In this document: positions 1-64,000 of the stretch, in pieces
How positions within the stretch are numbered: position 1 is the stretch's first letter
Layout of the letters: every line of letters begins with the position of its first letter
Assembly (NCBI GenBank): GCA_902602765.1
Contig: CACKSH010000005.1
Location: 1-64,000 of the forward strand
DNA length: 64,000 bases
Source of the DNA: Paracoccaceae bacterium
Lineage (GTDB): Bacteria > Pseudomonadota > Alphaproteobacteria > Rhodobacterales > Rhodobacteraceae
Reading direction: 5' to 3'
The notes under the pieces: generated by a model
Told to the model about the DNA's origin: nothing
Seen by the model: only the letters and a program-made list of their open reading frames with translations
The model's database searches: none
Translations under genes and position numbers: made by a program

Positions 1-152
1 CCCAGAAACTAGAGGAATCTTGTTAGTGAAAATTGTTTAATAAAGTTTCGTGCTATCAAAACAAATGTAGTACCTAATTACGCCAGTTAGGTATGGGCCT
101 AGTAACCCCACCCCCTTGCTAAGTCATTGTTTTTATTGTAATCGGACAATAC

Positions 153-190
153 CCTGAAGGTCAGAGGTTCAAATCCTCTCCCCGCAACCA
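153..190 (+). pseudogene. 3' half of an initiator tRNA-fMet gene (fragment)
   Basis: The stretch has the 3' anticodon-stem and variable-loop segment CCTGAAGGTC, a T arm (stem AGAGG/CCTCT around TTCAAAT), the 3' acceptor strand CCCCGCA, discriminator A and an encoded CCA. TTCAAAT with a CCCCGCAACCA end is the signature of bacterial initiator tRNA. The partner 5' acceptor strand (TGCGGGG) and the D arm are not found in 1-152, so no full cloverleaf can be drawn. In Rhodobacterales tRNA-fMet usually follows 5S rRNA, but no rRNA sequence was recognised in the first 150 bases. It may be a remnant left by recombination or integration into a tRNA-fMet gene lying to the left. Confidence 0.75.
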
Positions 191-228
191 ATCTTTTCTC
201 TACTATATATCTTATGAAGATATATATC

Positions 229-1731
229 TTATGAAGAAAATCGCTTTCTTAATTCGTTTTTCTGTACTTTTCCCATTGAGTTTCGTGGCAGGGAGTCTAG
301 CACAAAATATTCTTTTGGTTGCTTATAACGAGCGAGTTTCTCATTCGCAAAAACCTCTATTTTACGTCGGTTAAAATTTTTATCATTCTCCAGGACTAGT
401 GCTGCAACCACACGTTCGCCCAAATCATTATCTTGGATACCAAAGACTGCTGCTTCATCAATTTGATTGAGTTCGTTCAGTATATCCTCAACTTCTTTTG
501 GATAAACATTATAGCCGCCGCTGATAATCAAATCCTTCTCTCTACCTACAATCGAAAGGTACCCATCAGAGCTCAATTTTCCTAAATCGCCAGTGATAAA
601 GTATCCAGTTTTGCGGAATTCCAGTGCAGTTTTATCAGGCATATTCCAATAACCCTTAAAAACATTTGGCCCACGTACTTCTATCATGCCAATCTCACCT
701 TCGGCCATTTCGGTTCCTGTTTCTGGATCTGTTATTTTCATTTGCACATCAGCCAAAGGCTTACCAACTGTCCCGGGTCTTCTTTCTCCATGGTAGGGAT
801 TAGAAGTGATCATATTTGTTTCAGTCATTCCATATCTTTCTAGAATGTGGTGACCGGTCCGTTTTGTAAATTCTTCATGAGTTTCAGATAAAAGCGGCGC
901 ACTACCAGAGATGAATAGTCTCATGTTTTTGGTAAGTTCTTCCGTAAGTCGATAATCGGCTAGCAGTCGCGTATAAAATGTTGGGACGCCCATAAGAAGT
1001 GTAGACGCATGCAGTCTCTCAATAATTTCATCGATATCGAATTTTGGTATAAAATTTACCTTCGCGCCAGCTAGCATGGCTGTATTTAAAGCTACAAATA
1101 GACCATGTGTGTGGAAGATTGGCAATGCGTGAATTAGGATATCACTTTTGGTCACTTGCCATAGTTTTTTCAAAGTTTTTGCGTTCGAAAGTAAATTGTT
1201 TTGTGTTAGCATCGCACCTTTTGATCGTCCCGTCGTTCCGGAAGTATATAGCAAAGCTGCTAAATCGTCTGGCTTTCTGTCTACTGTGTTAAATATTTTT
1301 GACATTAGGTTGGCCTCAGACAGTAGACTGCCTTTACCATGAGCGTCCGCTGTCAAGATCTTAGAATCTACTTGACTTGCAACTTTTTTTAAATCTTCAA
1401 CTTTATAGGGATCACATACAAAGATCCTTGGCTTAGCGTCCTTAAGAAAATATGCTACTTCATCTTTTTTATAATCGGTGTTTAACGATAAAAACACGCC
1501 CCCCGCTTGAATGGTTGCAGCATATAATATGATTATTTCTATGGTTTTTGCAGCCTGAACCGCAACTCGATCGCCTGGCTGTAGACCATATTTTACAAGC
1601 AGATTTGCAACCTGATTTGTACTTTCGGAAAATTGACAAAAACTTACTGCTGCCTTGCCACTCTGCTCTAGAAAGCATGTATTTTTGTTAGAATTCTTAG
1701 ATATAAGGTTATCATATAAAGGATTAGCCAT
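229..1731 (-). CDS. matB: Malonyl-CoA synthetase (MatB-like acyl-CoA ligase)
   Basis: A 500-residue member of the AMP-forming acyl-CoA synthetase (ANL) superfamily, expected to make malonyl-CoA from malonate, ATP and CoA in the cytoplasm. The phosphate-binding loop YTSGTTGRSKG lies near residue 162. The adenylation motif ERYGMTETNM is followed by the GERRPGTVG segment typical of MatB. The hinge motif TGDLGKLSSDGY and GREKDLIISGGYNVYP precede the C-terminal NSMGKVQKNEL, whose lysine is the usual catalytic residue. The length matches MatB. It lies 14 bases downstream of the malonyl-CoA decarboxylase gene on the same strand, so the pair can convert malonate to acetyl-CoA. A methylmalonate-active ligase remains possible. 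Confidence 0.93.
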   Translation of the reverse strand: MANPLYDNLISKNSNKNTCFLEQSGKAAVSFCQFSESTNQVANLLVKYGLQPGDRVAVQAAKTIEIIILYAATIQAGGVFLSLNTDYKKDEVAYFLKDAKPRIFVCDPYKVEDLKKVASQVDSKILTADAHGKGSLLSEANLMSKIFNTVDRKPDDLAALLYTSGTTGRSKGAMLTQNNLLSNAKTLKKLWQVTKSDILIHALPIFHTHGLFVALNTAMLAGAKVNFIPKFDIDEIIERLHASTLLMGVPTFYTRLLADYRLTEELTKNMRLFISGSAPLLSETHEEFTKRTGHHILERYGMTETNMITSNPYHGERRPGTVGKPLADVQMKITDPETGTEMAEGEIGMIEVRGPNVFKGYWNMPDKTALEFRKTGYFITGDLGKLSSDGYLSIVGREKDLIISGGYNVYPKEVEDILNELNQIDEAAVFGIQDNDLGERVVAALVLENDKNFNRRKIEVFANEKLARYKQPKEYFVLDSLPRNSMGKVQKNELRKRFSS

Positions 1732-1745
1732 TTAAGTATTTACTT

Positions 1746-3005
1746 TTACGTTTTAATTAGAGCATCCAATTTTAAATTTGAGCTTGTAGCTATGGAACCA
1801 TTTTGAATGAACTGTTCATGGTTTTCTTCGATTTTATTTAAATCATATTCATAATTTACCATAGCCCCCAATGACTGTTCCAAGCCCTTATTGGAAATGT
1901 CTGCATTTGCATGAACATCATAAATTTGTGCACCATTACCCAAATGAAAACGTGCAACCGGATCTTGAGGCAACCCATTTTCTTTTTTCGCAGTTAGCAA
2001 ATAGTCCCCGGCTAGTTGTCGAACAACTTCCTCTTTAGTATTATTGGTAGGCATCTCGTTGTCATTATAAGTTTGTTTTTGTGATCTCAGCCATTTCCGG
2101 AAAGTTGGTATAGGTGATAGGGTAACAAATTTTTCCAACCCTGAAAATTCTTGGCGAAGTTCTGCAGCGACTTGTTTGATGAGCAAGTTTCCAAATGAAA
2201 TTCCTGACAAACCTTTCTGACAGTTTGATATTGAGTAAAAAACGGCAACTTTGGTCTCTGCAGCTTCTTGAGGTTCCCGGTCATTCGCAAGTAATTGCTG
2301 AATTGACGATGGTACTTTTGCAGTTAATGCTACCTCAACGAAAATAAGTGGCTCATTTGGCATGCTGGGATGAAAAAAAGCGAAACACCGCCGATCCTTC
2401 GGGTACAAACGTCTTCGTAATTCGTCCCAGTCTCCGATTGCATGGACAGCTTCATATTCGACAATTTTTTCTAGAATACTCGCTGGAGTTTCCCAGCTAA
2501 TTTGGCGCAGAACTAGAAACCCTCTATTGAACCAGCCTCGAAGTAAATGTTGGAAATCTAGATCGGTGCGTTCTAACTCTGGGTTTTCATATAATACGTC
2601 CAATAAATCAGTGCGCATTTTAACTAAAGCAAGTGTTGCACCGTCTGGCTGGTTCAGTCGTCTAAGTAACTCCAACCTTTTAGGTTCTGATAATTGGCTT
2701 ATCGCGCTATAATTTTGGGGATTATCATCCGACTGGTATGTTGTAATGGCTTCTTGAAGATCAGAAATGTTAATCTCTAGTACATCGTTCAAAAACTTAA
2801 AAAACTCAAGTTTTTTCTCTTTTTCAAAAGTATCGTAAATAGTCAGTATAGAACCTGCCAATGATAAGCCAGATACTTCGCCCTCGGTATCTAAAAGAGC
2901 GATACAAAGGTCATTTATCGAACGCTGATCTTTATTAGAGCGTTTACTAACACTACGCTCAAACAATGTATTAAGAATATCGCTCAAAAAACTACGGTCT
3001 AACAT
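1746..3005 (-). CDS. matA: Malonyl-CoA decarboxylase
   Basis: A 419-residue malonyl-CoA decarboxylase (MCD family), which converts malonyl-CoA to acetyl-CoA and CO2. The first ~170 residues form the helical N-terminal domain. The C-terminal acyltransferase-fold domain carries FFHPSMPNEPLIFVEVALT near residue 215, with the Ser-Pro region of the family. RFHLGNGAQIYDVHANAD near residue 353 contains the conserved catalytic histidine, and the sequence ends in the usual GAMVNYEY block. It is the first gene of a two-gene minus-strand operon with the malonyl-CoA synthetase. No malonate transporter lies next to it in this window. Confidence 0.93.
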   Translation of the reverse strand: MLDRSFLSDILNTLFERSVSKRSNKDQRSINDLCIALLDTEGEVSGLSLAGSILTIYDTFEKEKKLEFFKFLNDVLEINISDLQEAITTYQSDDNPQNYSAISQLSEPKRLELLRRLNQPDGATLALVKMRTDLLDVLYENPELERTDLDFQHLLRGWFNRGFLVLRQISWETPASILEKIVEYEAVHAIGDWDELRRRLYPKDRRCFAFFHPSMPNEPLIFVEVALTAKVPSSIQQLLANDREPQEAAETKVAVFYSISNCQKGLSGISFGNLLIKQVAAELRQEFSGLEKFVTLSPIPTFRKWLRSQKQTYNDNEMPTNNTKEEVVRQLAGDYLLTAKKENGLPQDPVARFHLGNGAQIYDVHANADISNKGLEQSLGAMVNYEYDLNKIEENHEQFIQNGSIATSSNLKLDALIKT

Positions 3006-3200
3006 TCAATCTATTTCTCAACTCTAGTTAAAGTAACTTTTGCACACATTTAATAAATGAGAATTTACTTAATTATGCACAGAGTTAAACAAGTATAAAT
3101 GTATTGCAATATCTCAAGATTCTGACACTACGTAATTTTCATTGGATGTAGAAAACTAAATTTTTGCTTGCTAAATTGTAAGCATAATGGAGGTATTTTT

Positions 3201-3554
3201 ATGGATCAAAATTTAAGAGCATCTATTCAAGCAAGTACATTTTACTATTTTATGATAGGGGTGGCGATTGTTACTATTTCTCAGCTGTCGACAATGATGG
3301 TAATCGTATTTGCTGATATCGAGGGAAAGGAGAATGTAGTAGCCGCTTCAGTGATTGGACCGTGTTTAATTGGTGCTTTTGGGATCATACGGTTACTCAC
3401 AAATATGACATTGTTAGTAAGTGATATGGATGATGAAATGAAAAGCTCAAACTATGGAAGTGCTATGCAGTCAATTCCGTTTCCAATCTTAAAAATAATT
3501 TTTGCATTTATTTTTATTATAATCGCCGTAATTCAATTAGGTGCTATATATTAA
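3201..3554 (+). CDS. Small integral membrane protein of unknown function
   Basis: About 117 residues, not assigned to a known family. The ATG at 3201 is preferred because GGAGG (3189-3193) sits 7 bases upstream; a TTG 33 bases earlier lacks such a site. Three hydrophobic stretches are visible: around residues 11-32, 41-63 and 94-115. A polar loop rich in Asp, Met and Ser (SDMDDEMKSS) lies between the second and third. It is followed 54 bases later by a fatty acid desaturase gene on the same strand, so a membrane-lipid role is possible but rests only on position. Confidence 0.75.
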   Translation: MDQNLRASIQASTFYYFMIGVAIVTISQLSTMMVIVFADIEGKENVVAASVIGPCLIGAFGIIRLLTNMTLLVSDMDDEMKSSNYGSAMQSIPFPILKIIFAFIFIIIAVIQLGAIY

Positions 3555-3608
3555 ATTATATTATTCGTTAATTTTTGGGAAGCTACTTGAACTTTAAGGT
3601 TTTTGACA

Positions 3609-4667
3609 ATGATTCGTGATTACAGCTTATTGGGCCTTTCTGCAAAGGAGGCCGAGGAAAAGGGATTAGCTGCTGCAAAATGGTATCATAGCGATATCTC
3701 AAGAGAAGATATGAAAGAACTTATGCAGCGGAGAGATCTGCCTGCTATTAAAGATACTTTGATATATTACCTTTTACTTTTATCATCAGCGATTCTCGCT
3801 GTATTGCTCTGGGGTACTCTTTACTGTATCCCTTTTTGGCTGGTTTATTCTTTGTTATATACTGCCGGTGCCGACAGTAGGTGGCATGAGGCTGGGCACA
3901 GAACGGCATTTAAAACCCAGTGGATGAATAATTTTGTTTATCAAATTGCTTGTTTTATGCTTTTTCGGAACCCTATTTTATGGCGGTGGAGCCACTCAAG
4001 ACATCATACAGACACAATTATTGTAGGCCGGGATGCTGAAATAGTAACTATGAGGCCACCAGATCTTTTTAAAGTTGGCATGCTGTTCTTTGGTCTTCAC
4101 ACTTTTGAAGGTTTGAAAGCAACTTTCCGTCACGCAGTACAAGGGTTAAATGAGGAGGAGAGAGAATTCACGCCTCCTCAATATGTTGAAGAGGCACACA
4201 AAATAGCAAGAGTTTGGGTTTTAATAATGATTCTTGTGGTGCTTTCAGCATTTATCACAACCTCTATTTTGCCACTGATGCTAATAGGATTTGGCCCCGC
4301 TGTTTTAGGTTCTTGGCATCTCATTATGACGGGTTTGCTTCAACATACTGGTCTGGCCGATAATGTCCTTGACCACAGGTTGAACACTCGGACAGTTTAT
4401 ATGAACCCTTTCAGTAGATTTATATATTGGAATATGAATTATCACGTTGAGCATCATATGTTTCCTATGGTTCCGTATCATAATCTTCCACGACTACATC
4501 AATTGATTAAACATGATTTACCAGAACCCAACTATGGTTTCATAGATGGTTTGAAAGAGGTATTCTATGCTTTAAGACGGCAGCTAAGTGATCCTGAGTA
4601 TCGGATCAGTAGGGAGCTTCCGTCGACTGCAAAGCCCTACAACCATCATTTATCAGACGCTGTTTAA
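3609..4667 (+). CDS. Membrane fatty acid desaturase family protein
   Basis: An integral-membrane di-iron desaturase/hydroxylase of about 352 residues. The three histidine clusters are HEAGH (near residue 98), HSRHH (near 131) and NYHVEHH (near 278), matching the HxxxH / HxxHH / HxxHH pattern that binds the iron pair. Hydrophobic segments occur at about 50-85 and 200-245. The start at 3609 has a TAAGG element about 9 bases upstream; an upstream TTG would add only two residues. The substrate cannot be read from the sequence: fatty acyl, carotenoid and other lipid substrates occur in this superfamily. It runs convergently into the ribokinase-like gene. Confidence 0.9.
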   Translation: MIRDYSLLGLSAKEAEEKGLAAAKWYHSDISREDMKELMQRRDLPAIKDTLIYYLLLLSSAILAVLLWGTLYCIPFWLVYSLLYTAGADSRWHEAGHRTAFKTQWMNNFVYQIACFMLFRNPILWRWSHSRHHTDTIIVGRDAEIVTMRPPDLFKVGMLFFGLHTFEGLKATFRHAVQGLNEEEREFTPPQYVEEAHKIARVWVLIMILVVLSAFITTSILPLMLIGFGPAVLGSWHLIMTGLLQHTGLADNVLDHRLNTRTVYMNPFSRFIYWNMNYHVEHHMFPMVPYHNLPRLHQLIKHDLPEPNYGFIDGLKEVFYALRRQLSDPEYRISRELPSTAKPYNHHLSDAV

Positions 4668-4707
4668 TCTTAATTTTAACAGTTTGATATATATGGTTAG
4701 ACACTAC

Positions 4708-5628
4708 TTATTTAATTAGTGTGTCTATTTCATGTCTATCGGGCATTGACGGGGCTGTACCCTGTCGGGTCACTGAAATGCTTGCTGTCGCGCATGCAAA
4801 ACGAAGTGCTTTATCAATTGGCATTTCCTCTGCTAAAGCCACGGCAAGTCCCCCGTTAAATGCGTCTCCAGCACCAGTTGTTTCAACTACAGGCCCAACC
4901 TCATATGATGGTTGATGGATTATTTGGTTATTATCTTTAAACAATGCACCTTGTTCCCCAAGCGTAATCACTGCTGCGCTGGCACCTTTTTCAAGTAACT
5001 TACCTGCTGCAATTTCCGCATCATTAATAGATTTTACAGGTGTTCCTGTAATCTGCTCTGCTTCTATTTCGTTTGGGGTAACAAAATCACATAATTTTAG
5101 AATATTTTCTCCTAATGGCTGCGCAGGAGCAGGATTTAATATTGTAATTGCGCCTCCGTCTTTTGCAAAAGAAAGTGCTGTACCCGCAGCATCAAGTGAC
5201 TGCTCAAGTTGTGTCATAAAGACCCGAGACCCTTGAATTAGTTCTTTATTAGCAGTTATGTCATCATCATTTATATTCGCAGCTGCTCCAGGGCTTACGA
5301 TGATCGCATTATTTCCAGTCTTGTCTTCTATGAATATATATGCTGCCCCAGTATAGCTGTCAGAATACTGTGTTACGTGTGGTGTTATGCCTGACTTTTC
5401 CCAAAGGCTTATGGCCATGTTAGCAAAATCATCTTTCCCGAGGCGTGAAATAAAATGTACATTACCCCCGGCTAACGCAGCCGCGACAGCTTGGTTGGAT
5501 CCTTTGCCTCCAGGTCCTAGTGAGAATTCATTTCCTATTATTGTTTCACCTATATTAGGCTGGCGTGATGCGCGGTATGCTGTATCCGCGACAAAGACCC
5601 CAAGAATTACAATATCTTTATTTGACAT
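4708..5628 (-). CDS. rbsK: Ribokinase-family sugar kinase (PfkB family)
   Basis: A 306-residue PfkB-family kinase close to ribokinase, which phosphorylates ribose at O5 with ATP. Both family signatures are present: GGKGSNQAVAAA near residue 40 and TTGAGDAFNGGLA near 250, which contains the catalytic Asp and anion hole. It is the third gene of a minus-strand run (ABC ATPase, FucU-type mutarotase, kinase), with 6 bases between the mutarotase stop and this start. That pairing of mutarotase and kinase is typical of free-sugar uptake modules. A second ribokinase-like gene lies at 15594-16499, so the two probably differ in substrate. Confidence 0.88.
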   Translation of the reverse strand: MSNKDIVILGVFVADTAYRASRQPNIGETIIGNEFSLGPGGKGSNQAVAAALAGGNVHFISRLGKDDFANMAISLWEKSGITPHVTQYSDSYTGAAYIFIEDKTGNNAIIVSPGAAANINDDDITANKELIQGSRVFMTQLEQSLDAAGTALSFAKDGGAITILNPAPAQPLGENILKLCDFVTPNEIEAEQITGTPVKSINDAEIAAGKLLEKGASAAVITLGEQGALFKDNNQIIHQPSYEVGPVVETTGAGDAFNGGLAVALAEEMPIDKALRFACATASISVTRQGTAPSMPDRHEIDTLIK

Positions 5629-5634
5629 TTTGGA

Positions 5635-6087
5635 TCACTCTTCTGGTGGTATGACACCTTTACGAAGCATAAAGCACCCATAAAAGCGTCTTTCGCCAGT
5701 CTGTATGACAGCATAACTGGTTTTTGCAAAATCATAAAAAGCAAAGCGCTCAATTGAAATCATCGGTCTATTTTGCTCATCATTTCTTATAATTAATTGT
5801 TGTACTTCTTCTTGGACTGGAGGCAGTTTGTCTGGTTCACCCACGATCTCCATTCTACCAGCGAAATCATCAACAAATGTATCTAGCGGCATGACCGAGA
5901 GAATAGCGTCTATTGCCTCTGCGGCACTTAAATTTTCCATCCTTAATAGTTCCCCATAAACTGTAGATCTTGATATTGAGTCTGAGGGAAAATTCGTATC
6001 GGCTACTATTAGAACGTCGCCGTGCCCCATTAATCGAAGTGCATGAAGAACTTCTGCGTTTAATCTATTATCTATTCCTTTAAGCAT
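5635..6087 (-). CDS. fucU: RbsD/FucU-family sugar mutarotase
   Basis: A 150-residue RbsD/FucU fold protein that interconverts sugar anomers. The N-terminal ALRLMGHGDVLIVADTNFP contains the conserved His and Asp of the family. The C-terminal block FYDFAKTSYAVIQTGERRFY resembles FucU more than RbsD. The assignment to L-fucose mutarotase is supported by the L-fucose oxidation enzymes at 14.8-22.5 kb. It lies between the ABC ATPase gene (24 bases upstream) and the ribokinase-like gene. RbsD activity on ribose is the main alternative given that neighbour. Confidence 0.87.
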   Translation of the reverse strand: MLKGIDNRLNAEVLHALRLMGHGDVLIVADTNFPSDSISRSTVYGELLRMENLSAAEAIDAILSVMPLDTFVDDFAGRMEIVGEPDKLPPVQEEVQQLIIRNDEQNRPMISIERFAFYDFAKTSYAVIQTGERRFYGCFMLRKGVIPPEE

Positions 6088-6111
6088 TAGCGGCCTCCTT
6101 AAATAAAAGGT

Positions 6112-7179
6112 TTAAGTTATACTCTGTCCTTTTTCTGAATCGAATATGTGCATATTTTCAGGATTCACAGTTAAATGAAGTGTTTCTCCCACTGCAAAGT
6201 TACGTCGTTCACGCGAAACTAGTGTTATCTCTGATCCTTCTTTATCTCGAAGGACAACATGCGTTTCTGGGCCAGTTGGTTCTATTACAGAAGTAGTTGC
6301 AGTGATCCCCGCATCAGTTATCATTAAGTTTTCTGGGCGTACGCCAATTTTTATTTTCTGACCAGCGGAAACATGTTTTGTTTCTTTTAATGGAAGAGTA
6401 CCACCTTTAAGACGCGCAACTAATTTATTTTCGTGCACTTCAACATTCCCACTGAAGAAATTCATGGCTGGGGATCCAATGAAACCGGCGACAAACTCAT
6501 TTGCCGGATTATCGTAAAGGTCTAACGGGGAGCCAATTTGTTCGATAACACCGTTTTGTAAAACAACAATTTTATCAGCCATTGTCATAGCCTCAATTTG
6601 ATCATGGGTTACGTAAATAGTTGTTGTTTTTAAGCGTTGGTGCAGTTCTCTTATTTCTGTTCGCATTTGCACGCGAAGTTTTGCGTCTAGATTAGAAAGT
6701 GGTTCGTCAAAAAGAAAAACTTGCGGATCTCGCACAATTGCTCTCCCCATCGCTACACGTTGGCGTTGGCCACCAGATAAAGCTCTTGGATATCTATCTA
6801 AATATGGGATTAGCCCCAAAATTTCTGCTGCCTTTTGCACCCTATCTTCAATATCATTTTTTGATAATCCCTTCATTCGAAGGGAGAAAGAAATATTACC
6901 TCGCACAGTTTTATGGGGGTATAACGCGTAGTTCTGAAAAACCATGGCGATGTCGCGCTCGGCTGGAGGGAGATTGTTAACTAAGCGCTCGTTAATATGA
7001 ATAGTTCCTCCACTTATGCTTTCTAAACCTGCTATCATTCTTAACAAGGTGGATTTTCCGCATCCAGAGGGGCCTACTAAAACCACAAATTCACCGTCGT
7101 GTATATCGATGTCTAAGCCATGTAAAACTTGCAGCTCATCGTAGGATTTTTTTAAATCGCGAACTGTAACCTCTGCCAT
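6112..7179 (-). CDS. Sugar ABC transporter ATP-binding protein (UgpC/MsmK type)
   Basis: A cytoplasmic ATPase of about 355 residues that should power the ABC importer encoded divergently at 7387-11202. It shows Walker A GPSGCGKST, signature LSGGQRQRVAMGRA, Walker B VFLFDEPLSNLD and the switch histidine in YVTHDQIEAM. A C-terminal TOBE-type regulatory domain (from ~235) carries GVRPENL. The ATG at 7179 is preferred: GAAAGG lies about 10 bases upstream and MAEVTVRDLKK is the usual N-terminus. An in-frame TTG at 7197 would add six residues. It heads the operon with the mutarotase and ribokinase genes and faces the operator-like sequence at 7251-7265. Confidence 0.92.
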   Translation of the reverse strand: MAEVTVRDLKKSYDELQVLHGLDIDIHDGEFVVLVGPSGCGKSTLLRMIAGLESISGGTIHINERLVNNLPPAERDIAMVFQNYALYPHKTVRGNISFSLRMKGLSKNDIEDRVQKAAEILGLIPYLDRYPRALSGGQRQRVAMGRAIVRDPQVFLFDEPLSNLDAKLRVQMRTEIRELHQRLKTTTIYVTHDQIEAMTMADKIVVLQNGVIEQIGSPLDLYDNPANEFVAGFIGSPAMNFFSGNVEVHENKLVARLKGGTLPLKETKHVSAGQKIKIGVRPENLMITDAGITATTSVIEPTGPETHVVLRDKEGSEITLVSRERRNFAVGETLHLTVNPENMHIFDSEKGQSIT

Positions 7180-7250
7180 GCTACTTAAACCTTTCAAATT
7201 TTTTCTCTCAACAGTTAATATTAAATTTTACGTCTGTCTATTACTTTAGC

Positions 7251-7265
7251 ATACTAACATGTTAG
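7251..7265. promoter_or_regulatory. Predicted GntR-type operator (15-base match to 18233-18247)
   Basis: ATACTAACATGTTAG here is identical to the left 15 bases of the perfect palindrome at 18233-18250. Its core CTAACATGTTAG (7254-7265) is itself a perfect 12-base palindrome. It lies in the divergent control region between the ABC ATPase operon (minus) and the binding-protein/permease operon (plus). A possible -35 element, TTGACT, follows at 7270-7275. The likely ligand protein is the GntR/FCD regulator at 17490-18212. This is a sequence-based prediction. Confidence 0.65.
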
Positions 7266-7386
7266 AAGCTTGACTTGTTAAGCGGTCGCTGAGAAACTGT
7301 TAACATCAGTAGTCAAGAGAATCTCTTTGAGATGATTTTGAACTTTTTGCTGAGTTACTAAGTAGAGTTAAATGGGAGGTAGATCT

Positions 7387-9024
7387 GTGAAAATAGACTT
7401 ATATAATGCTATAGTTTCTGCGCAAATGAGCCGGCGTAAAATGTTGAAGGGTTCGGCGAGTTTGGGTGCAGTTGCTGCAATGGGTGGCTTAGGAGGAGCT
7501 GCTAGTGCTGGTGCACACGGTGGTGTTCGAGCTGAAATTATGAAAATTCCTGGTGTTGGGATGGGGTCACCTGGTGATCCTGAGTGGCAGAAAGTTGGTG
7601 AACTTTGCATGGGGCCCGTAAAGGAGCGCGTAGCGGAGGGAGAATTCAAGGGTGTCGAGTTGACCTTTATGGGTTTGAACAACCAGAATTTGCACAATTT
7701 CCTTTTCAGAGGTTTCTTAAAACCCTGGGAAGCATACACAGGTGCTAAGATTAACTGGATCGATCTAGCTCAGGCTGATTATAATCCGAGACTGCAGCAG
7801 TCAATTGCTACCAAGACCGTCGACTTTGACATAATAGAAATGGGTGCACCGTTTGAGGGTGATACTGCAGGTCAGGGTTTGTTGAATGAAATGCCAGGAT
7901 GGGTAAAGGATCAAATTGAGTATGATGATTTGGTTGGATACTTGCAGCCACCGGTAGGTACATGGGACGGAAAAGCCTACAGAATAAATATTGATGGTGA
8001 TTGTCACACATTTTGTTACAGAAAGGACTACTTTGGTACTGGTTCGATTACTGGAAGAATGAATCCACCGAATACTTGGCAAGAAGTCAATCAAATATCT
8101 AAAGATGTTGTTGGCAAGACAGATCCATTAACTGGACTTCCAGCTCATGGGTTTTTGGATCCTCTTAAAGGATGGGGTGGTTTTGGAATGTATTTCTTAA
8201 CCGATAGAGCTGGACCTTACGTGAAGCATCCTGATGATCCTGCTTTCTTGTTTGATATTGATACCATGAAGCCTCGTATCAACAATCCAGGTTGGGTTCA
8301 GGCGATACAAGATGTAATGGACCTGATCAAAATAGAAGGAGCATACCCAGCAGATCAAATAAATGCCGATCCTGGCACTACGGGTTTCCAACAATTTCTT
8401 GCAGGGACCGGATCAATGCTTACATGGTGGGGTGATATTGGGTCTAATGCCCGAACATCGGATACTTCAGTAATAGGCGATGTGGTTGGCTTTAGTGCTA
8501 TTCCAGGTTCGGACCGTGTCTATAATCATGGTAAAGGCGCATGGGAAAATACCTACAATGAAGCTCCAAACAATGCCTATCTAGGCTGGGGTGTCTACGT
8601 AACCAATCGTGTAGAGGGTGACGCTAAAAAGAGGAAAGCAGCATGGTCAGCAGCGGCGCATATCGGCGGTAAAGATATTTCGCTTTGGACCTCGGCCTAT
8701 CCCTCTGGTTTCCAACCATATAGAAATTCACATTTTAATTATGATGAGTGGGAAGCAGCAGGCTACGATAGGGCGTTTGTGGAAGATTATCTTGGTTCAA
8801 ATCTTGATACTTATAATCATCCAAACTCTCTAAATGAGCCTAGAATTCCTGGTATCTTCCAATACTACTCTGTAGCAGAAGACGAACTTGCGAAAGGCTA
8901 TGCAGGACAGTATGGATCTGCGCAAGAAACTGCTGATGCTATAGCGGTGGCATGGGAGAAAATTACTGATCAAATCGGTCGTGAAAGCCAAATTAAGCTG
9001 TATAAAGCGGCGTTGGGGCTTTAA
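7387..9024 (+). CDS. Sugar ABC transporter substrate-binding protein, Tat-type signal
   Basis: A periplasmic solute-binding protein of about 545 residues, longer than the usual 400-450. The GTG at 7387 is preferred because GGGAGG (7374-7379) is ideally spaced; the ATG at 7372 overlaps that ribosome site. The N-terminus carries MSRRKMLKG followed by an Ala/Gly-rich hydrophobic stretch ending in ASAGAHG. That is a twin-arginine signal, so the protein probably folds and is exported by Tat. The body (FKGVELTFMG...NFLFRGFLKPWEAYTG) is of the extracellular solute-binding family 1 type. Two MalF/MalG-type permease genes follow. The substrate is inferred to be L-fucose or a related sugar from the regulon. 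Confidence 0.9.
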   Translation: MKIDLYNAIVSAQMSRRKMLKGSASLGAVAAMGGLGGAASAGAHGGVRAEIMKIPGVGMGSPGDPEWQKVGELCMGPVKERVAEGEFKGVELTFMGLNNQNLHNFLFRGFLKPWEAYTGAKINWIDLAQADYNPRLQQSIATKTVDFDIIEMGAPFEGDTAGQGLLNEMPGWVKDQIEYDDLVGYLQPPVGTWDGKAYRINIDGDCHTFCYRKDYFGTGSITGRMNPPNTWQEVNQISKDVVGKTDPLTGLPAHGFLDPLKGWGGFGMYFLTDRAGPYVKHPDDPAFLFDIDTMKPRINNPGWVQAIQDVMDLIKIEGAYPADQINADPGTTGFQQFLAGTGSMLTWWGDIGSNARTSDTSVIGDVVGFSAIPGSDRVYNHGKGAWENTYNEAPNNAYLGWGVYVTNRVEGDAKKRKAAWSAAAHIGGKDISLWTSAYPSGFQPYRNSHFNYDEWEAAGYDRAFVEDYLGSNLDTYNHPNSLNEPRIPGIFQYYSVAEDELAKGYAGQYGSAQETADAIAVAWEKITDQIGRESQIKLYKAALGL

Positions 9025-9035
9025 ACAAAAATTTG

Positions 9036-9063
9036 CGAGGCCGATATTTGAATGTCGGCCTCG
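9036..9063 (+). terminator. Intercistronic hairpin after the binding-protein gene
   Basis: CGAGGCCGA and TCGGCCTCG form a 9-bp perfect stem with a 10-base loop, 12 bases after the binding-protein stop codon and before the first permease. There is no T-run after it. It is therefore more likely a partial terminator or 3' mRNA-stabilising structure, the usual means of producing more binding protein than permease. Confidence 0.7.
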
Positions 9064-9095
9064 GCAAGTAATACTATTTTACAGGAAAATAGTTC

Positions 9096-10283
9096 ATGAG
9101 CATAGAAGAAGGTGATAAGCTTCACGTTGTCACGGCTGATGATATTTCAAACAATAAAAAACGATTAGGTAAATTCCTAGTTTGGGGCTCGGCCCTTATT
9201 TTAAGTTTTACTCTTTTAATTCAGGCTTTAGATACAAACGCAGTTCTAACGATCGGTTTAGAAACATGGCGCCCATCACTATATGCTTATGTGTTGTGGG
9301 CTTTTTGTTTATGTGCTTCGCAAGTTTTAACTCGTGGAGAACATGGAAAACGAGTTTTATTTGTATTGCCTGCTGCTCTCTTTGTCATTTCTATGGTGGT
9401 TTTCCCGCTGTTGTTTGGATTAGTAATAGCATTTTCAGATTGGAATCTATCATCTCCAGACGGTCGAACTTTTAACGGATGGGATAACGTAAGGCAAATG
9501 TGGGTTGACCCCTTTTATTGGAACGCCTTGAAGAATATGGTTTGGTACACCCTTGTTATTATACTCGAATATACCGTAGCATTTGGGCTGGCCATATTAC
9601 TTAATAGTCAAATCCGAGGTCGTAAATTCTTTAGAGTAGCCTTTCTTTTGCCATTAATGCTTTCCCCTGTTGCGGTCAGCTGGATGATTGGTAAGTCAAT
9701 GTTGGAAATAAGATTTGGTCCAATATCCCGCTTTTTACGCTGGCTTGCTTCTGAGCCGTCAACTGATCTTCCTTCGCTTTTGTACTATCCCGGAATGTAT
9801 ATTGCTGATCTTGCTCAATGGTTTGGCTGGGCTAGCCCCTCTTTTTTCGGTTCTGCTGGTATTGCTCGAGCAATGATAATGGCCATGGATGCCTGGACCT
9901 TCATACCTTTTATGATGATTATGATTTTGGCCGGGCTACAAGCTATTCCACGCGAGCTCTACGAAGCATCCGAAGTTGATGGTGCATCTAAATGGCGTCA
10001 GTTTCTCGAAATTACGTTTCCACTAATGTTGCCGGTTAGTATTACAGCGGTTCTGATACGTATAATATTCAAGTTAAAACTCGCAGATATTATTATCAAT
10101 ATTACTTCAGGTGGGCCGGGAGGTGCTACAGATAGTGTTACGAGTTTTATTTTCCGAGAGTATAGAGATCGATCAAACGTAGGCTATGGGACTTTACTGG
10201 CAATAGTATATTTGGTCATTATCGTGATAGCTATGACAGTTCTTATAAAACTCGCCGATAGATGGATGAAGCCAAGGTATTAG
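9096..10283 (+). CDS. Sugar ABC transporter permease (MalF/UgpA type)
   Basis: A 395-residue inner-membrane permease of the MalF family. Two hydrophobic segments in the first ~80 residues precede the standard six-helix core, so it is longer than the typical ~300 residues. The ATPase-contacting EAA loop is visible as YEASEVDGASKWRQF near residue 290, ending in TFPLMLP. It forms the channel with the second permease, whose start codon lies one base after this stop, so the two are translationally coupled. The ATP-binding subunit is encoded divergently at 6112-7179. Confidence 0.92.
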   Translation: MSIEEGDKLHVVTADDISNNKKRLGKFLVWGSALILSFTLLIQALDTNAVLTIGLETWRPSLYAYVLWAFCLCASQVLTRGEHGKRVLFVLPAALFVISMVVFPLLFGLVIAFSDWNLSSPDGRTFNGWDNVRQMWVDPFYWNALKNMVWYTLVIILEYTVAFGLAILLNSQIRGRKFFRVAFLLPLMLSPVAVSWMIGKSMLEIRFGPISRFLRWLASEPSTDLPSLLYYPGMYIADLAQWFGWASPSFFGSAGIARAMIMAMDAWTFIPFMMIMILAGLQAIPRELYEASEVDGASKWRQFLEITFPLMLPVSITAVLIRIIFKLKLADIIINITSGGPGGATDSVTSFIFREYRDRSNVGYGTLLAIVYLVIIVIAMTVLIKLADRWMKPRY

Positions 10284-10284
10284 A

Positions 10285-11202
10285 ATGAGTAATCAAATTT
10301 TTAGAGATAGTGATAGCGATCGGCAATTTTCAGCATCTTGGTTTACGGGTCGCGTGTTTGTTTACTCTATTCTTTTGCTCTGGGCTTTTATTTGTCTCTT
10401 TCCCATTTATTGGACAATTACGACGTCATTTAAAATGGCTCCAGATGTAATGAAAGGTAATATAATCCCTTGGGTTGACTTTACTCCTAAGTGGCTTGGG
10501 TGGCGGTCTCTGGGTCTATCACCAGAGACAATTGGAATTGAGTCTACCGTAAGAGAAGAGTTTCTTAAACGTTTCTGGAACTCCGCCATAGTTTCGGTTT
10601 GCTCCTCGATACTTGCGGTTGGCTTGGGGAGTTGTGCTGCGTATGGCTTGTCCCGCTTTAATTATCGATTTGGTTTTATGAGGAATTCTGACATTTCATT
10701 TTTCTTCTTGAGCCAGCTTATATTGCCCCCGGTTGTGCTAGCGCTGCCTTTTTTGGTTTTGTATAAATCTCTAAACCTTTTAGACACGCGCATTGGGTTA
10801 ATTCTACTATATACGCTGACGGTTTTACCGATCGTGATATGGATAATGCGAGATCAATTCAGTTCGATTCCTACCGAGCTTGAAGAAGCGGCACTAGTTG
10901 ACGGTTTGTCGGTTTGGGGTGCGTTTACAACAATTATAATGCCTATAGCACTTCCAGGTATGGTTGCAGCATTCATCTTATCTCTAGTTCTTACATGGAA
11001 TGAGTATTTTTTTGCTGCCTTATTAACATCTTCTCATGCAAAAACGCTACCCGTTATGGTGGCTAGCCAGACCGGTTCACAGGGTATTTCATGGTGGTCT
11101 ATGGCTGCGTTATCATTTGCAGCTATTCTTCCTTTAATTGTTATTGCCATCATACTTGAGAGATACATTATTAAAGGTATGGCTGCTGGTGCAGTTAAAT
11201 AA
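10285..11202 (+). CDS. Sugar ABC transporter permease (MalG/UgpE type)
   Basis: A 305-residue inner-membrane permease of the MalG family and partner of the preceding permease. Six hydrophobic segments are visible. The EAA loop reads EEAALVDGLSVWGAF near residue 198 and is followed by IIMPIALPG. The first helix carries the LFPIYWTITTSFK segment common in this group. It is the last gene of the plus-strand transport operon and converges on the FGGY kinase gene 18 bases later. An importer for a monosaccharide or small oligosaccharide is indicated; the exact sugar cannot be read from the permease. Confidence 0.92.
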   Translation: MSNQIFRDSDSDRQFSASWFTGRVFVYSILLLWAFICLFPIYWTITTSFKMAPDVMKGNIIPWVDFTPKWLGWRSLGLSPETIGIESTVREEFLKRFWNSAIVSVCSSILAVGLGSCAAYGLSRFNYRFGFMRNSDISFFFLSQLILPPVVLALPFLVLYKSLNLLDTRIGLILLYTLTVLPIVIWIMRDQFSSIPTELEEAALVDGLSVWGAFTTIIMPIALPGMVAAFILSLVLTWNEYFFAALLTSSHAKTLPVMVASQTGSQGISWWSMAALSFAAILPLIVIAIILERYIIKGMAAGAVK

Positions 11203-11220
11203 GTTTAAAATGTATCTAAG

Positions 11221-12717
11221 TTACGCGGAGCCAGCAACGGCGTGTGCAATCTCTTTAGAGCTTTCATAAAGCTGCCTGAAAAGTTTGTTTTTTTCAGCAT
11301 GCAATGCCGAGTGCTGTGTTTTTATTTTGGATAGTGCAGGGTTCCACCTTGTTATGTCGCGTTGAGAAACTGCTCCTACCGCAAGCGCTGCCAAAAAGGC
11401 GTTTCCGTAGCTGGCTCCAGTACTTTTTTCAGATACAACTTGATCAATCTTACTGAAATCAGAGGTTGCTTGCATCCAGATATTATTTTTGGTCCCACCT
11501 CCGACAGCCATGACCTTTTTGGGTTTTTGTCCAATAGCTTCGTAAGTTTCAAACACTTGTGCAGTTCCCATTGCAATACCTTCTAGGAATGCTCTGAAAA
11601 TATCTCCCCGATTATGGGTTAAGTCCAAACCAAAAATTGCACCCCTCGCTTTTGGGTCATGAATTGGAGTTCGTTCTCCTGAGAAGTAAGGTAAGACAAT
11701 CAGGCCCTTTGAGCCAGGCGGTGACTGCGATGCTTCAGCTGCTAGTATTTCAAAAGCTTTGTCTTTTGGTATCTCTTTTGCAAAATTATCTCTAAACCAG
11801 TGTGTGAGTGTCCCCGACGTTGCTAAACCAGCCATGGATCCATGTAAGTCTTTAAAAAGCCAAGGTGCATACCATAGGCGCCCATCTATTATTTTTTCAT
11901 TGGTAACTTGAATTATAAAAATTGTAGATCCGTACATCATCATCATGTCGCCAGCACCACAAACGCCTACGCTAATTGCTTCTGCAGCAGCATCAATTGT
12001 GCCAACCGTTACAGGTGTTCCCGTTGCGAGGCCGGTTTCGTTTGATGCAGCTTTTGAGACATAGCCAGCAATTTCAGTTGTCCAGTTAAGTTTTGGGAGA
12101 CGTTCAACCTCAATTATATTTTTAGTTAAAGCATCAGTCCATTTGAGACTTTTTATATCATATAAAGGGGTAAAATTGGCTGCAGTATAATGATCTATAA
12201 CGCTTTCGCCAGTAAGTTTCTGGACAAGATAAGATGTCGAAGATAAAATTTTATGAGCCTTTTTATAAATCTCAGGACAATTTTTTTTGAGCCAAAGTAT
12301 TTTAGGGCCAACAGATTGAGAGGTTAGGGCATTTCCACAGTTCTGCAGAATCTTTTCTTCTCCTAGCTCTTCATTTAGTTCTCTAATCTCTTTTTCGGCT
12401 CTTGTATCTACGCCATACAAAACCGCATTCATTAAGGGGTCACCTTCATAAGAAACTGGGAGCATACAAGGGCCAATTGCAGAAGTGGCAATGCACGAAA
12501 TATCATCAGGATTTATTTTTGAGGCTTTAAGTATCTTTTTTGTAATTTTAACAAAATCGTTCCACCAATCTTCTTCAGGTCTATGTTCTGCCCATCCAGG
12601 TTCGGGCACCAACATTTTATGCGGGTGAGTCGCACTTGCAATTACATCTCCCTCTTTGTCAGTCAAAACTCCTTTTGACTCATAAGTTCCAATATCAATA
12701 CCTAAAAAATATTGCAT
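11221..12717 (-). CDS. FGGY-family carbohydrate kinase (xylulokinase-like)
   Basis: A 498-residue FGGY kinase with the actin-like ATPase fold. The N-terminal phosphate-1 motif is FLGIDIGTYESKGVL, the catalytic-base region is GVDTRAEKEI near residue 105, and VGTIDAAAEAISVG and MAVGGGTKNNIWMQ mark the C-terminal domain. Family members phosphorylate xylulose, ribulose, fuculose, glycerol or related substrates; the sequence alone does not decide which. It is the last gene of a minus-strand operon with BtpA-like and M42 peptidase-like genes (9 bases after the peptidase stop). An isomerase-kinase route may run in parallel with the oxidative fucose route. Confidence 0.88.
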   Translation of the reverse strand: MQYFLGIDIGTYESKGVLTDKEGDVIASATHPHKMLVPEPGWAEHRPEEDWWNDFVKITKKILKASKINPDDISCIATSAIGPCMLPVSYEGDPLMNAVLYGVDTRAEKEIRELNEELGEEKILQNCGNALTSQSVGPKILWLKKNCPEIYKKAHKILSSTSYLVQKLTGESVIDHYTAANFTPLYDIKSLKWTDALTKNIIEVERLPKLNWTTEIAGYVSKAASNETGLATGTPVTVGTIDAAAEAISVGVCGAGDMMMMYGSTIFIIQVTNEKIIDGRLWYAPWLFKDLHGSMAGLATSGTLTHWFRDNFAKEIPKDKAFEILAAEASQSPPGSKGLIVLPYFSGERTPIHDPKARGAIFGLDLTHNRGDIFRAFLEGIAMGTAQVFETYEAIGQKPKKVMAVGGGTKNNIWMQATSDFSKIDQVVSEKSTGASYGNAFLAALAVGAVSQRDITRWNPALSKIKTQHSALHAEKNKLFRQLYESSKEIAHAVAGSA

Positions 12718-12726
12718 AGGTGCATT

Positions 12727-13815
12727 CTAACTCCGAATTAACGAGAACTCGTTAGTTATATTTGATAGAGCTGTTTCCAACAAAACCTCTAATGAAACCA
12801 GATCATTTACGTTACATATTTCTAGACTTGAATGGCTATTACGCAAAGGAAAGCCTATATCTATCGATGCAACGCCGTTTCCCAGCTGCTGGATATATGA
12901 TAGATCAGTCAGAACTCCTACCTGAGCACTTCGCTGTAATTTTATTTTTTTTTGCTCTGCACTTAATTCCATCAGTTCTACGAGACTTGGATGAGGTATG
13001 ACTCCATTTAATGTGCCTCTACCGTGAAAAGAAAATAATGACATGCCAGGGCCTTCCCCAAGAATCATATCACCGTATTCGGTTGTTTCCGGAGTGTCAG
13101 TAGCAAGCATCAAATCAAGTTGAATTGCAATATCTGGTTTGATCTGGTGGGCTGCACTCATTGCGCCCCGAAGGTTAAACTCTTCCTGAACTGAAAATAC
13201 AATGTGAACTGTTGGGCCACTTTGTCTTTTTTTAAGGTGCCTAGCTAATTCTAAAAGAACTGCGCAGCCTGCTCGGTCATCTACTGATGTCCCAGCTATG
13301 CAGTCATTTTTCATTTCAACAGTTTGCGGTTTGTATACTACAGGTGACCCAATTTTTATACCGTGCTCTTCTACCTCGAGTTTACTTTTTAATCCGGTAT
13401 CAATACTGATTTCAGATGCTTTTGGAACATAATACTTCTCATCAGGCTCGGTAATGTGATGACTTTTGTTGTAGATGATACCTTCAAGGTAAGGCTTTTG
13501 TTTGGAATACAATAGAACTGCTTGTGATAATAGGGCTCGCTCTGGAACTCCTCCCATTCTCACCACATTGATATTACCGTCATCGTTAATTTTGCGGACG
13601 ACAAATCCTAATTGATCCATATGGGCAAATACCATTACAGATGGACCCACATCCCCTTTGAAAGTTGAAATTAGGTTTCCAAGGCGATCTGAAGAGCTCT
13701 GTATTCCTTCAGATTCAAGTTTTGTTCTAATTTCAGCACGAATAAGGTCTTCATGGCCGGATAATCCAGGTACCATCATTAATTCCAGTAAATCTGATTT
13801 TATGCGAGCTTTCAT
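12727..13815 (-). CDS. M42 family metallopeptidase (FrvX/SgcX-like)
   Basis: A 362-residue M42 aminopeptidase-type protein (often annotated as endoglucanase M). Metal ligands can be placed in VFAHMDQLGF (His-x-Asp near residue 65), AGTSVDDRAGC (bridging Asp near 180), SVQEEFNLRG (Glu-Glu near 212) and IQLDLMLATD. The last segment of the family (RNSHSSLEI) supplies the final His. The start ATG overlaps the stop of the upstream BtpA-like gene as ATGA. In the E. coli sgc operon an M42 protein (SgcX) also sits with a BtpA-like protein (SgcQ). The substrate in such sugar operons is unknown, and a peptide may not be it. Confidence 0.88.
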   Translation of the reverse strand: MKARIKSDLLELMMVPGLSGHEDLIRAEIRTKLESEGIQSSSDRLGNLISTFKGDVGPSVMVFAHMDQLGFVVRKINDDGNINVVRMGGVPERALLSQAVLLYSKQKPYLEGIIYNKSHHITEPDEKYYVPKASEISIDTGLKSKLEVEEHGIKIGSPVVYKPQTVEMKNDCIAGTSVDDRAGCAVLLELARHLKKRQSGPTVHIVFSVQEEFNLRGAMSAAHQIKPDIAIQLDLMLATDTPETTEYGDMILGEGPGMSLFSFHGRGTLNGVIPHPSLVELMELSAEQKKIKLQRSAQVGVLTDLSYIQQLGNGVASIDIGFPLRNSHSSLEICNVNDLVSLEVLLETALSNITNEFSLIRS

Positions 13816-14615
13816 CTTATTTTGTTTACCAATTCCATAAATGATTTGGCACGATCTGGGTCAACTGGGTTCCATGTATTGCCATCAACTTTCAAAGCTG
13901 ATCCAATTATACATCCATCTGCAATGTTAAAAACCTTTTCCACCGTGTTTTGCGTTACGCCGGTGTTGGCTAACACGGGTGTTTGAGGAAGGGCTTTCTT
14001 TACGCTTTCTAAATCCTTTAATTTAGCAGCCTCGCCCGTAATTGCACCAGATACCAAAACAGCATCAGGTATGGATGAGAAAACTGCACTTCTTGCTCTA
14101 TCTGCCAATGGTCTATGGTCCAGGCTATCCGCAAATTCAGCTGATACATTAAAAAGCGTGATCACATTATCTATCCCGAGGCGTTTTCTATACCTCAATG
14201 CTTTGCCAGCATTAGGAGCCCAAAAGCCCATATCTGAAGCATAGGTGCCTGTGAATATTTCGCGGACAAAAGCAGCTCCAGTAGCGGCCGCCAGTGCCAT
14301 TGTTGCGATTGGATCCCACAAGACATTAACGCCAAAGGGTATTTTAATATCATCTTTGAGACGTCCTATTATATAAGCCATTGACGCCGTTGATGCCGTA
14401 TCTACGTTAAATTCATAAGGTCGGTCATTTTCATTACCAAACATTACAGCATCAACTCCAGCATCCTGTAGTGCAATTAAGTCTTTATATGCACTTTTTA
14501 AAATTCCGTCTAATCCGCCATCTTCATTATAAAGTGGTGTACCAGGAAGAGCACCAAGATGAACCATTGCGATCACAGGTTTTTCTTCTTTGAAAACACT
14601 TTTAAAATTTTTCAA
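13812..14615 (-). CDS. BtpA/SgcQ family TIM-barrel protein
   Basis: A 267-residue BtpA family protein. The N-terminus KPVIAMVHLGALPGTPLY, the central FGVNVLWDP, the FVREIFTGTYASDMG stretch and the C-terminal IIGSALKVDG are typical. The start is a TTG at 14615 with AGGGG about 8 bases upstream. The family was named for a cyanobacterial protein needed for photosystem I stability, but in heterotrophs its members sit in sugar operons (SgcQ) and the reaction is not established. Here it is the first gene of an operon with the M42 protein and an FGGY kinase, which argues for a carbohydrate role. Confidence 0.86.
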   Translation of the reverse strand: MKNFKSVFKEEKPVIAMVHLGALPGTPLYNEDGGLDGILKSAYKDLIALQDAGVDAVMFGNENDRPYEFNVDTASTASMAYIIGRLKDDIKIPFGVNVLWDPIATMALAAATGAAFVREIFTGTYASDMGFWAPNAGKALRYRKRLGIDNVITLFNVSAEFADSLDHRPLADRARSAVFSSIPDAVLVSGAITGEAAKLKDLESVKKALPQTPVLANTGVTQNTVEKVFNIADGCIIGSALKVDGNTWNPVDPDRAKSFMELVNKIR

Positions 14616-14765
14616 CTTTGACCCCTGATTTTCAATGTTTGAAATAGCTTACCGTTAATTAAATCGCTACCCAAGGATATTTTATGGAATTAGCCAATAA
14701 AATAATTATGATGACCTAAAGACTTTTAGATTGGTAAAAAATTATATTTCGAAGTGGAAGAGTAA

Positions 14766-15605
14766 ATGAAAATTGATGCTCATCAACATTTCTGGAATCC
14801 AGCTAGGGGAGATTATAGCTGGATGCCTGAGGATAATAAAATTCTCTACAGAAGTTATTTACAAAATGATTTGGAACCATATTTAAAAAAACTTGAAATA
14901 GATAAGACAATATTGGTTCAGGCAGCGCCAAGTATTGAAGAAACCGAGTATCTTTTGGGGTTAGCGGACTCCTCATCGTTTGTTGCTGGAGTTGTAGGAT
15001 GGATAAATTTTGAAAATCCAAATGACTATGCCCAGTTAGTGCGTTTGTCAAAGCATCCAAAATTTGTTGGGGTACGTCCAATGGTGCAGGATATTCCAGA
15101 TAGAAATTGGATTCTGAGGAAAGATATTAGATGGGCATTTGACGCTATCGAAGAACTGGATCTAACGTTTGACGCTTTAGGGTTCCCTCAACATCTTGAG
15201 AACTTTCAAAAATGTTTGCTGAAGCATAAAGAAATGAGAACAGTTATTGATCACTTTATGAAGCCTCAAATACAAGATCACTCAGAAGATCAATTTAAGT
15301 TCTGGGCAGATGGTATCTCGGCATTAGCTGAAGATACATCAGCATATATAAAGTTCTCAGGTTTAATCACAGAAGCAACTGAAGAGTGGACTATTGATGC
15401 CTTGCAGCCATACGTAGAGCATATTTTACATAAATTTGGAGCAAGTAGAATGTTGTGGGGCTCAGATTGGCCAGTATGCCGATTGCGTGCGGAATATGAT
15501 GTTTGGTATGCAGCAGCCTCTGAATTAACTGCTCATTTATCGAATGATGATAAAGCTCATGTATTTGGACAGAATGCTATTACGGCATACAAACTACTGG
15601 TTTAA
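14766..15605 (+). CDS. L-fuconolactonase-like amidohydrolase
   Basis: A 279-residue member of the COG3618 amidohydrolase-2 family, which hydrolyses sugar lactones such as L-fucono-1,5-lactone. The N-terminal metal-site motif is DAHQHFWNP, followed by RGDYSWM, a hallmark of this group. A second histidine lies in TVIDHFMKP near residue 162, and the catalytic Asp region LWGSDWPVC is near 233. It would act between the aldose dehydrogenase (20623-21627) and the UxaA-type dehydratase (18304-19827). It is transcribed alone on the plus strand between two minus-strand operons, and its last 12 bases overlap the convergent PfkB gene. Confidence 0.87.
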   Translation: MKIDAHQHFWNPARGDYSWMPEDNKILYRSYLQNDLEPYLKKLEIDKTILVQAAPSIEETEYLLGLADSSSFVAGVVGWINFENPNDYAQLVRLSKHPKFVGVRPMVQDIPDRNWILRKDIRWAFDAIEELDLTFDALGFPQHLENFQKCLLKHKEMRTVIDHFMKPQIQDHSEDQFKFWADGISALAEDTSAYIKFSGLITEATEEWTIDALQPYVEHILHKFGASRMLWGSDWPVCRLRAEYDVWYAAASELTAHLSNDDKAHVFGQNAITAYKLLV

Positions 15606-16499
15606 TAAAAACATATTTTCTATATCAACTTGCTTAATTTTCTCACGTTGATCAATTGGTGTTTTTATATGTAGCGCTGATGATGCTTGTGCATACTGTG
15701 CTGCAACACTGATGTGTTCACCTTTACAAATAAATGCCGCAAGTGTTCCAACGAAGCTGTCTCCTGCACCATGGGTTGATAGTACGGCCACCTTTATGCC
15801 GGGTTTTGAAAAAATCTCTCCATCTCTAGAAATGCCCGTATAGCCGTCAGCGCCTAAAGTTATAATTACCTCTTTGGGGCCTAAATTTTGTAATTTTTTA
15901 AGGGCTTCCAAATCGTCAAATATATCGGACTCCATGTTCAGCAGCATTTTAGCTTCCAATTGATTGACAATTAGCAAGTCTATTCGCTCAAAAAAATCTT
16001 TGTTAGGGGTTAACGCAGGAGCAGCATTGAAGATAACATATGTAGATTTTGGGACTTTTTTTACAATTTCAAAATTTGCATCAGAGTTTATTTCATTTTG
16101 CAAAATAAGGACGGATAAGTCATTTGGGACAGGAATATCCGATAAATCAATTGTTTGGTTTACACCTGATACTACGACCGCTGAGTATATTCCGTCAGAA
16201 CCAATTAATGCAACGCTCATGCCGCTAGGTTCATCCACCATTTTAAGCCGGTCTAAATTTATATTCTGATTTGCGAGAGTATCGTAGATTTCTTTGCCAA
16301 AGTTGTCTTTTCCAATGCGCCCTGCCATTAAAACTTGAACACTTATTTTGGCGGCTGCTAACGCTTGATTACCACCTTTGCCTCCAAATCTATATGATAC
16401 TTTATCACCAAGTAACGTTTCATCCGGCTGTGGAAGTCTTGATGAGTTAACAATCACATCCAGATGCAGAGATCCTACCACAAGTATTTTGCCGGCCAT
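15594..16499 (-). CDS. PfkB-family carbohydrate kinase (ribokinase-like)
   Basis: A 301-residue PfkB-family kinase. The N-terminal signature is YRFGGKGGNQALAAAKISV near residue 36 and the C-terminal signature is STHGAGDSFVGTLAAF near 240, containing the catalytic Asp of GAGD. It lies directly after the TIM-barrel isomerase gene (start codon adjoining that gene's stop) and behind the GntR regulator. The three genes thus form a minus-strand operon starting at the 18233-18250 operator. It is related to, but clearly different in sequence from, the ribokinase-like protein at 4708-5628. Its substrate is not evident. Confidence 0.87.
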   Translation of the reverse strand: MAGKILVVGSLHLDVIVNSSRLPQPDETLLGDKVSYRFGGKGGNQALAAAKISVQVLMAGRIGKDNFGKEIYDTLANQNINLDRLKMVDEPSGMSVALIGSDGIYSAVVVSGVNQTIDLSDIPVPNDLSVLILQNEINSDANFEIVKKVPKSTYVIFNAAPALTPNKDFFERIDLLIVNQLEAKMLLNMESDIFDDLEALKKLQNLGPKEVIITLGADGYTGISRDGEIFSKPGIKVAVLSTHGAGDSFVGTLAAFICKGEHISVAAQYAQASSALHIKTPIDQREKIKQVDIENMFLLNQ

Positions 16500-17480
16500 T
16501 TAATCTTTATCTCCATATAATTCTTGAGCGATTAAGCGTTGAGATATTGTGGCGTCTTGTCTTTCTATTGCACGATTTAATTCAGAGTTTTGGTATAAAC
16601 GATCAGCTATTTTTTTTAGTCTGTTGACAATTAAGATATTTGTATTGGATTCCTCGATTGGATTTAATCCCGAATGATCTGGAAACGTGTCAAAGTAAAT
16701 AACACCCTCGTAATTTAGTTTTTTCAATTGAATAAAAAGTTCAACAGTAGCGACCGGATTGATCGTTCCGGCCATTAAACCATCATCCCGCTTTCCGTAC
16801 CCATCATTCAAATGAATTCCAAATATTTTTGAATAACGATTTGCTAAAAATGCCGAGAAAGCAGGCATTTCACCTGCGTATAATATATGGGCAAAGTCTA
16901 TAGTGACACCAATATTATCTGCTTCAACCTCTTTAATTGCAAGTAAAGTTGTGGCCATATTAGGAAGAAGGGCATTAGCTCTAGGTTCATTCGGTTTATA
17001 TTCTATAGCAACTTTGCAATTCGGAGCATGAGCACAGACCTGATCAAGTGCATATACTGTATTATCCCAAATCGAGGAGTAGTCGGCTTGCATTGGGTAG
17101 TCAAACCCATCCTGTCCCATCCATAAAGTCATAACATCTCCGCCCATTCGTTGTAACGTATCAATTCCTCTTTTGGTTAAGTCTATAGCTTTTTGCCTTA
17201 TTAATTTGTCTGGGTTGGTAAAAGCGCCAAGAGCAAAAGCAGGCTCAGAGTAATAACGCATTGCCAATCCATTTAAGGTTAGCCCGTTATTATTAAGTGC
17301 TTTTGTAATGTTTTTCTCTTCATTTGGCGAAATATGATCTGGGAAATTCAAGTCTGCTGCATCCATCCCGTTAACAAGCCCGGCAGCATCGATCATTCCC
17401 AATATGCCCCGATTGTTTGCCAATGACTTAAAAGCGTTAAGTCTTGCAGCAAATTTGGGATGTGTATTGTGATGTTTCAC
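16500..17480 (-). CDS. Sugar isomerase/epimerase-like TIM-barrel protein
   Basis: A 326-residue protein of the xylose isomerase-like TIM-barrel (AP endonuclease family 2) group. Likely metal-site segments are VAIEYKPNEPRAN (Glu near residue 160), IGVTIDFAHILYAGE (Asp/His near 195), IFGIHLNDGYGKRDD (His/Asp near 225) and GVIYFDTFPDHSG near 258. These match the Glu-Asp-His-Glu pattern of ketose isomerases and epimerases. It sits between the GntR regulator and a PfkB kinase, which suggests an isomerisation-phosphorylation route. The closest annotated types are L-rhamnose isomerase-like and sugar epimerases. The exact reaction is not determined here. Confidence 0.82.
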   Translation of the reverse strand: MKHHNTHPKFAARLNAFKSLANNRGILGMIDAAGLVNGMDAADLNFPDHISPNEEKNITKALNNNGLTLNGLAMRYYSEPAFALGAFTNPDKLIRQKAIDLTKRGIDTLQRMGGDVMTLWMGQDGFDYPMQADYSSIWDNTVYALDQVCAHAPNCKVAIEYKPNEPRANALLPNMATTLLAIKEVEADNIGVTIDFAHILYAGEMPAFSAFLANRYSKIFGIHLNDGYGKRDDGLMAGTINPVATVELFIQLKKLNYEGVIYFDTFPDHSGLNPIEESNTNILIVNRLKKIADRLYQNSELNRAIERQDATISQRLIAQELYGDKD

Positions 17481-17489
17481 TATAGTGCC

Positions 17490-18212
17490 TTAACTGTTTT
17501 CAAAAAGATTTGGGTGTTCTTTTTCAAGTGGTGTCAGAAGTAAGATAAGTTGATTTAGGTGGATTTTCATTTTTTTTCTAGCAAGTTTAACATCACGTTT
17601 TTCCAAAGCTTGTATTACAGCCTGATGTTCTTGAAATGCTTCTTTTTGTCTACCGTCGATCGGTAACAATAGCTGACGTGCTCTGTCGACTTGCACCCAG
17701 CCCGTCTTTGTTACCTTTGCTAGATTTTTATACCCTGTAAAATCCATAATCATACCATGCATCTCGGCATCCATTTGATAAAAACCTTGGTAATCATCGG
17801 TGTCAGCTAAGACTTTCTGCAATTTTAAGTTTCTATTTAGATCTTTAAGTTGTTGCTCTGAAATTTTGGTGGCAAGGATTTCGATACATGCTAATTCGAT
17901 AGCTTCCCTTAAGAAGGCGCCCTCTATAATGTCCTGCAGTGAAAATTTTGAAACAAATGTTCCTGATTGCGGAACGACTTCTACCAAACCCTCATTTCTA
18001 AGCTTTGCTAATGCCTCAGATACAGGTGAGCGTGATACTCCCAGTACATTGCAGATATACTGTTTGCGAATTATTTCTCCAGGCAAGAAATTGAGCTCCA
18101 TTATTGCTTCGCGAACGGCTAGGAATGTTCTGTCAGTGAGTGATCCTTGAAAATTATCCAAGGTACGTATTTTTGATTTTGTGGTCATAAATTTAATACT
18201 TAAGTCTTGCAT
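17490..18212 (-). CDS. GntR-family transcriptional regulator (FCD domain)
   Basis: A 240-residue regulator. The N-terminal winged helix (about 25-95) has FLPGEIIRKQYICNVLGVSRSPVSEAL-type sequence followed by LRNEGLVEVVPQSGTFVSKF. The C-terminal all-helical FCD ligand domain contains ELACIEILATK and the metal/ligand-site region around FYQMDAEMHGMI. FadR-subgroup regulators of this kind respond to sugar acids or other small acids. The start could instead be the ATG at 18188, eight codons in. A perfect 18-base palindrome begins 20 bases upstream, which fits autoregulation. It is the first gene of an operon with an isomerase-like and a kinase gene, and is the best candidate regulator for the locus. 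Confidence 0.9.
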   Translation of the reverse strand: MQDLSIKFMTTKSKIRTLDNFQGSLTDRTFLAVREAIMELNFLPGEIIRKQYICNVLGVSRSPVSEALAKLRNEGLVEVVPQSGTFVSKFSLQDIIEGAFLREAIELACIEILATKISEQQLKDLNRNLKLQKVLADTDDYQGFYQMDAEMHGMIMDFTGYKNLAKVTKTGWVQVDRARQLLLPIDGRQKEAFQEHQAVIQALEKRDVKLARKKMKIHLNQLILLLTPLEKEHPNLFENS

Positions 18213-18232
18213 TCATCAAAGGATAGCCGATA

Positions 18233-18250
18233 ATACTAACATGTTAGTAT
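18233..18250. promoter_or_regulatory. Predicted GntR operator, perfect 18-base palindrome
   Basis: ATACTAACATGTTAGTAT reads the same on both strands and lies between the divergent gntR (start 18212) and UxaA-type dehydratase (start 18304) genes. Fifteen of its bases recur at 7251-7265 in the transporter promoter region. The -10-like hexamers TATAAC (18248-18253, plus) and TATTAT (minus edge) overlap its ends, so a bound repressor could block both directions. Confidence 0.75.
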
Positions 18251-18303
18251 AACTCTCATCTAACTGGCAACAGCTACCACAGTCACGGCCGAAAGTATCA
18301 GAA

Positions 18304-19827
18304 ATGCATCAAACGCATTCAACAATTGTTTTAGGTGATAAAGATAATGTCGCAATCGCATTAAGGGCGATTTTAACAGGCGACTTGATAAGTGAATTAG
18401 ATTTGAGCGCTAGGACAGATATTCCGAAAGGACATAAAGTTGCTAAACGGGCGATACATTGTGGGGAGGCTGTTTTTAAGTACGGTCAAATAATAGGTAG
18501 ATCAACAACAGATATTTCTGCTGGTGAACATGTTCACACGCATAATATCGAATTCACAGATCATAAATCAGGATATGAATTTTCCACAGAAATTCAAAAC
18601 AAGTTGAATGTTGAGATTAACGAAGAGTTTTTAGGCTATCATCGAGACGATGGGACAGTCGGCACGCGTAATTACATTGGGATTTTGACTTCCGTAAACT
18701 GTTCCGGAAGTGTAGCTAAATTTGTTGCAGAGGAGGCTGAAAAAAGTGGGCTGCTAAAGCAGTATAAAAATGTGGATGGGATTGTCCCAATTGTCCATGG
18801 TAGCGGGTGTGGGATGGCTAATTCCGGCGAAGGATATGACTTGCTATTTCGAACGCTTTCAGGCTACTCACGGAATCCTAACTTTGCCGCTATTTTACTC
18901 ATTGGTCTTGGCTGTGAGGTAATGCAGATTGCCGACTTAGTTGGGAAAAGTAGATTACAGAATGAGGAAAGTTTTCGCTATATGACAATCCAAAATGAGG
19001 GTGGAACTTCCAGAACAATTGAGCGGGGCATTAGTGCTTTGAAGGAATTACTCGAATATGCTGACCAATCTATAAGAAGGCCGTCATCAGTTTCGAAACT
19101 TACAGTTGGTTTGCAATGTGGTGGATCTGATGGCTATTCGGGCATTACTGCTAATCCTGCTTTAGGTGTTGCCTCTGATATTCTTGTTCGAAATGGAGGT
19201 ATTTCTATACTGTCGGAAACACCTGAAATATACGGCGCTGAACATCTTCTAACTCGGAGAGCATTGACTGAAGAGATTGGTAAAAAACTTCTAGATAGGA
19301 TCAGTTGGTGGGAAACCTACACAGCTAAAAATGGCGGAGAAATGAATAATAATCCATCACCGGGCAATAAGCGGGGTGGCTTGACTACAATCCTTGAGAA
19401 GTCACTTGGTGCAGTTGCCAAAGGCGGTGTTTCACCATTAGCGGGTGTTTTTGAATATGGCGAAAAAATTAATACGCATGGATTTGTATACATGGATAGC
19501 CCCGGATATGATCCCTGTTCAGTCACGGGGCAAATAGCGTCAGGGGCAAATATAATTGTTTTTACGACTGGGCGAGGGTCAGTTTCAGGTTATAAACCGA
19601 CCCCATGTATAAAGTTATCAACCAATACAAGTATGTATCGTAGAATGTCAGGTGATATAGATTTGGATTGTGGAGACATAATTGAAGATGGTGTTACCCT
19701 TGAAGAAAAGGGCAAGCAAATATTTGAGCAAATAGTTCGGGTCGCGTCAGGTCAGAAAACAAAGAGTGAAGAACTTGGGTTTGGCGGTTCGGAATTTGTA
19801 CCCTGGCAAATTGGTGCAGTTATGTAA
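18304..19827 (+). CDS. UxaA-family sugar-acid dehydratase (probable L-fuconate dehydratase)
   Basis: A 507-residue altronate/galactarate dehydratase family protein. The N-terminal SAF domain (about 1-95) has KGHKVAKRAIHCGEAVFKYG and AGEHVHTHNIEF. The catalytic domain starts at GYHRDDGTVGTRNYIGI (near 114) and contains HGSGCGMAN, GLGCEVMQ, GLQCGGSDGYSGI and a late CSVTGQIASGAN segment. UxaA enzymes remove water from aldonic acids to give 2-keto-3-deoxy acids. The neighbouring lactonase, SDR and diketo-acid hydrolase point to L-fuconate. In Campylobacter jejuni UxaA-type proteins also sit in the fucose locus. Altronate or galactonate dehydration is the alternative. It starts a three-gene plus-strand operon at the palindromic operator. 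Confidence 0.85.
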   Translation: MHQTHSTIVLGDKDNVAIALRAILTGDLISELDLSARTDIPKGHKVAKRAIHCGEAVFKYGQIIGRSTTDISAGEHVHTHNIEFTDHKSGYEFSTEIQNKLNVEINEEFLGYHRDDGTVGTRNYIGILTSVNCSGSVAKFVAEEAEKSGLLKQYKNVDGIVPIVHGSGCGMANSGEGYDLLFRTLSGYSRNPNFAAILLIGLGCEVMQIADLVGKSRLQNEESFRYMTIQNEGGTSRTIERGISALKELLEYADQSIRRPSSVSKLTVGLQCGGSDGYSGITANPALGVASDILVRNGGISILSETPEIYGAEHLLTRRALTEEIGKKLLDRISWWETYTAKNGGEMNNNPSPGNKRGGLTTILEKSLGAVAKGGVSPLAGVFEYGEKINTHGFVYMDSPGYDPCSVTGQIASGANIIVFTTGRGSVSGYKPTPCIKLSTNTSMYRRMSGDIDLDCGDIIEDGVTLEEKGKQIFEQIVRVASGQKTKSEELGFGGSEFVPWQIGAVM

Positions 19828-19851
19828 TGTTTTATAATTTTGGAGCAGTTT

Positions 19852-20598
19852 ATGAGGCTTAAGGGAAAGACGGCTGTGGTTACTGCGGCTGGAGCTGGTA
19901 TCGGGAGAGCAACTGCACTTGCTTTTGCAGAACAGGGGGCTCGCGTCATAGCAACTGATATAAGCGATAATTCTTTTGAAGAATTAAAGGATCTGGGAAT
20001 GCAAACTTTACAGTTGGATGTTTTAGATGGGAAATCTTTAACTAGCGTTTCAGATAGATATAAGGAAGTTGACATTTTGTTTAACTGTGCGGGCTATGTT
20101 CATCATGGGTCCATACTAGATTGTGATGATGCGTCTTATGATTTCTCGATGAATTTGAATGTAAAAGGGAATTATAAAGTAACAAAGGCATTTTTACCAA
20201 ATATGCTAAAACGTGAAAATTCTAGCATAATATTTGTTGCTTCGGCCGTTTCTTCGCTAATCGCTGCGCCAAATCGGTTTATTTATGGCGCATCCAAAGC
20301 AGCAGTTATTGGAATGATGAAATCAATAGCAGCAGATTTTATAACAAAGGGCGTGAGAGCTAATGCAATATGTCCAGGCACAGTAGAGTCTCCAAGTTGG
20401 CATCAAAGAGTAAGATCTCAAGCTGCAAATGAAAAAGAGATAGAAAGTGTGCGAAAAGCTTTTGTTGATCGGCAGCCGATGGGCAGAATTGGTCAGCCTA
20501 ATGAAATTGCAGAGTTAGCAGTTTATCTCGCATCAGATGAAAGTTCTTTTGTAACTGGACAAGCAATTTCGATTGATGGGGGTTGGACGAATACATGA
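19852..20598 (+). CDS. SDR, probable 2-keto-3-deoxy-L-fuconate 4-dehydrogenase
   Basis: A short-chain dehydrogenase of about 248 residues. The NAD-binding motif is TAAGAGIGRATALAFAEQGA and the catalytic triad region is Ser in VASAVSS with Tyr/Lys in YGASKAA near residue 151. The C-terminal FVTGQAISIDGGWT is classical. The N-terminus MRLKGKTAVVTAAG is characteristic of the dehydrogenases that oxidise 2-keto-3-deoxy-L-fuconate to the 2,4-diketo acid. The ATG at 19852 is supported by GGAG 6 bases upstream. It lies between the dehydratase and aldose dehydrogenase genes on the same strand. Closely related SDRs act on rhamnonate-derived acids. Confidence 0.85.
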   Translation: MRLKGKTAVVTAAGAGIGRATALAFAEQGARVIATDISDNSFEELKDLGMQTLQLDVLDGKSLTSVSDRYKEVDILFNCAGYVHHGSILDCDDASYDFSMNLNVKGNYKVTKAFLPNMLKRENSSIIFVASAVSSLIAAPNRFIYGASKAAVIGMMKSIAADFITKGVRANAICPGTVESPSWHQRVRSQAANEKEIESVRKAFVDRQPMGRIGQPNEIAELAVYLASDESSFVTGQAISIDGGWTNT

Positions 20599-20622
20599 TT
20601 TTACGAGAATTTTTAGAGTGTA

Positions 20623-21627
20623 ATGATAAAAAATATTCCCAAAAGAAAGATTGGTAAGACCAGTATCCAAGTAAGCGAGTTGGGGCTTGGTTGTGCCCCA
20701 CTTGGAGGCAATTTGGCCAACTTAAGTCGCCAAGAAGCAGCCGCACTCATTAGGGCGGCTATGGAAAATGGTATAGAATATTTTGACACTGCTCCTTGGT
20801 ATGGTTTTGGCAGATCAGAGCGTGTTGTTGGCGACTGTATAAGGAACTTTAATTATATTTTATCTGATAAAGTTGGACGATTACTTGCGCCTGGAGCTGT
20901 GAGTGATCCGTCAAATTATGGGATGGTCGATCCTCTTCCGTTCAATGTAAAGTATGATTATAGTTATGATGGAATTATCAGAGCTTACGAGGATAATCTT
21001 CAAAGGCTCGGCCTCGATAGAATTGATGTCCTGCTAGTCCATGATATCGGTGTTTTCCAACATGGCGAACAAAATGAAACTTATTTTCGTGATTTGGCTC
21101 AATCAGGATATAGGGCTTTAATTGAATTGAAAGATGCAGGTCTTGTTTCGGCTATTGGTTTAGGAGTCAATGAAAATCAGATTTGTTTGGATGTAATGAA
21201 CATCGGTCATTGGGATGTATTTCTATTGGCAGGTAGATATACCTTATTGGAACAAACCGCTTTGGTTGAACTATTTCCGAAGTGTGCTCAGCAAGGAACG
21301 AGTATAATTTGTGGTGGCCCGTTCAATTCTGGGGTTTTAGTCGGCAGGGAAACCTGGAACTACTCAAAGGCGCCAAAAAAAGTAATTGAAAAAGCAGCAA
21401 TATTGGATGAAATTGCCCAAGCACATTCAATTCCACTCGGTGCCGCTGCAATCCAATTTCCTCTGGCGAACAACATAATATCATCAGTAATACCGGGTCC
21501 AAGAACGAAAAGTGAATTACTACAAATCTTGGACTGGTATCAGACAAAAATTCCTAACGAGTTCTGGTCTTCTGTGAGGGACAGTGGTTTAATCGACGAC
21601 CAAGCCCCAGTTCCCAATGTGATCTAA
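20623..21627 (+). CDS. Aldo/keto reductase, probable L-fucose (D-threo-aldose) 1-dehydrogenase
   Basis: A 334-residue AKR-fold protein. Catalytic tetrad regions are NGIEYFDTAPWYGFGRSE (Asp and Tyr near residues 50-56), YILSDKVGRLL (Lys) and VLLVHDIG (His near 144). The N-terminus KIGKTSIQVSELGLGCAPLGG and the DPLPFNVKYDYSYDG segment are those of D-threo-aldose 1-dehydrogenases, which oxidise L-fucose, L-galactose or D-arabinose to the aldonolactone. This would be the first oxidative step after the FucU mutarotase. It is the third gene of the plus-strand operon (24 bases after the SDR). It converges on the diketo-acid hydrolase gene with 8 bases between stops. Confidence 0.86.
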   Translation: MIKNIPKRKIGKTSIQVSELGLGCAPLGGNLANLSRQEAAALIRAAMENGIEYFDTAPWYGFGRSERVVGDCIRNFNYILSDKVGRLLAPGAVSDPSNYGMVDPLPFNVKYDYSYDGIIRAYEDNLQRLGLDRIDVLLVHDIGVFQHGEQNETYFRDLAQSGYRALIELKDAGLVSAIGLGVNENQICLDVMNIGHWDVFLLAGRYTLLEQTALVELFPKCAQQGTSIICGGPFNSGVLVGRETWNYSKAPKKVIEKAAILDEIAQAHSIPLGAAAIQFPLANNIISSVIPGPRTKSELLQILDWYQTKIPNEFWSSVRDSGLIDDQAPVPNVI

Positions 21628-21635
21628 TATTTGTA

Positions 21636-22481
21636 TTATTCGAATTTAACTTTTTGAGTTTGCTGGCCAAGCCCATCAACGTGAAGAGTCATTACGTCTC
21701 CATCTTTAAGAAAAATAGGATTTGGTTTCATTCCCATACCAACACCGGGCGGTGTTCCAGTTGAGATAATATCACCTGGGTGAAGTGTGAAAAGTTGAGA
21801 AAGATGAGAGACAATTTGTTTTACATTAAAAATCATTGTTTTTGTATTGCCGGTTTGCATCCGTTGTCCGTTAACATCTAGCCACATATCTAGATTTTGA
21901 GGGTCGCCAATTTCGTCTTTAGTTACCATCCATGGACCAATGGGGCCAAACGTATCGCATGATTTTCCTTTGGTCCATTGACCTGAAAGTTTGCTTTGAA
22001 ATTTGCGCTCTGTAACGTCATTGACCAAACAGTAACCTGCAACACACTCTAAAGCATTATTCTCATCTACGTATTTAGCGGCTTTTCCAATTACCACACC
22101 CAATTCAACTTCCCAATCAGTATATTTTGAACCTCTAGGTGGTATAATGTCGTCGTTTGGGCCATTAATTGCGGAATTGGCTTTCATAAACAAGATAGGG
22201 TGTTCTGGTATATCGGCACCTGTTTCTGCTGCGTGATCAGCGTAGTTCAAGCCAATACACATAAGCTTACCTACTTGGCCAACGCAAGGTCCCAGTCTTG
22301 TATCAGCGCTAACGAGAGGTAACGTTGCAGGATCAAGAGCTTTCAGATCCGCAAGATTGTCATCATCCAAAATTTCACCTGTGATATCATCAACTACTGC
22401 AGACAGATCTCTGATATCACCTTCACTATCCATCAGCCCGGGTTTTTCAAAGCCTGTATCACCGTATCTTAAAAGTTTCAT
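21636..22481 (-). CDS. FAH-family hydrolase, probable 2,4-diketo-3-deoxy-L-fuconate hydrolase
   Basis: A 281-residue fumarylacetoacetate hydrolase family protein. CIGLNYADHAAETG near residue 78 starts the FAH domain. Metal-binding carboxylates are in YTDWEVELGVVIGK near 122 and CLVNDVTERKFQ near 150, and STGTPPGVGMG near 242 is the usual signature. The N-terminal MKLLRYGDTGFEKPGLMD matches the diketo-deoxy-fuconate/rhamnonate hydrolases (often annotated ureidoglycolate lyase). Cleavage would give pyruvate and L-lactate and finish the pathway. A GAGG element lies 6-9 bases upstream of the ATG. It is downstream of, and probably separately promoted from, a second aldo/keto reductase gene. Confidence 0.87.
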   Translation of the reverse strand: MKLLRYGDTGFEKPGLMDSEGDIRDLSAVVDDITGEILDDDNLADLKALDPATLPLVSADTRLGPCVGQVGKLMCIGLNYADHAAETGADIPEHPILFMKANSAINGPNDDIIPPRGSKYTDWEVELGVVIGKAAKYVDENNALECVAGYCLVNDVTERKFQSKLSGQWTKGKSCDTFGPIGPWMVTKDEIGDPQNLDMWLDVNGQRMQTGNTKTMIFNVKQIVSHLSQLFTLHPGDIISTGTPPGVGMGMKPNPIFLKDGDVMTLHVDGLGQQTQKVKFE

Positions 22482-22598
22482 CTCATCCTCAAAAGTTAAG
22501 CAGATAGTTAAACATAGCCTTATACATTAAACATTAAATACTAAAGGATATATTTTTGGTTTTTGATTTTTGTAAGGAATTCATGGCTGGAAAGTTTA

Positions 22599-23561
22599 CT
22601 AGCCAGGTTTGTATTCGCGAGCAGCCTCTACATCATGAGTGGTATAAGGGAGTTGATTAATTTCTTCCCACGCCTCATTCGGGATAATAAATTTTGATAA
22701 CTCAATCGTATCGCTAACCCTTTTAGGTTTTGTTACGCCAACAAGAGTAGAGCTAATCCTTTTATCATTCAGTGAAAACTGTAGTGCGGCGGCGGGTAAT
22801 GGCACATTGTATTTGCGACAAATTTTTTCTACTTCTTTTACAGGCTTGAGTTCTTGATCAGTAGCTTCTGAATATGCGATTAGCCGGCTTTTCTCAGTTC
22901 CTTTTGCCAAAACACCACTCGCGTAGGGTGCTGCATTGATGATGCTAATATTATTTGTATAAGCATAATTGTACAGCTCATCTGCATTTCTATTAAGAAT
23001 GGTGAAACGGTTATGATTAATAATAGCATCGAAGGGCCAATCTTTAACTATTTCAAGCATTAAATCTGTCTTGCCCATTGCTAACCCAACAGTTTCGGCT
23101 AGGCCTTCTTCTTTCATCTTGAATAGTTCGGCCAAAGAGCCATGTTGGCTGGTGATTTCCGTAATGTCTCTACAATGTTCTGGATCGTGGAGATGTAGTA
23201 ATCCTATACTATCTACATTCAATGCATCCAGGCTTTCTTCAATGGACTTGCGCGCTCTTGCTGCATCAAACTTTTGTGTTTCCATGTCACGGTCTAACTT
23301 TGTAGAGATGACAAAGTCATCTGGCAAACCGCCCCGCTCTTTGATTACCTGGCCTATTCTTTTTTCGGCATTCCCGAAACCATAATTACGAGAGGTGTCA
23401 ATCAGGTTGCACTCACTGTCAAAAATAGCATTTATAGTTTCTCTCGCTCGCCCCTCATCCACGCTATAACCATATGTGTCTGGCATGTCCCCCAAAGCTG
23501 AAGTCCCAAAGGAGAGCTTAGAAATTCGAATATTCGAATTTTTTATCCTACTTTTTTCCAT
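22599..23561 (-). CDS. Aldo/keto reductase, second copy type
   Basis: A 320-residue aldo/keto reductase. NLIDTSRNYGFGNAE near residue 54 provides the catalytic Asp and Tyr, FVISTKLDRD the Lys and LLHLHDPEH the His. It differs strongly from the D-threo-aldose dehydrogenase at 20623-21627 and lacks that protein's DPLPFNVKYDYS-type insert. It lies in a minus-strand series with a cupin, an SDR, a nucleoside phosphorylase and an amidohydrolase. The substrate is unknown: a sugar, a sugar lactone or a nucleoside-derived aldehyde are all possible. Confidence 0.85.
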   Translation of the reverse strand: MEKSRIKNSNIRISKLSFGTSALGDMPDTYGYSVDEGRARETINAIFDSECNLIDTSRNYGFGNAEKRIGQVIKERGGLPDDFVISTKLDRDMETQKFDAARARKSIEESLDALNVDSIGLLHLHDPEHCRDITEITSQHGSLAELFKMKEEGLAETVGLAMGKTDLMLEIVKDWPFDAIINHNRFTILNRNADELYNYAYTNNISIINAAPYASGVLAKGTEKSRLIAYSEATDQELKPVKEVEKICRKYNVPLPAAALQFSLNDKRISSTLVGVTKPKRVSDTIELSKFIIPNEAWEEINQLPYTTHDVEAAREYKPG

Positions 23562-23617
23562 TTAATTTCCTTCAACAATTTTTAAATTACTATAGATTAA
23601 ATGTGACTTATTTAATT

Positions 23618-23980
23618 TTAACCCTCTAAATTTTCATAGCATTCTGGTAAAAAACGGGGTGTGCATAAGCAGAAGAATTCAAGATCTTCATCGCCAATAT
23701 TTGAAATTTTTTGAGATGCTCCGGCTGGGATTATAATTGCATCACCTAGCTGTAACTCTGACTTTTCACCATTTATTTCCAATACTCCGCCACCTCTTTT
23801 AATAATATATGTTTCCTCGGTACCATTGAGTCGATGCAGTTGTGTCGTCACTCCTGGCGGAACACGAGCGACTGCAAGTGAGCTGTTAGGATGCGACGGG
23901 TCATTTAAAATTTCTTGGATGAAACAGCGTTCTGGTGTCCAAAACTCCGAAATGTTTTTGCTAAAAATTGTTTCTGGCAT
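23618..23980 (-). CDS. Small cupin-domain protein
   Basis: A single-domain cupin of about 120 residues. The two motifs are TQLHRLNGTEETYIIKRGGG (His and Glu ligands) and LGDAIIIPAGASQKISNIG, where the second motif's usual His is not evident. Metal binding may therefore be altered. The ATG at 23980 is preferred since GGAG lies 6 bases before it; a GTG four codons earlier overlaps that site. It follows the SDR gene by 26 bases on the same strand. Cupins in sugar operons act as isomerases, epimerases or sensors; the function here is not determined. Confidence 0.82.
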   Translation of the reverse strand: MPETIFSKNISEFWTPERCFIQEILNDPSHPNSSLAVARVPPGVTTQLHRLNGTEETYIIKRGGGVLEINGEKSELQLGDAIIIPAGASQKISNIGDEDLEFFCLCTPRFLPECYENLEG

Positions 23981-24006
23981 AATGAACTCCACTTGTTGAT
24001 TTTTAA

Positions 24007-24786
24007 TTACCAGCCTGAAACACTACTAATGCCTCCATCCACCGTAATACATGCTCCTGTAATGAAACTTGATGCTTCACTAACGAGGAATAAGGTAGAA
24101 TTGGCTATGTCATCGCCTGTACACAATCTGCCAAGTGGTACCTGATCTAACCAACTTTTAACACCCTCAGGCCAATCGCGTTTAAGTCCGGGACGTTCTG
24201 TTAAGCCAGGACATATGCTATTCACTCGTATATTTTTTTTACCCAATTCTAATGCGGAAGACACTGTTAGATTGAGTAAACCGGCTTTTGTGGACGCATA
24301 ATGGCTATGGTTTATTGCAGGGCGAATGGCTTCTATTGAGCTTATGTTAACAATTGCTCCATTTTTAATTTTTTGGTTAGCAAACTCCTTTATTAAAAGT
24401 AATGGAGTTGCTAAATTTACTGCGAGCATTTCGGATACATCTTTTTCAGAGATATTTTCTAGAGACGCCGTCGATTGAAGTGCTGCATTGTTTATGAGTA
24501 TGTCCAAATGAGGAACTTGTTCTAATGAACGACGCATTATTTCAATACAAATTTCAGGTGTCCTTAAATCCCCTGTGACATACTTAGGTTTTTTTTTGTT
24601 TAATTGGCTCAATTCATTAATCAAAGTATGCAATTCGGGACGATCATTTCTGCAGTGTAAGATAACTTCAGCACCTGCTTGTGTCAGGCGGTGGGCAATA
24701 CTTTTACCTATACCTTGTGTTGCTCCGGTAATAAGAGCATGACGTCCTGTTAAGTTAAATAAATTTTCAAATTCTGATATATTCAT
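24007..24786 (-). CDS. Short-chain dehydrogenase/reductase
   Basis: A 259-residue classical SDR. The nucleotide-binding loop is ITGATQGIGKSIAHRL, NNAA is at DILINNAAL near residue 98, the catalytic Ser is in IVNISSIEAI and Tyr/Lys in HYASTKAG near 164. The C-terminus FITGACITVDGG is typical. It resembles gluconate 5-dehydrogenase/3-oxoacyl reductase types, but substrate cannot be assigned. It lies 15 bases after the nucleoside phosphorylase gene and before the cupin. That position suggests oxidation of a sugar released from nucleosides or imported by the neighbouring transporter. Confidence 0.86.
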   Translation of the reverse strand: MNISEFENLFNLTGRHALITGATQGIGKSIAHRLTQAGAEVILHCRNDRPELHTLINELSQLNKKKPKYVTGDLRTPEICIEIMRRSLEQVPHLDILINNAALQSTASLENISEKDVSEMLAVNLATPLLLIKEFANQKIKNGAIVNISSIEAIRPAINHSHYASTKAGLLNLTVSSALELGKKNIRVNSICPGLTERPGLKRDWPEGVKSWLDQVPLGRLCTGDDIANSTLFLVSEASSFITGACITVDGGISSVSGW

Positions 24787-24801
24787 GATAACTTGATCGT
24801 T

Positions 24802-25638
24802 TTACCAATTTTCTATTAGCTCGGGAAGAATTTTGAGTATTTTTTGACCTCCAGTAGTTGCGTTCATAAGCACTTCTTCAATAGTATCGGGTCTCTGGTC
24901 AGGTCCTCCATCAGCTTTATTTGTAATAGCTGAAAGTCCAATAATTTGGAAACCAGCTTGTTTGGCTGCAATGACCTCCATTATTGTGGACATGCCCACG
25001 GCATCACCACCACACTGTGCCAGAAACCTTCTTTCAGCAGAAGTTTCTAATGATGGACCCGTTATCCCGATGTAAATACCCTTAGAAACTTTAATATCAT
25101 ATTTCGTAAATAGCTTTCTCACTATATCTTGCAGATTTTTATCATATGGATCGGACATATCAGGAAATCGTAAGCCCAATCGATCATCATGCGGACCAAT
25201 TAATGGATTTGAGCCGGTCATATTAATATGATCTTGAATTATCATTACGTCACCAGGGTTAAATTTCTTTCTAAGTCCCCCGGCAGCATTTGTAACAAGA
25301 AAACGGGTTGCTCCGAGTTTTTTTATCACTCGGATGGGTGCAGCTATTTGAGAAGGTGTCCAGCCTTCATAAAGGTGAAAGCGCCCTTGCATAATGGCAA
25401 CCCGTTTTCTACCTATTTTTCCTATAAGTAAATTTCCCTCGTGAGTGGGAGCAGTTGATACTGGGAAACCAGGGATTTCCTTATATGGGAACCGGAATTC
25501 TAATTCAATTTTGTCTGCGATGGATCCAAGTCCGGTCCCTAGCATTAGCAAGTATTCTACTGGGCCAGCTATTTCTGACAGAATCTGATCAGAAGCAAGC
25601 TCTATGGTTCTAATCATTTCCTCGAGATTACCAATCAT
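24802..25638 (-). CDS. Purine nucleoside phosphorylase
   Basis: A 278-residue trimeric-type purine nucleoside phosphorylase (PNP/MTAP family). Phosphate-site residues are in MLGTGLGSIAD and STAPTHEGNLL. The sugar site is MQGRFHLYEGW near residue 84, and base-site residues lie in VTNAAGGL and GPSLETSAERRF. GDAVGMSTIMEVIAAKQ and SAITNKADGG follow. The Asn of ITNKADGG corresponds to the 6-oxopurine-binding Asn, so inosine and guanosine are the likely substrates, giving ribose 1-phosphate and base. It directly follows the amidohydrolase gene (3 bases between them), forming a deaminase-phosphorylase pair. Confidence 0.92.
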   Translation of the reverse strand: MIGNLEEMIRTIELASDQILSEIAGPVEYLLMLGTGLGSIADKIELEFRFPYKEIPGFPVSTAPTHEGNLLIGKIGRKRVAIMQGRFHLYEGWTPSQIAAPIRVIKKLGATRFLVTNAAGGLRKKFNPGDVMIIQDHINMTGSNPLIGPHDDRLGLRFPDMSDPYDKNLQDIVRKLFTKYDIKVSKGIYIGITGPSLETSAERRFLAQCGGDAVGMSTIMEVIAAKQAGFQIIGLSAITNKADGGPDQRPDTIEEVLMNATTGGQKILKILPELIENW

Positions 25639-25641
25639 TCC

Positions 25642-26958
25642 TTACCTTAAACTAGCAGCAATTTGTGGTGATAGTTTGCGTACATCTTCAAGAATGTCTT
25701 TTATATCCAATGTACCAATCACGCCATCATTAACTACTTGTTTCCCTCCAATAAACACATCGCTAATATCTGACTTGCACGCAGAATAAACTAGGTGGGT
25801 AATAGGGTCAAAAACTGGCACAGCGTGTATTTTATCCATATCAACGAATATGAAATCTGCTATTTTACCCACTTCTAAACTTCCTAATTTGTCTTCTTTG
25901 CCCAATGCTTTTGCTCCATTAAGTGTCGCCATATGCAATACTGTTTTGGCATTCATAACTTTTGGGTCAAATGTGGTTCCCTTTGGAAGACTTGCGGCTA
26001 AACGCATTGTAAGCCACATATCGAGATCATTTCCGCTTATAGCTCCATCGGTTCCAAGTGTTAGGGTAACCCCAGCTTCAAACATCTTGTCAATCGGTGC
26101 TATTCCTGAGCCTAATTTTAAATTTGACATTGGATTATGTACGACAATGCTCTCATTGTCAGCAATTAATTGGATCTCTGCCTCGTCTATATGTACGCAA
26201 TGAGCGAGGATAGTTCGCTTATCTAGTAAGCAATTAGAATGCAAATGTCTTATAACAGACTGTCCGTATCGTTTACTTATATCGGACTGCTCAGCAAGGG
26301 TTTCGGCTGCATGTATATGATATAAACCATTGTGTCTTTCTGCTATTTTTTTCGCTTCCTTTAGGTGTTTAGGAGAGACTGTATATGTACCGTGAGGCAT
26401 AACTCCTGGGAAAACAGCTTCGTTGCTATTATAATCTTCAAAGAACTTCTCAGCTTCCTGTAGAAAATCTTCATGAGATCTATTTCCAATACCTGGGTAA
26501 TCAAAAAAGATACCCCCAGTTGAAATTCGCATTCCTAGGTCATTAGCGGCTTTTACTGTTTCGTTTGGATACCAGAACATATCCATTACGCTTGTGACGC
26601 CAGATAACAAATTCTCTGCCAACCCGAGCACGGAGCCGGTGTAAGTAGTTTTTGGAGTCAGAATAGCTTTTTCGGCAACCCATACTTTTTGAAGCCAGGC
26701 CTCCAAGGATAATTCTTCTACTAAACCTCTAAATAAACTATCCGCTGCATGGCAATGCATATTAATCAAACCGGGCATCACTATCTTATTGCGTGCATCT
26801 ATTTTTTGTGATGTAGCGAAGTGTTGAATTTTTTTTTCACTATCGCTTTCTATAACTTGGATACTGCCATCAGCTATGGCCATTGAAGCGTTCCAAATAA
26901 CATTATGATTTTTGTCACAAGTAACTAAATTTGCATTTTCTATTACAAGATCATACAT
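25642..26958 (-). CDS. Amidohydrolase of the TRZ/ATZ-SsnA deaminase group
   Basis: A metal-dependent deaminase-type amidohydrolase of about 438 residues. Metal ligands lie in NMHCHAADSLFRG (HxH), HIHAAET, LAHCVHID and LGTDGAISGND. The group includes S-adenosylhomocysteine/methylthioadenosine, guanine and other purine deaminases. The ATG at 26958 is chosen because AAAGGA lies 6-7 bases upstream and MYDLVIENANLVTCD is a normal family N-terminus. A longer in-frame extension to 27111 has no family match. Position before a purine nucleoside phosphorylase suggests deamination of a purine base or nucleoside. It heads the minus-strand operon reaching to at least the cupin gene. Confidence 0.86.
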   Translation of the reverse strand: MYDLVIENANLVTCDKNHNVIWNASMAIADGSIQVIESDSEKKIQHFATSQKIDARNKIVMPGLINMHCHAADSLFRGLVEELSLEAWLQKVWVAEKAILTPKTTYTGSVLGLAENLLSGVTSVMDMFWYPNETVKAANDLGMRISTGGIFFDYPGIGNRSHEDFLQEAEKFFEDYNSNEAVFPGVMPHGTYTVSPKHLKEAKKIAERHNGLYHIHAAETLAEQSDISKRYGQSVIRHLHSNCLLDKRTILAHCVHIDEAEIQLIADNESIVVHNPMSNLKLGSGIAPIDKMFEAGVTLTLGTDGAISGNDLDMWLTMRLAASLPKGTTFDPKVMNAKTVLHMATLNGAKALGKEDKLGSLEVGKIADFIFVDMDKIHAVPVFDPITHLVYSACKSDISDVFIGGKQVVNDGVIGTLDIKDILEDVRKLSPQIAASLR

Positions 26959-27310
26959 TTTTGATCCTTTAGGTATTTGTTTTAAGTTTTTGTTTTCTCT
27001 AACCGGCAGAGACTTGGGAAAGAAGTGAAGCAAAGAAAATGCATCATTTCCCTGATATTTCTTGAGATTTGGTTGAGTTTTAAGTGAAGGGAATTTTGAC
27101 CTAAAAGTCAAATTTTTTTGTCAACGAAACTAGTTATTTTGTTGCTCTTTAGCCTTAACTAAATAGCAGTTCTACCATACAGCACAAATTAGTTGAAACT
27201 CAGGCAGAAGAAATACATGTTTAAATTATCTGGATATCAAAATTCGCTGATTTAATGCTATTGAAAATAAACTTGGGTTAGATAGACAATTTAAGTAAAA
27301 AGAGGTTTTT
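26959..27310. other. Divergent intergenic region, no gene seen
   Basis: This 352-base region separates the amidohydrolase operon (minus) from the oxidoreductase gene (plus). It contains an in-frame upstream extension of the amidohydrolase reading frame (to 27111) that is Lys/Phe-rich and not convincing as protein. No copy of the CTAACATGTTAG operator, no clear hairpin and no RNA gene was found. AGAGG at 27302-27306 is the likely ribosome site for the downstream TTG start. Confidence 0.6.
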
Positions 27311-30300
27311 TTGGAAGTAAAGTTAACAGATTGTTATACACTGAGTGAGGGCAAGGCTCTGATGTCTGGCACTGAGGCTTTGGTAAGGCTCCTGCTTGAG
27401 CAATCTAGAATAGATCGTTCAAACGGGCTTAGTACTAAAGGTTTGGTAAGTGGTTATCCTGGTTCTCCACTGGGTGGTTTGGATATTGCGCTGGGTAAAG
27501 CACAGGCTTTTTTGGATGAAGAAGAAATTTATTTCCAACCTGCGGTTAACGAAGAACTTGCTGCTACTGCCTTGTGGGGAAGTCAGCATATAAATTTATA
27601 TGATAATCCTGAAATCCAAGGTGTCTTTTCCATGTGGTATGGTAAGGGGCCAGGTTTGGATAGGGCAATGGATGCGTTACGACATGCCAACCAAGGAGGG
27701 GTAGCCCCGCATGGCGGCATGGTTATAGCAGTGGGTGATGATCCAACTGGTAAATCATCGACATTAGCTTACCAATCGGATCAAAATTTTCATTCTCTAG
27801 GGATTCCGTATTTTTTCCCGAAAAATGTTTCTGACATCATTCCCATGGGGCTGGAAGCTTTTGCACTGTCTCGTTATTCCGGTTGTTGTGTTGGTTTGAA
27901 AATCGTCGTTGATACCGCCGACAGTAATGCAGTCGTAGACATGTCAAAGTTGCGTCCAGGTTTACCAACATTAAAGCCAAACAGCCTCGTTCACGTTACT
28001 AAGCATGACCCAGCTAGCGTCCGAGAAAGCAAACTGCATGACTTAAGACTGCCAGCGGTTCAAACTTGGTGTGAAAATAGTAAAAATGTTGCACAGGTTT
28101 ACCTACCTGCAAAAAAAGGGGAAACGCGGCTAGGCATAATTGGTGTGGGGAAAATCGCCAATGAGGTTAATGAAGCATTGGCTGGCCTTCTGCCGGATAG
28201 GGATAAAAAAAATACAATAGCATTTACAGCAATAAATATGCCTTGGCCGTTACCAGAGAAAAAAATATCTGCCATGCTTTCTGTCGTTGATGAAGTGTTG
28301 GTAATTGAAGAAAAACGCTCTTTTGTTGAGGAGCAAATTGCTAAGATTTGCTTAAAACAAGATCGCCATATTTTACTTTCAGGGAAAACTAACCCTGATG
28401 GTACAAATTTATTACCATCATATGGTGAGCTATCACTTGAGAATATTTTAAATGTCATCGCGGCTCGTGCCTCTCATCATTCAATAGTACTTAATCCGAT
28501 CGAAAAGGCTCCCGTAGTGAGCTCATTGAGTGAGATACCAATTCGGCAGCCGTATTATTGCGCTGGTTGTCCACACAACAGCAGTACTAAAGTTTCTGAT
28601 GGTGAAATTGTTGGTATGGGTATTGGTTGCCATTCAATATCTGGTTTCATTGACCCTGATACCATTACCAATTTTACGCAGATGGGTGGTGAGGGAGCAT
28701 TTTGGATAGGTCGAGCACCATTTTCAGACCGGTCTCATTCTTTTCAAAATATGGGTGATGGCACTTATGCTCACTCTGGATACTTAGGTGTCCGAGCAGC
28801 AGTGGCTGCAGGAGTGAACATTACATTCAAAATGTTAGTCAATGATGCTGTAGCTATGACAGGTGGGCAAAGTGCCCAAGGAGGATCGACTCCTTTGTCG
28901 ATGAGTGAACAACTATTAGCGGAAGGAGTGAAAAAAGTTGTGATTGTCTCTGATCAGCCAGATGAAATTCGTTTGAATGGTTCATGGCCTGCTAGTGTAG
29001 ATTTCTTTCAAAGGGATAAAATACTAAGAGTTCAGGATGATTTATCTCAAATTAAAGGAGTCACTGCACTATTACATGTACAAACCTGCGCTACTGAGCT
29101 TCGACGTCGCCGAAAGCGCAAAACTATAGCATCGCGGGCGGAGCGTATTTATATTAATTCAGCCGTCTGCGAAGGCTGCGGTGATTGTGCACAAAGTTCA
29201 AATTGCGTTGCACTAAAGCCTAATTTTGACGGTGAAGCAGATAAACGAGTAATTGATCACTCAGTTTGTAATGATGATTATTCGTGTTTAGACGGTTTCT
29301 GTCCAAGTTTTGTGGCAGTGGTTCCAAAATCAGGAAATGATAGACAAGAAATTGAACTACCAGAATACAATAAACTACCAGAACCGGTTATTGTAGATAA
29401 AGAAATCACAAATTTATATTTAGCAGGGATTGGGGGTACAGGGGTTTCTACGCTGTCTGCAGTTTTGGTAATGGCTGCGCGTCTTGATGACATATGCGCA
29501 CAAGCGGTGAGTCAAACGGGACTGTCCCAAAAAAATGGTGCTGTTACTAGTCAAATAAGGATTACAAGATCTGAAGATCTAAGCTTACGTATGTCCCGAA
29601 TTCCAGACGGTGAGGCAGACTTGTTATTAGCATGTGATGCAGTTGTCGGAGTAGCTGATAATTCTCTAAAAGTTCTGAATAAGAATAAATCGCAGGCAAT
29701 AATGAATATTGATATTGATCCCGTTGGCGTGGTTGGTTTCGGAAATGGCAAAACTATCTCAGAAAAAACGATATTTTCAAGATTGAATAAATTTTTAGAT
29801 ATTAAAAACTGCACAACTTACAATATTCAGCAAATTAGTGAGAGTTTGATGGGAAATAAGATCACTGCGAATGTTATGATGCTGGGTATTGCATTACAGA
29901 AGGGCATGATACCTATTTCCGTCAGATCAGTAGAAAAGGCATTAATCTTAAACGGAACATCGATTAAAGAAAACTTAAAGGCCCTACAGTGGGGAAGATG
30001 GCTGGCATATGATCCGCAATATGTTTTAAACGTATCAGGATTTGGTAAAAATCGCTTTACTGAGTATAGCCCGGAAGAGACTGAATTAGACCACCTAATA
30101 CCCATCTTTTCAGAAAAGTTAACTTCCTATCAAAATAAAAATTATGCAGAAAGTTATCAGAAAATTATGGATGCTTTTAGGGCTCAATTTGGCGACACGA
30201 CCATCTCTCAAAAAACTGCGAAGGCATTATTTAGGGTAATGGCCATTAAAGATGAATACGAAGTTGCACGCCTTATGCTTTCTAGAACTTTTGAGGAAAG

Positions 30301-30670
30301 TCTGATCTCAAAATTTGGTACAGCTCGACCATCTGGCTATTATTTAGCACCTCCTTTTTTAAGTTTTTTGAAAGATGGGAATGGTCTACCTAGAAAAATC
30401 CGATTTGGACCATGGATGCGTTTTATATTTTTGGCGCTGACCAAATTGAAAGGTTTGCGTGAAACTAGTTTTGATCCATTTTCTTACAGCCAAGAGAGGA
30501 AGTTAGAAGTAAAATTTAAAAACTTACTAATTTCAAAGCTCTCAGATCCAAAAAAACTTGAAGAGAGCCCAGAAACCTTTGAGGCCCAATTGGATAGTGC
30601 TCTTAAAGTAAAAGGATACGGTCACATTAAGCGTGAATCTCTTAAAGCCGCAATTTTAGCACTTCAATAA
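27311..30670 (+). CDS. Indolepyruvate ferredoxin oxidoreductase, fused alpha-beta protein
   Basis: A 1119-residue fusion of IorA- and IorB-like parts that oxidatively decarboxylates aryl (and possibly branched-chain) 2-oxo acids to acyl-CoA using ferredoxin and TPP. The N-terminal pyrimidine-binding domain starts at SGTEALVRLLLEQ with GYPGSPLGGLD. The TPP/Mg domain holds GCPHNSST, MGIGCHSISG and NDAVAMTGGQS. An iron-sulfur motif, CEGCGDCAQSSNC, lies near residue 621 with further Cys (CLDGFCPSF). The gamma-type domain begins at AGIGGTGVSTLSAV near 708. The start is TTG behind an AGAGG site. Such fusions are common in Alpha- and Betaproteobacteria. No other fermentative oxidoreductase gene lies nearby. 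Confidence 0.92.
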   Translation: MEVKLTDCYTLSEGKALMSGTEALVRLLLEQSRIDRSNGLSTKGLVSGYPGSPLGGLDIALGKAQAFLDEEEIYFQPAVNEELAATALWGSQHINLYDNPEIQGVFSMWYGKGPGLDRAMDALRHANQGGVAPHGGMVIAVGDDPTGKSSTLAYQSDQNFHSLGIPYFFPKNVSDIIPMGLEAFALSRYSGCCVGLKIVVDTADSNAVVDMSKLRPGLPTLKPNSLVHVTKHDPASVRESKLHDLRLPAVQTWCENSKNVAQVYLPAKKGETRLGIIGVGKIANEVNEALAGLLPDRDKKNTIAFTAINMPWPLPEKKISAMLSVVDEVLVIEEKRSFVEEQIAKICLKQDRHILLSGKTNPDGTNLLPSYGELSLENILNVIAARASHHSIVLNPIEKAPVVSSLSEIPIRQPYYCAGCPHNSSTKVSDGEIVGMGIGCHSISGFIDPDTITNFTQMGGEGAFWIGRAPFSDRSHSFQNMGDGTYAHSGYLGVRAAVAAGVNITFKMLVNDAVAMTGGQSAQGGSTPLSMSEQLLAEGVKKVVIVSDQPDEIRLNGSWPASVDFFQRDKILRVQDDLSQIKGVTALLHVQTCATELRRRRKRKTIASRAERIYINSAVCEGCGDCAQSSNCVALKPNFDGEADKRVIDHSVCNDDYSCLDGFCPSFVAVVPKSGNDRQEIELPEYNKLPEPVIVDKEITNLYLAGIGGTGVSTLSAVLVMAARLDDICAQAVSQTGLSQKNGAVTSQIRITRSEDLSLRMSRIPDGEADLLLACDAVVGVADNSLKVLNKNKSQAIMNIDIDPVGVVGFGNGKTISEKTIFSRLNKFLDIKNCTTYNIQQISESLMGNKITANVMMLGIALQKGMIPISVRSVEKALILNGTSIKENLKALQWGRWLAYDPQYVLNVSGFGKNRFTEYSPEETELDHLIPIFSEKLTSYQNKNYAESYQKIMDAFRAQFGDTTISQKTAKALFRVMAIKDEYEVARLMLSRTFEESLISKFGTARPSGYYLAPPFLSFLKDGNGLPRKIRFGPWMRFIFLALTKLKGLRETSFDPFSYSQERKLEVKFKNLLISKLSDPKKLEESPETFEAQLDSALKVKGYGHIKRESLKAAILALQ

Positions 30671-30687
30671 TTTGTTCTCTCGTCGAG

Positions 30688-33537
30688 CTACTCTGCTGCC
30701 TCAGCATAGTTGGACATAGGTGGGCAGATACAAATAAGATTACGATCACCGTGGGCGTTATCTACTCGGTTAACTGGTGGCCAATATTTATCGACGCGGA
30801 ATGCACCAGGAGGAAAACATCCTTGGTCTCTTGAATATGGACGGTTCCAGTCGCCAACCAAATCCTCAACAGTATGTGGAGCGTTTTTCAAAGGATTATT
30901 CTCTCGATCCATTTTATTATGCTCTATTTGTCGTATTTCCTCTCGTATTGCGAGCATTGCATCGCAAAATCTGTCCAGCTCTGCTTTTGTTTCTGACTCA
31001 GTTGGTTCCACCATAAGGGTCCCTGCTACAGGCCAACTCATCGTTGGAGCATGAAATCCACAATCAATTAATCGTTTTGCTATATCTTCAACGGAAATAT
31101 CTGCTGTTTCTGCGAAGGGTCGAACATCTAAAATACATTCGTGCGCAACCTTACCAAATTCACCTCTATATAGAACATCAAAATTACCCTCCAAACGTTT
31201 GGCAATGTAGTTTGCGTTCAAAATAGCGACTTTTGTTGCTTGAGTAAGTCCTTCTCCACCCATCATAAGGCAATATGCCCAACTGATAGGAAGTAATGAA
31301 GGGGAACCGAATGGCGCAGCAGAAACTGGTCCAGTACTGCCTTTAAATTGTAGATTATTAGGAAGGTGTGGCTTTAGATGTTTTTTTACTCCAATTGGAC
31401 CCATTCCGGGACCACCACCACCATGCGGTATACAAAAAGTTTTGTGCAAATTTAAATGGCTTACATCACCACCTATGTCTCCAGGCTTAGATAAACCAAC
31501 CATGGCATTCATGTTAGCACCGTCAATGTAGACTTGCCCGCCATAGGAGTGAGTTATATCGCAAACAGCATGTACAGTCTTTTCAAACACCCCATGTGTC
31601 GATGGATAAGTAATCATACATCCCGCAAGCTCTTTACTATAGTACTCTGCTTTCGACTTGAAGTCGTCAATATCGATATCTCCGTTATCTGCAGAATTCA
31701 CCGGCACTACTTTCCATCCAACCATCTGTGCGCTGGCTGGGTTGGTGCCATGTGCTGATGTCGGGATAAGACAAACATTTCGATGCCCATCTCCACGGGA
31801 GTGATGATAGTCAGCAATTGTCAATAGACCCGCGTACTCTCCTTGAGCTCCAGAGTTGGGTTGCATTGAAATGGCATCATAACCAGTTATTGTGCAAAGT
31901 TTGTCAGAAAGATCATTTATTATTTCCTCGTAACCTTTTGCTTGTTCTTTGGGGGCAAAAGGATGTAGCAAGGAAAACTCTCTCCAGCTTACGGGCATCA
32001 TCTCTGCCGCCGAATTTAGTTTCATTGTACATGAGCCAAGAGGGATCATAGCACGATCGAGTGCTAAATCTCTATCAGACAGACGTCTCATATAGCGCAT
32101 CATTTCTGTCTCGGCCCGGTTCATATGGAATACATCGTGCTCTAAATATGTGCTTTGACGTAATAGGCTGTTTGGTATTCTATAGCTTGGCTCTAAATCG
32201 TCGTCTTTCATAGTTAAGCCGAAGGCTTTCCAGACAGCCTCCGTGGTGTCTCGTCTAGTCGTTTCGTCATAAGATATAGCGATTTTATTTTTGCCTATTG
32301 CGCGCAAATTTATCCCCTCTTTTACGGCCGCGCTCATCACACCTTTTTGGAACAAACCTACATCAACGGTTATTGTATCGAAGAAAGCATCTGGTTCCAC
32401 TTCAAAACCAGCTTTTTCAAGACCTTTTGCAAGCCTTACAGTCTTTCTATGAATACGCTGAGCAATTGCTTTGAGGCCCTCAGGTCCATGGAAAACCGCA
32501 TAAAATGATGCCATAACAGCGAGCAGTGCTTGCGCTGTGCATACATTCGATGTTGCTTTTTCTCGCCTAATATGCTGCTCACGGGTTTGTAGAGCCAGTC
32601 GATACGCCTTGTTTCCGTGAGCATCAATGGAAATGCCAACAATCCTTCCTGGCATAGACCTTTTATAACTATCTTTTGTTGCCATATAAGCTGCATGAGG
32701 ACCACCGTACCCAACAGGCACTCCAAACCTTTGAGTTGAGCCCACTGCTATATCTGCACCCATAGCTCCTGGTTCTTTAAGACATGTCAGCGCTAATGGG
32801 TCTGCTGAAACCACACCTATCGCCTTAGATTCATGTAATTTTTTTATTTCATTCGTTAAATCACGTATACTCCCATTTGTTCCAGGATACTGGAAAATAG
32901 CCCCAAATACTTTATGAGCAGCGAGATTGTCGACATTATCAATTATCAACGTGATACCTAATGGCCTTGCACGAGTCTTCAAAACAGAAATATTCTGTGG
33001 GTGGCAGTTCTCATCTACAAAGAATGCTGTGTTCTTTGAGCGGGCAATACGTTGAGCCATTGTCATGGCTTCAGCGCAGGCAGTGGCTTCATCCAAAAGG
33101 GAAGCATTTGCAATTTCTAATCCAGTCAGATCAGAAATCATGGTTTGGAAATTAAGTAGTGCTTCTAAACGGCCTTGGCTTATTTCTGGCTGATAGGGTG
33201 TGTAAGCGGTGTACCAGGCTGGGTTTTCAAGTATGTTTCTTTGAATAACTGGTGGGGTTACTGTTCCATAATACCCTTGACCTATCAGACTTGTGAGAAT
33301 TTTATTCTTTGAAGAGGTAATTCGCATATGTCTTAAAAGCTCTCTCTCGGACATCGGTTTACCAAAGTTCAGTGGTTCTTTTTGACGAATGCTTTCGGGG
33401 ACTGTTTCATTTATGAGTTGATCAATAGATCCGACCTCTAAAACTTTGAACATTTCCTCCATTTCCGATGGAGATGGGCCTATGTGCCTGCGATTTGCAA
33501 AATCATAAGGAAGATAATTTGTTGGTGTAAAAGGCAT
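30688..33537 (-). CDS. gcvP: Glycine dehydrogenase (decarboxylating), P protein
   Basis: A 949-residue P protein of the glycine cleavage system, the length of the fused homodimer-type enzyme. Near residue 700, [20 protein letters not shown] carries the PLP-binding lysine, and [11 protein letters not shown] precedes it. The N-terminal half starts [13 protein letters not shown] and has the [14 protein letters not shown] block. It decarboxylates glycine and passes the aminomethyl group to the lipoyl arm of GcvH. It is the last gene of gcvT-gcvH-gcvP and lies 48 bases after gcvH. Expression should follow the glycine riboswitch ahead of gcvT. Confidence 0.97.
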
Positions 33538-33585
33538 TACAGAACTCCCAAAAATTAATTTAGTATTTTTATAAATACCACCTGG

Positions 33586-33945
33586 TTAGCCAATAAGTTT
33601 GGTATAAGCTGCTTCATCCATATATTCATTGATCTGTTCAGAATTATCCGGCTTAATTTTGAAAAACCAAGCATCTCCCATGGGATCATCATTTACTTTG
33701 CTTGGTTCATCCACCAGCATCTCGTTGATTTCAACAATTTCCCCATCGAGAGGGGAAAGGATATCAGAAGCTGCTTTCACGCTCTCGATTACAACAATTT
33801 CATCGTCTTTTGATACTGTTGTCCCTTCTTCAGGCAATTCTATGAATACGATATCGCCTAGCTGAGAGCTGGCATGATCAGTTATACCTACCACTATCAG
33901 CTCGCCTTCTACTTTTAACCATTCGTGTTCTTCTGTAAATTTCAT
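33586..33945 (-). CDS. gcvH: Glycine cleavage system H protein
   Basis: The lipoyl carrier of the glycine cleavage system, about 119 residues. IVVIESVKAASDI near residue 58 contains the lysine that receives lipoate, and LPEEGTTVSKDDE precedes it. The ATG at 33945 (MKFTEEHEWLKV) is preferred: GGAG lies 6 bases upstream. A TTG four codons earlier would use that site as coding sequence. It lies between gcvT (15 bases) and gcvP on the minus strand. Confidence 0.96.
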   Translation of the reverse strand: MKFTEEHEWLKVEGELIVVGITDHASSQLGDIVFIELPEEGTTVSKDDEIVVIESVKAASDILSPLDGEIVEINEMLVDEPSKVNDDPMGDAWFFKIKPDNSEQINEYMDEAAYTKLIG

Positions 33946-33960
33946 AGGTGTCTCCAAAAA

Positions 33961-35094
33961 TTAATTTTTTTTATATTTTTTCTTAACGAAAGGTAACGAA
34001 GTTACTTCTATTTCTAGCAACTTCCCTCGAACTTGTGCATTCACTCTGCTACCTAGATGTGAGAATTCATTCTTTATATACCCCACTGCAATCGGATGTT
34101 TTTGTGTGGGGCTGAATAACCCTGATGTTATCCGTCCTACAGGAACAGATAAAGCGCCGTTTTCAAAAAGCTGGGTATCTCTTCTTATCGGGGCTTTCCC
34201 AAGAGGCACAAATCCCGCGAATTTATACTCAGAACCATTTTCTATTTCGGATAATATTATATTAGCTCCAGGAAAGCTTTCTTCCTTTTGTCCTTCGCTT
34301 AATCTTGATTTATGCATGGCCCATTTTAACCCAGCAGCAACTGGGGAGGTTTTAGTGTCAATATCCTGCCCATACAGACACAGTCCGGCTTCTAGTCGCA
34401 AAGAGTCTCGTGCACCCAGTCCGACAAGTTCTACAGATTTGTGTTTTAATAAAGTTTCGGTGACATTTTCTGCAGCTTTGTTTGGAATTGAAATTTCAAA
34501 CCCATCCTCACCAGTATATCCTGATCTTGATATCCAACATTCTGCTCCTGCGATCGGTATTGTGGAGACGTCCATGAATTGCATATTAGAAATCTTTGGA
34601 TAATGCTCTGAAAGCACCTTCTCGGAAGCTGGTCCTTGCAAAGCAATTAAGGCTCTATTTTCCAAGTTTTTTACACTGACCCCGAGCGGTTCTAAGTGTT
34701 CACGGAGGTGTTTAATATCGTCTTCTTTCCTAGAAGCGTTGACGACCATGTAAATATGGTCACCTCGATTAGAAAACATAAAATCATCAAGTATTCCGCC
34801 GGTACTGTTTGTGAAAAATCCATATCTTTGACGATCAACTTGTAATGTTTTCACCTCCATTGGGATCAAGGTTTCCAGTGCATCTGCTACTTGATTGAAG
34901 TCATTACCTCGTAAAACTATCTGTCCCATATGGCTTACATCGAAAAGTCCAGCTTGGCGTCGAGTGTGAAGATGTTCGCTCATAATACCGTTTTCATATT
35001 GAAGTGGCATATCGTAACCAGCAAAAGCCGTCATCCGTGCATTATTATTTTGGTGCAATCTATTTAGGGGCGTATGCATGGGCTTATCAGACAT
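33961..35094 (-). CDS. gcvT: Glycine cleavage system aminomethyltransferase (T protein)
   Basis: A T protein of about 377 residues that moves the one-carbon unit from lipoyl-H protein to tetrahydrofolate and releases ammonia. Family segments include RMTAFAGYDMPLQY, AGLFDVSHMGQ near residue 50, GYTGEDGFEI near 195 with the folate-site Asp/Glu, and GARDSLRLEAGLCLYG near 226. The start at 35094 has AGGA 6-9 bases upstream. It is the first gene of the operon and lies downstream of a tandem glycine riboswitch. The flavoprotein at 61526-63967 has a C-terminal half of the same fold. Confidence 0.96.
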   Translation of the reverse strand: MSDKPMHTPLNRLHQNNNARMTAFAGYDMPLQYENGIMSEHLHTRRQAGLFDVSHMGQIVLRGNDFNQVADALETLIPMEVKTLQVDRQRYGFFTNSTGGILDDFMFSNRGDHIYMVVNASRKEDDIKHLREHLEPLGVSVKNLENRALIALQGPASEKVLSEHYPKISNMQFMDVSTIPIAGAECWISRSGYTGEDGFEISIPNKAAENVTETLLKHKSVELVGLGARDSLRLEAGLCLYGQDIDTKTSPVAAGLKWAMHKSRLSEGQKEESFPGANIILSEIENGSEYKFAGFVPLGKAPIRRDTQLFENGALSVPVGRITSGLFSPTQKHPIAVGYIKNEFSHLGSRVNAQVRGKLLEIEVTSLPFVKKKYKKN

Positions 35095-35167
35095 CAACTT
35101 TCCTACACTATTAGCCAGTTTTATAAAAAGTCTGGCATCAATCGACTACGGCGTAAGCCGTAATATG

Positions 35168-35318
35168 ATGCCCCTTTCTGTACCTTTGCCTGAGATCGTT
35201 ATCCCTTCGGCGGATGCTAACGCATCTCTCTCCAGATTTTATAAAACAGTGGTCCATTTGCCTGAGAGTTTCCGGGGCGGTTGCTCCTTCGGCACTGATT
35301 ATCCAGTTCTCCCACCAT
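35168..35318 (-). promoter_or_regulatory. Tandem glycine riboswitch upstream of gcvT-gcvH-gcvP
   Basis: Read on the minus strand, two glycine aptamers follow one another. The first (about 35316-35245) has GGGAGAAC, GCCGAAGGAGCAA and CTCTCAGGCAAATGGAC. The second (about 35236-35170) has GGAGAGA, GCCGAAGGGATAA and CTCAGGCAAAGGTAC. The repeated GCCGAAGG ... CTCAGGCAAA pair is the diagnostic core. The gcvT start is about 75 bases downstream, so glycine binding should raise expression of the cleavage system. No clear intrinsic terminator was seen between it and gcvT, so control may be at translation. Confidence 0.93.
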
Positions 35319-35326
35319 TTCATTAA

Positions 35327-35355
35327 ACGATAGACACCAGTGAAGTTCTTTTCAA
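35327..35355 (-). promoter_or_regulatory. Predicted sigma-70 promoter for the gcv transcript
   Basis: On the minus strand, TTGAAA (35355-35350) and TATCGT (35332-35327) are separated by exactly 17 bases. This places transcription start near 35320, right at the 5' edge of the glycine riboswitch. The agreement of spacing and position supports the call, but it is prediction only. Confidence 0.55.
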
Positions 35356-35402
35356 GGCAAATGTCATTTGACAGCACCAAATTTTTTATGCAAATCAAAA
35401 AT

Positions 35403-35963
35403 ATGAATAATCAATTTTTCTTTGGCTATGGTAGTTTGGTAAATACTTCGTCTCATGATTTCCATGATATATCTAATGCACGTTTAGTCGGATGGCGCAG
35501 AATATGGCAACGAACAAATTTGCGAGATTTCTCATTTTTGAGTGTGCATAGATCTGATAATTTTAGCATTGATGGCGTTATTGCAATTGTACCTGATGGT
35601 AACTGGACAAAGCTAGATAAACGAGAGGCTGGCTATGACCGAATTGTTGGATCGGAAATGATTGAACACACATCCTCAAGGCCTGATAGTATTTCTTTTT
35701 ATCGGATACCAGATCATGAATTGTCTAGTGTTAAAAAATGTCCAATTTTATTAAGTTATCTTGACGTGGTTTTGATGGGATTTTTACAAAGGTTTGGAAA
35801 ACAGGGGTTTTCGAATTTTTTTGAAACAACTGATGGATGGGATTGTGGTGTGTTCAATGATAGAAGCAACCCTAGGTATCCTCGTGCCCAAAAATACGAA
35901 AACGATTTTTATTCTACTGTAGATAATGCGCTTGTCACTAAAAACATTGAGTTATTTACATAA
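35403..35963 (+). CDS. Gamma-glutamylcyclotransferase-fold protein
   Basis: About 187 residues with the GGCT/AIG2-like fold. The substrate-loop signature FFFGYGSLV lies at residues 4-13, and the likely catalytic Glu is in LDKREAGYDRI near 78. The ATG at 35403 is chosen since the fold begins immediately after it; longer in-frame starts would run into the riboswitch promoter. Members cyclise gamma-glutamyl amines, as in glutathione turnover (ChaC-like). The substrate here is unknown. It is divergent from the gcv operon, and its stop abuts that of the convergent aminotransferase gene. Confidence 0.82.
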   Translation: MNNQFFFGYGSLVNTSSHDFHDISNARLVGWRRIWQRTNLRDFSFLSVHRSDNFSIDGVIAIVPDGNWTKLDKREAGYDRIVGSEMIEHTSSRPDSISFYRIPDHELSSVKKCPILLSYLDVVLMGFLQRFGKQGFSNFFETTDGWDCGVFNDRSNPRYPRAQKYENDFYSTVDNALVTKNIELFT

Positions 35964-36824
35964 TTAGATAGCAGTTTTTATGCTCTCATCTAGGTATATC
36001 TCGCGCAATCTTCGAGTCATAGGCCCAGGGAATCCATCTGAAATATTTTTGCCGTCAATATTAATAACTGGCGTAACAAAAGATGATGCTGACGTTATAA
36101 AAGCTTCGTCTGCGTCTATTGCCTCACTGATTGAGAAGTTTCTTTCTTCTAACTCCATTTGTGCTTCCTTAGCAAAGCGTAATACAGAAGAACGTGTTAT
36201 CCCGTGTAAAATGGCAAAAGACTTAGCGCGCGTTATTATTTTGCCATTTTTGATTATATACGCATTATTCGAAGTTCCCTCTGTAACGTAACCATCTTCG
36301 ACCATCCAAGCATCATCTGCATGTACTTTTTTAGCCATCATTTTCCCAAGTGACGGATATAGAAGCTGGGTTGTCTTGATATCACGGCGCGCCCATCTAA
36401 GATCTTCAATTGATATAACTTTAATACCTGATGTAGCCTCAGGACTATGTATAAGATTTTCTTTTTTTTGGCTGAAAATAACTACAGTTTGAGGCGTTGT
36501 TTTGGGGTCAGGAAAAACAAAATCTCTATCGCCTGCCGATCCACGCGTTATTTGCAAGTATATTAGGCCGTGGTTGATGTTGTTTTTATCAATCAGCGTT
36601 CTGTGCACTGACAACAAAGCTTCTTTCGTAACAGGAGTTGACATGTCCAGCTCTGATAGCGATCTTTCGAGTCTCGAAAAGTGCCCTGCAAAATCAATAA
36701 GTTTTTTGTTAATTACTGAAGTTACCTCGTAAACGCCATCTGACATTAAGAAGCCTCGGTCGAATATTGATATTTTCGCCGTATTTTCTGGGATAAAGCT
36801 TCCATTTAAATAAACGGTTCTCAT
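35964..36824 (-). CDS. Class IV PLP aminotransferase (D-amino acid aminotransferase-like)
   Basis: A 286-residue fold-type IV aminotransferase. It opens with YLNGSFIPENTAKISIFDRG and GVYEV, typical of D-alanine aminotransferase (Dat). The PLP lysine lies in SLGKMMAKKVHA near residue 147, and VTEGTSNNAYIIKNG near 175 holds the conserved Glu and Ser/Asn. Dat interconverts D-alanine and D-glutamate through 2-oxo acids. Branched-chain aminotransferase and aminodeoxychorismate lyase share the fold, but the DRGFLMSDGVYEV segment favours Dat. It is a single gene, convergent with the GGCT-like gene and divergent from accA across a very AT-rich spacer. Confidence 0.88.
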   Translation of the reverse strand: MRTVYLNGSFIPENTAKISIFDRGFLMSDGVYEVTSVINKKLIDFAGHFSRLERSLSELDMSTPVTKEALLSVHRTLIDKNNINHGLIYLQITRGSAGDRDFVFPDPKTTPQTVVIFSQKKENLIHSPEATSGIKVISIEDLRWARRDIKTTQLLYPSLGKMMAKKVHADDAWMVEDGYVTEGTSNNAYIIKNGKIITRAKSFAILHGITRSSVLRFAKEAQMELEERNFSISEAIDADEAFITSASSFVTPVINIDGKNISDGFPGPMTRRLREIYLDESIKTAI

Positions 36825-37069
36825 GAGTTTAAACTCCTTATTTATTTCATGATTTAGTGTTATTATTTTAATGGTGCAATTATAATGAGGCTCAGTTTTA
36901 TTATTTTTATTGAAACAATATCAAAAGAGTAAAAAAATTATTTAGAAAATAATTGAATATAGAGCAAATAAATCAGCTTTTTAAAAAACATTTTCTTTTA
37001 TTATTTTATCCCTTAAAGAAATCAAAAGCGTGTCATTTGCTATTATTTATTTAAATCTTGGAGAGTTGC

Positions 37070-38032
37070 TTGAGACATTATTTAGACTTCGAAAAACCTT
37101 TGGCTGAGATAGAAGGAAAAGCAGAAGAGCTTAGAGCTCTAGCACGCCAGAATGATGAGATGGACGTTGACGCTGAGGCGGAGGCCTTAGACAAAAAAGC
37201 TCAAACGATGCTGAAAGATCTTTACCAGAATCTCTCACCTTGGAGAAAGTGTCAGGTTGCACGTCACCCTGAGAGACCTCACTGTATAGAATACATAAAT
37301 GAACTTTTCTTGGAGTTTACTCCGCTGGCAGGTGATAGAAATTTTGCGGATGATCACGCAGTTGTTGGGGGGATAGCTCGATTTAATGATACCCCAATAA
37401 TGGTTATTGGAAACGAGAAGGGCAATGACACTAAGACGCGAATTGAAAGAAATTTTGGCATGGCACGTCCCGAAGGTTACAGAAAAGCAATACGTTTGAT
37501 GAGCCTAGCAGATAAGTTTGGGTTGCCAGTGATAACTTTGGTTGACACCCCAGGAGCCTATCCAGGAAAGGGGGCAGAGGAACGGGGGCAGTCTGAGGCA
37601 ATAGCTCGATCTACTGAAAAATGTCTGCAAATAGGAGTACCTATTATTTCATTGATAATAGGTGAGGGTGGATCTGGAGGCGCAGTTGCTTTTGCGACTG
37701 CTAACAAAGTTTTGATGTTGGAGCATTCTGTTTACTCAGTCATCAGTCCTGAGGGCTGCGCCTCAATTTTATGGAAAGACTCCGAAAAGATGCGAGAGGC
37801 AGCTGAAGCATTGAGGCTAACAGCTCAAGATCTGACTAAACTAGGTGTGAATGATATTATTATCGAAGAGCCAATGGGAGGAGCGCATAGGGATAGAAAA
37901 ATAGTTTTTAAGGAAGTGAAAAATGCGATTAGCAAGGCTTTATCGGATTTAGCCAAAAAGAAGCCTAAAGATTTAATAAAACATCGTAGGGATAAGTTTT
38001 TATCTCTTGGTCAACAGGGTTTAGCCTCTTAA
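37070..38032 (+). CDS. accA: Acetyl-CoA carboxylase carboxyltransferase subunit alpha
   Basis: About 320 residues. AccA, with AccD, transfers the carboxyl group from biotin to acetyl-CoA, making malonyl-CoA for fatty acids. The N-terminus [19 protein letters not shown] is standard, and the crotonase-like core has [20 protein letters not shown] and [14 protein letters not shown]. No ATG is available at the proper place. A TTG at 37070 with GGAG (37060-37063) is the best start; another TTG at 37058 would overlap that site. It converges on the GntR gene with no bases between stops. No other acc subunit lies in the window. Confidence 0.95.
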
Positions 38033-38662
38033 TCAACTTGTTAACATTCTTAAGCCCTGAGTAACATCAGATCTCACCGCGACTCTCAGTCCAGGCTCAT
38101 CTCCTGCACTTAAGGTGGATAGAATTATTCTGTGAAAATGTGGGGGCTCTTTTCTTTGTAGTTTTCCGTAAAGAGCTCGCATGGTTGGACCTAATTGTAA
38201 CCAAACTGTCTCGGCGGTCGCCAGCATTGCAGGAGCTTGAGCTCTTAAGTAGAGCGTCCTATGAAATTCTAAGTTTGTTTTAATGTAGGATACGGCGTCA
38301 TGTTCATCGATGGCTTGCGCTATACGAGCATTAATTGCTTGAAGCCTGTCTATTAAAGCCAAGTGCGCTCTTGGCAATGCTCTACTTGAGAGCTCAACTT
38401 CAATTAAAGCTCTCATTGCTGCGAGTTCTTCTATTCTCTCGTTGCTTAGCTCTGGCGTGAGAACTCTGCCTGATGCGGTCATTGCAAGTGCGCCTTCCGC
38501 TACAAGCCGGCGGACTGCTTCTCTGGACGGTGTCATTGAAACACCGTAGCTTTTACCAATCCCTCTTAATGTAAGAGATTGGCCTGGCTTGATTTCGCCA
38601 CACATTATTCTCATTCGGAGACCTTTATAAACACGATCATGAGCTAGTGAAATTTTATCCAT
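38033..38662 (-). CDS. GntR-family transcriptional regulator (FCD domain), second
   Basis: A 209-residue GntR/FCD regulator. The winged helix (about 5-75) includes MRIMCGEIKPGQSLTLRGIG, the recognition-helix segment MTPSREAVRRL and LVAEGALAM. The FCD domain contains MRALIEVELSSRALPRA and the ligand-site segment NLEFHRTLYLRA. A perfect palindrome, TTTTGTGATCACAAAA, sits only 4 bases upstream of the start codon, so the protein probably represses its own gene. No good ribosome site precedes the ATG, so the message may be leaderless. The target pathway is not evident; accA is convergent and unlikely to share the operator. Confidence 0.9.
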   Translation of the reverse strand: MDKISLAHDRVYKGLRMRIMCGEIKPGQSLTLRGIGKSYGVSMTPSREAVRRLVAEGALAMTASGRVLTPELSNERIEELAAMRALIEVELSSRALPRAHLALIDRLQAINARIAQAIDEHDAVSYIKTNLEFHRTLYLRAQAPAMLATAETVWLQLGPTMRALYGKLQRKEPPHFHRIILSTLSAGDEPGLRVAVRSDVTQGLRMLTS

Positions 38663-38666
38663 ATTA

Positions 38667-38682
38667 TTTTGTGATCACAAAA
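38667..38682. promoter_or_regulatory. Perfect 16-base palindrome at the second GntR gene
   Basis: TTTTGTGATCACAAAA reads identically on both strands and ends 4 bases from the start codon of the GntR/FCD gene at 38662. Its TGTGATCACA core is a plausible dimer site for that regulator. The position over the likely transcription start suggests autorepression. No second copy was noticed in this window. Confidence 0.65.
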
Positions 38683-38692
38683 ATCTCTTTGG

Positions 38693-39394
38693 TCAACTGT
38701 TAAATTTGTAAAAGTGAAGATCTGTACCTTCTGTACGCAACCAATTGCGCTCATTTTCATAGGATCCAAATATGGAGCGAACGTCGAACCAAAACTCTCT
38801 TGAATGATTAAAATGTTTTAGATGTGTAACTTCATGGGCAACCAAGTAACGTACTATATTTCTGGGTGCCATAATTATCCTCCAGGAAAACATTAGATTG
38901 GAATTGCTTGAGCAAGAGCCCCAGCGAGATCTTGTGTCACGTAATTTTATTGAAGCATAGGAAACTCCCAGCTTACCGCAGTAATAATTGGCAACTCTCG
39001 TGATCTCTTTCTTGGCTAATTCTTTAAGATAATTTTCAACGGCGAGACCAGGTTTTGATACTGTAGTTGGTATTCGGATGCTGTCACCAATAACTCTTAC
39101 ATTTAAAGACTCTGAGCAAATTTTAATATGCTTTTTAGTGCCAAAAATAGGGATGAAACCCCCAATATCTACGTGTACCTTTTTATCTGAAAGTTTGAGT
39201 AAATTTTCCTTAAGCCAATTTTCTTTACTTTCCAAAAATCTCAACAGAACATCTTGGTTTGTATTTACTGGAGCTGTAAGCGTTACACTCTCATTTATTG
39301 ATGAAACCCTAAGTGATATTCTTGTGGAATTTCTCACTTTCCGAACTGCTACTTTTATTTGGGGCTTTTCGGAAAATAATATGGATTTTGACAT
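38693..39394 (-). CDS. YgjP-type metallopeptidase (DUF45, SprT/M48-like)
   Basis: A 233-residue protein of the YgjP/UTP-pyrophosphatase-associated metallopeptidase family. The zinc motif is YLVAHEVTHLKHFNHSREFW near residue 175, with HExxH and the downstream His. LRDTRSRWGSCSSNSNLMFSW upstream is the other family hallmark. Members are small cytoplasmic zinc peptidases; the substrate is unknown. The gene is followed by the GntR gene on the same strand, whose operator lies in the 30-base gap. Confidence 0.88.
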   Translation of the reverse strand: MSKSILFSEKPQIKVAVRKVRNSTRISLRVSSINESVTLTAPVNTNQDVLLRFLESKENWLKENLLKLSDKKVHVDIGGFIPIFGTKKHIKICSESLNVRVIGDSIRIPTTVSKPGLAVENYLKELAKKEITRVANYYCGKLGVSYASIKLRDTRSRWGSCSSNSNLMFSWRIIMAPRNIVRYLVAHEVTHLKHFNHSREFWFDVRSIFGSYENERNWLRTEGTDLHFYKFNS

Positions 39395-39515
39395 TAATTT
39401 TTACAATTTTGCTGAATTTTAACGATTTGATTAGATAAGGCTTTGACATATGCTTCATCTTGTGCGAAACGGCGCGGAACTTTTTAGTTTGTACATTATT
39501 TTAAGGGAATTTCCT

Positions 39516-39839
39516 ATGCCCAAAGAAGAATGGGGCGTAAAACGCATTTGCCCCACGACTGGCAAGCGTTTTTATGACCTAAATCGTGATCCTATAGTTA
39601 GCCCATACACCGGTGAAGAGGTAAAGTTAGACGATACTAAATCTCGTTTGATACAAGCTGATGGTGAGGACCTGTCAGCGCGCAGAGCAACTGAGAGCGA
39701 CGCTGCGGAAGAGGATGTTGTGCTTGATGATGACGATATGGATGTCGAGTTGGAAGACGATCTTCTAGAAGAAGATGAAGATGATAACGTTTCTTTGGAT
39801 GATATAGCGGACGTTTCTTCAGACGAAGACGAGAGTTAA
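39516..39839 (+). CDS. FYDLN-acid family protein (TIGR02300)
   Basis: A 107-residue alphaproteobacterial protein of unknown function. The N-terminal WGVKRICPTTGKRFYDLNRD is the family signature, with a CPxTG-type single cysteine and the FYDLN motif. The C-terminal half (about 65-107) is almost all Asp and Glu, so the protein is strongly acidic and probably disordered there. The ATG at 39516 is chosen because AAGGGA (39503-39508) precedes it; longer starts have no family match. It is located just before tRNA-Ala, an arrangement seen in Rhodobacterales. Confidence 0.92.
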   Translation: MPKEEWGVKRICPTTGKRFYDLNRDPIVSPYTGEEVKLDDTKSRLIQADGEDLSARRATESDAAEEDVVLDDDDMDVELEDDLLEEDEDDNVSLDDIADVSSDEDES

Positions 39840-39919
39840 CATTTCTGGACGGGAGGTTTATTTTGTGCTTCGGTTAAAGTTACCATAGTTAAATTTCAAT
39901 AAGTATAAATATCTTAATA

Positions 39920-39995
<76 letters not shown>

Positions 39996-40228
39996 AACTT
40001 TTGAGCAATAGTGATTTACCCCATATTTACTGCCTGTTTAGCCATATACCTTATGAAGTTGTAAAATATAATTAGGCTATTTAATAAAAAGTTTCATTCT
40101 ATATTTCAAAACCGTAGGTTCGTCTTCAAGCTAAGGATTTTTAGAAGGTTTGGTTAATCAAACGAATCTTAGTATCAAGTATCAATGATCCAATTAAAGC
40201 GAAATAAGTCGCATTACTTTTATATTGA

Positions 40229-40459
40229 TGTTGTAACGAGAATTGTCGGCATAACGCGATGGTTACAGTTACTTCCTTGCTTGAAGAATATGGCGAAGAG
40301 ATGATCTCTGATGAGGTCTTGCGTAGAGCTAGATGTACCAAATGTGGCTTTCAAGGAAGTAATTAGATGCGGCTTGTGTATGTTGGCAATAGTGCTTTGG
40401 CTCAGACTGGGAGCGCAATAAACAGCGATAAAATCAAAGACGTTGAGGTATATTGGTAA
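40229..40459 (+). pseudogene. Decayed zinc-ribbon protein gene
   Basis: A single reading frame encodes TGT TGT AAC GAG AAT TGT ... CAT, then an ATG at 40259 and a run ending LRRARCTKCGFQGSN. An in-frame TAG follows at 40364-40366. It continues with MRLVYVGNSALAQTGS and ends at TAA 40457-40459. The Cys-x4-Cys-x2-His spacing upstream and CxxC later resemble the small zinc-ribbon proteins common in Alphaproteobacteria (RARCSKCG ... LVYVG). Stops before the first Cys (TGA 40226-40228) and at 40364 split it, so a full-length product is not made. The 616-base gap after tRNA-Ala (39996-40611) contains nothing else recognisable. Confidence 0.6.
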
Positions 40460-40579
40460 CTAATTGAAACTTTGAAGTAAGATAACTCTGTTTCTTGGAC
40501 ATGCCTATTAAAGAAGCGGTATTAACTATTATTATATTTGTCATTAATCTAGCGTGTATTTGATACCCTAAACTAAGAA

Positions 40580-40590
40580 GCCCTGAGGGC
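40580..40590 (-). terminator. Short hairpin after the small membrane protein gene
   Basis: GCCC/GGGC pair around a 3-base loop, 21 bases past the stop of the minus-strand gene at 40612. It is followed on that strand by TTCTTAGTTT. The stem is only 4 bp and the T-run is interrupted, so this is a weak candidate terminator. Confidence 0.3.
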
Positions 40591-40611
40591 AGTATAACTG
40601 TAAGCTAATTT

Positions 40612-40881
40612 TTACTTTCTAAGCTTGTTTCTTTTTAGTAATGCCATGATAAATAGTAGAATTTGAACTAACAGAGTAATTGTTACTATAAGTTGAACAT
40701 ATTCCGTTTTTAACGAACTGACCACAGTACCGTAGAGTATCCATAGAAAAAGTGACAGTATTGAAAAGTTGAGCCAAACTTTCTTAATTGTTTTCTCTTT
40801 TTCTTGAGCAATTAGCTGTAAATCTTCTTGGTCTCTTTCGTATTTGCGTCTTTTGCGCTGTCTGTCATCGTACTCATTCAT
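40612..40881 (-). CDS. Small two-helix membrane protein of unknown function
   Basis: About 89 residues, no family recognised. The N-terminal third is highly charged (RQRKRRKYERDQED, then AQEKEKTIKK). It is followed by two hydrophobic helices around residues 38-54 and 63-82 and a basic tail (KRNKLRK). The start is uncertain: ATG at 40881 gives MNEYDDRQ, while ATG at 40899 would add six residues, and neither has a clear ribosome site. It lies between the decayed zinc-ribbon gene and the cyclase gene, on the cyclase strand, after a 184-base gap with no other gene. A link to the cyclase is possible but unproven. Confidence 0.6.
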   Translation of the reverse strand: MNEYDDRQRKRRKYERDQEDLQLIAQEKEKTIKKVWLNFSILSLFLWILYGTVVSSLKTEYVQLIVTITLLVQILLFIMALLKRNKLRK

Positions 40882-41083
40882 TCTACAAAGTCTTATCATA
40901 TGAGCATTTTACAATGCTAAGTTCTATATTTTACTAAAGTATCATTTAAAGGCCAAAACCGAGAGTCCTATATACTTAAATAGTCTAAGATTAGTGAGAA
41001 TTAGCAGGACTTTAAGTTTTTCTATTCTCCAGTAAATTTATACTTGTGTACAAATTCAAATTAATTTTCAATGAACTTCCATT

Positions 41084-42619
41084 TTATCCATTGGTGACCC
41101 AAATATAATCTTCATACTTACGGGCGCTAATAGTATTTAAAGGTTTACATTCATCTTGATATTCTTCTGGCCTTTTGCCAATCCATTTTTTAACTTCGCC
41201 CGACTTAAAACAGAACTCACTCTTATGATAGGGGCATAGAATTGTGGCTTTCTCAGTAATTTGGCCGACATCTAATGGTAAATCCATATGCGGACATAGG
41301 TTTTCAATGGCATAAATTTCCCCCTCGTTGATCAGTAGTATTTCTTTTTCATTGAGCATGTATTTCTTCTTTTCGCCTAAACTCAACTCTTCGATTGGCA
41401 AGGTACGAAACCATTTCTTTCCTTCAAATTTTCTTTCAACTTCCGTAATGTTTAATTTTAATGCGCCGCTATTTATGCTACTTACTTCGTGCAACGTAAT
41501 CAAATTACTGGTTCCCCTGAGTTTCAATCTCAAGTAATTTCGGACAGATACTTTATCCTTAATCTGTTCATAAACTGTTTCGGAAACGAGCAATCTAGTA
41601 CCCGCCTCTTTATTGATAGCCTCAATCCTACTTGCGGTATTAACTGTATCTCCGATGACAGTAACTTTTCTATCATCACCGGAGCCTACAGATCCAGAAA
41701 TAACCTCTCCGTAATGTATGCCAATTCTCATATCGAAATCTCTGCCATATGCCTTCTTTAGGTATGACTTGAATTGGTCCATCTCCTTAAGCATTTCAAC
41801 ACTAGCACTCACGGCCCTCAATGCTTGTTGTCTGGATTCTTTTAATCCAAAGATAGCCATAATTGCGTCGCCAATGTAATTATTTACTTCACCTCCATGG
41901 CGTATAATGACTTCCCGCATTATTGAAAAATATCTATTTAAGATGAATATTACATCGTAAGCAGATAATGATTCTGAAAAAGGAGTAAAGCCTTTGATGT
42001 CACAGAAAAGTATCGTAAGATTGCGTATTGTGCCAACAGATTCTAACTTTTGTTCAGTAATTTGGTTATTTAAGTCTGCGTCCCTTTTGTCTAAAAGTAA
42101 CCTGCGAAATGATACATTTCCTTTTAACTTTGTCTGACAACCCAACCTAATATTTGGAGGAAATGAAAGCTTTTGAGCAAGCCGTTCCTCTAATTCACCG
42201 CGTGGATGACAATTCTCTAGTCCATCTAATATTTCAACACGACAAGTAGAGCATTTTCCAGAACCACCACATGCGCTTAAATGAGCAATATTATTTCTCA
42301 AAGAGGCTATCAAAATTGACTCTTCGCTGGTAATATTAATTTCCCTATTATCGGGCTGTACCAGGGCCGAGAAGATTTTTTCATCTTTTGGCAGTTTTAA
42401 ATTGTTATGAGTGCCATCACAAAAAGGACCGTTTGAAGTCTTTTTACAGCCGCATAGATATGCAGTTTCTGTCTGTTTTGCGGTAAACTTCTTGGGGCTA
42501 AATTGAGTTCCTTTGTGACTTCCATCACAAAAAGGTTGATTTCTACTGTTCCCGCAGCTGCACCAAAAGTAATCTGATCCTCCTTCTAGCTGGACAGGAA
42601 AGGGTTTATTTATAGTCAT
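41084..42619 (-). CDS. Nucleotide cyclase with CDGSH, [2Fe-2S] ferredoxin and Rieske domains
   Basis: About 511 residues with an unusual series of domains. Residues 20-35 and 56-71 are two CDGSH motifs (Cys20/22/31-His35; Cys56/58/67-His71). Residues 88-180 form a plant-type [2Fe-2S] ferredoxin domain (Cys117, 123, 126, 161). Residues 200-375 are a class III adenylate/guanylate cyclase with metal Asp207 and Asp251 and the Asn327/Arg331 pair. The usual purine-binding Lys is Asn247 (NNYIGDA) and its partner is Thr320. Residues 400-511 are a Rieske domain (Cys442/His444, Cys462/His465). No membrane segment is seen. It should make cAMP or cGMP under control of redox state or iron. The ATG at 42619 has AGG seven bases upstream; an upstream ATG at 42682 is possible. 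Confidence 0.9.
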   Translation of the reverse strand: MTINKPFPVQLEGGSDYFWCSCGNSRNQPFCDGSHKGTQFSPKKFTAKQTETAYLCGCKKTSNGPFCDGTHNNLKLPKDEKIFSALVQPDNREINITSEESILIASLRNNIAHLSACGGSGKCSTCRVEILDGLENCHPRGELEERLAQKLSFPPNIRLGCQTKLKGNVSFRRLLLDKRDADLNNQITEQKLESVGTIRNLTILFCDIKGFTPFSESLSAYDVIFILNRYFSIMREVIIRHGGEVNNYIGDAIMAIFGLKESRQQALRAVSASVEMLKEMDQFKSYLKKAYGRDFDMRIGIHYGEVISGSVGSGDDRKVTVIGDTVNTASRIEAINKEAGTRLLVSETVYEQIKDKVSVRNYLRLKLRGTSNLITLHEVSSINSGALKLNITEVERKFEGKKWFRTLPIEELSLGEKKKYMLNEKEILLINEGEIYAIENLCPHMDLPLDVGQITEKATILCPYHKSEFCFKSGEVKKWIGKRPEEYQDECKPLNTISARKYEDYIWVTNG

Positions 42620-42756
42620 AGAAACACCTGTAATTATGTCGGTATTAGTAAAGTAGTCTAATCTTTGGAAATAGTAAGGCATTAACCTTGCCTATAGTGT
42701 TTTCGGTAATCTTAAATTAAAAATGGATAATTAAATTAGCATAATTAATTATTTGG

Positions 42757-45285
42757 TTATTGGGACCTAAGAAATTTAGCTGGACTCACCTTAAGAGATT
42801 TTATTGCAAAATATAAACCTGCCAATAAATTTGCTACTAATCCGCCCGTGATAACCAAAAATACGGTCGGCCAAATTATTTGAAAAGATAGTTCGAGGAC
42901 ATATGTCGTTATTCCCCAAGCTCCACAAATTGCAAAAAATATTGCCACGCAACCTGCTGTAGCTCCTATAAATGAAAAACGAATTATATAACTAATAATT
43001 AGCTCCTTTTGCGTCGCTCCCAAAGTTTTTAGTATTGCCGCATCGTATGACCTTGCACTTTGTCCAGAAGCTGCTGACCCCAAAAGAACTAGAAATCCTG
43101 TAATCAATGTAGTAAGTGCACCATAGGAACTCGCAGTAGCTATAGAACCTAATAGGTCACTGACCCGCTCAATTACACCTTTCACTTTTATAAGCGTGAT
43201 ATTTGGAAATTTTCTTGCTAACGTGTTAAAAATCCCATTTTCTGACTCAGTATTGGCATAAATTGTTGTAATAAAACTGTGGGGTGCGTTTTTAAGCGCA
43301 CTTGGGTTCATTGCGATAACGAAACCAATTCCAGCAGTTGAGAAGTCTACATTGCGAAGGCTGGTAATTTCTCCGGTAATTTCCTTTCCCATTATATTGA
43401 CTGTTATGCGATCACCAAGCCCAATCCCAAGTTCCTCTGCCTGTTCAGCAGCAAAACTAATTTGGGTTTTTCCTGAATAATTTTTTGGCCAAAGCCGACC
43501 CTCTGTAAGGTTAAACCGTCCTGGTAATTCCTCAAAGTATGTAATGCCCCTATCTCCTCTGATTACCCAGTGATCGCCAGCCACTTCAGATGCTTGTTCA
43601 TTATTTATTTTTGTAATTATTCCACGCAGCATGGGAGCTTCATCAAATGAAGTAACGCCGTTGTAAGAATTCAGAGTCCTTCGTACTTCTTCAATTTGAG
43701 ATTTTTGAATATCAATTACGAAATAAGATGGGGCAACTTTGGGTAAGTCGTTATTGATTGATGTTCTCAGATTACCATCGACCTGACCTATTATGCCAAG
43801 TACTGTTAAGCCTAATCCTATCGCGAGCAATGAGTTAGAAGTTCCTTCTTGTGTGCCTCCCATAGAAGCCAGTGCCCAGCGTGTGGATGGGTGACCATTA
43901 GCAAATCTGGCTAATTTCTTAATTATTGCCATCAAGATACGTGCTGACAGAAATAAAGCTAATACAGCGACTGAAAAACCGAGCGCAAACCAACTTGTAA
44001 GTTTAGGGTTCTGATTAAATAAAGCTGAAGTAAGTAAAAGAATAATTAAGAGGCCCAAGCTCCAGACTAAGTATTTAAAACGTGGTAATCTGTAACTTAA
44101 CAAATTCATTTCGCGAAATAGTGCTGCAGTCTGTATATTTTCACATTTTGATAATGGCCAAAGTGTGAATAATGTTGCGATTATGGCTCCGTATATAGCC
44201 GCCTCATATATTGGTTTTAAAGAAAAAACTATACCAATAGGGATTGGAATAATAACGCTAAGGAAAGGTGCTAAAATATGTGGTGCACTCGCTCCAAGGC
44301 CCAAGCCCAAAGCTATTCCAAGCAAAGATAATATAGATAGCTGAATGAAATAAGTCATAAAAATTTGGAAATTTGTGGCGCCTAAACTCCTTAAGACAGC
44401 GATAGTAGCAATTTTTCTGTTAAGGTAACTTTTAACCGCTGATCCGATCCCAACACCCCCAACTATGAGACCTGCAAGACCAACCATTATAAAAAAGGCT
44501 GACAATCTGGTGACAAACTCAGAAATACCGGGTGCACCATTTCTGGAGTCTCTCCAACGCATGCCACTATTTTCAAATTTTGTTTTCGCAAGAGTTTTGA
44601 GAGTATCAAAGTTTTCACTCGGAGCTATCATTAGCCTATATTTTGCTGAAAAAAGTGTTCCTGGAGCAATTAATCCAGATGTTTTCAAATCTTCAGTTTT
44701 TAAAATTGTTCGGGGTCCTAAACCAAAATTAGCGCCAGCATCATCGGGAGAAGTGATAATGATATCTCTCAAAATAAATTCGGTAAGTCCAAGACTGAAG
44801 GAATCGCCGATAGAAATACCTAACCTTGAAACAAGATCGCTTTCCATTATTGCGCTTTTGGGTTGTCTCAATATATCTCGAAGTGCTCGTCCACTGGAAA
44901 GCTGGACGTCTCCGATCAGTGGATATTTATCATCGATAGCCTTTATCTGAGTGAGTGCTGTTTCCTTCTGGCCATCCCTGATGACATTGGCCATCGATCT
45001 AAATTCTAGGATTTCTGACATATTTGCGGATATTGATTTAAGCCAATCCAGTTCTTCAGTATTTGCCAAGCGATAGGTAAATTCTGCTTCTGCATCGCCG
45101 CCAAGTAACTCAGATCCTTTCTCACCAATCGCATATTCAATTCCACTCTTAACAGTTCCGACGGCAGTAATTGTTCCAACGCCGAGCACCAAACATATTA
45201 GAAATATACGGAACCCGGAAATGCCTGAACGTAGTTCGCGGATCGCCATTTGTGCTGAGAATTTGAGATTTTCAAAAATAATCAC
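42757..45285 (-). CDS. ybbP: FtsX-like ABC transporter permease (YbbP type)
   Basis: An 842-residue inner-membrane permease with two FtsX repeats. One helix follows the N-terminus (about 25-45). A periplasmic MacB-like domain runs to ~255, several helices to ~470, a second periplasmic domain to ~715, and three C-terminal helices. AVLRSLGATNFQIF and AILKTLGATQKELI are the paired cytoplasmic coupling motifs of FtsX repeats. The start overlaps the stop of the ATPase gene by 4 bases. In E. coli the same partners ybbA-ybbP stand divergent to tesA. The transported molecule is unproven, with lipid-related cargo suspected. Confidence 0.9.
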   Translation of the reverse strand: MIIFENLKFSAQMAIRELRSGISGFRIFLICLVLGVGTITAVGTVKSGIEYAIGEKGSELLGGDAEAEFTYRLANTEELDWLKSISANMSEILEFRSMANVIRDGQKETALTQIKAIDDKYPLIGDVQLSSGRALRDILRQPKSAIMESDLVSRLGISIGDSFSLGLTEFILRDIIITSPDDAGANFGLGPRTILKTEDLKTSGLIAPGTLFSAKYRLMIAPSENFDTLKTLAKTKFENSGMRWRDSRNGAPGISEFVTRLSAFFIMVGLAGLIVGGVGIGSAVKSYLNRKIATIAVLRSLGATNFQIFMTYFIQLSILSLLGIALGLGLGASAPHILAPFLSVIIPIPIGIVFSLKPIYEAAIYGAIIATLFTLWPLSKCENIQTAALFREMNLLSYRLPRFKYLVWSLGLLIILLLTSALFNQNPKLTSWFALGFSVAVLALFLSARILMAIIKKLARFANGHPSTRWALASMGGTQEGTSNSLLAIGLGLTVLGIIGQVDGNLRTSINNDLPKVAPSYFVIDIQKSQIEEVRRTLNSYNGVTSFDEAPMLRGIITKINNEQASEVAGDHWVIRGDRGITYFEELPGRFNLTEGRLWPKNYSGKTQISFAAEQAEELGIGLGDRITVNIMGKEITGEITSLRNVDFSTAGIGFVIAMNPSALKNAPHSFITTIYANTESENGIFNTLARKFPNITLIKVKGVIERVSDLLGSIATASSYGALTTLITGFLVLLGSAASGQSARSYDAAILKTLGATQKELIISYIIRFSFIGATAGCVAIFFAICGAWGITTYVLELSFQIIWPTVFLVITGGLVANLLAGLYFAIKSLKVSPAKFLRSQ

Positions 45286-45950
45286 AAAAGTTTTCCATCT
45301 CTAATTTTGATGATCCTATCGCATTTTTTTGCAAGTTCTCTGGAGTGGGTAACCAGAAAAAGTGTAGTATCGTTCTCATTTTTGATTTCAAAAAGTAGAT
45401 CAACAATGGCTTTCGTATTCTCCTCATCCAAATTCCCTGTAGGTTCATCTGCTAAAAGGATTTTGGGATTTGAAACATATGCTCTTGCCAGTGCTACACG
45501 TTGTTGTTCTCCGCCGGACAGCTGTGAGGGATAATGATCAGCACGATGCGATAGTCCAACTCTATCTAATGCCATGATAGCATGCTTATTAGGATTTTTT
45601 GAAAACGAAATTTCTAAGGGTGTTGCGACGTTTTCGAGTGCTGTGAGTGTGGGTATCAAGTGAAAGGATTGAAAAACAACTCCAACGTTATTTCTACGCA
45701 GCTTTGAGAGCCTGTCTTCCGACATTTCTGTAATTACTTGACCCAGAATTTCTATTTCTCCACTCGAGGCCCGCTCTAATCCACCAGCTAGCATCAACAG
45801 TGAAGACTTTCCCGATCCCGATGGGCCAATCAATCCAACACTTTCAGCCTGATCAATGTTTAGTGAAATATTTTTTATAATGTTCACATTACCTGCGTTG
45901 CCTTTCAGCGTCAAAGATACATTTTGTAAAGAAATAACCGGTGTTCGCAT
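45282..45950 (-). CDS. ybbA: ABC transporter ATP-binding protein (YbbA/LolD type)
   Basis: A 222-residue ATPase of the MacB/LolD subgroup. Walker A GPSGSGKSSLL, signature LSGGEQQRVALARA, Walker B ILLADEPTGNLD and the switch His in LVTHSRELA are all intact. It has no membrane segment and works with the FtsX-like permease encoded next (4-base overlap). Its start lies only 12 bases from the start of the divergent esterase gene, so the two promoters must overlap the opposite coding regions. The arrangement esterase/YbbA/YbbP matches that of E. coli and many proteobacteria. Confidence 0.92.
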   Translation of the reverse strand: MRTPVISLQNVSLTLKGNAGNVNIIKNISLNIDQAESVGLIGPSGSGKSSLLMLAGGLERASSGEIEILGQVITEMSEDRLSKLRRNNVGVVFQSFHLIPTLTALENVATPLEISFSKNPNKHAIMALDRVGLSHRADHYPSQLSGGEQQRVALARAYVSNPKILLADEPTGNLDEENTKAIVDLLFEIKNENDTTLFLVTHSRELAKKCDRIIKIRDGKLL

Positions 45951-45962
45951 GAAAGTTCTCTA

Positions 45963-46637
45963 ATGATTTTTATAGACAAAGTTAAATATGGTTTATTTTT
46001 GGTCATGAGCAAGACGATCATTTTACTATTTGTTTTTTCCTCATTTGCCTACGCTGATAATCAAAGAAGAATACTTATGCTTGGAGATAGTTTAACTCAG
46101 GGATATGGTTTGGAAGAAAAAAAAGGGTTGGTTCCTAAGCTTCAGAATTGGCTCTCAACCAATAATGTTGAAGTATTACTAATTAATGGTGGGGTGTCTG
46201 GTGATACGACACTAGGGGGTTTCGAAAGGTTGGACTGGTTGCTTACTCCAAATATAAATGGCGTAGTAGTTGCGCTTGGTGGAAACGATTTATTGCGAGG
46301 CTTTGATCCGAAATTTACCAAAAATAATCTACAAGCAATTTTCAAAAATTTGAAATCGAAGGGAATTAATAGTGTAATCGTTGGGACTATTTCGCCGTTA
46401 AATTATGGTCCCCAATTCAAAAAAGAATATGATGCGATATATCCTTCGTTGGCGAGAGACTATAATCTTTTTTATATAGATAGCCTATTTTCTCCTTTAA
46501 TTGATAAAAAAACGCAGGAAATTAAAGTCAATTTGCTACAAGCCGATGGCATTCACCCGAATGAGAAGGGGGTCGAAGCAATAGTGAACTATATTGGTCC
46601 AGTTATTAGAGATTTTACGGACTCACTATCTCAATAA
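45963..46637 (+). CDS. tesA: TesA-like arylesterase/lysophospholipase (SGNH hydrolase)
   Basis: A 224-residue SGNH hydrolase, probably periplasmic. A signal peptide is visible (MSKTIILLFVFSSFAYA, cut before DNQRR). Blocks are I MLGDSLTQGYGLE (catalytic Ser), II GGVSGDTTLGG (Gly), III ALGGNDLLRG (Asn) and V DGIHPNEKG (Asp/His). The ATG at 46005 would give a more normal signal length than 45963 but has no better ribosome site. TesA proteins hydrolyse acyl thioesters and lysophospholipids. Divergence from ybbA-ybbP is conserved in proteobacteria and suggests shared lipid physiology. Confidence 0.9.
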   Translation: MIFIDKVKYGLFLVMSKTIILLFVFSSFAYADNQRRILMLGDSLTQGYGLEEKKGLVPKLQNWLSTNNVEVLLINGGVSGDTTLGGFERLDWLLTPNINGVVVALGGNDLLRGFDPKFTKNNLQAIFKNLKSKGINSVIVGTISPLNYGPQFKKEYDAIYPSLARDYNLFYIDSLFSPLIDKKTQEIKVNLLQADGIHPNEKGVEAIVNYIGPVIRDFTDSLSQ

Positions 46638-46828
46638 ACGGTAAAAAATTAATCAAGATTGGTAACATCAGTTATTTAGGCGTCTTAAAAAATTTATCAG
46701 CAAGATGCCAAGATGTCACAACGAGCGTTGGCAGAAAAATGAACTCTTGAATTTCTCTTGTAAAAAATACTACACACGAATTTAGCTGGTTAAATAGCCT
46801 GCACTGCCTTCATATTTTAGGAGATAAA

Positions 46829-47047
46829 ATGGCCAAAGAAGAATTACTCGAGTTTCCAGGAATTGTAAAAGAGCTACTGCCCAATGCTACATTCCGAGTT
46901 GAGCTTGAAAATGGTCATGAAATAATCGCGCATACGGCAGGTAAAATGAGAAAGAATAGAATTCGTGTCCTTGCGGGTGATCGTGTTCAGGTAGAAATGA
47001 CACCCTATGATTTGACGAAGGGGCGGATAAATTATCGTCATAAATAG
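46829..47047 (+). CDS. infA: Translation initiation factor IF-1
   Basis: A 72-residue S1/OB-fold protein of exactly the usual length. It starts [20 protein letters not shown] and contains [20 protein letters not shown] and ends in GRINYRHK, all typical of proteobacterial IF-1. It binds the ribosomal A site during initiation. AGGAG about 6 bases upstream fixes the start. It heads an apparent operon with maf (3 bases later) and an RNase E/G gene; the order is characteristic of Rhodobacterales. Confidence 0.97.
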
Positions 47048-47050
47048 ACG

Positions 47051-47629
47051 TTGAAGCTTGTACTTGGATCAAGCAGCCCTCGGCGGCTAGAATTACTATC
47101 CCAGATAGGTGTAACCCCTGATGAAATTCGGGCACCAGAGATAGATGAAAAATTTATTACCGGAGAATTACCGCGTAAATACTGCAATAGAGTAGTATTG
47201 GCAAAGCTCAGCGCACTTACATGTAATGCAGACGAAGTGGTTCTTTGTGGGGATACCACAGTCGCTTTGGGTAGGAGGATCCTTGGTAAGCCAAAGGATA
47301 AAGACCAGGCTATAAAATATTTAATTGCTCTTTCTGGTAGAAGACATCGGGTTATAACAGCAATAGCCGTTCGATCAAATAATAAAGTTTGGACAAAAGA
47401 CGTTGTTAGTATTGTAAAATTCAAGGTTCTTTCTGAAAAAGAGATTGAAGATTATATAAGTACAGACGATTGGAAAGGAAAAGCAGGCGCTTATGGTATC
47501 CAAGGGCACGCCAGTAAATTTATTCCTTGGATATCGGGCTCTTTCTCGGCGATAGTTGGCTTGCCTTTGTTTGAAACAAATAACTTGTTATTTAAAGCGG
47601 GTTATATAATGCGAAAAGTTTCACGATGA
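47051..47629 (+). CDS. maf: Maf-family nucleotide pyrophosphatase
   Basis: A 192-residue Maf protein that hydrolyses non-canonical or modified NTPs and dTTP/UTP-type substrates. It begins [20 protein letters not shown] (Ser-Ser-x-Arg-Arg motif). The catalytic Asp is in [10 protein letters not shown] near residue 72, KPKDKDQA follows, and [11 protein letters not shown] is the C-terminal motif. The start is a TTG three bases after the infA stop. The last codons overlap the start of the RNase E/G gene by 4 bases, so the three genes are translationally coupled. YacG, which often ends this cluster, was not found afterwards. Confidence 0.93.
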
Positions 47630-48639
47630 ATGGCAAGATAGCGCTGCTTGATTATTTTGAAGGGAAAGAGGCAGCTGCATTGCTAGTAGATGGTGAGTTA
47701 CACGATTTTTTTGCAGAGGAAGATGTAATAGCACCTGGTTCTATTTTCAGAGTAAAAGTAAAGCGCCAGCTAAAAGGAAGTGGTGGCGTTTTTGTTGAAA
47801 GTCCAGATGGTGATTTTTTTTTACATCAAACAAAAAGAATAAACACTGGCGATGTTATCTTAGTACAAGTTAGTAGTTATGGTGATAGAGAAAAACTGCC
47901 TCGTGTCACAACAAAAATATTTTTTAAAAGTAGATATGTAATAGTAACACCTTTTGCTGTTGGGCTGAATATAGCCAAGAATATCCAAGATGATGAAAGA
48001 CGAATTTCGCTCAAGCAAATGGTAACAGACAGGCTTGAAGAAATTCCTTATGGGATGATTTTGAGATCATCTTGCAAATTCGCCAGTGATAGAAAAATCC
48101 TTAATGACTGTCGAAACATGATTACATCTGCTCAAAATGTATTATCCGATGATAATAACAAGCTAGGATTAGTATATCGATCTCACTCTCCGCATCAAAT
48201 GGCATGGCGGGAATGGAACGATATACCGGCTGCAGATAAAAGCAGTGGTTCATTTGCTGAATATGGAGTTTTAGAATTAATTGACGAGCTCAAAAATTCA
48301 AAAGTCATTATTAATGATTGTAATTACCATATTGAACCCACAAAAGCTTTTGTGGCGGTAGATGTTAATACTGCGGCGAATATTTCATTTGCTGCCGGTT
48401 TAAAAGCTAATCTGGCGATGGCCAAAGATCTACCACGTCAATTACGATTGAGAGGTTTGGGAGGGCAAATAGTTATAGATCCTGCACCAATTCCGAAAAG
48501 AGATCGAAGAGCATTAGAAAAAGCGCTTCGGGCAGCATTCCGTAAAGACACAGTCGAAACCAATTTCGTCGGATGGACAGCCATGGGCTTGCTTGAATTA
48601 CAGAGAGCAAGAATTCGCCCTAATTGGTTAAATCTTTAA
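47626..48639 (+). CDS. Short ribonuclease E/G family protein
   Basis: A 337-residue RNase E/G catalytic-type protein, shorter than RNase G (about 490). An S1-like segment lies at about 35-110. The metal Asp residues are in FVAVDVNTA near 243 and IVIDPAPIP near 285; between them is the [10 protein letters not shown] block. The zinc-link CPxC motif and C-terminal subdomain of full-length RNase E/G are absent. The degradosome scaffold is also absent. Such short forms next to maf are seen in Rhodobacterales. It may act on specific rRNA or tRNA precursors as a dimer. Confidence 0.87.
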
Positions 48640-48671
48640 TTGAGATCAGCATAATAGCAAGTTATCGTGAC

Positions 48672-50243
48672 CTAAACTGCTGTATCTTTATAATTGATTT
48701 CCTTTTTATCTTGACCGAGCCTACTGCGCCGGATGTGTAGTCTATTTAGAGCATTCAAATATGCTTTAGCTGATGCAACCACAGTATCTGTATCTGCAGA
48801 TTGTCCCGTAGAAATATTCCCTTTATCCTCCATTCGAACAGTTACTGTAGCTTGCGCATCTGTTCCCTCGGTTACTGCATGCACTTGATATAGCTGTAAC
48901 TTTGCGCTGTGAGGATACAACGACTTAACTGCATTAAAGGTTGCATCAACAGGTCCATCGCCCGTGGCATTAGTCGACATTTCGTTGCCGTCAATTATCA
49001 ACATCATTTCTGCACTTTGCGGCCCATGTGTTCCGCATTTAACCACCAAAGATTTTAAAATTATGTGATCATTTTCTGCATCTTCGCCAGCACGCATAAG
49101 TGCTATAAGGTCTTCATCATAAATCTCTTTTTTCCTATCTGCTAGTTCTTTGAAGCGGACAAATACATCCTTCAGTTGATTATCAGCCAACTGGTAGCCC
49201 AAATCCTCCAGTTTAGCTCTGAGTGCCGCCCGACCTGAGTGTTTGCCTAAAACTAGATTTGTTTCAGACAATCCTATGTCTTCAGGGCGCATTATTTCAA
49301 AAGTTTCAGAATTTTTCAGCATACCATCCTGGTGTATACCGCTTTCATGAGCAAAGGCATTTTTGCCAACAATAGCCTTATTAAATTGGACTGGAAAACC
49401 TGAAACAATTGCAACCCTTCTTGAGAGATTCATTAATTTAGTCGCATCTACTTTTGTGTGGTAAGGCATTATATCGACTCTTACTTTAAGCGCCATCACA
49501 ACTTCTTCGAGCGCCGTATTGCCAGCTCGCTCCCCAAGTCCATTAATTGTGCACTCTATTTGTCGAGCCCCTCCCTCGACTGCTGCAAGAGCATTCGCAG
49601 TGGCCATACCTAAATCATTGTGACAATGAGTTGCGAATACGACCTCATCTGCTCCCGGAACATTCTCAATAAGCATGCGAATTAAATCTGCAGATTCGAC
49701 TGGAGCAGTGTAACCCACAGTATCGGGAATGTTGATTGTTGATGCACCAGCCTTAATTGCTATCTCCACGACGCGCATCAAATACTCGTGTTCTGTTCGA
49801 GTGGCATCCATTGGGGACCACTGGACATTATCGCATAAGTTTCGGGCATGTGTTACCGTATCGTGGATCAGCTCTGCCATCTGATCTTTGTCAAGATTTG
49901 GAATAGCTCGGTGTAACGGCGATGTTCCAATAAACGTGTGTATTCGAGATTTGTCAGCATTTTTTACAGCTTCCCAGCACCGATCAATATCTTTATAATT
50001 TGCACGAGCTAATCCACAGATCGTAGAATTTTTTGAGCGTCGAGCGATTTCACTGACCGCTTTAAAGTCTCCCTCTGAGGCGATAGGGAAACCTGCTTCT
50101 ATGATATCGACACCCATTTCATCCAAAAGCTCAGCTATTTCTAACTTTTCTTCGTGGGTCATAGTCGCGCCCGGTGACTGCTCTCCATCACGGAGCGTTG
50201 TGTCAAAAATTACTACCCTGTTGTTACGGTTATTATTTTTCAT
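48672..50243 (-). CDS. leuA: 2-isopropylmalate synthase
   Basis: A 523-residue LeuA that condenses acetyl-CoA with 2-oxoisovalerate, the first committed step of leucine synthesis. DTTLRDGEQSPG near residue 14 has the catalytic Arg/Asp. FATHCHNDLGMA near 207 has the HxH metal ligands, and GLGERAGNTALEEV follows. The C-terminal regulatory domain (from ~400) supplies leucine feedback. IGFPI-type signatures such as ELLDEMGVDIIEAGFP are also present. The gene stands alone on the minus strand, preceded by a structured leader. Confidence 0.96.
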   Translation of the reverse strand: MKNNNRNNRVVIFDTTLRDGEQSPGATMTHEEKLEIAELLDEMGVDIIEAGFPIASEGDFKAVSEIARRSKNSTICGLARANYKDIDRCWEAVKNADKSRIHTFIGTSPLHRAIPNLDKDQMAELIHDTVTHARNLCDNVQWSPMDATRTEHEYLMRVVEIAIKAGASTINIPDTVGYTAPVESADLIRMLIENVPGADEVVFATHCHNDLGMATANALAAVEGGARQIECTINGLGERAGNTALEEVVMALKVRVDIMPYHTKVDATKLMNLSRRVAIVSGFPVQFNKAIVGKNAFAHESGIHQDGMLKNSETFEIMRPEDIGLSETNLVLGKHSGRAALRAKLEDLGYQLADNQLKDVFVRFKELADRKKEIYDEDLIALMRAGEDAENDHIILKSLVVKCGTHGPQSAEMMLIIDGNEMSTNATGDGPVDATFNAVKSLYPHSAKLQLYQVHAVTEGTDAQATVTVRMEDKGNISTGQSADTDTVVASAKAYLNALNRLHIRRSRLGQDKKEINYKDTAV

Positions 50244-50295
50244 TTGAAATCTCTATGTTTGGTATTTTTGATTTAGTTCGATGCGTTCATTATCT

Positions 50296-50332
50296 CCCCT
50301 GAGCGGACGCACCTTGATGGCACGCTCAGAGG
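50296..50332 (-). promoter_or_regulatory. Strong hairpin in the leuA leader
   Basis: On the minus strand CCTCTGAGCG pairs with CGCTCAGGGG (10 bp, one G-T) around a 17-base loop, ending about 50 bases before the leuA start. It is not followed by a T-run. After it comes GGGGAGATA and a five-codon open frame (ATG AAC GCA TCG AAC TAA). It may be part of an attenuator or protein/RNA-binding leader. No known riboswitch core was recognised. Confidence 0.6.
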
Positions 50333-50549
50333 CAGCCTAGTATCAGGTTTTGATTTTGATTTATTACCTTACAAATTTTGGACATTGAACTCATTCACAC
50401 CAAGACATTATTCGACATTAAGTTTATACATGCATTGTTTTAAAAGAAAACAATAAAATATTTATTGCTCGTAACGTGTGCGTAGTAGACACATAGTGCA
50501 GCAGGTTATATTTTATATTTTGAATAAAAATTTAGTGAGGCCTTTGGTT

Positions 50550-50762
50550 TTGAACGAAAAAATGGAAAAAAGTTTAGAAAAAATTGAAGCAGTGATTTCT
50601 GATTTATTGCGGAGTAGCGAAGATTTATCGGATGTTGTTGCGGCTCAAGATAAAGAAATTTCCAGAATGAAGGATAGCCTACAGTGGCTTTTAGATCGAG
50701 AATTTGAACGTCAAATTGCTGAGAATACAGCCACAACTGAAAAACCGCCACCACATTGGTAG
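50550..50762 (+). CDS. SlyX-like small coiled-coil protein
   Basis: About 70 residues, rich in Glu, Asp and Lys and mostly helical. Heptad-like repeats run from EKIEAVISDLL through AAQDKEISRMKDSLQWLLDRE, which predicts a coiled coil. The tail ending EKPPPHW matches the PPPHY tail of SlyX family proteins, whose function is unknown. The start is uncertain: TTG at 50550 has GAGG 9 bases upstream, while ATG at 50562 begins MEKSLEK without a ribosome site. It lies between leuA (divergent) and the MORN-repeat gene. Confidence 0.72.
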   Translation: MNEKMEKSLEKIEAVISDLLRSSEDLSDVVAAQDKEISRMKDSLQWLLDREFERQIAENTATTEKPPPHW

Positions 50763-50840
50763 ATACGAAAGCAATTGTCATTTTATTGAAGCTAAAGTAG
50801 GCTTTAGTAAATAATAAAATAAAGCACAAATGGGCGTACT

Positions 50841-52286
50841 ATGAGATTTTTGGTTAAGTTATTTCTATCAGCATTTTTGGTTTTTGCAGTTCCCTTGAGT
50901 GTTGGTGCTCAAGATGATGTTGTAGTTACAAAGCAGTATGATGACGGTGGTATGTATGAAGGCACATTTAAAAATGGTCTTCAGCATGGAATTGGAACAT
51001 ATCGGTTGCCAAATGGGTATGAGTATAGTGGCGAGTGGGTTGATGGCGAGATATTTGGGATCGGTGTGGCAAAATTTCCGAACGGTTCAGTATATGAGGG
51101 GAATTTTATAAAAGGCAAACCCGAAGGTTCTGGCAAAATTATTTTTGCAGATGGAGGAACTTATGAAGGGTCTTGGTTAGATGGTAAAATAACTGGTCAG
51201 GGTGTGGCTGTTTATGCAAACGGATCCAGGTTTAAGGGTGGATTTCTCGAAGCAATGCACCACGGCCAGGGCGTTATGACAAACCCAGATGGTTATGTAT
51301 ATGATGGTGACTGGGTTAACGGGGTCAAGGAAGGTTTAGCGAAAATTACCTATCCAGATGGCTCGGTATACACTGGAAGTGTGATACGTGGCGCTCGAGA
51401 GGGCAAAGGTACTCTGGAGATGACAGAGGGTTTGATTTTTGAGGGATTTTGGGAAAATGGCGAAATCAATGGATTAGGAAAATTAACTCAGCCAAATGGT
51501 GATGTCTACAAGGGCGAATTGTCTAACGGAAAAAGAAATGGCAACGGCGTTGTAGAGTATGCAAACGGGGACGTATATGATGGAGAATTTAATGAGGATC
51601 AGCGAGCAGGGCAGGGCACTTTTTTAGGCTCGGATGGTTATAAGTATTCCGGTGAATGGGCCGAGGGGCAAATTCAAGGTTTAGGTGAAGTTACCTATCC
51701 GGATGGTTCATTTTACGCAGGTAACTTTGTAAATGGCTTAGCAAGTGGCAAGGGTAAAATTCAGTATCCAGATGGTTCTGTATATGAAGGAGAGTGGAAG
51801 GCTGGTGTGATAGAAGGTATCGGCCGTGCTCAGTATTCAAACGGTGTGGTTTATGAGGGTGGATTTAAAAACGCCCGCAACCATGGTTTTGGAATAATGG
51901 ACTACGGAAATGGGTATATTTACGAGGGTGAATGGAAGGATGGTAACCGCCATGGAAAAGGGATGTCAAAATTTGCCGATGGTATGGTTTATGAGGGCGA
52001 CTACTTAAATGGTAAACGCCATGGTATTGGTAAAATCATGCTTGCGGATGGATTTAGATACGAGGGCGAGTGGTTAGCTGGTGAAATAACTGGCCAGGGA
52101 ATAGCAACGTATTCGAATGGGGATATTTATGAGGGAACTTTCGTAAATGGACGCCGCCAAGGTCAGGGTACAATTAAATTTGCAAATGGAAGATCGGCTA
52201 AAGGTAATTGGCAAGATGGAGCACTAATTGATGCCGAGACTGCAGTTACTGATACAGATATTGAGGCTTCTACTGGAAACGAGTAA
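50841..52286 (+). CDS. Secreted MORN-repeat protein
   Basis: A 481-residue protein made almost entirely of MORN repeats. A signal peptide (LFLSAFLVFAVPLSVGA, cut before QDD) directs it to the periplasm or beyond. From about residue 38 to 460 there are 18 complete 23-residue repeats of the form YEGxFxxGxxHGxGxxxxxxG and one partial. The repeats are tightly uniform in length. MORN arrays form elongated beta-hairpin sheets and bind lipids or partner proteins. No catalytic domain follows the repeats; the tail is acidic. The gene is monocistronic and converges on the photolyase gene with 11 bases between stops. Confidence 0.93.
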   Translation: MRFLVKLFLSAFLVFAVPLSVGAQDDVVVTKQYDDGGMYEGTFKNGLQHGIGTYRLPNGYEYSGEWVDGEIFGIGVAKFPNGSVYEGNFIKGKPEGSGKIIFADGGTYEGSWLDGKITGQGVAVYANGSRFKGGFLEAMHHGQGVMTNPDGYVYDGDWVNGVKEGLAKITYPDGSVYTGSVIRGAREGKGTLEMTEGLIFEGFWENGEINGLGKLTQPNGDVYKGELSNGKRNGNGVVEYANGDVYDGEFNEDQRAGQGTFLGSDGYKYSGEWAEGQIQGLGEVTYPDGSFYAGNFVNGLASGKGKIQYPDGSVYEGEWKAGVIEGIGRAQYSNGVVYEGGFKNARNHGFGIMDYGNGYIYEGEWKDGNRHGKGMSKFADGMVYEGDYLNGKRHGIGKIMLADGFRYEGEWLAGEITGQGIATYSNGDIYEGTFVNGRRQGQGTIKFANGRSAKGNWQDGALIDAETAVTDTDIEASTGNE

Positions 52287-52297
52287 TACAATTTTAA

Positions 52298-53830
52298 CTA
52301 AATTGTGCCGCTTTTAGAAATTTGAGAGAGAATTGTTTGAGCTTTAGATAAGGTCGCAGTTTTGACATTTTCGTCTTGTCTGTCCCAATTGCGATACATT
52401 TGTGCCATGCGAGGGTTTGAAGAAAACTTTCCTTTATGCCGGATAAGGAAACTCCAGTAAAGCGCGTTGAATGGGCAAGCCTTTTCTCCCAATTTATCTT
52501 TAACGTCATAATGGCATTTCTTACAATAATTTGACATTCTATTTATATACGCCCCACTACTGATGTATGGCTTTGATGCGACCACCCCCCCATCAGAAAA
52601 TTGGCTCATTCCTAACGTATTAGGAGCTTCAACCCACTCAAATGCATCAATATACACTGAAAGATACCAATAGTGGACTTCTTTTGGATCTATATCCGCT
52701 AGAAGAGCAAAGTTACCAGTGACCATAAGGCGCTGTATATGGTGAGCGTAAGAATGTATCTTAGTTTGTAAAACGGCTTGAGACACACAACGCATTTTTG
52801 TGTCGCCGCTCCAATAGAAACTGGGTAGTTTTCTTTTCGCATCCAAGTAATTTTGATCGAGATAATCAGGCCCCTTAAGGAAGTATATTCCTCTGATATA
52901 TTCGCGCCATCCAATTATTTGCCTTATGAAACCTTCTACGGCGTTTAATGGCGCAACACCATTAATAAAGGCTTTTTCCACTTTTCGACAAGTTTCTAGA
53001 GGATCGAGTAGTCCAGTGTTCAGATACAATGAAATGAGGGCATGATATAGAAACGGTTCGTCAAGCATCATAGCATCTTGATAATCCCCAAATAAAGAGA
53101 GTGACTCATTTATAAATTTCTCAAGAGCGAGATTAGCTTCTTCTGGCGTTACTGCATAATTAAAAGGGTATAGTTCACCGAAGTGTGAGTTATAACGCTC
53201 ATTAACCAGATATAACACATTCTCTGTTGTTTCATCGTTTTTAAAATTTATAACCTTTGGGCTGATTATTTTTTTTGGGGGAGACTTTCGATTTTCTTTA
53301 TCGAAATTCCATTTTCCGCCAATCGGTTTATCACCATCCATCAGTAGGTTAGTTTTTCTTCTCATCTCTCGATAAAAAAACTCCATTCTCAATGTTTTTT
53401 TATCACTGGCCCAATTTTCAAATTCTGCGTGCGATGCGATAAAGCGATCATCCTCAAGTATTGCGACCTTCAGAGGTATATCCTCAAGTACTTTTATTAG
53501 ACGCCATTCACCTGGTTTGGTGACCACTAATTCATTGGCATCTACTTTCTCAGCATAGCGAAGGACTTCGCCAATGATATTTTGAGAATTTTCTGGATCG
53601 TTTATTTCACTATATAAAACTTTCCAACCTAATTTCCTAAGTCGCGTTGCAAAATGCCTCATCGCTGAAAAAATAAAAGCAATTTTTTTAGGATGATGTT
53701 TGACATATTCTGCCTCAGCATCCACTTCAGCCAAAATGATATAGTCTTTCGACTTGTCTGCTTTTTTAATTGCCGCAATATCTAAAGTCAGTTGATCACC
53801 CAGTACCAGGATTAAATTTGATTTTACCAA
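52298..53830 (-). CDS. FeS-type cryptochrome/photolyase family protein
   Basis: A 510-residue photolyase-related protein (COG3046), the FeS-BCP group that includes Agrobacterium PhrB, a (6-4) photolyase. It opens with LILVLGDQLTLDIAAI, the N-terminal alpha/beta antenna domain. The C-terminal FAD domain has HSYAHHIQRLMVTGNFALL and YLSVYIDAFEWVEAPNTLGM. The [4Fe-4S] cysteines are in MRCVSQ (near 350), NYCKKCHYD (near 438) and EKACPFNALYW (near 455). It would repair UV (6-4) photoproducts, useful in sunlit water. It overlaps the upstream SDR gene by 7 bases on the same strand, an operon of two. Confidence 0.93.
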   Translation of the reverse strand: MVKSNLILVLGDQLTLDIAAIKKADKSKDYIILAEVDAEAEYVKHHPKKIAFIFSAMRHFATRLRKLGWKVLYSEINDPENSQNIIGEVLRYAEKVDANELVVTKPGEWRLIKVLEDIPLKVAILEDDRFIASHAEFENWASDKKTLRMEFFYREMRRKTNLLMDGDKPIGGKWNFDKENRKSPPKKIISPKVINFKNDETTENVLYLVNERYNSHFGELYPFNYAVTPEEANLALEKFINESLSLFGDYQDAMMLDEPFLYHALISLYLNTGLLDPLETCRKVEKAFINGVAPLNAVEGFIRQIIGWREYIRGIYFLKGPDYLDQNYLDAKRKLPSFYWSGDTKMRCVSQAVLQTKIHSYAHHIQRLMVTGNFALLADIDPKEVHYWYLSVYIDAFEWVEAPNTLGMSQFSDGGVVASKPYISSGAYINRMSNYCKKCHYDVKDKLGEKACPFNALYWSFLIRHKGKFSSNPRMAQMYRNWDRQDENVKTATLSKAQTILSQISKSGTI

Positions 53831-54498
53831 GGGATTTCCTCATTGGCCCAATCATAAAACCTACCTGTGTGAGATGAATCCTTTGTTAAGGTTACATCTA
53901 AGATATTTTGAGCAGCCTCTGTAGGCGTTTTGGTCGGGTGTTTACTGGCATATCTGTGGGTTAGATTTGTATCAACGGTGCCCGGATGAATAGCAAGTAA
54001 ACAAGCCTTTGGATGAGATCTGGATAGTTCAATAGAAAAACTTTTAACAATTTGATTTAATGCAGCCTTGGCTGCCCGGTAAGAATACCATCCTCCCAAT
54101 TTGTTATCTTCAATTGATCCTACTCTAGCTGATAATACTGAAACCACTGATGATGACTTTTTATTCAAAAAAGATCTTACATGCTTTAAAATATGTGCTG
54201 GGCCGATAGCGTTTGTCATAAAATGATCAATCATGTTACTTTGTGATAGGTGGTTTATTGATTTTTCTGGAGCGCTGTTAATTTCTAACGCTCCTGTGGC
54301 TATTAAAATGAAGTCAAATGGCCCTTCTACAGATCCAAAAGCAGATTTAACGCTGTCTTCATCTGTCACATCAAACTGATTAAAAGATCGGGAGAGGCTA
54401 GTTACATCCCAATGTTGCTTACTTAAATTGTCCGCTATTGCGCCTCCTATTCCGCCAGAAGCACCAAATATCAAAGCTCGTTTCATTAACTTGGACAT
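53824..54498 (-). CDS. Short-chain dehydrogenase (CsgA-like), linked to photolyase
   Basis: A 224-residue SDR. The NAD(P) motif is IFGASGGIGGAIADNL and catalytic residues lie in VSVLSARVGSI (Ser) and WYSYRAAKAALN (Tyr/Lys near residue 142). It is shorter than classical SDRs and resembles the C-factor/CsgA-type group. It is the first gene of a two-gene operon with the FeS photolyase (7-base overlap). SDRs are frequently found beside this photolyase type, but the reaction is unknown. It is divergent from hisS. Confidence 0.87.
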   Translation of the reverse strand: MSKLMKRALIFGASGGIGGAIADNLSKQHWDVTSLSRSFNQFDVTDEDSVKSAFGSVEGPFDFILIATGALEINSAPEKSINHLSQSNMIDHFMTNAIGPAHILKHVRSFLNKKSSSVVSVLSARVGSIEDNKLGGWYSYRAAKAALNQIVKSFSIELSRSHPKACLLAIHPGTVDTNLTHRYASKHPTKTPTEAAQNILDVTLTKDSSHTGRFYDWANEEIPW

Positions 54499-54593
54499 AG
54501 ATGACAGTAACGAACATTCAAGAAGATTTCTTGCTCATTTGCTTACTCTGTAATAAATCATGCCGAGAAAATATTATGTGGGGTTCATTTCGA

Positions 54594-56069
54594 ATGGCTA
54601 AGGACAAAAAACAATCGCGACCAAAGGCCGAAACTCCGAAAGGTTTCCGTGACTATTTTGATCAAGAGGTTTCTGAGAGAAATGAAATGTTACAAAAAGT
54701 TGCGAGTGTTTATCATCATCACGGTTTTGATGCATTAGAAACATCTGCTGTTGAAAATGTTGATGCGTTGGGGAAGTTTTTACCAGATGTTGATCGGCCA
54801 AATGATGGAGTATTTGCATGGCAAGAGGACGATAAATCGTGGCTTGCATTACGCTATGACTTAACCGCGCCGCTTGCTCGTGTTTATGCACAATATAAAA
54901 ACGAATTACCAAACCCTTATCGTCGTTATGCTATGGGCCCTGTTTGGAGAAATGAAAAACCTGGTCCGGGGCGTTTTCGACAGTTCTATCAATGTGATGC
55001 TGATACAATTGGTACTCCAAATGTGGTGGCGGACGCCGAAGTATGCGCAATGTTAGCGGATGCTTTGGAGGAGGTCGGAATACCTTCCGGTGATTATATG
55101 GTGCGGATAAATAATCGAAAAATTCTTAATGGTGTCTTGGAAATGATAGGACTGGACGATCAGACTAAACGCATTGAAGTGCTAAGGGTAATCGATAAAT
55201 TTGATAATGTTGGTGTATCAGGGGTAACAGAACTTTTAAGCGTTGGTAGATTGGATGCCTCTGGGGCCTATATAGATGGGGTAGGTCTATCAGAAGATCA
55301 AGCGGCGCCTGTTCTTGCATTTCTTACTGCAAAAGGTGACACAAATGAAAAAACACTCTTGAACTTACGCGAAGTGGTTGGAAACTCGGTTACTGGCTCA
55401 GAGGGTATATCAGAATTGGATATGATGGCTGAACTCCTTACCATAGGTGATTACTCCTCTAAAAAGGTTGAACTGGATCCATCAGTTGTAAGGGGCTTGG
55501 AGTATTATACTGGCCCTGTATTTGAGGCAGAATTGACATTCGAAATATATGATACAAAGGGGAGAAAAAGACAATTTGGCTCTGTTGCGGGCGGAGGGCG
55601 CTACGATGACTTAGTGAAACGCTTCACTGGGCAAACTATTCCAGCTACGGGTGTTTCGATTGGGGTAGACAGACTTATGGCTGCACTGAGGGAGAAAGGT
55701 CGATCAAGAACGGAATCAATTGGGCCAGTTGTTGTTACAGTTATGGACCGGGAAAGGCTGAATGATTACCTCAGTATCGTGTCTGAATTGAGATCCTCTG
55801 GTATTCGTGCAGAAATGTATTTGGGGAACCCAAAGAATTTTGGCAACCAATTGCGGTATGCCGACAAACGGCGTTCACCTCTGGCCATAATCGAAGGTAG
55901 TGAAGAAAGAGATAAGGGCCTTATCCAAATTAAAGATTTAATATTGGGCACGCAACTTGCCAAAAATGCTACCTTGGAAGAATGGAAGGAAAGGCCAAGT
56001 CAATTTACTGTGCCCAAAAAAGAAATGGTTTCTAAAGTGCAAGAGATGTTGAGGGCTTTGAAAAAGTGA
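54594..56069 (+). CDS. hisS: Histidyl-tRNA synthetase
   Basis: A class II synthetase of about 492 residues that charges tRNA-His. Motif 2 is [21 protein letters not shown] near residue 120, and the histidine-specific region [16 protein letters not shown] near 300 and [12 protein letters not shown] follow. The C-terminal anticodon-binding domain starts near 395. The ATG at 54594 (MAKDKKQ) is preferred: the N-terminus [12 protein letters not shown] then matches the family. Upstream in-frame ATGs at 54501 and 54576 would add residues without similarity. hisZ follows with a 4-base overlap. Confidence 0.95.
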
Positions 56070-57166
56070 ATGAGCAAAAACGGATAGAAATTGAAGCTGA
56101 CCGAATTCTAAGGTTATTTTCGAATTCTGGAGGGCAAATAGTGCAACCTGCTGTTTTGCAACGGGCCGATACTTTGCTAGACCTATATGGCGAAGATATT
56201 CGAGCGCGTGCCTATGTTACAAGTGACCCCTTTAACGGTGAAATGATGTTGAGGCCTGATTTTACAGTGCCGATTGTAAAAGCCCATATGACTGGTGTAA
56301 CAGGGAATGAAACTGCTCGTTATGCTTATTGTGGAAAGGTGTTTCGGCGTCAGGAAAAAAATTCAGAACGAGCAAGCGAATATTTACAGGTGGGGTACGA
56401 GATTTTTGATCGCAAAGATGTGATTAAGTCTGACACTGATGTTTTTTGCATAATTAAAAAAGCTTTGGGCGATTTACCACTTAGAGTTGCCACTGGTGAT
56501 ATAGGTATTCTAATGACTGCTGTGTCGAGCTTAAAAACGACCAGTAGCCGGCAAAAAGCTCTGTTGCGCCATTTATGGCGGCCCCAAAGGTTTTTAGCAA
56601 TTTTAGAAAAATTTACTAACGAAGCAAGCTTATCAACTGAGCGATTTGATGGCTTTCAAGCAGAAAATAGTTTTGCTAATCAAGCCAAAGAAATTGGATT
56701 AAGAAGTAAGTCTGAAATAATAGAACGTATTCAAAATTTACTACAAGATAGTAAGGAAGCACCAATTTCCACAACAGAATTGGAGGTAATAAATTCTTTG
56801 CTGAATATTGGTGACAAATGCCCTCAAGCATTAATTAAGCTTAAAGATCTATTATCTGATATGCCCGCTCTTGGAACCGCTATTGAAAAATTCGAAAAAC
56901 GGTTGTCGGCCTTAGATAATGCAAATGTTGATCTATCCTCAATTGACTTTGAGGTGAGCTACGGTAGGACTTCTATGGAATATTACGATGGATTTGTTTT
57001 TGGCTTTTACTCTGAGAACCATATTAATCTTCCTCCGATAGCTACTGGCGGAAGATATGATGCTCTCACCAAGCATATCGGTAAAGGGCGAGAGATTCCT
57101 GCTGTTGGAGGTGTGGTCCGACCGGATTTAATAATTCAGTCGAAAGGCTATGAGGACAATGATTAA
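56066..57166 (+). CDS. hisZ: ATP phosphoribosyltransferase regulatory subunit
   Basis: A 366-residue HisZ, a histidyl-tRNA synthetase paralogue without charging activity. It keeps the class II fold, with [15 protein letters not shown] near residue 70, [20 protein letters not shown] near 95 and [12 protein letters not shown] near the end. It forms a complex with short-form HisG and confers histidine feedback and activity. It overlaps hisS by 4 bases and hisG by 17, so expression is coupled. Confidence 0.94.
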
Positions 57167-57851
57167 GCTGGGCGTGCCCTCAAAAGGGCGTTTGATGGAG
57201 GAGACTTTCTCCTGGTTTGCTGGGCGTGGGGTACATCTTAAACGTACTGATTCTAAAAGGGAATATGCGGGTTACGTGAAAGGCTTACAAGGGATAGAAC
57301 TTACACTGCTTTCTGCCGGTGAAATACCCACAGCGCTAAATGTGGGGCGAATTAATTTTGGTGTTACTGGGTCGGATTTGGTATGTGAAAAGTTGCCCAA
57401 TTGGGATCAAAATTTAGAAATTGTTAAGTCTTTGGGATTTGGTTTCGCTGATCTTGTATTGTCCGTACCCAGATTTTGGATAGATGTTGATACTCTGGAT
57501 GATTTTGACTCTGCAGCAGCAGCTTTTCGCGAGAAACATGGGTTTCGTTTGCGTATCGCAACTAAGTATCATTACCTCGTTCGAGAGTTTTTAAAGTCAG
57601 CAGGTGTGGCTGATTATCAACTTGTTGATAGTCAAGGAGCTACCGAGGGAACTGTGAAAAATGAGACAGCTGAAGCTATAGCTGACATAACCTCTACCGG
57701 CGAAACACTTAAAGCAAATCATCTGAAAATTTTAACTGATGGGCTAATACACAAGTCCGAGGCTACTTTGTTCAAGTCTAAGTCTGCATTTTTTGGAAAA
57801 GAACAAGCGAACGCTGAAAGTAAATTTTTGGCACATATTTTAAGTGATTAG
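57150..57851 (+). CDS. hisG: ATP phosphoribosyltransferase, short form
   Basis: A 233-residue catalytic subunit that starts histidine synthesis from ATP and PRPP. LGVPSKGRLMEETFSWFAGRG is the N-terminus, and the PRPP loop is DSQGATEGTVKNETAEAIAD near residue 150. The C-terminal regulatory domain of long-form HisG is missing, as expected where HisZ is present. ATG at 57150 or 57159 are both possible; the latter removes three residues. The next gene (DUF1489) is convergent and overlaps by 4 bases. Confidence 0.95.
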   Translation: MRTMIKLGVPSKGRLMEETFSWFAGRGVHLKRTDSKREYAGYVKGLQGIELTLLSAGEIPTALNVGRINFGVTGSDLVCEKLPNWDQNLEIVKSLGFGFADLVLSVPRFWIDVDTLDDFDSAAAAFREKHGFRLRIATKYHYLVREFLKSAGVADYQLVDSQGATEGTVKNETAEAIADITSTGETLKANHLKILTDGLIHKSEATLFKSKSAFFGKEQANAESKFLAHILSD

Positions 57852-58279
57852 ATGACACCAATTTTTGCTAGCTCACCGGCTAATTCAGGTGGCAGTTCAT
57901 CATCTGAGTTACGGTGCAGTCCCAAATCAGGTGGTGCCTTGTCTATTTTGAGATATCGCCACCCTTGAAACGGTCTTTTTAATACTGGGCTTGTTCGGGT
58001 GTATTTAGGTTCAAGTACTATTGCACATCTTCTAACGCCATCTTTGCTAACTACTTCATCAAAGCGTATAATTTTTTGTCGACATTGAATGACGCCTTTT
58101 ATAACCCAATAAATCGAACCGCCCGCAAGCAACTCCTTCTCACGCTTAGGCCACATTCTGGTTACATGTCTTGGAAGGCCATCCTTGCCCTGAGCTGCCT
58201 TTGTCGATTGCCATTTTTGCAAATCTCCAATGTTGGACGTTCCCACGCTCAATTTCACTAGGTGTATAGTTGCAATCAT
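57848..58279 (-). CDS. DUF1489 family protein
   Basis: A 143-residue alphaproteobacterial protein of unknown function. Family features are IHLVKLSVG at the start, HVTRMWPKREKELLAGGSIY near residue 38, IKGVIQCRQ, CAIVLEPKYTRT near 88 and RPFQGWRYLK near 105. It has no membrane segment. In Rhodobacterales it regularly neighbours the his genes, as here, where its stop overlaps that of hisG by 4 bases. No function can be inferred beyond that association. Confidence 0.92.
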   Translation of the reverse strand: MIATIHLVKLSVGTSNIGDLQKWQSTKAAQGKDGLPRHVTRMWPKREKELLAGGSIYWVIKGVIQCRQKIIRFDEVVSKDGVRRCAIVLEPKYTRTSPVLKRPFQGWRYLKIDKAPPDLGLHRNSDDELPPELAGELAKIGVI

Positions 58280-58322
58280 GGTTGTGCCTTAGTTACCTTA
58301 TAAAACTTCAATTTTTGCTGTG

Positions 58323-58351
58323 TTGACGCAAATCTAGTTAGCAGGTAAACT
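58323..58351 (+). promoter_or_regulatory. Predicted sigma-70 promoter of nrdJ
   Basis: TTGACG (58323-58328) and TAAACT (58346-58351) are separated by 17 bases, 54 bases before the nrdJ start. The region was checked for a cobalamin riboswitch core and an NrdR-type box, and neither was recognised. Confidence 0.5.
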
Positions 58352-58404
58352 GCTGTACCGTGTTTAACGTACCTCAGAAACTAGTGCCGTATAAAGGATT
58401 TTAA

Positions 58405-60672
58405 ATGTCAGATTTTCCAATGACAATTTCTGAACAAATTTGGGATATGAAATACAGACTAAAGGACCAAAACGGTGCATTTCTTGAGCATAACGTTAAG
58501 CATACCTGGTGGCGGATAGCCAAAGCTTTATCAAAAGCTGAAGCAGACCCAAAAAAATGGGAAACTATTTTCTTTAATACTTTAACTAATTTTAAATTTT
58601 TGCCGGCTGGTAGAATAACAGCCGGTTCAGGAACCGAACGAAATGTAACATTATTCAATTGCTTCGTAATGGGAGTGATACCCGATAGTATGAGTGGCAT
58701 TTTTGATATGCTGAAAGAAGCCGCTTTAACTATGCAGCAGGGTGGAGGGATAGGCTATGATTTCAGTACTATCCGGCCAAAAGGTTCCCTTGTAAAAGGC
58801 ATTGCAGCCGATGCGTCTGGTCCAGTATCATTCATGGACGTATGGGATTCTATGTGCAGGACTATTATGTCGGCAGGCTCGCGGCGTGGCGCCATGATGG
58901 CAACAATGCGGTGTGACCATCCTGATATTGAAGAATTTATTGCTGCAAAGTCGGATTCACAAAAACTGCGAATGTTCAACTTATCTGTACTGGTAACTGA
59001 TGCATTTATGGATGCAGTGAAAAAGGGTAAAAATTGGAAACTTACCTATAATAACAAAGTATATAGTGTCATTAAAGCAGCTCATCTTTGGGATAAAATC
59101 ATGCATGCAACGTATAACTTTGCCGAGCCAGGAGTGATTTTTATTGATAGAATAAATGAGACAAATAATTTAAATTATTGTGAAACGATAACGGCGACAA
59201 ATCCTTGTGGGGAGCAGCCTTTACCTCCCTATGGGGCATGTTTACTGGGCTCAATTAACTTGGCCAAACTAGTTGAGCATCCATTTAATGAAAATGCCTA
59301 TTTGGATGTTCCTCAATTAGAAGAGTTAGTTACTACGGCCGTGCGGATGATGGATAATGTCATCGATGTATCCCAGTTTCCGCTTGAAGCACAAAAGCAG
59401 GAGGCACTAAATAAACGTCGGATTGGTTTGGGTGTGACTGGTCTTGCAGATGCTTTGCTGATGGTGGGTTTGCGGTATGGCTCTGATGAAGCGGTTAAAA
59501 AAACTGAACAGTGGATGAAAATAATAGCGCGCTCATCTTACAATGCTTCGATAAACTTGGCGAAGGAAAAGGGCGCCTTCCCACTTTTTGATCCTGAAAA
59601 GTTTATAGCATCAGGTAATATGAAACAAATGGACGATGATATTAAACAAGCGATCCATAAATTCGGAATAAGAAATGCTCTTTTAACGTCAATTGCACCG
59701 ACTGGTACAATCTCTTTATATGCGGGTAATGTCAGCTCTGGTATCGAGCCCGTTTTTGCATACAGCTATACGCGAAAAGTTTTACAAAATGATGGCTCTC
59801 ATATTGAGGAAGAAGTTGTAGATTATGCAGTTCAAATGTGGAGGGATAAATTTGGCAATGCGCAACTACCTGATTATTTCGTAAGTGCGCAAAACTTGAC
59901 CCCATCAGATCATGTTAGAATGCAAGCTGCAGCCCAAAAGTGGGTTGATAGCTCAATATCTAAAACTATAAATTGTCCTGAAGATATAAGTTTTGGTGAC
60001 TTTAAAGAAGTATACATTCAAGCTTATGATACTGGTTGTAAAGGTTGCACCACCTATAGGCCTAACGAGGTAACAGGATCAGTTCTGACGGTGGCATCGG
60101 AAGATAAATCTAAATCTGACACAGAGATAGATGGGGATATCATCTATATGTCGGAGCCTCTAGACCGACCCGAAACCCTCGATGGTAATACCTACAAGTT
60201 AAAGTGGCCAGATAGCGAACATGCAATTTATGTAACCATCAATGACATAATTGTTAATGATCAAAGGCGTCCATTTGAGGTTTTTATAAATTCTAAAAAT
60301 ATGGAGCATTTTGCGTGGACAGTTGGTTTAACGCGAATGATTTCTGCAGTATTCCGTCGTGGTGGTGATGTTTCTTTTGTCGTCGATGAACTGAAGGCCG
60401 TGTTCGATCCCAGAGGTGGAGCCTGGGTGGGTGGAAAATACATTCCGTCGATCTTGGCAGCTATTGGTGGTGTTCTTGAAGAACATATGACGAAGATCGG
60501 GTTTATTAGGGTTTCTGATGAATCGCCTATTCAAAAAAATGCTGAAACCAATAAGGTAGAAAATCTGAAAAAAAACCGAAAAAAATCTTGCTCTTCGTGT
60601 GGTCAGTTTGACCTTCAGATGATCGAAGGGTGCATGACTTGTCGGAACTGCGGTTACTCAAAGTGTGGTTAA
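58405..60672 (+). CDS. nrdJ: Adenosylcobalamin-dependent (class II) ribonucleotide reductase
   Basis: A 755-residue class II reductase that makes deoxyribonucleotides with B12 and needs no oxygen. LFNCFVMGV near residue 87 carries the first redox Cys, and TATNPCGEQPLPPYGACLLG near 265 has the thiyl Cys and catalytic Asn/Glu. APTGTISLYAGNVSSGIEP near 430 is the typical C-terminal barrel motif. A TSCPD-type domain (about 570-710) follows. The last ~30 residues form a Cys-rich zinc-ribbon (CSSCG, CMTCRNCG, KCG). The cell must import or make cobalamin. Confidence 0.95.
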   Translation: MSDFPMTISEQIWDMKYRLKDQNGAFLEHNVKHTWWRIAKALSKAEADPKKWETIFFNTLTNFKFLPAGRITAGSGTERNVTLFNCFVMGVIPDSMSGIFDMLKEAALTMQQGGGIGYDFSTIRPKGSLVKGIAADASGPVSFMDVWDSMCRTIMSAGSRRGAMMATMRCDHPDIEEFIAAKSDSQKLRMFNLSVLVTDAFMDAVKKGKNWKLTYNNKVYSVIKAAHLWDKIMHATYNFAEPGVIFIDRINETNNLNYCETITATNPCGEQPLPPYGACLLGSINLAKLVEHPFNENAYLDVPQLEELVTTAVRMMDNVIDVSQFPLEAQKQEALNKRRIGLGVTGLADALLMVGLRYGSDEAVKKTEQWMKIIARSSYNASINLAKEKGAFPLFDPEKFIASGNMKQMDDDIKQAIHKFGIRNALLTSIAPTGTISLYAGNVSSGIEPVFAYSYTRKVLQNDGSHIEEEVVDYAVQMWRDKFGNAQLPDYFVSAQNLTPSDHVRMQAAAQKWVDSSISKTINCPEDISFGDFKEVYIQAYDTGCKGCTTYRPNEVTGSVLTVASEDKSKSDTEIDGDIIYMSEPLDRPETLDGNTYKLKWPDSEHAIYVTINDIIVNDQRRPFEVFINSKNMEHFAWTVGLTRMISAVFRRGGDVSFVVDELKAVFDPRGGAWVGGKYIPSILAAIGGVLEEHMTKIGFIRVSDESPIQKNAETNKVENLKKNRKKSCSSCGQFDLQMIEGCMTCRNCGYSKCG

Positions 60673-60700
60673 CGCAAAAAGGTTATTAAAAGAATTCTGA

Positions 60701-61501
60701 ATGACTGAAAAAATTACCAAGCTTGATGAGCTTAAAAAGTTAGCTGATGGTTCAGACCATAGTGGCAAATCAAGATTTTTCTTTTATGAAGCTCTTATCG
60801 ATACTGAACTATATCTATTACTTGAGAAAGAAATTGAAAGCGGTATAGCATGTCCGAAGTTAATTGAAACATCGGAAGATAAATACGCCTTAGTTTTTGA
60901 TACCATCGCCAGGTTAGTTGATTTTACTGAAAATAGCTCTCCCTATCTTGCGCTAACGGGGCGCATGGTTCTACCTATGTTAAAAGAACAGAAGCTTGGC
61001 TTGGGCTTAAATTTAAATTTGGCAGTTCCGTCAGAGATACTCCTTAGTAGTCGTGATATTGATTGGCTTCAGAATATTGTTGAGCAAGCTCCAGAAAGAT
61101 TACACGATAAGATAACTGCGTTTAGCAAACCGAGTATACCGTTCGTAGTAAGAGATGTTTTAAATAAGAAATTAAGATATTTATCTGACTTTGTTGGCGG
61201 AGCATGGACTGCTGAAGCCATTTATTTAAATGGCCACAAATCTCAAGTCATTGTATTCGTTGATGTAAACCCAATGATGCATGGTGCAGTAGCGAAGGCA
61301 GTAAATGAAGCACTTACTTTTATCCCTCACGCCGATGAGCTAACCGACGTTATCTTTCTTAAAGTTGATAACCCATTTTTAAAAAAAATTAAGAAGGTGG
61401 GTACCTTTATTAATTTCGAGAAAGTGTCTAAAGAAACAATCAATCCGAGTGAAATGGACGAAAAGCTGAAAAAGTCGCTTAAACCGCCGCGGCTTAGGTG
61501 A
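60701..61501 (+). CDS. SseB N-terminal domain-like protein
   Basis: A 266-residue protein of the SseB N-terminal-domain type, found singly in many alphaproteobacteria. RFFFYEALIDTELYLLLE near residue 25 and YALVFDTIARLVDFTEN near 67 are the usual family segments, followed by GLGLNLNLAVPSEILLS. The C-terminal half (about 155-266) has QVIVFVDVNPMMHGAVAKAV and a Lys-rich tail. No signal peptide or membrane segment is seen. The function is unknown, and the name (type III secretion enhancer) should not be taken to mean a secretion system. It follows nrdJ by 28 bases. Confidence 0.8.
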   Translation: MTEKITKLDELKKLADGSDHSGKSRFFFYEALIDTELYLLLEKEIESGIACPKLIETSEDKYALVFDTIARLVDFTENSSPYLALTGRMVLPMLKEQKLGLGLNLNLAVPSEILLSSRDIDWLQNIVEQAPERLHDKITAFSKPSIPFVVRDVLNKKLRYLSDFVGGAWTAEAIYLNGHKSQVIVFVDVNPMMHGAVAKAVNEALTFIPHADELTDVIFLKVDNPFLKKIKKVGTFINFEKVSKETINPSEMDEKLKKSLKPPRLR

Positions 61502-61525
61502 CTTTTTTGAATTATACAGCCTGAA

Positions 61526-63967
61526 CTAGGCCTTTGTGCGCTTACTAAGTGGGTCGTATAAAGGTTTTAGAGATGCTTTGGCTTCGCAAATAGTACCTGA
61601 AACATCTATTTCAAATTTTGATGAAAGAAGCTCTTCTGGACTTTCACCTTCGCATGGGACGTATCCCATGCCGATTGCTCCACCCAATTTATGACCATAA
61701 TTACCCGAGCTAATATAACCTACAATGTCACCATCTCTCATTATTGGTTCGTTATGATATAATAATGGTTCAGGATCTGTCAGTTGAAATTGTACCAATC
61801 TTTTTTCTAAGCCCAATTCTCTTTTTTCAATCACAGCTTTTTTACCTATGAAATTAGTCTTATCAGTATCTACTGCGAAGCCTAACCCGGCTTCAAGCAC
61901 GTGGTCTTCGCATGTTATATCATGGCCAAAATGCCGGTAAGCTTTTTCTATTCTGCAGCTGTCCATCATATGCATTCCACATAATTTTAAATTATGATCT
62001 GAACCAGCATCAATTACTGTCTCGAATATATGACCGCACTGATCACTACTAATGTATAGTTCCCATCCAAGTTCCCCAACATAAGAAACTCTATGTGCAC
62101 GGGCTATACCCATTCCTATTTCAATGACTTGCGCAGTTCCAAAAGGATTTGTTTCATTCTCGAAATTATTTGGTGAAACACTTTTTAATAAAGCTCTTGA
62201 GGCTGGTCCCATTAAGGCAATAACTCCCTCAGCCGCAGTAATGTCTGTAATAACTACGCTATAGTCCTTTTGGTTTCTACGCAGCCAAGTTTCATCAGCA
62301 AGTCGAGTGGTGGCAGGTGTTACGATCAAATATGTGGTTTCACTTAGTCTGGTGACAGTAACGTCTGCTTCTATACCGCCCTTTGAGTTCAAAAATTGGG
62401 TGTATACTATTTTTCCTATATCGACAGATAAGTTGGCACCGCACAAATAGTTTAAAAAGCTTTCAGCATCTTTACCTTCTACTCGTATTTTGCCGAAAGT
62501 AGACATATCATATAGACCAACATTCTCCCTTACAGCCATGTGCTCTCTAGCAGAATTTTCAAACCAATTCTGGCGTTTCCAACTATAAACATATTCATCA
62601 TGTTGCCCGTCTAAAGAGAACCAATTTGCTCGCTCCCAACCAGCTGCTTCTCCAAAGACTGCGCCTTTTGACCTGAGATGTTCATGGAAAGGTGTTCTTC
62701 TAACCCCTCTGGCACTTGCCTTTTGTCTAAAAGGGAAATGATCAGCATATAGCAGACCAAGTGTTTCTTTTGAGCGTTCAAATAAATATTTCTTATTTCC
62801 CTGAAAAGGCTGCATTCGACTTATATCCACATCGCCTAAGTCAAATGGTTTTTCTTTATCTTGCATCCATTGCGCAAGTGCCATTCCTGCGCCCCCAGCA
62901 GATTGTATACCTATTGAATTAAAACCCGCTGCTACCCAAACATTTTCCATTTCAGGAGTGCGACCGAGGTGATAGGCGTCATCGGGTGTGAAACTTTCTG
63001 GTCCATTAAAAAATGTATGAATTCCAGCTTTCTCAAGCATTGGAACTCTGTTTATAGCCATTTCTAGTATTGGTTCAAAATGCTCGAAGTCTTCAGGAAG
63101 TTGGTCAAATTCAAAATCTTTGGATATTCCAGACATACCCCAGGGCTTCGCATTAGGCTCAAATGCACCAAGTAACATTTTGCCGGCATCTTCTTTGTAA
63201 TAGGCACATTCATCGGGAACTCTTAGCACAGGTAGTTGGGTTAATCCGGCTATGGGTTCTGTAACTATATAAAAATGTTCACACGCATGGAGGGGAATAT
63301 TCGTACCCAGCATCTTACCGACACTGTGTCCCCACATTCCAGCACAGTTTACTATTTCTTCACAAGCGATATGCCCACGCTCACCATGCTGATCAGTCCA
63401 TTCAACGCCACTTACTTTATTTTGATTTTTAAATACTTTGGTTATAGTAACTCTTTCATGAATTTTAGCACCGAGCTGTCGTGCACCTTTTGCAAGAGCT
63501 AGAGCAATATTTGCCGGATCTCCTTGCCCGTCTTTCCCAAGAAATACTCCGCCTACTACACTTTCTAGATTGATATGCGGGTACCTATTTTGAATTTCAT
63601 GTGGAGAAATTTCTTCCACATCGACCCCAAAAGCTCTAGCCATGGCTGCAGAGCGTTTTAATTCTTCCATTCTTTCATTTGTAAGAGCAACACTTATTGA
63701 ACCAACTCTTTTAAAACCTGTCGATACACCGGTTTCTTTTTCGAGATCAAAGTATAGTTCTTGCGTATATTTTGCTAATTTTGTCATGTTAGCACTGGCT
63801 CTTAGTTGCCCGATTAATCCTGCTGCATGCCAGGTTGTGCCAGAAGTTAGCTGTTTGCGCTCGAGCAAAACGATATCATTCCAGCCTAATTTACTTAAAT
63901 GATAGGCCACTGAGCAGCCAATGACCCCTCCACCTATGATAACAACTTTTGCTTTATCCTGTATCAT
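61526..63967 (-). CDS. GcvT-family FAD-dependent oxidoreductase (dimethylglycine/sarcosine dehydrogenase-like)
   Basis: An 813-residue flavoprotein. The N-terminal FAD domain has VVIIGGGVIGCSVAYHLSKL, and TTWHAAGLIGQLR near residue 46 holds the His that carries covalent FAD in dimethylglycine and sarcosine dehydrogenases. A FAO-type middle segment follows (about 370-430). The C-terminal half (about 440-813) is GcvT-like, with VGLYDMSTFGKIRVEG and SYVGELGWELYISS, and would bind tetrahydrofolate to capture the methyl carbon. It demethylates N-methylated amines or glycine derivatives such as those from betaine. It is complete and starts 33 bases from the window end. Confidence 0.92.
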   Translation of the reverse strand: MIQDKAKVVIIGGGVIGCSVAYHLSKLGWNDIVLLERKQLTSGTTWHAAGLIGQLRASANMTKLAKYTQELYFDLEKETGVSTGFKRVGSISVALTNERMEELKRSAAMARAFGVDVEEISPHEIQNRYPHINLESVVGGVFLGKDGQGDPANIALALAKGARQLGAKIHERVTITKVFKNQNKVSGVEWTDQHGERGHIACEEIVNCAGMWGHSVGKMLGTNIPLHACEHFYIVTEPIAGLTQLPVLRVPDECAYYKEDAGKMLLGAFEPNAKPWGMSGISKDFEFDQLPEDFEHFEPILEMAINRVPMLEKAGIHTFFNGPESFTPDDAYHLGRTPEMENVWVAAGFNSIGIQSAGGAGMALAQWMQDKEKPFDLGDVDISRMQPFQGNKKYLFERSKETLGLLYADHFPFRQKASARGVRRTPFHEHLRSKGAVFGEAAGWERANWFSLDGQHDEYVYSWKRQNWFENSAREHMAVRENVGLYDMSTFGKIRVEGKDAESFLNYLCGANLSVDIGKIVYTQFLNSKGGIEADVTVTRLSETTYLIVTPATTRLADETWLRRNQKDYSVVITDITAAEGVIALMGPASRALLKSVSPNNFENETNPFGTAQVIEIGMGIARAHRVSYVGELGWELYISSDQCGHIFETVIDAGSDHNLKLCGMHMMDSCRIEKAYRHFGHDITCEDHVLEAGLGFAVDTDKTNFIGKKAVIEKRELGLEKRLVQFQLTDPEPLLYHNEPIMRDGDIVGYISSGNYGHKLGGAIGMGYVPCEGESPEELLSSKFEIDVSGTICEAKASLKPLYDPLSKRTKA

Positions 63968-64000
63968 CGTTATCTAATATCCCTATAAAGTTTTGTACCC

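Follow-up and report, generated by a model that had tools for sequence, protein, structure and literature searches.

A presumably soluble class III nucleotide cyclase joined to predicted CDGSH, ferredoxin and Rieske [2Fe-2S] domains, a candidate sensor of redox and iron-sulfur state

Which signal could be read by a nucleotide cyclase that is embedded, within one polypeptide, among several predicted iron-sulfur sites? The question is raised by a minus-strand gene in the window, i.e., the 64,000-nucleotide stretch of Paracoccaceae DNA analysed here, whose source bacterium is probably marine. The features needed for the argument are listed below, with residues numbered in the 511-residue protein.

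42757..45285, minus strand: FtsX-type ABC permease, directly upstream of the cyclase gene (neighbour scan)
41084..42619, minus strand: gene encoding the 511-aa CDGSH-CDGSH-Fer2-cyclase-Rieske protein, read from Met22 of the 532-aa ORF
42515..42562, minus strand: first CDGSH motif, C20-H35 (CSCGNSRNQPFCDGSH), a predicted cluster site (Pfam, motif and solved-structure match)
42407..42454, minus strand: second CDGSH motif, C56-H71 (CGCKKTSNGPFCDGTH), a predicted cluster site (Pfam, motif and solved-structure match)
42125..42358, minus strand: Fer2 [2Fe-2S] ferredoxin domain, residues 88-165 (Pfam; matches ferredoxin structures)
41501..42028, minus strand: class III nucleotide cyclase domain, residues 198-373 (Pfam; sequence and structure comparison)
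41879..41881, minus strand: codon of Asn247, a position held by Lys in CyaB and by Glu in the guanylyl cyclase Cya2 (alignment)
41183..41413, minus strand: Rieske domain, residues 403-479 (Pfam; matches Rieske ferredoxins)

The longest ORF (41084..42682, minus strand, 532 aa) is free of internal stops. In three genus relatives a stop codon lies 7 or 8 codons 5' of the Met aligned to 42619, and in a fourth (L021) the frame opens at the equivalent Met, so that a start at 42619, which the initial annotation had implied, is favoured and Met22 of the longest ORF is likely the true start codon. The annotation had also worried about a frame error fusing two genes, which is ruled out by a single frame conserved across species, and an assembly chimera was rejected on the same ground. 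The source genome is a 49-contig assembly of 81.7% completeness, and the frame of the relative in G151 (L023:1-1523, the same copy as L039:5001-6460) is interrupted inside the cyclase domain, which may reflect an assembly fault or real decay; both points could be held in favour of separate genes having been joined by assembly or frame error. Against such an artefact stand the identical single frame in independent assemblies of several lineages and a dN/dS near 0.06, and its chance of being right is regarded as negligible. The CDGSH-CDGSH-Fer2-cyclase-Rieske protein is real and conserved.

All the domains that had been assigned from the letters exceed their Pfam cut-offs in a search of the 532-aa ORF, whose coordinates were shifted by 21 to give the 511-aa numbering: zf-CDGSH scores 62.7 bits over two stretches (cut-off 29.5), Fer2 37.2 bits at residues 109-186 (cut-off 21), Guanylate_cyc 99.1 bits at residues 219-394 (cut-off 21.9) and Rieske 58 bits at residues 424-500 (cut-off 20.3). 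The Pfam domains are likewise over cut-off in the five relatives scanned (L028, L034, L035, L036 and L041). None of the 16 NCBIfam families found at E up to 1 reaches its cut-off, so this curated library offers no name for the protein as a whole. Compared with solved structures by sequence, residues 1-78 match the two-motif CDGSH protein 3tbn (E 2e-25) and human CISD3 6avj (9e-19), the Fer2 part the E. coli-type (ISC-type) ferredoxin 1i7h (5e-7) and putidaredoxin (2e-5), the cyclase part Cya2 2w01 (2e-28) and CyaB 3r5g (5e-26), and the Rieske part the ferredoxins of methanesulfonate monooxygenase (8jng, 1e-9) and toluene dioxygenase.

The CDGSH motif, which we take to follow the formula C-x-C-x2-[ST]-x3-P-x-C-D-G-[STA]-H, is present twice in the chain, and the full motif occurs 2 times in the six frames of the window vs 0 times in 60 base shuffles. 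Every expected Cys and His is present in the alignment, in agreement with the earlier claim that all cluster ligands are intact: the predicted ligands are C20, C22, C31 and H35 for the first CDGSH site, C56, C58, C67 and H71 for the second, C117, C123, C126 and C161 for Fer2 (C-x5-C-x2-C-xn-C), and C442, H444, C462 and H465 for Rieske (C-x-H ... C-x2-H). The metal Asp residues D207 and D251, which had also been called intact, are accompanied by the transition-state residues N327 and R331; the role of each ligand and catalytic residue is presumed from family knowledge. Among aligned rows having the respective domain, the ligands are conserved in 12/12 (CDGSH), 39/39 (Fer2) and 14/14 (Rieske), while both metal Asp, Asn327 and Arg331 are invariant in 55/55. 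In L041, which lies outside the 55-row alignment, the codon of the last Rieske His contains an ambiguous base.

The protein is found in 6 of 16 genus genomes, among them its own and G151 with the interrupted frame; the ten others, most of them incomplete and one 96% complete, are without a copy, indicating that members of the genus can do without the gene. Named genomes, when scanned, returned at least 592 stretches and at least 556 relatives, the best 80 of which were taken; 17 of these loci (L025-L041) match through the multi-domain protein and the other 63 mainly over the cyclase. The frame is complete in fourteen of the 17; contig ends truncate L038 and L040, and the remaining locus, L039, is the copy in G151. 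Four of the 17 are the same contigs as genus genomes having the protein. Their record names comprise four Rhodobacteraceae, three SAR116, seven uncultured Alphaproteobacteria, one Rhodospirillaceae, one MarineAlpha2 and one Deltaproteobacteria, 16/17 being named Alphaproteobacteria. The full architecture is rare in sampled genomes: 13/149 family genomes match at E 1e-40, with full length only in the own genome, and 3/385 class genomes match at E 1e-60, with full length in the own genome and in G420 (the genome of L036). In the phylum sample 15/398 genomes match, with full length only in the own genome; in the class and phylum scans, which scored no more than three candidates for each genome, some copies may be missed. 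Phage or viral cargo was rejected, as phages gave no match and none of 20 viral-contig pattern matches encodes a relative; plasmid-borne full copies were rejected too, 155 plasmid records matching at E 1e-30 and none having one place that covers 80% of the query.

Purifying selection has preserved the gene across species. Compared with its two nearest relatives, it has a whole-gene dN/dS of 0.057 and 0.056; by domain, where changes are few and the values rough, the ratio is 0.080/0.235 for CDGSH, 0.118/0.038 for Fer2, 0.008/0.017 for the cyclase and 0.148/0.114 for Rieske. It is 0.045 against L021 and 0.024 against L022, dS being high in both, and for L028 and L030 whole-gene dS is saturated, hence gives no ratio.

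How such an architecture arose can be traced in part by a tree of 46 rows over the Fer2-cyclase core, which is common to the whole tree, built by a quick method with SH-aLRT support only. All 17 rows of the CDGSH branch form one clade with support 100; these rows are not the 17 loci L025-L041, and include L001, L021, L022, L110 and the contig-cut L038. The sister group (support 89 for the group itself and 95 for its union with the CDGSH clade) consists of L111, a Fer2-cyclase without Rieske, and the Fer2-cyclase-Rieske proteins L006, L112 and L125, the last from Rhizobium etli; presumed membrane-anchored Fer2-cyclases lie far from the CDGSH clade. The topology suggests a build-up from Fer2-cyclase to Fer2-cyclase-Rieske, with CDGSH gained in one clade. 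The program warns of long branches, including L111, L112 and L126, so that this order is likely rather than certain, and the place of L111 in the sister group requires that Rieske was lost there or that the history was less simple. Four CDGSH motifs, and thus six predicted clusters, are carried by the proteins of five of the 17 loci, namely L031, L032, L034, L040 and, on a separate branch, L041, whose fourth motif reads CDSSH. The two repeats of the array are identical at 46 to 51 of 54 positions in the first four and at 37/54 in L041. L033 has two motifs though it is 424/435 identical to L034 downstream, and this state may be a repeat collapsed in assembly.

A first structure model had a pLDDT of 62, and its fold search gave cyclases among the 50 matches listed; a better model from the 55-row alignment reached pLDDT 79.4 and pTM 0.48, with Fer2, cyclase and Rieske confident, CDGSH weaker (block means 42-75) and low-confidence linkers at residues 72-79 and 176-194. 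In the model the cyclase homology fold is present: the part around residues 192-388 aligns with CyaB (Z 27.4, rmsd 2.1, 191 aligned), Cya2 (Z 27.3, rmsd 1.7, 192 aligned) and Rv1900c (Z 22.9). The fold comparison is good only over residues 182-384, so that sequence is the basis for assigning the Fer2, Rieske and CDGSH folds, and the domain arrangement is not confidently predicted, so no electron or signal path can be argued from the model.

The closest characterised relative is CyaC of Sinorhizobium meliloti, a redox-regulated class III adenylate cyclase whose cAMP output is reported to be under redox control, and which provides a good precedent for the gating proposed by the initial annotation. 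In the accessible part of the source, CyaC is described with a six-helix anchor that holds two heme B, is redox-sensitive via ubiquinone and is credited with the redox sensing, and its scheme includes a [2Fe-2S] cluster (PMC10463352). In both proteins a [2Fe-2S] part (Fer2) stands in front of the class III cyclase, and residues 110-390 have a 36% identical match in an S. meliloti gene annotated as cyaC. In place of the six-helix diheme anchor of CyaC, the window protein carries two CDGSH motifs at its N-terminal end; a Rieske domain follows the cyclase, and the Lys position is occupied by Asn. Its 87 residues before Fer2, which hold the two CDGSH motifs, are apparently no diheme anchor; in the relatives presumed to be anchored (L007-L018), the compared core is preceded by 258-317 residues.

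Other likenesses are partial. The Fer2-cyclase-Rieske proteins L006 (in G122), L112 (in G778) and L125 (in Rhizobium etli 8C-3) share the domain order and 37-40% identity, but lack CDGSH and have a longer spacing between the Rieske ligand pairs; no functional description of this type was found in the literature searched. The CISD3-type proteins 3tbn and 6avj are matched by residues 1-78 over nearly their whole length, both motifs included, but are small stand-alone proteins rather than fusions. Cya2 (2w01) and CyaB (3r5g) have the same catalytic domain by sequence and fold, with Glu and Lys, respectively, in place of Asn247, and differ in the rest of the protein. A survey of 494 bacterial CDGSH sequences lists, as partners, Rieske_2, Fer4_19, Glu_synthase and ferritin-like domains; the word cyclase is absent from its main text (PMC5859297). 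No description of CDGSH with adenylate cyclase, or of Rieske with cyclase, was found in open-licence literature; PMC4284462 was rejected as a relevant precedent, the cyclase in its accessible part being only a two-hybrid reporter. The earlier claim of novelty stands in part: three cluster types with a cyclase are undescribed in the literature searched, but the Fer2-cyclase-Rieske portion is wider (L006, L112 and L125). As far as searched, the architecture is undescribed, and judged by its domains it belongs with the Fer2-cyclases of the redox-regulated kind, with Rieske and CDGSH as additions.

Proteins that might receive a cyclic nucleotide signal are encoded in the own genome, where three cyclic-nucleotide-binding-domain proteins are over cut-off and four other class III cyclase matches were found. 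Two of the three are short, 185 and 173 aa (G000:C4:5156-5401, L105; G000:C6:103058-103267, L107), with no evident DNA-binding part, and are possible effectors. Two HTH_Crp matches occur in this 81.7% complete genome, neither over cut-off; in the control the model matched 14/14 genomes, archaea included, and is thus unspecific.

The answer that we favour is that the protein is likely a cyclase governed by redox or iron-sulfur state, and probably a one-component sensor in which the output of a soluble class III cyclase is set by [2Fe-2S] clusters. The cyclase would act as a homodimer without membrane anchor, all predicted clusters would be loaded, and output would depend on their oxidation state or occupancy. 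Fer2, which a short conserved linker connects to the cyclase and which all Fer2-cyclase relatives have in common, may regulate it directly, a role that the ferredoxin part of CyaC probably plays as well. Rieske and CDGSH would widen the range of signals by electron transfer to Fer2; alternatively, the labile CDGSH clusters might report cluster supply, NO or oxidant damage. The product, cAMP or less likely cGMP, would be read by the cyclic-nucleotide-binding proteins of the cell. By analogy, redox state, NO, O2 and iron, which the initial annotation had named as gating the cyclase, may all be considered as inputs. This redox-sensor reading is supported by the domains, the conserved ligands, the low dN/dS, the Fer2-cyclase core, the CyaC precedent and the three cyclic-nucleotide-binding proteins; against it speak the exchange of Lys for Asn, the lack of a CRP-type HTH over cut-off in the own genome, the unconfident domain arrangement and the dispensability of the gene in the genus. 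Moreover, redox sensing in CyaC is attributed to the heme-B anchor, which is absent here, so Fer2 of CyaC may not be the switch.

The same domains could be put to use in other ways. The clusters might serve as an integrity gauge rather than as electron carriers, the loss or transfer of a labile CDGSH cluster under iron shortage, NO or peroxide reshaping the protein and switching the cyclase. This is a possible reading, though a somewhat doubtful one: close relatives have two or four CDGSH copies, a variation more easily understood as a dose of exchangeable clusters than as a fixed route for electrons, and no stand-alone CDGSH match was found outside the cyclase gene in the own genome or in the 16 genus genomes, but the equal conservation of the Fer2 and Rieske ligands is left unexplained, and a sister branch without CDGSH makes that part look like an add-on rather than the core switch. 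The accessible part of the CDGSH survey describes such proteins as both stable and cluster-transferring, a point in favour of labile clusters (PMC5859297). Conversely, the roles might be reversed, with the cyclase as the sensor and nucleotide binding or turnover gating electron delivery by Rieske and Fer2 to an unknown partner. The resemblance of these parts to the soluble proteins that carry electrons in dioxygenase and P450-type systems speaks for it, but the cyclase keeps its full catalytic set and neither an oxygenase nor a reductase was found among the neighbours scanned in related loci, which makes this arrangement highly improbable.

A further alternative concerns the product, and holds that the enzyme is a guanylate cyclase, or has mixed specificity, and is linked to the supply of guanine nucleotides. 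ATP-using class III cyclases have Lys at the specificity position and guanylate cyclases usually Glu. Here the pair is Asn247 and Thr320, which is neither the Lys with Asp/Thr of adenylate cyclases nor, at the first position, the Glu that is present in Cya2. Over the 55 rows this position is Lys in 34, Asn in 13 (12 CDGSH rows and L114), Asp in 7 and Leu in 1; Asn is thus found in 12/12 aligned CDGSH rows, and in the other clade copies compared, but is not unique to the clade, being present in L114 and in R. etli L125. That every CDGSH member compared has Asn instead of the ATP-specifying Lys, in a column that is Glu in Cya2, one of the nearest solved cyclases, is in favour of guanylate cyclase activity; the column is not Glu itself, however, Thr320 is found as in most Lys-type relatives, and mycobacterial Rv1900c, with Asn at this position, is reportedly mainly an adenylate cyclase, so that the product cannot be read off the sequence. 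Gene context adds that in L036:3534-8080 a gap of 3 bp separates the cyclase gene from the preceding guaB (IMP dehydrogenase), and guaA (GMP synthase) comes immediately afterwards; both gua genes exceed their NCBIfam cut-offs. L037:1423-4901 has the same order and spacing, and its two neighbours share 93% and 79% identity with their L036 counterparts, the 79% being measured over 155 residues. These flanks are suggestive of a guanine nucleotide link, and in L041 a Ctp-type protease and, two genes downstream, a hypoxanthine phosphoribosyltransferase follow the cyclase gene; the gua context is restricted to two genomes of one subgroup, however, and is absent from the window and the other clades. 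On balance we consider this alternative unlikely. Among other soluble Fer2-cyclases, the short proteins of phylum family f188 (308-313 aa; L113, L115, L117, L119, L120 and L124) have Asp/Ala in place of Lys/Thr, and L118 has Asp/Thr at the two positions.

Extended to the whole clade, the redox-sensor reading would describe a family of cytosolic integrators of iron-sulfur state in ocean bacteria, in which one cyclase reads three [2Fe-2S] types, with four to six clusters per chain and a CDGSH dose tuned by duplication, and reports redox and cluster supply as cyclic nucleotide, possibly cGMP or mixed, where iron is scarce; this broader picture is offered very tentatively. Redox-regulated [2Fe-2S] cyclases are known, and none combining CDGSH, ferredoxin and Rieske clusters was found in the literature searched. 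If true, cluster chemistry (redox, NO and iron supply) would be tied to cyclic nucleotide signalling in one soluble protein, what bacterial CDGSH clusters can sense would be revealed, and a costly eight-iron protein would be seen to persist under purifying selection in bacteria whose relatives, judging from record names, come largely from the open sea.

The remaining gene neighbourhoods are variable. In 4/4 other genus loci examined (L021, L025-L027), as in the window, the cyclase gene comes directly after the FtsX-type permease, both being on one strand, and a methyltransferase lies downstream in L031, L033, L034 and L038, named by the scan in L033 only. No operon partner is conserved across clades, the permease being found in the genus, guaB/guaA in L036 and L037 and other genes elsewhere, which fits a stand-alone sensor. 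A clean empty site was not found in genus genomes without the gene; in G150, G154 and G155 the region downstream of a related permease (50-51% identical) is not syntenic with the window. Downstream of the cyclase gene lie one short ORF in the window (39840-41083), three further ORFs in L025 (6537-10352) and two others in L026 (6537-9976). L035 contains two Fer2-cyclases about 1 kb apart on the same strand (2244-3938 and 4986-6533), one of them of the CDGSH type and the second gene lying upstream. On the Rhizobium etli 8C-3 plasmid (L125:3332-7362), the Fer2-cyclase-Rieske gene adjoins genes for a pcaD-type enol-lactonase and an aromatic-acid transporter, hinting at a link to aromatic catabolism.
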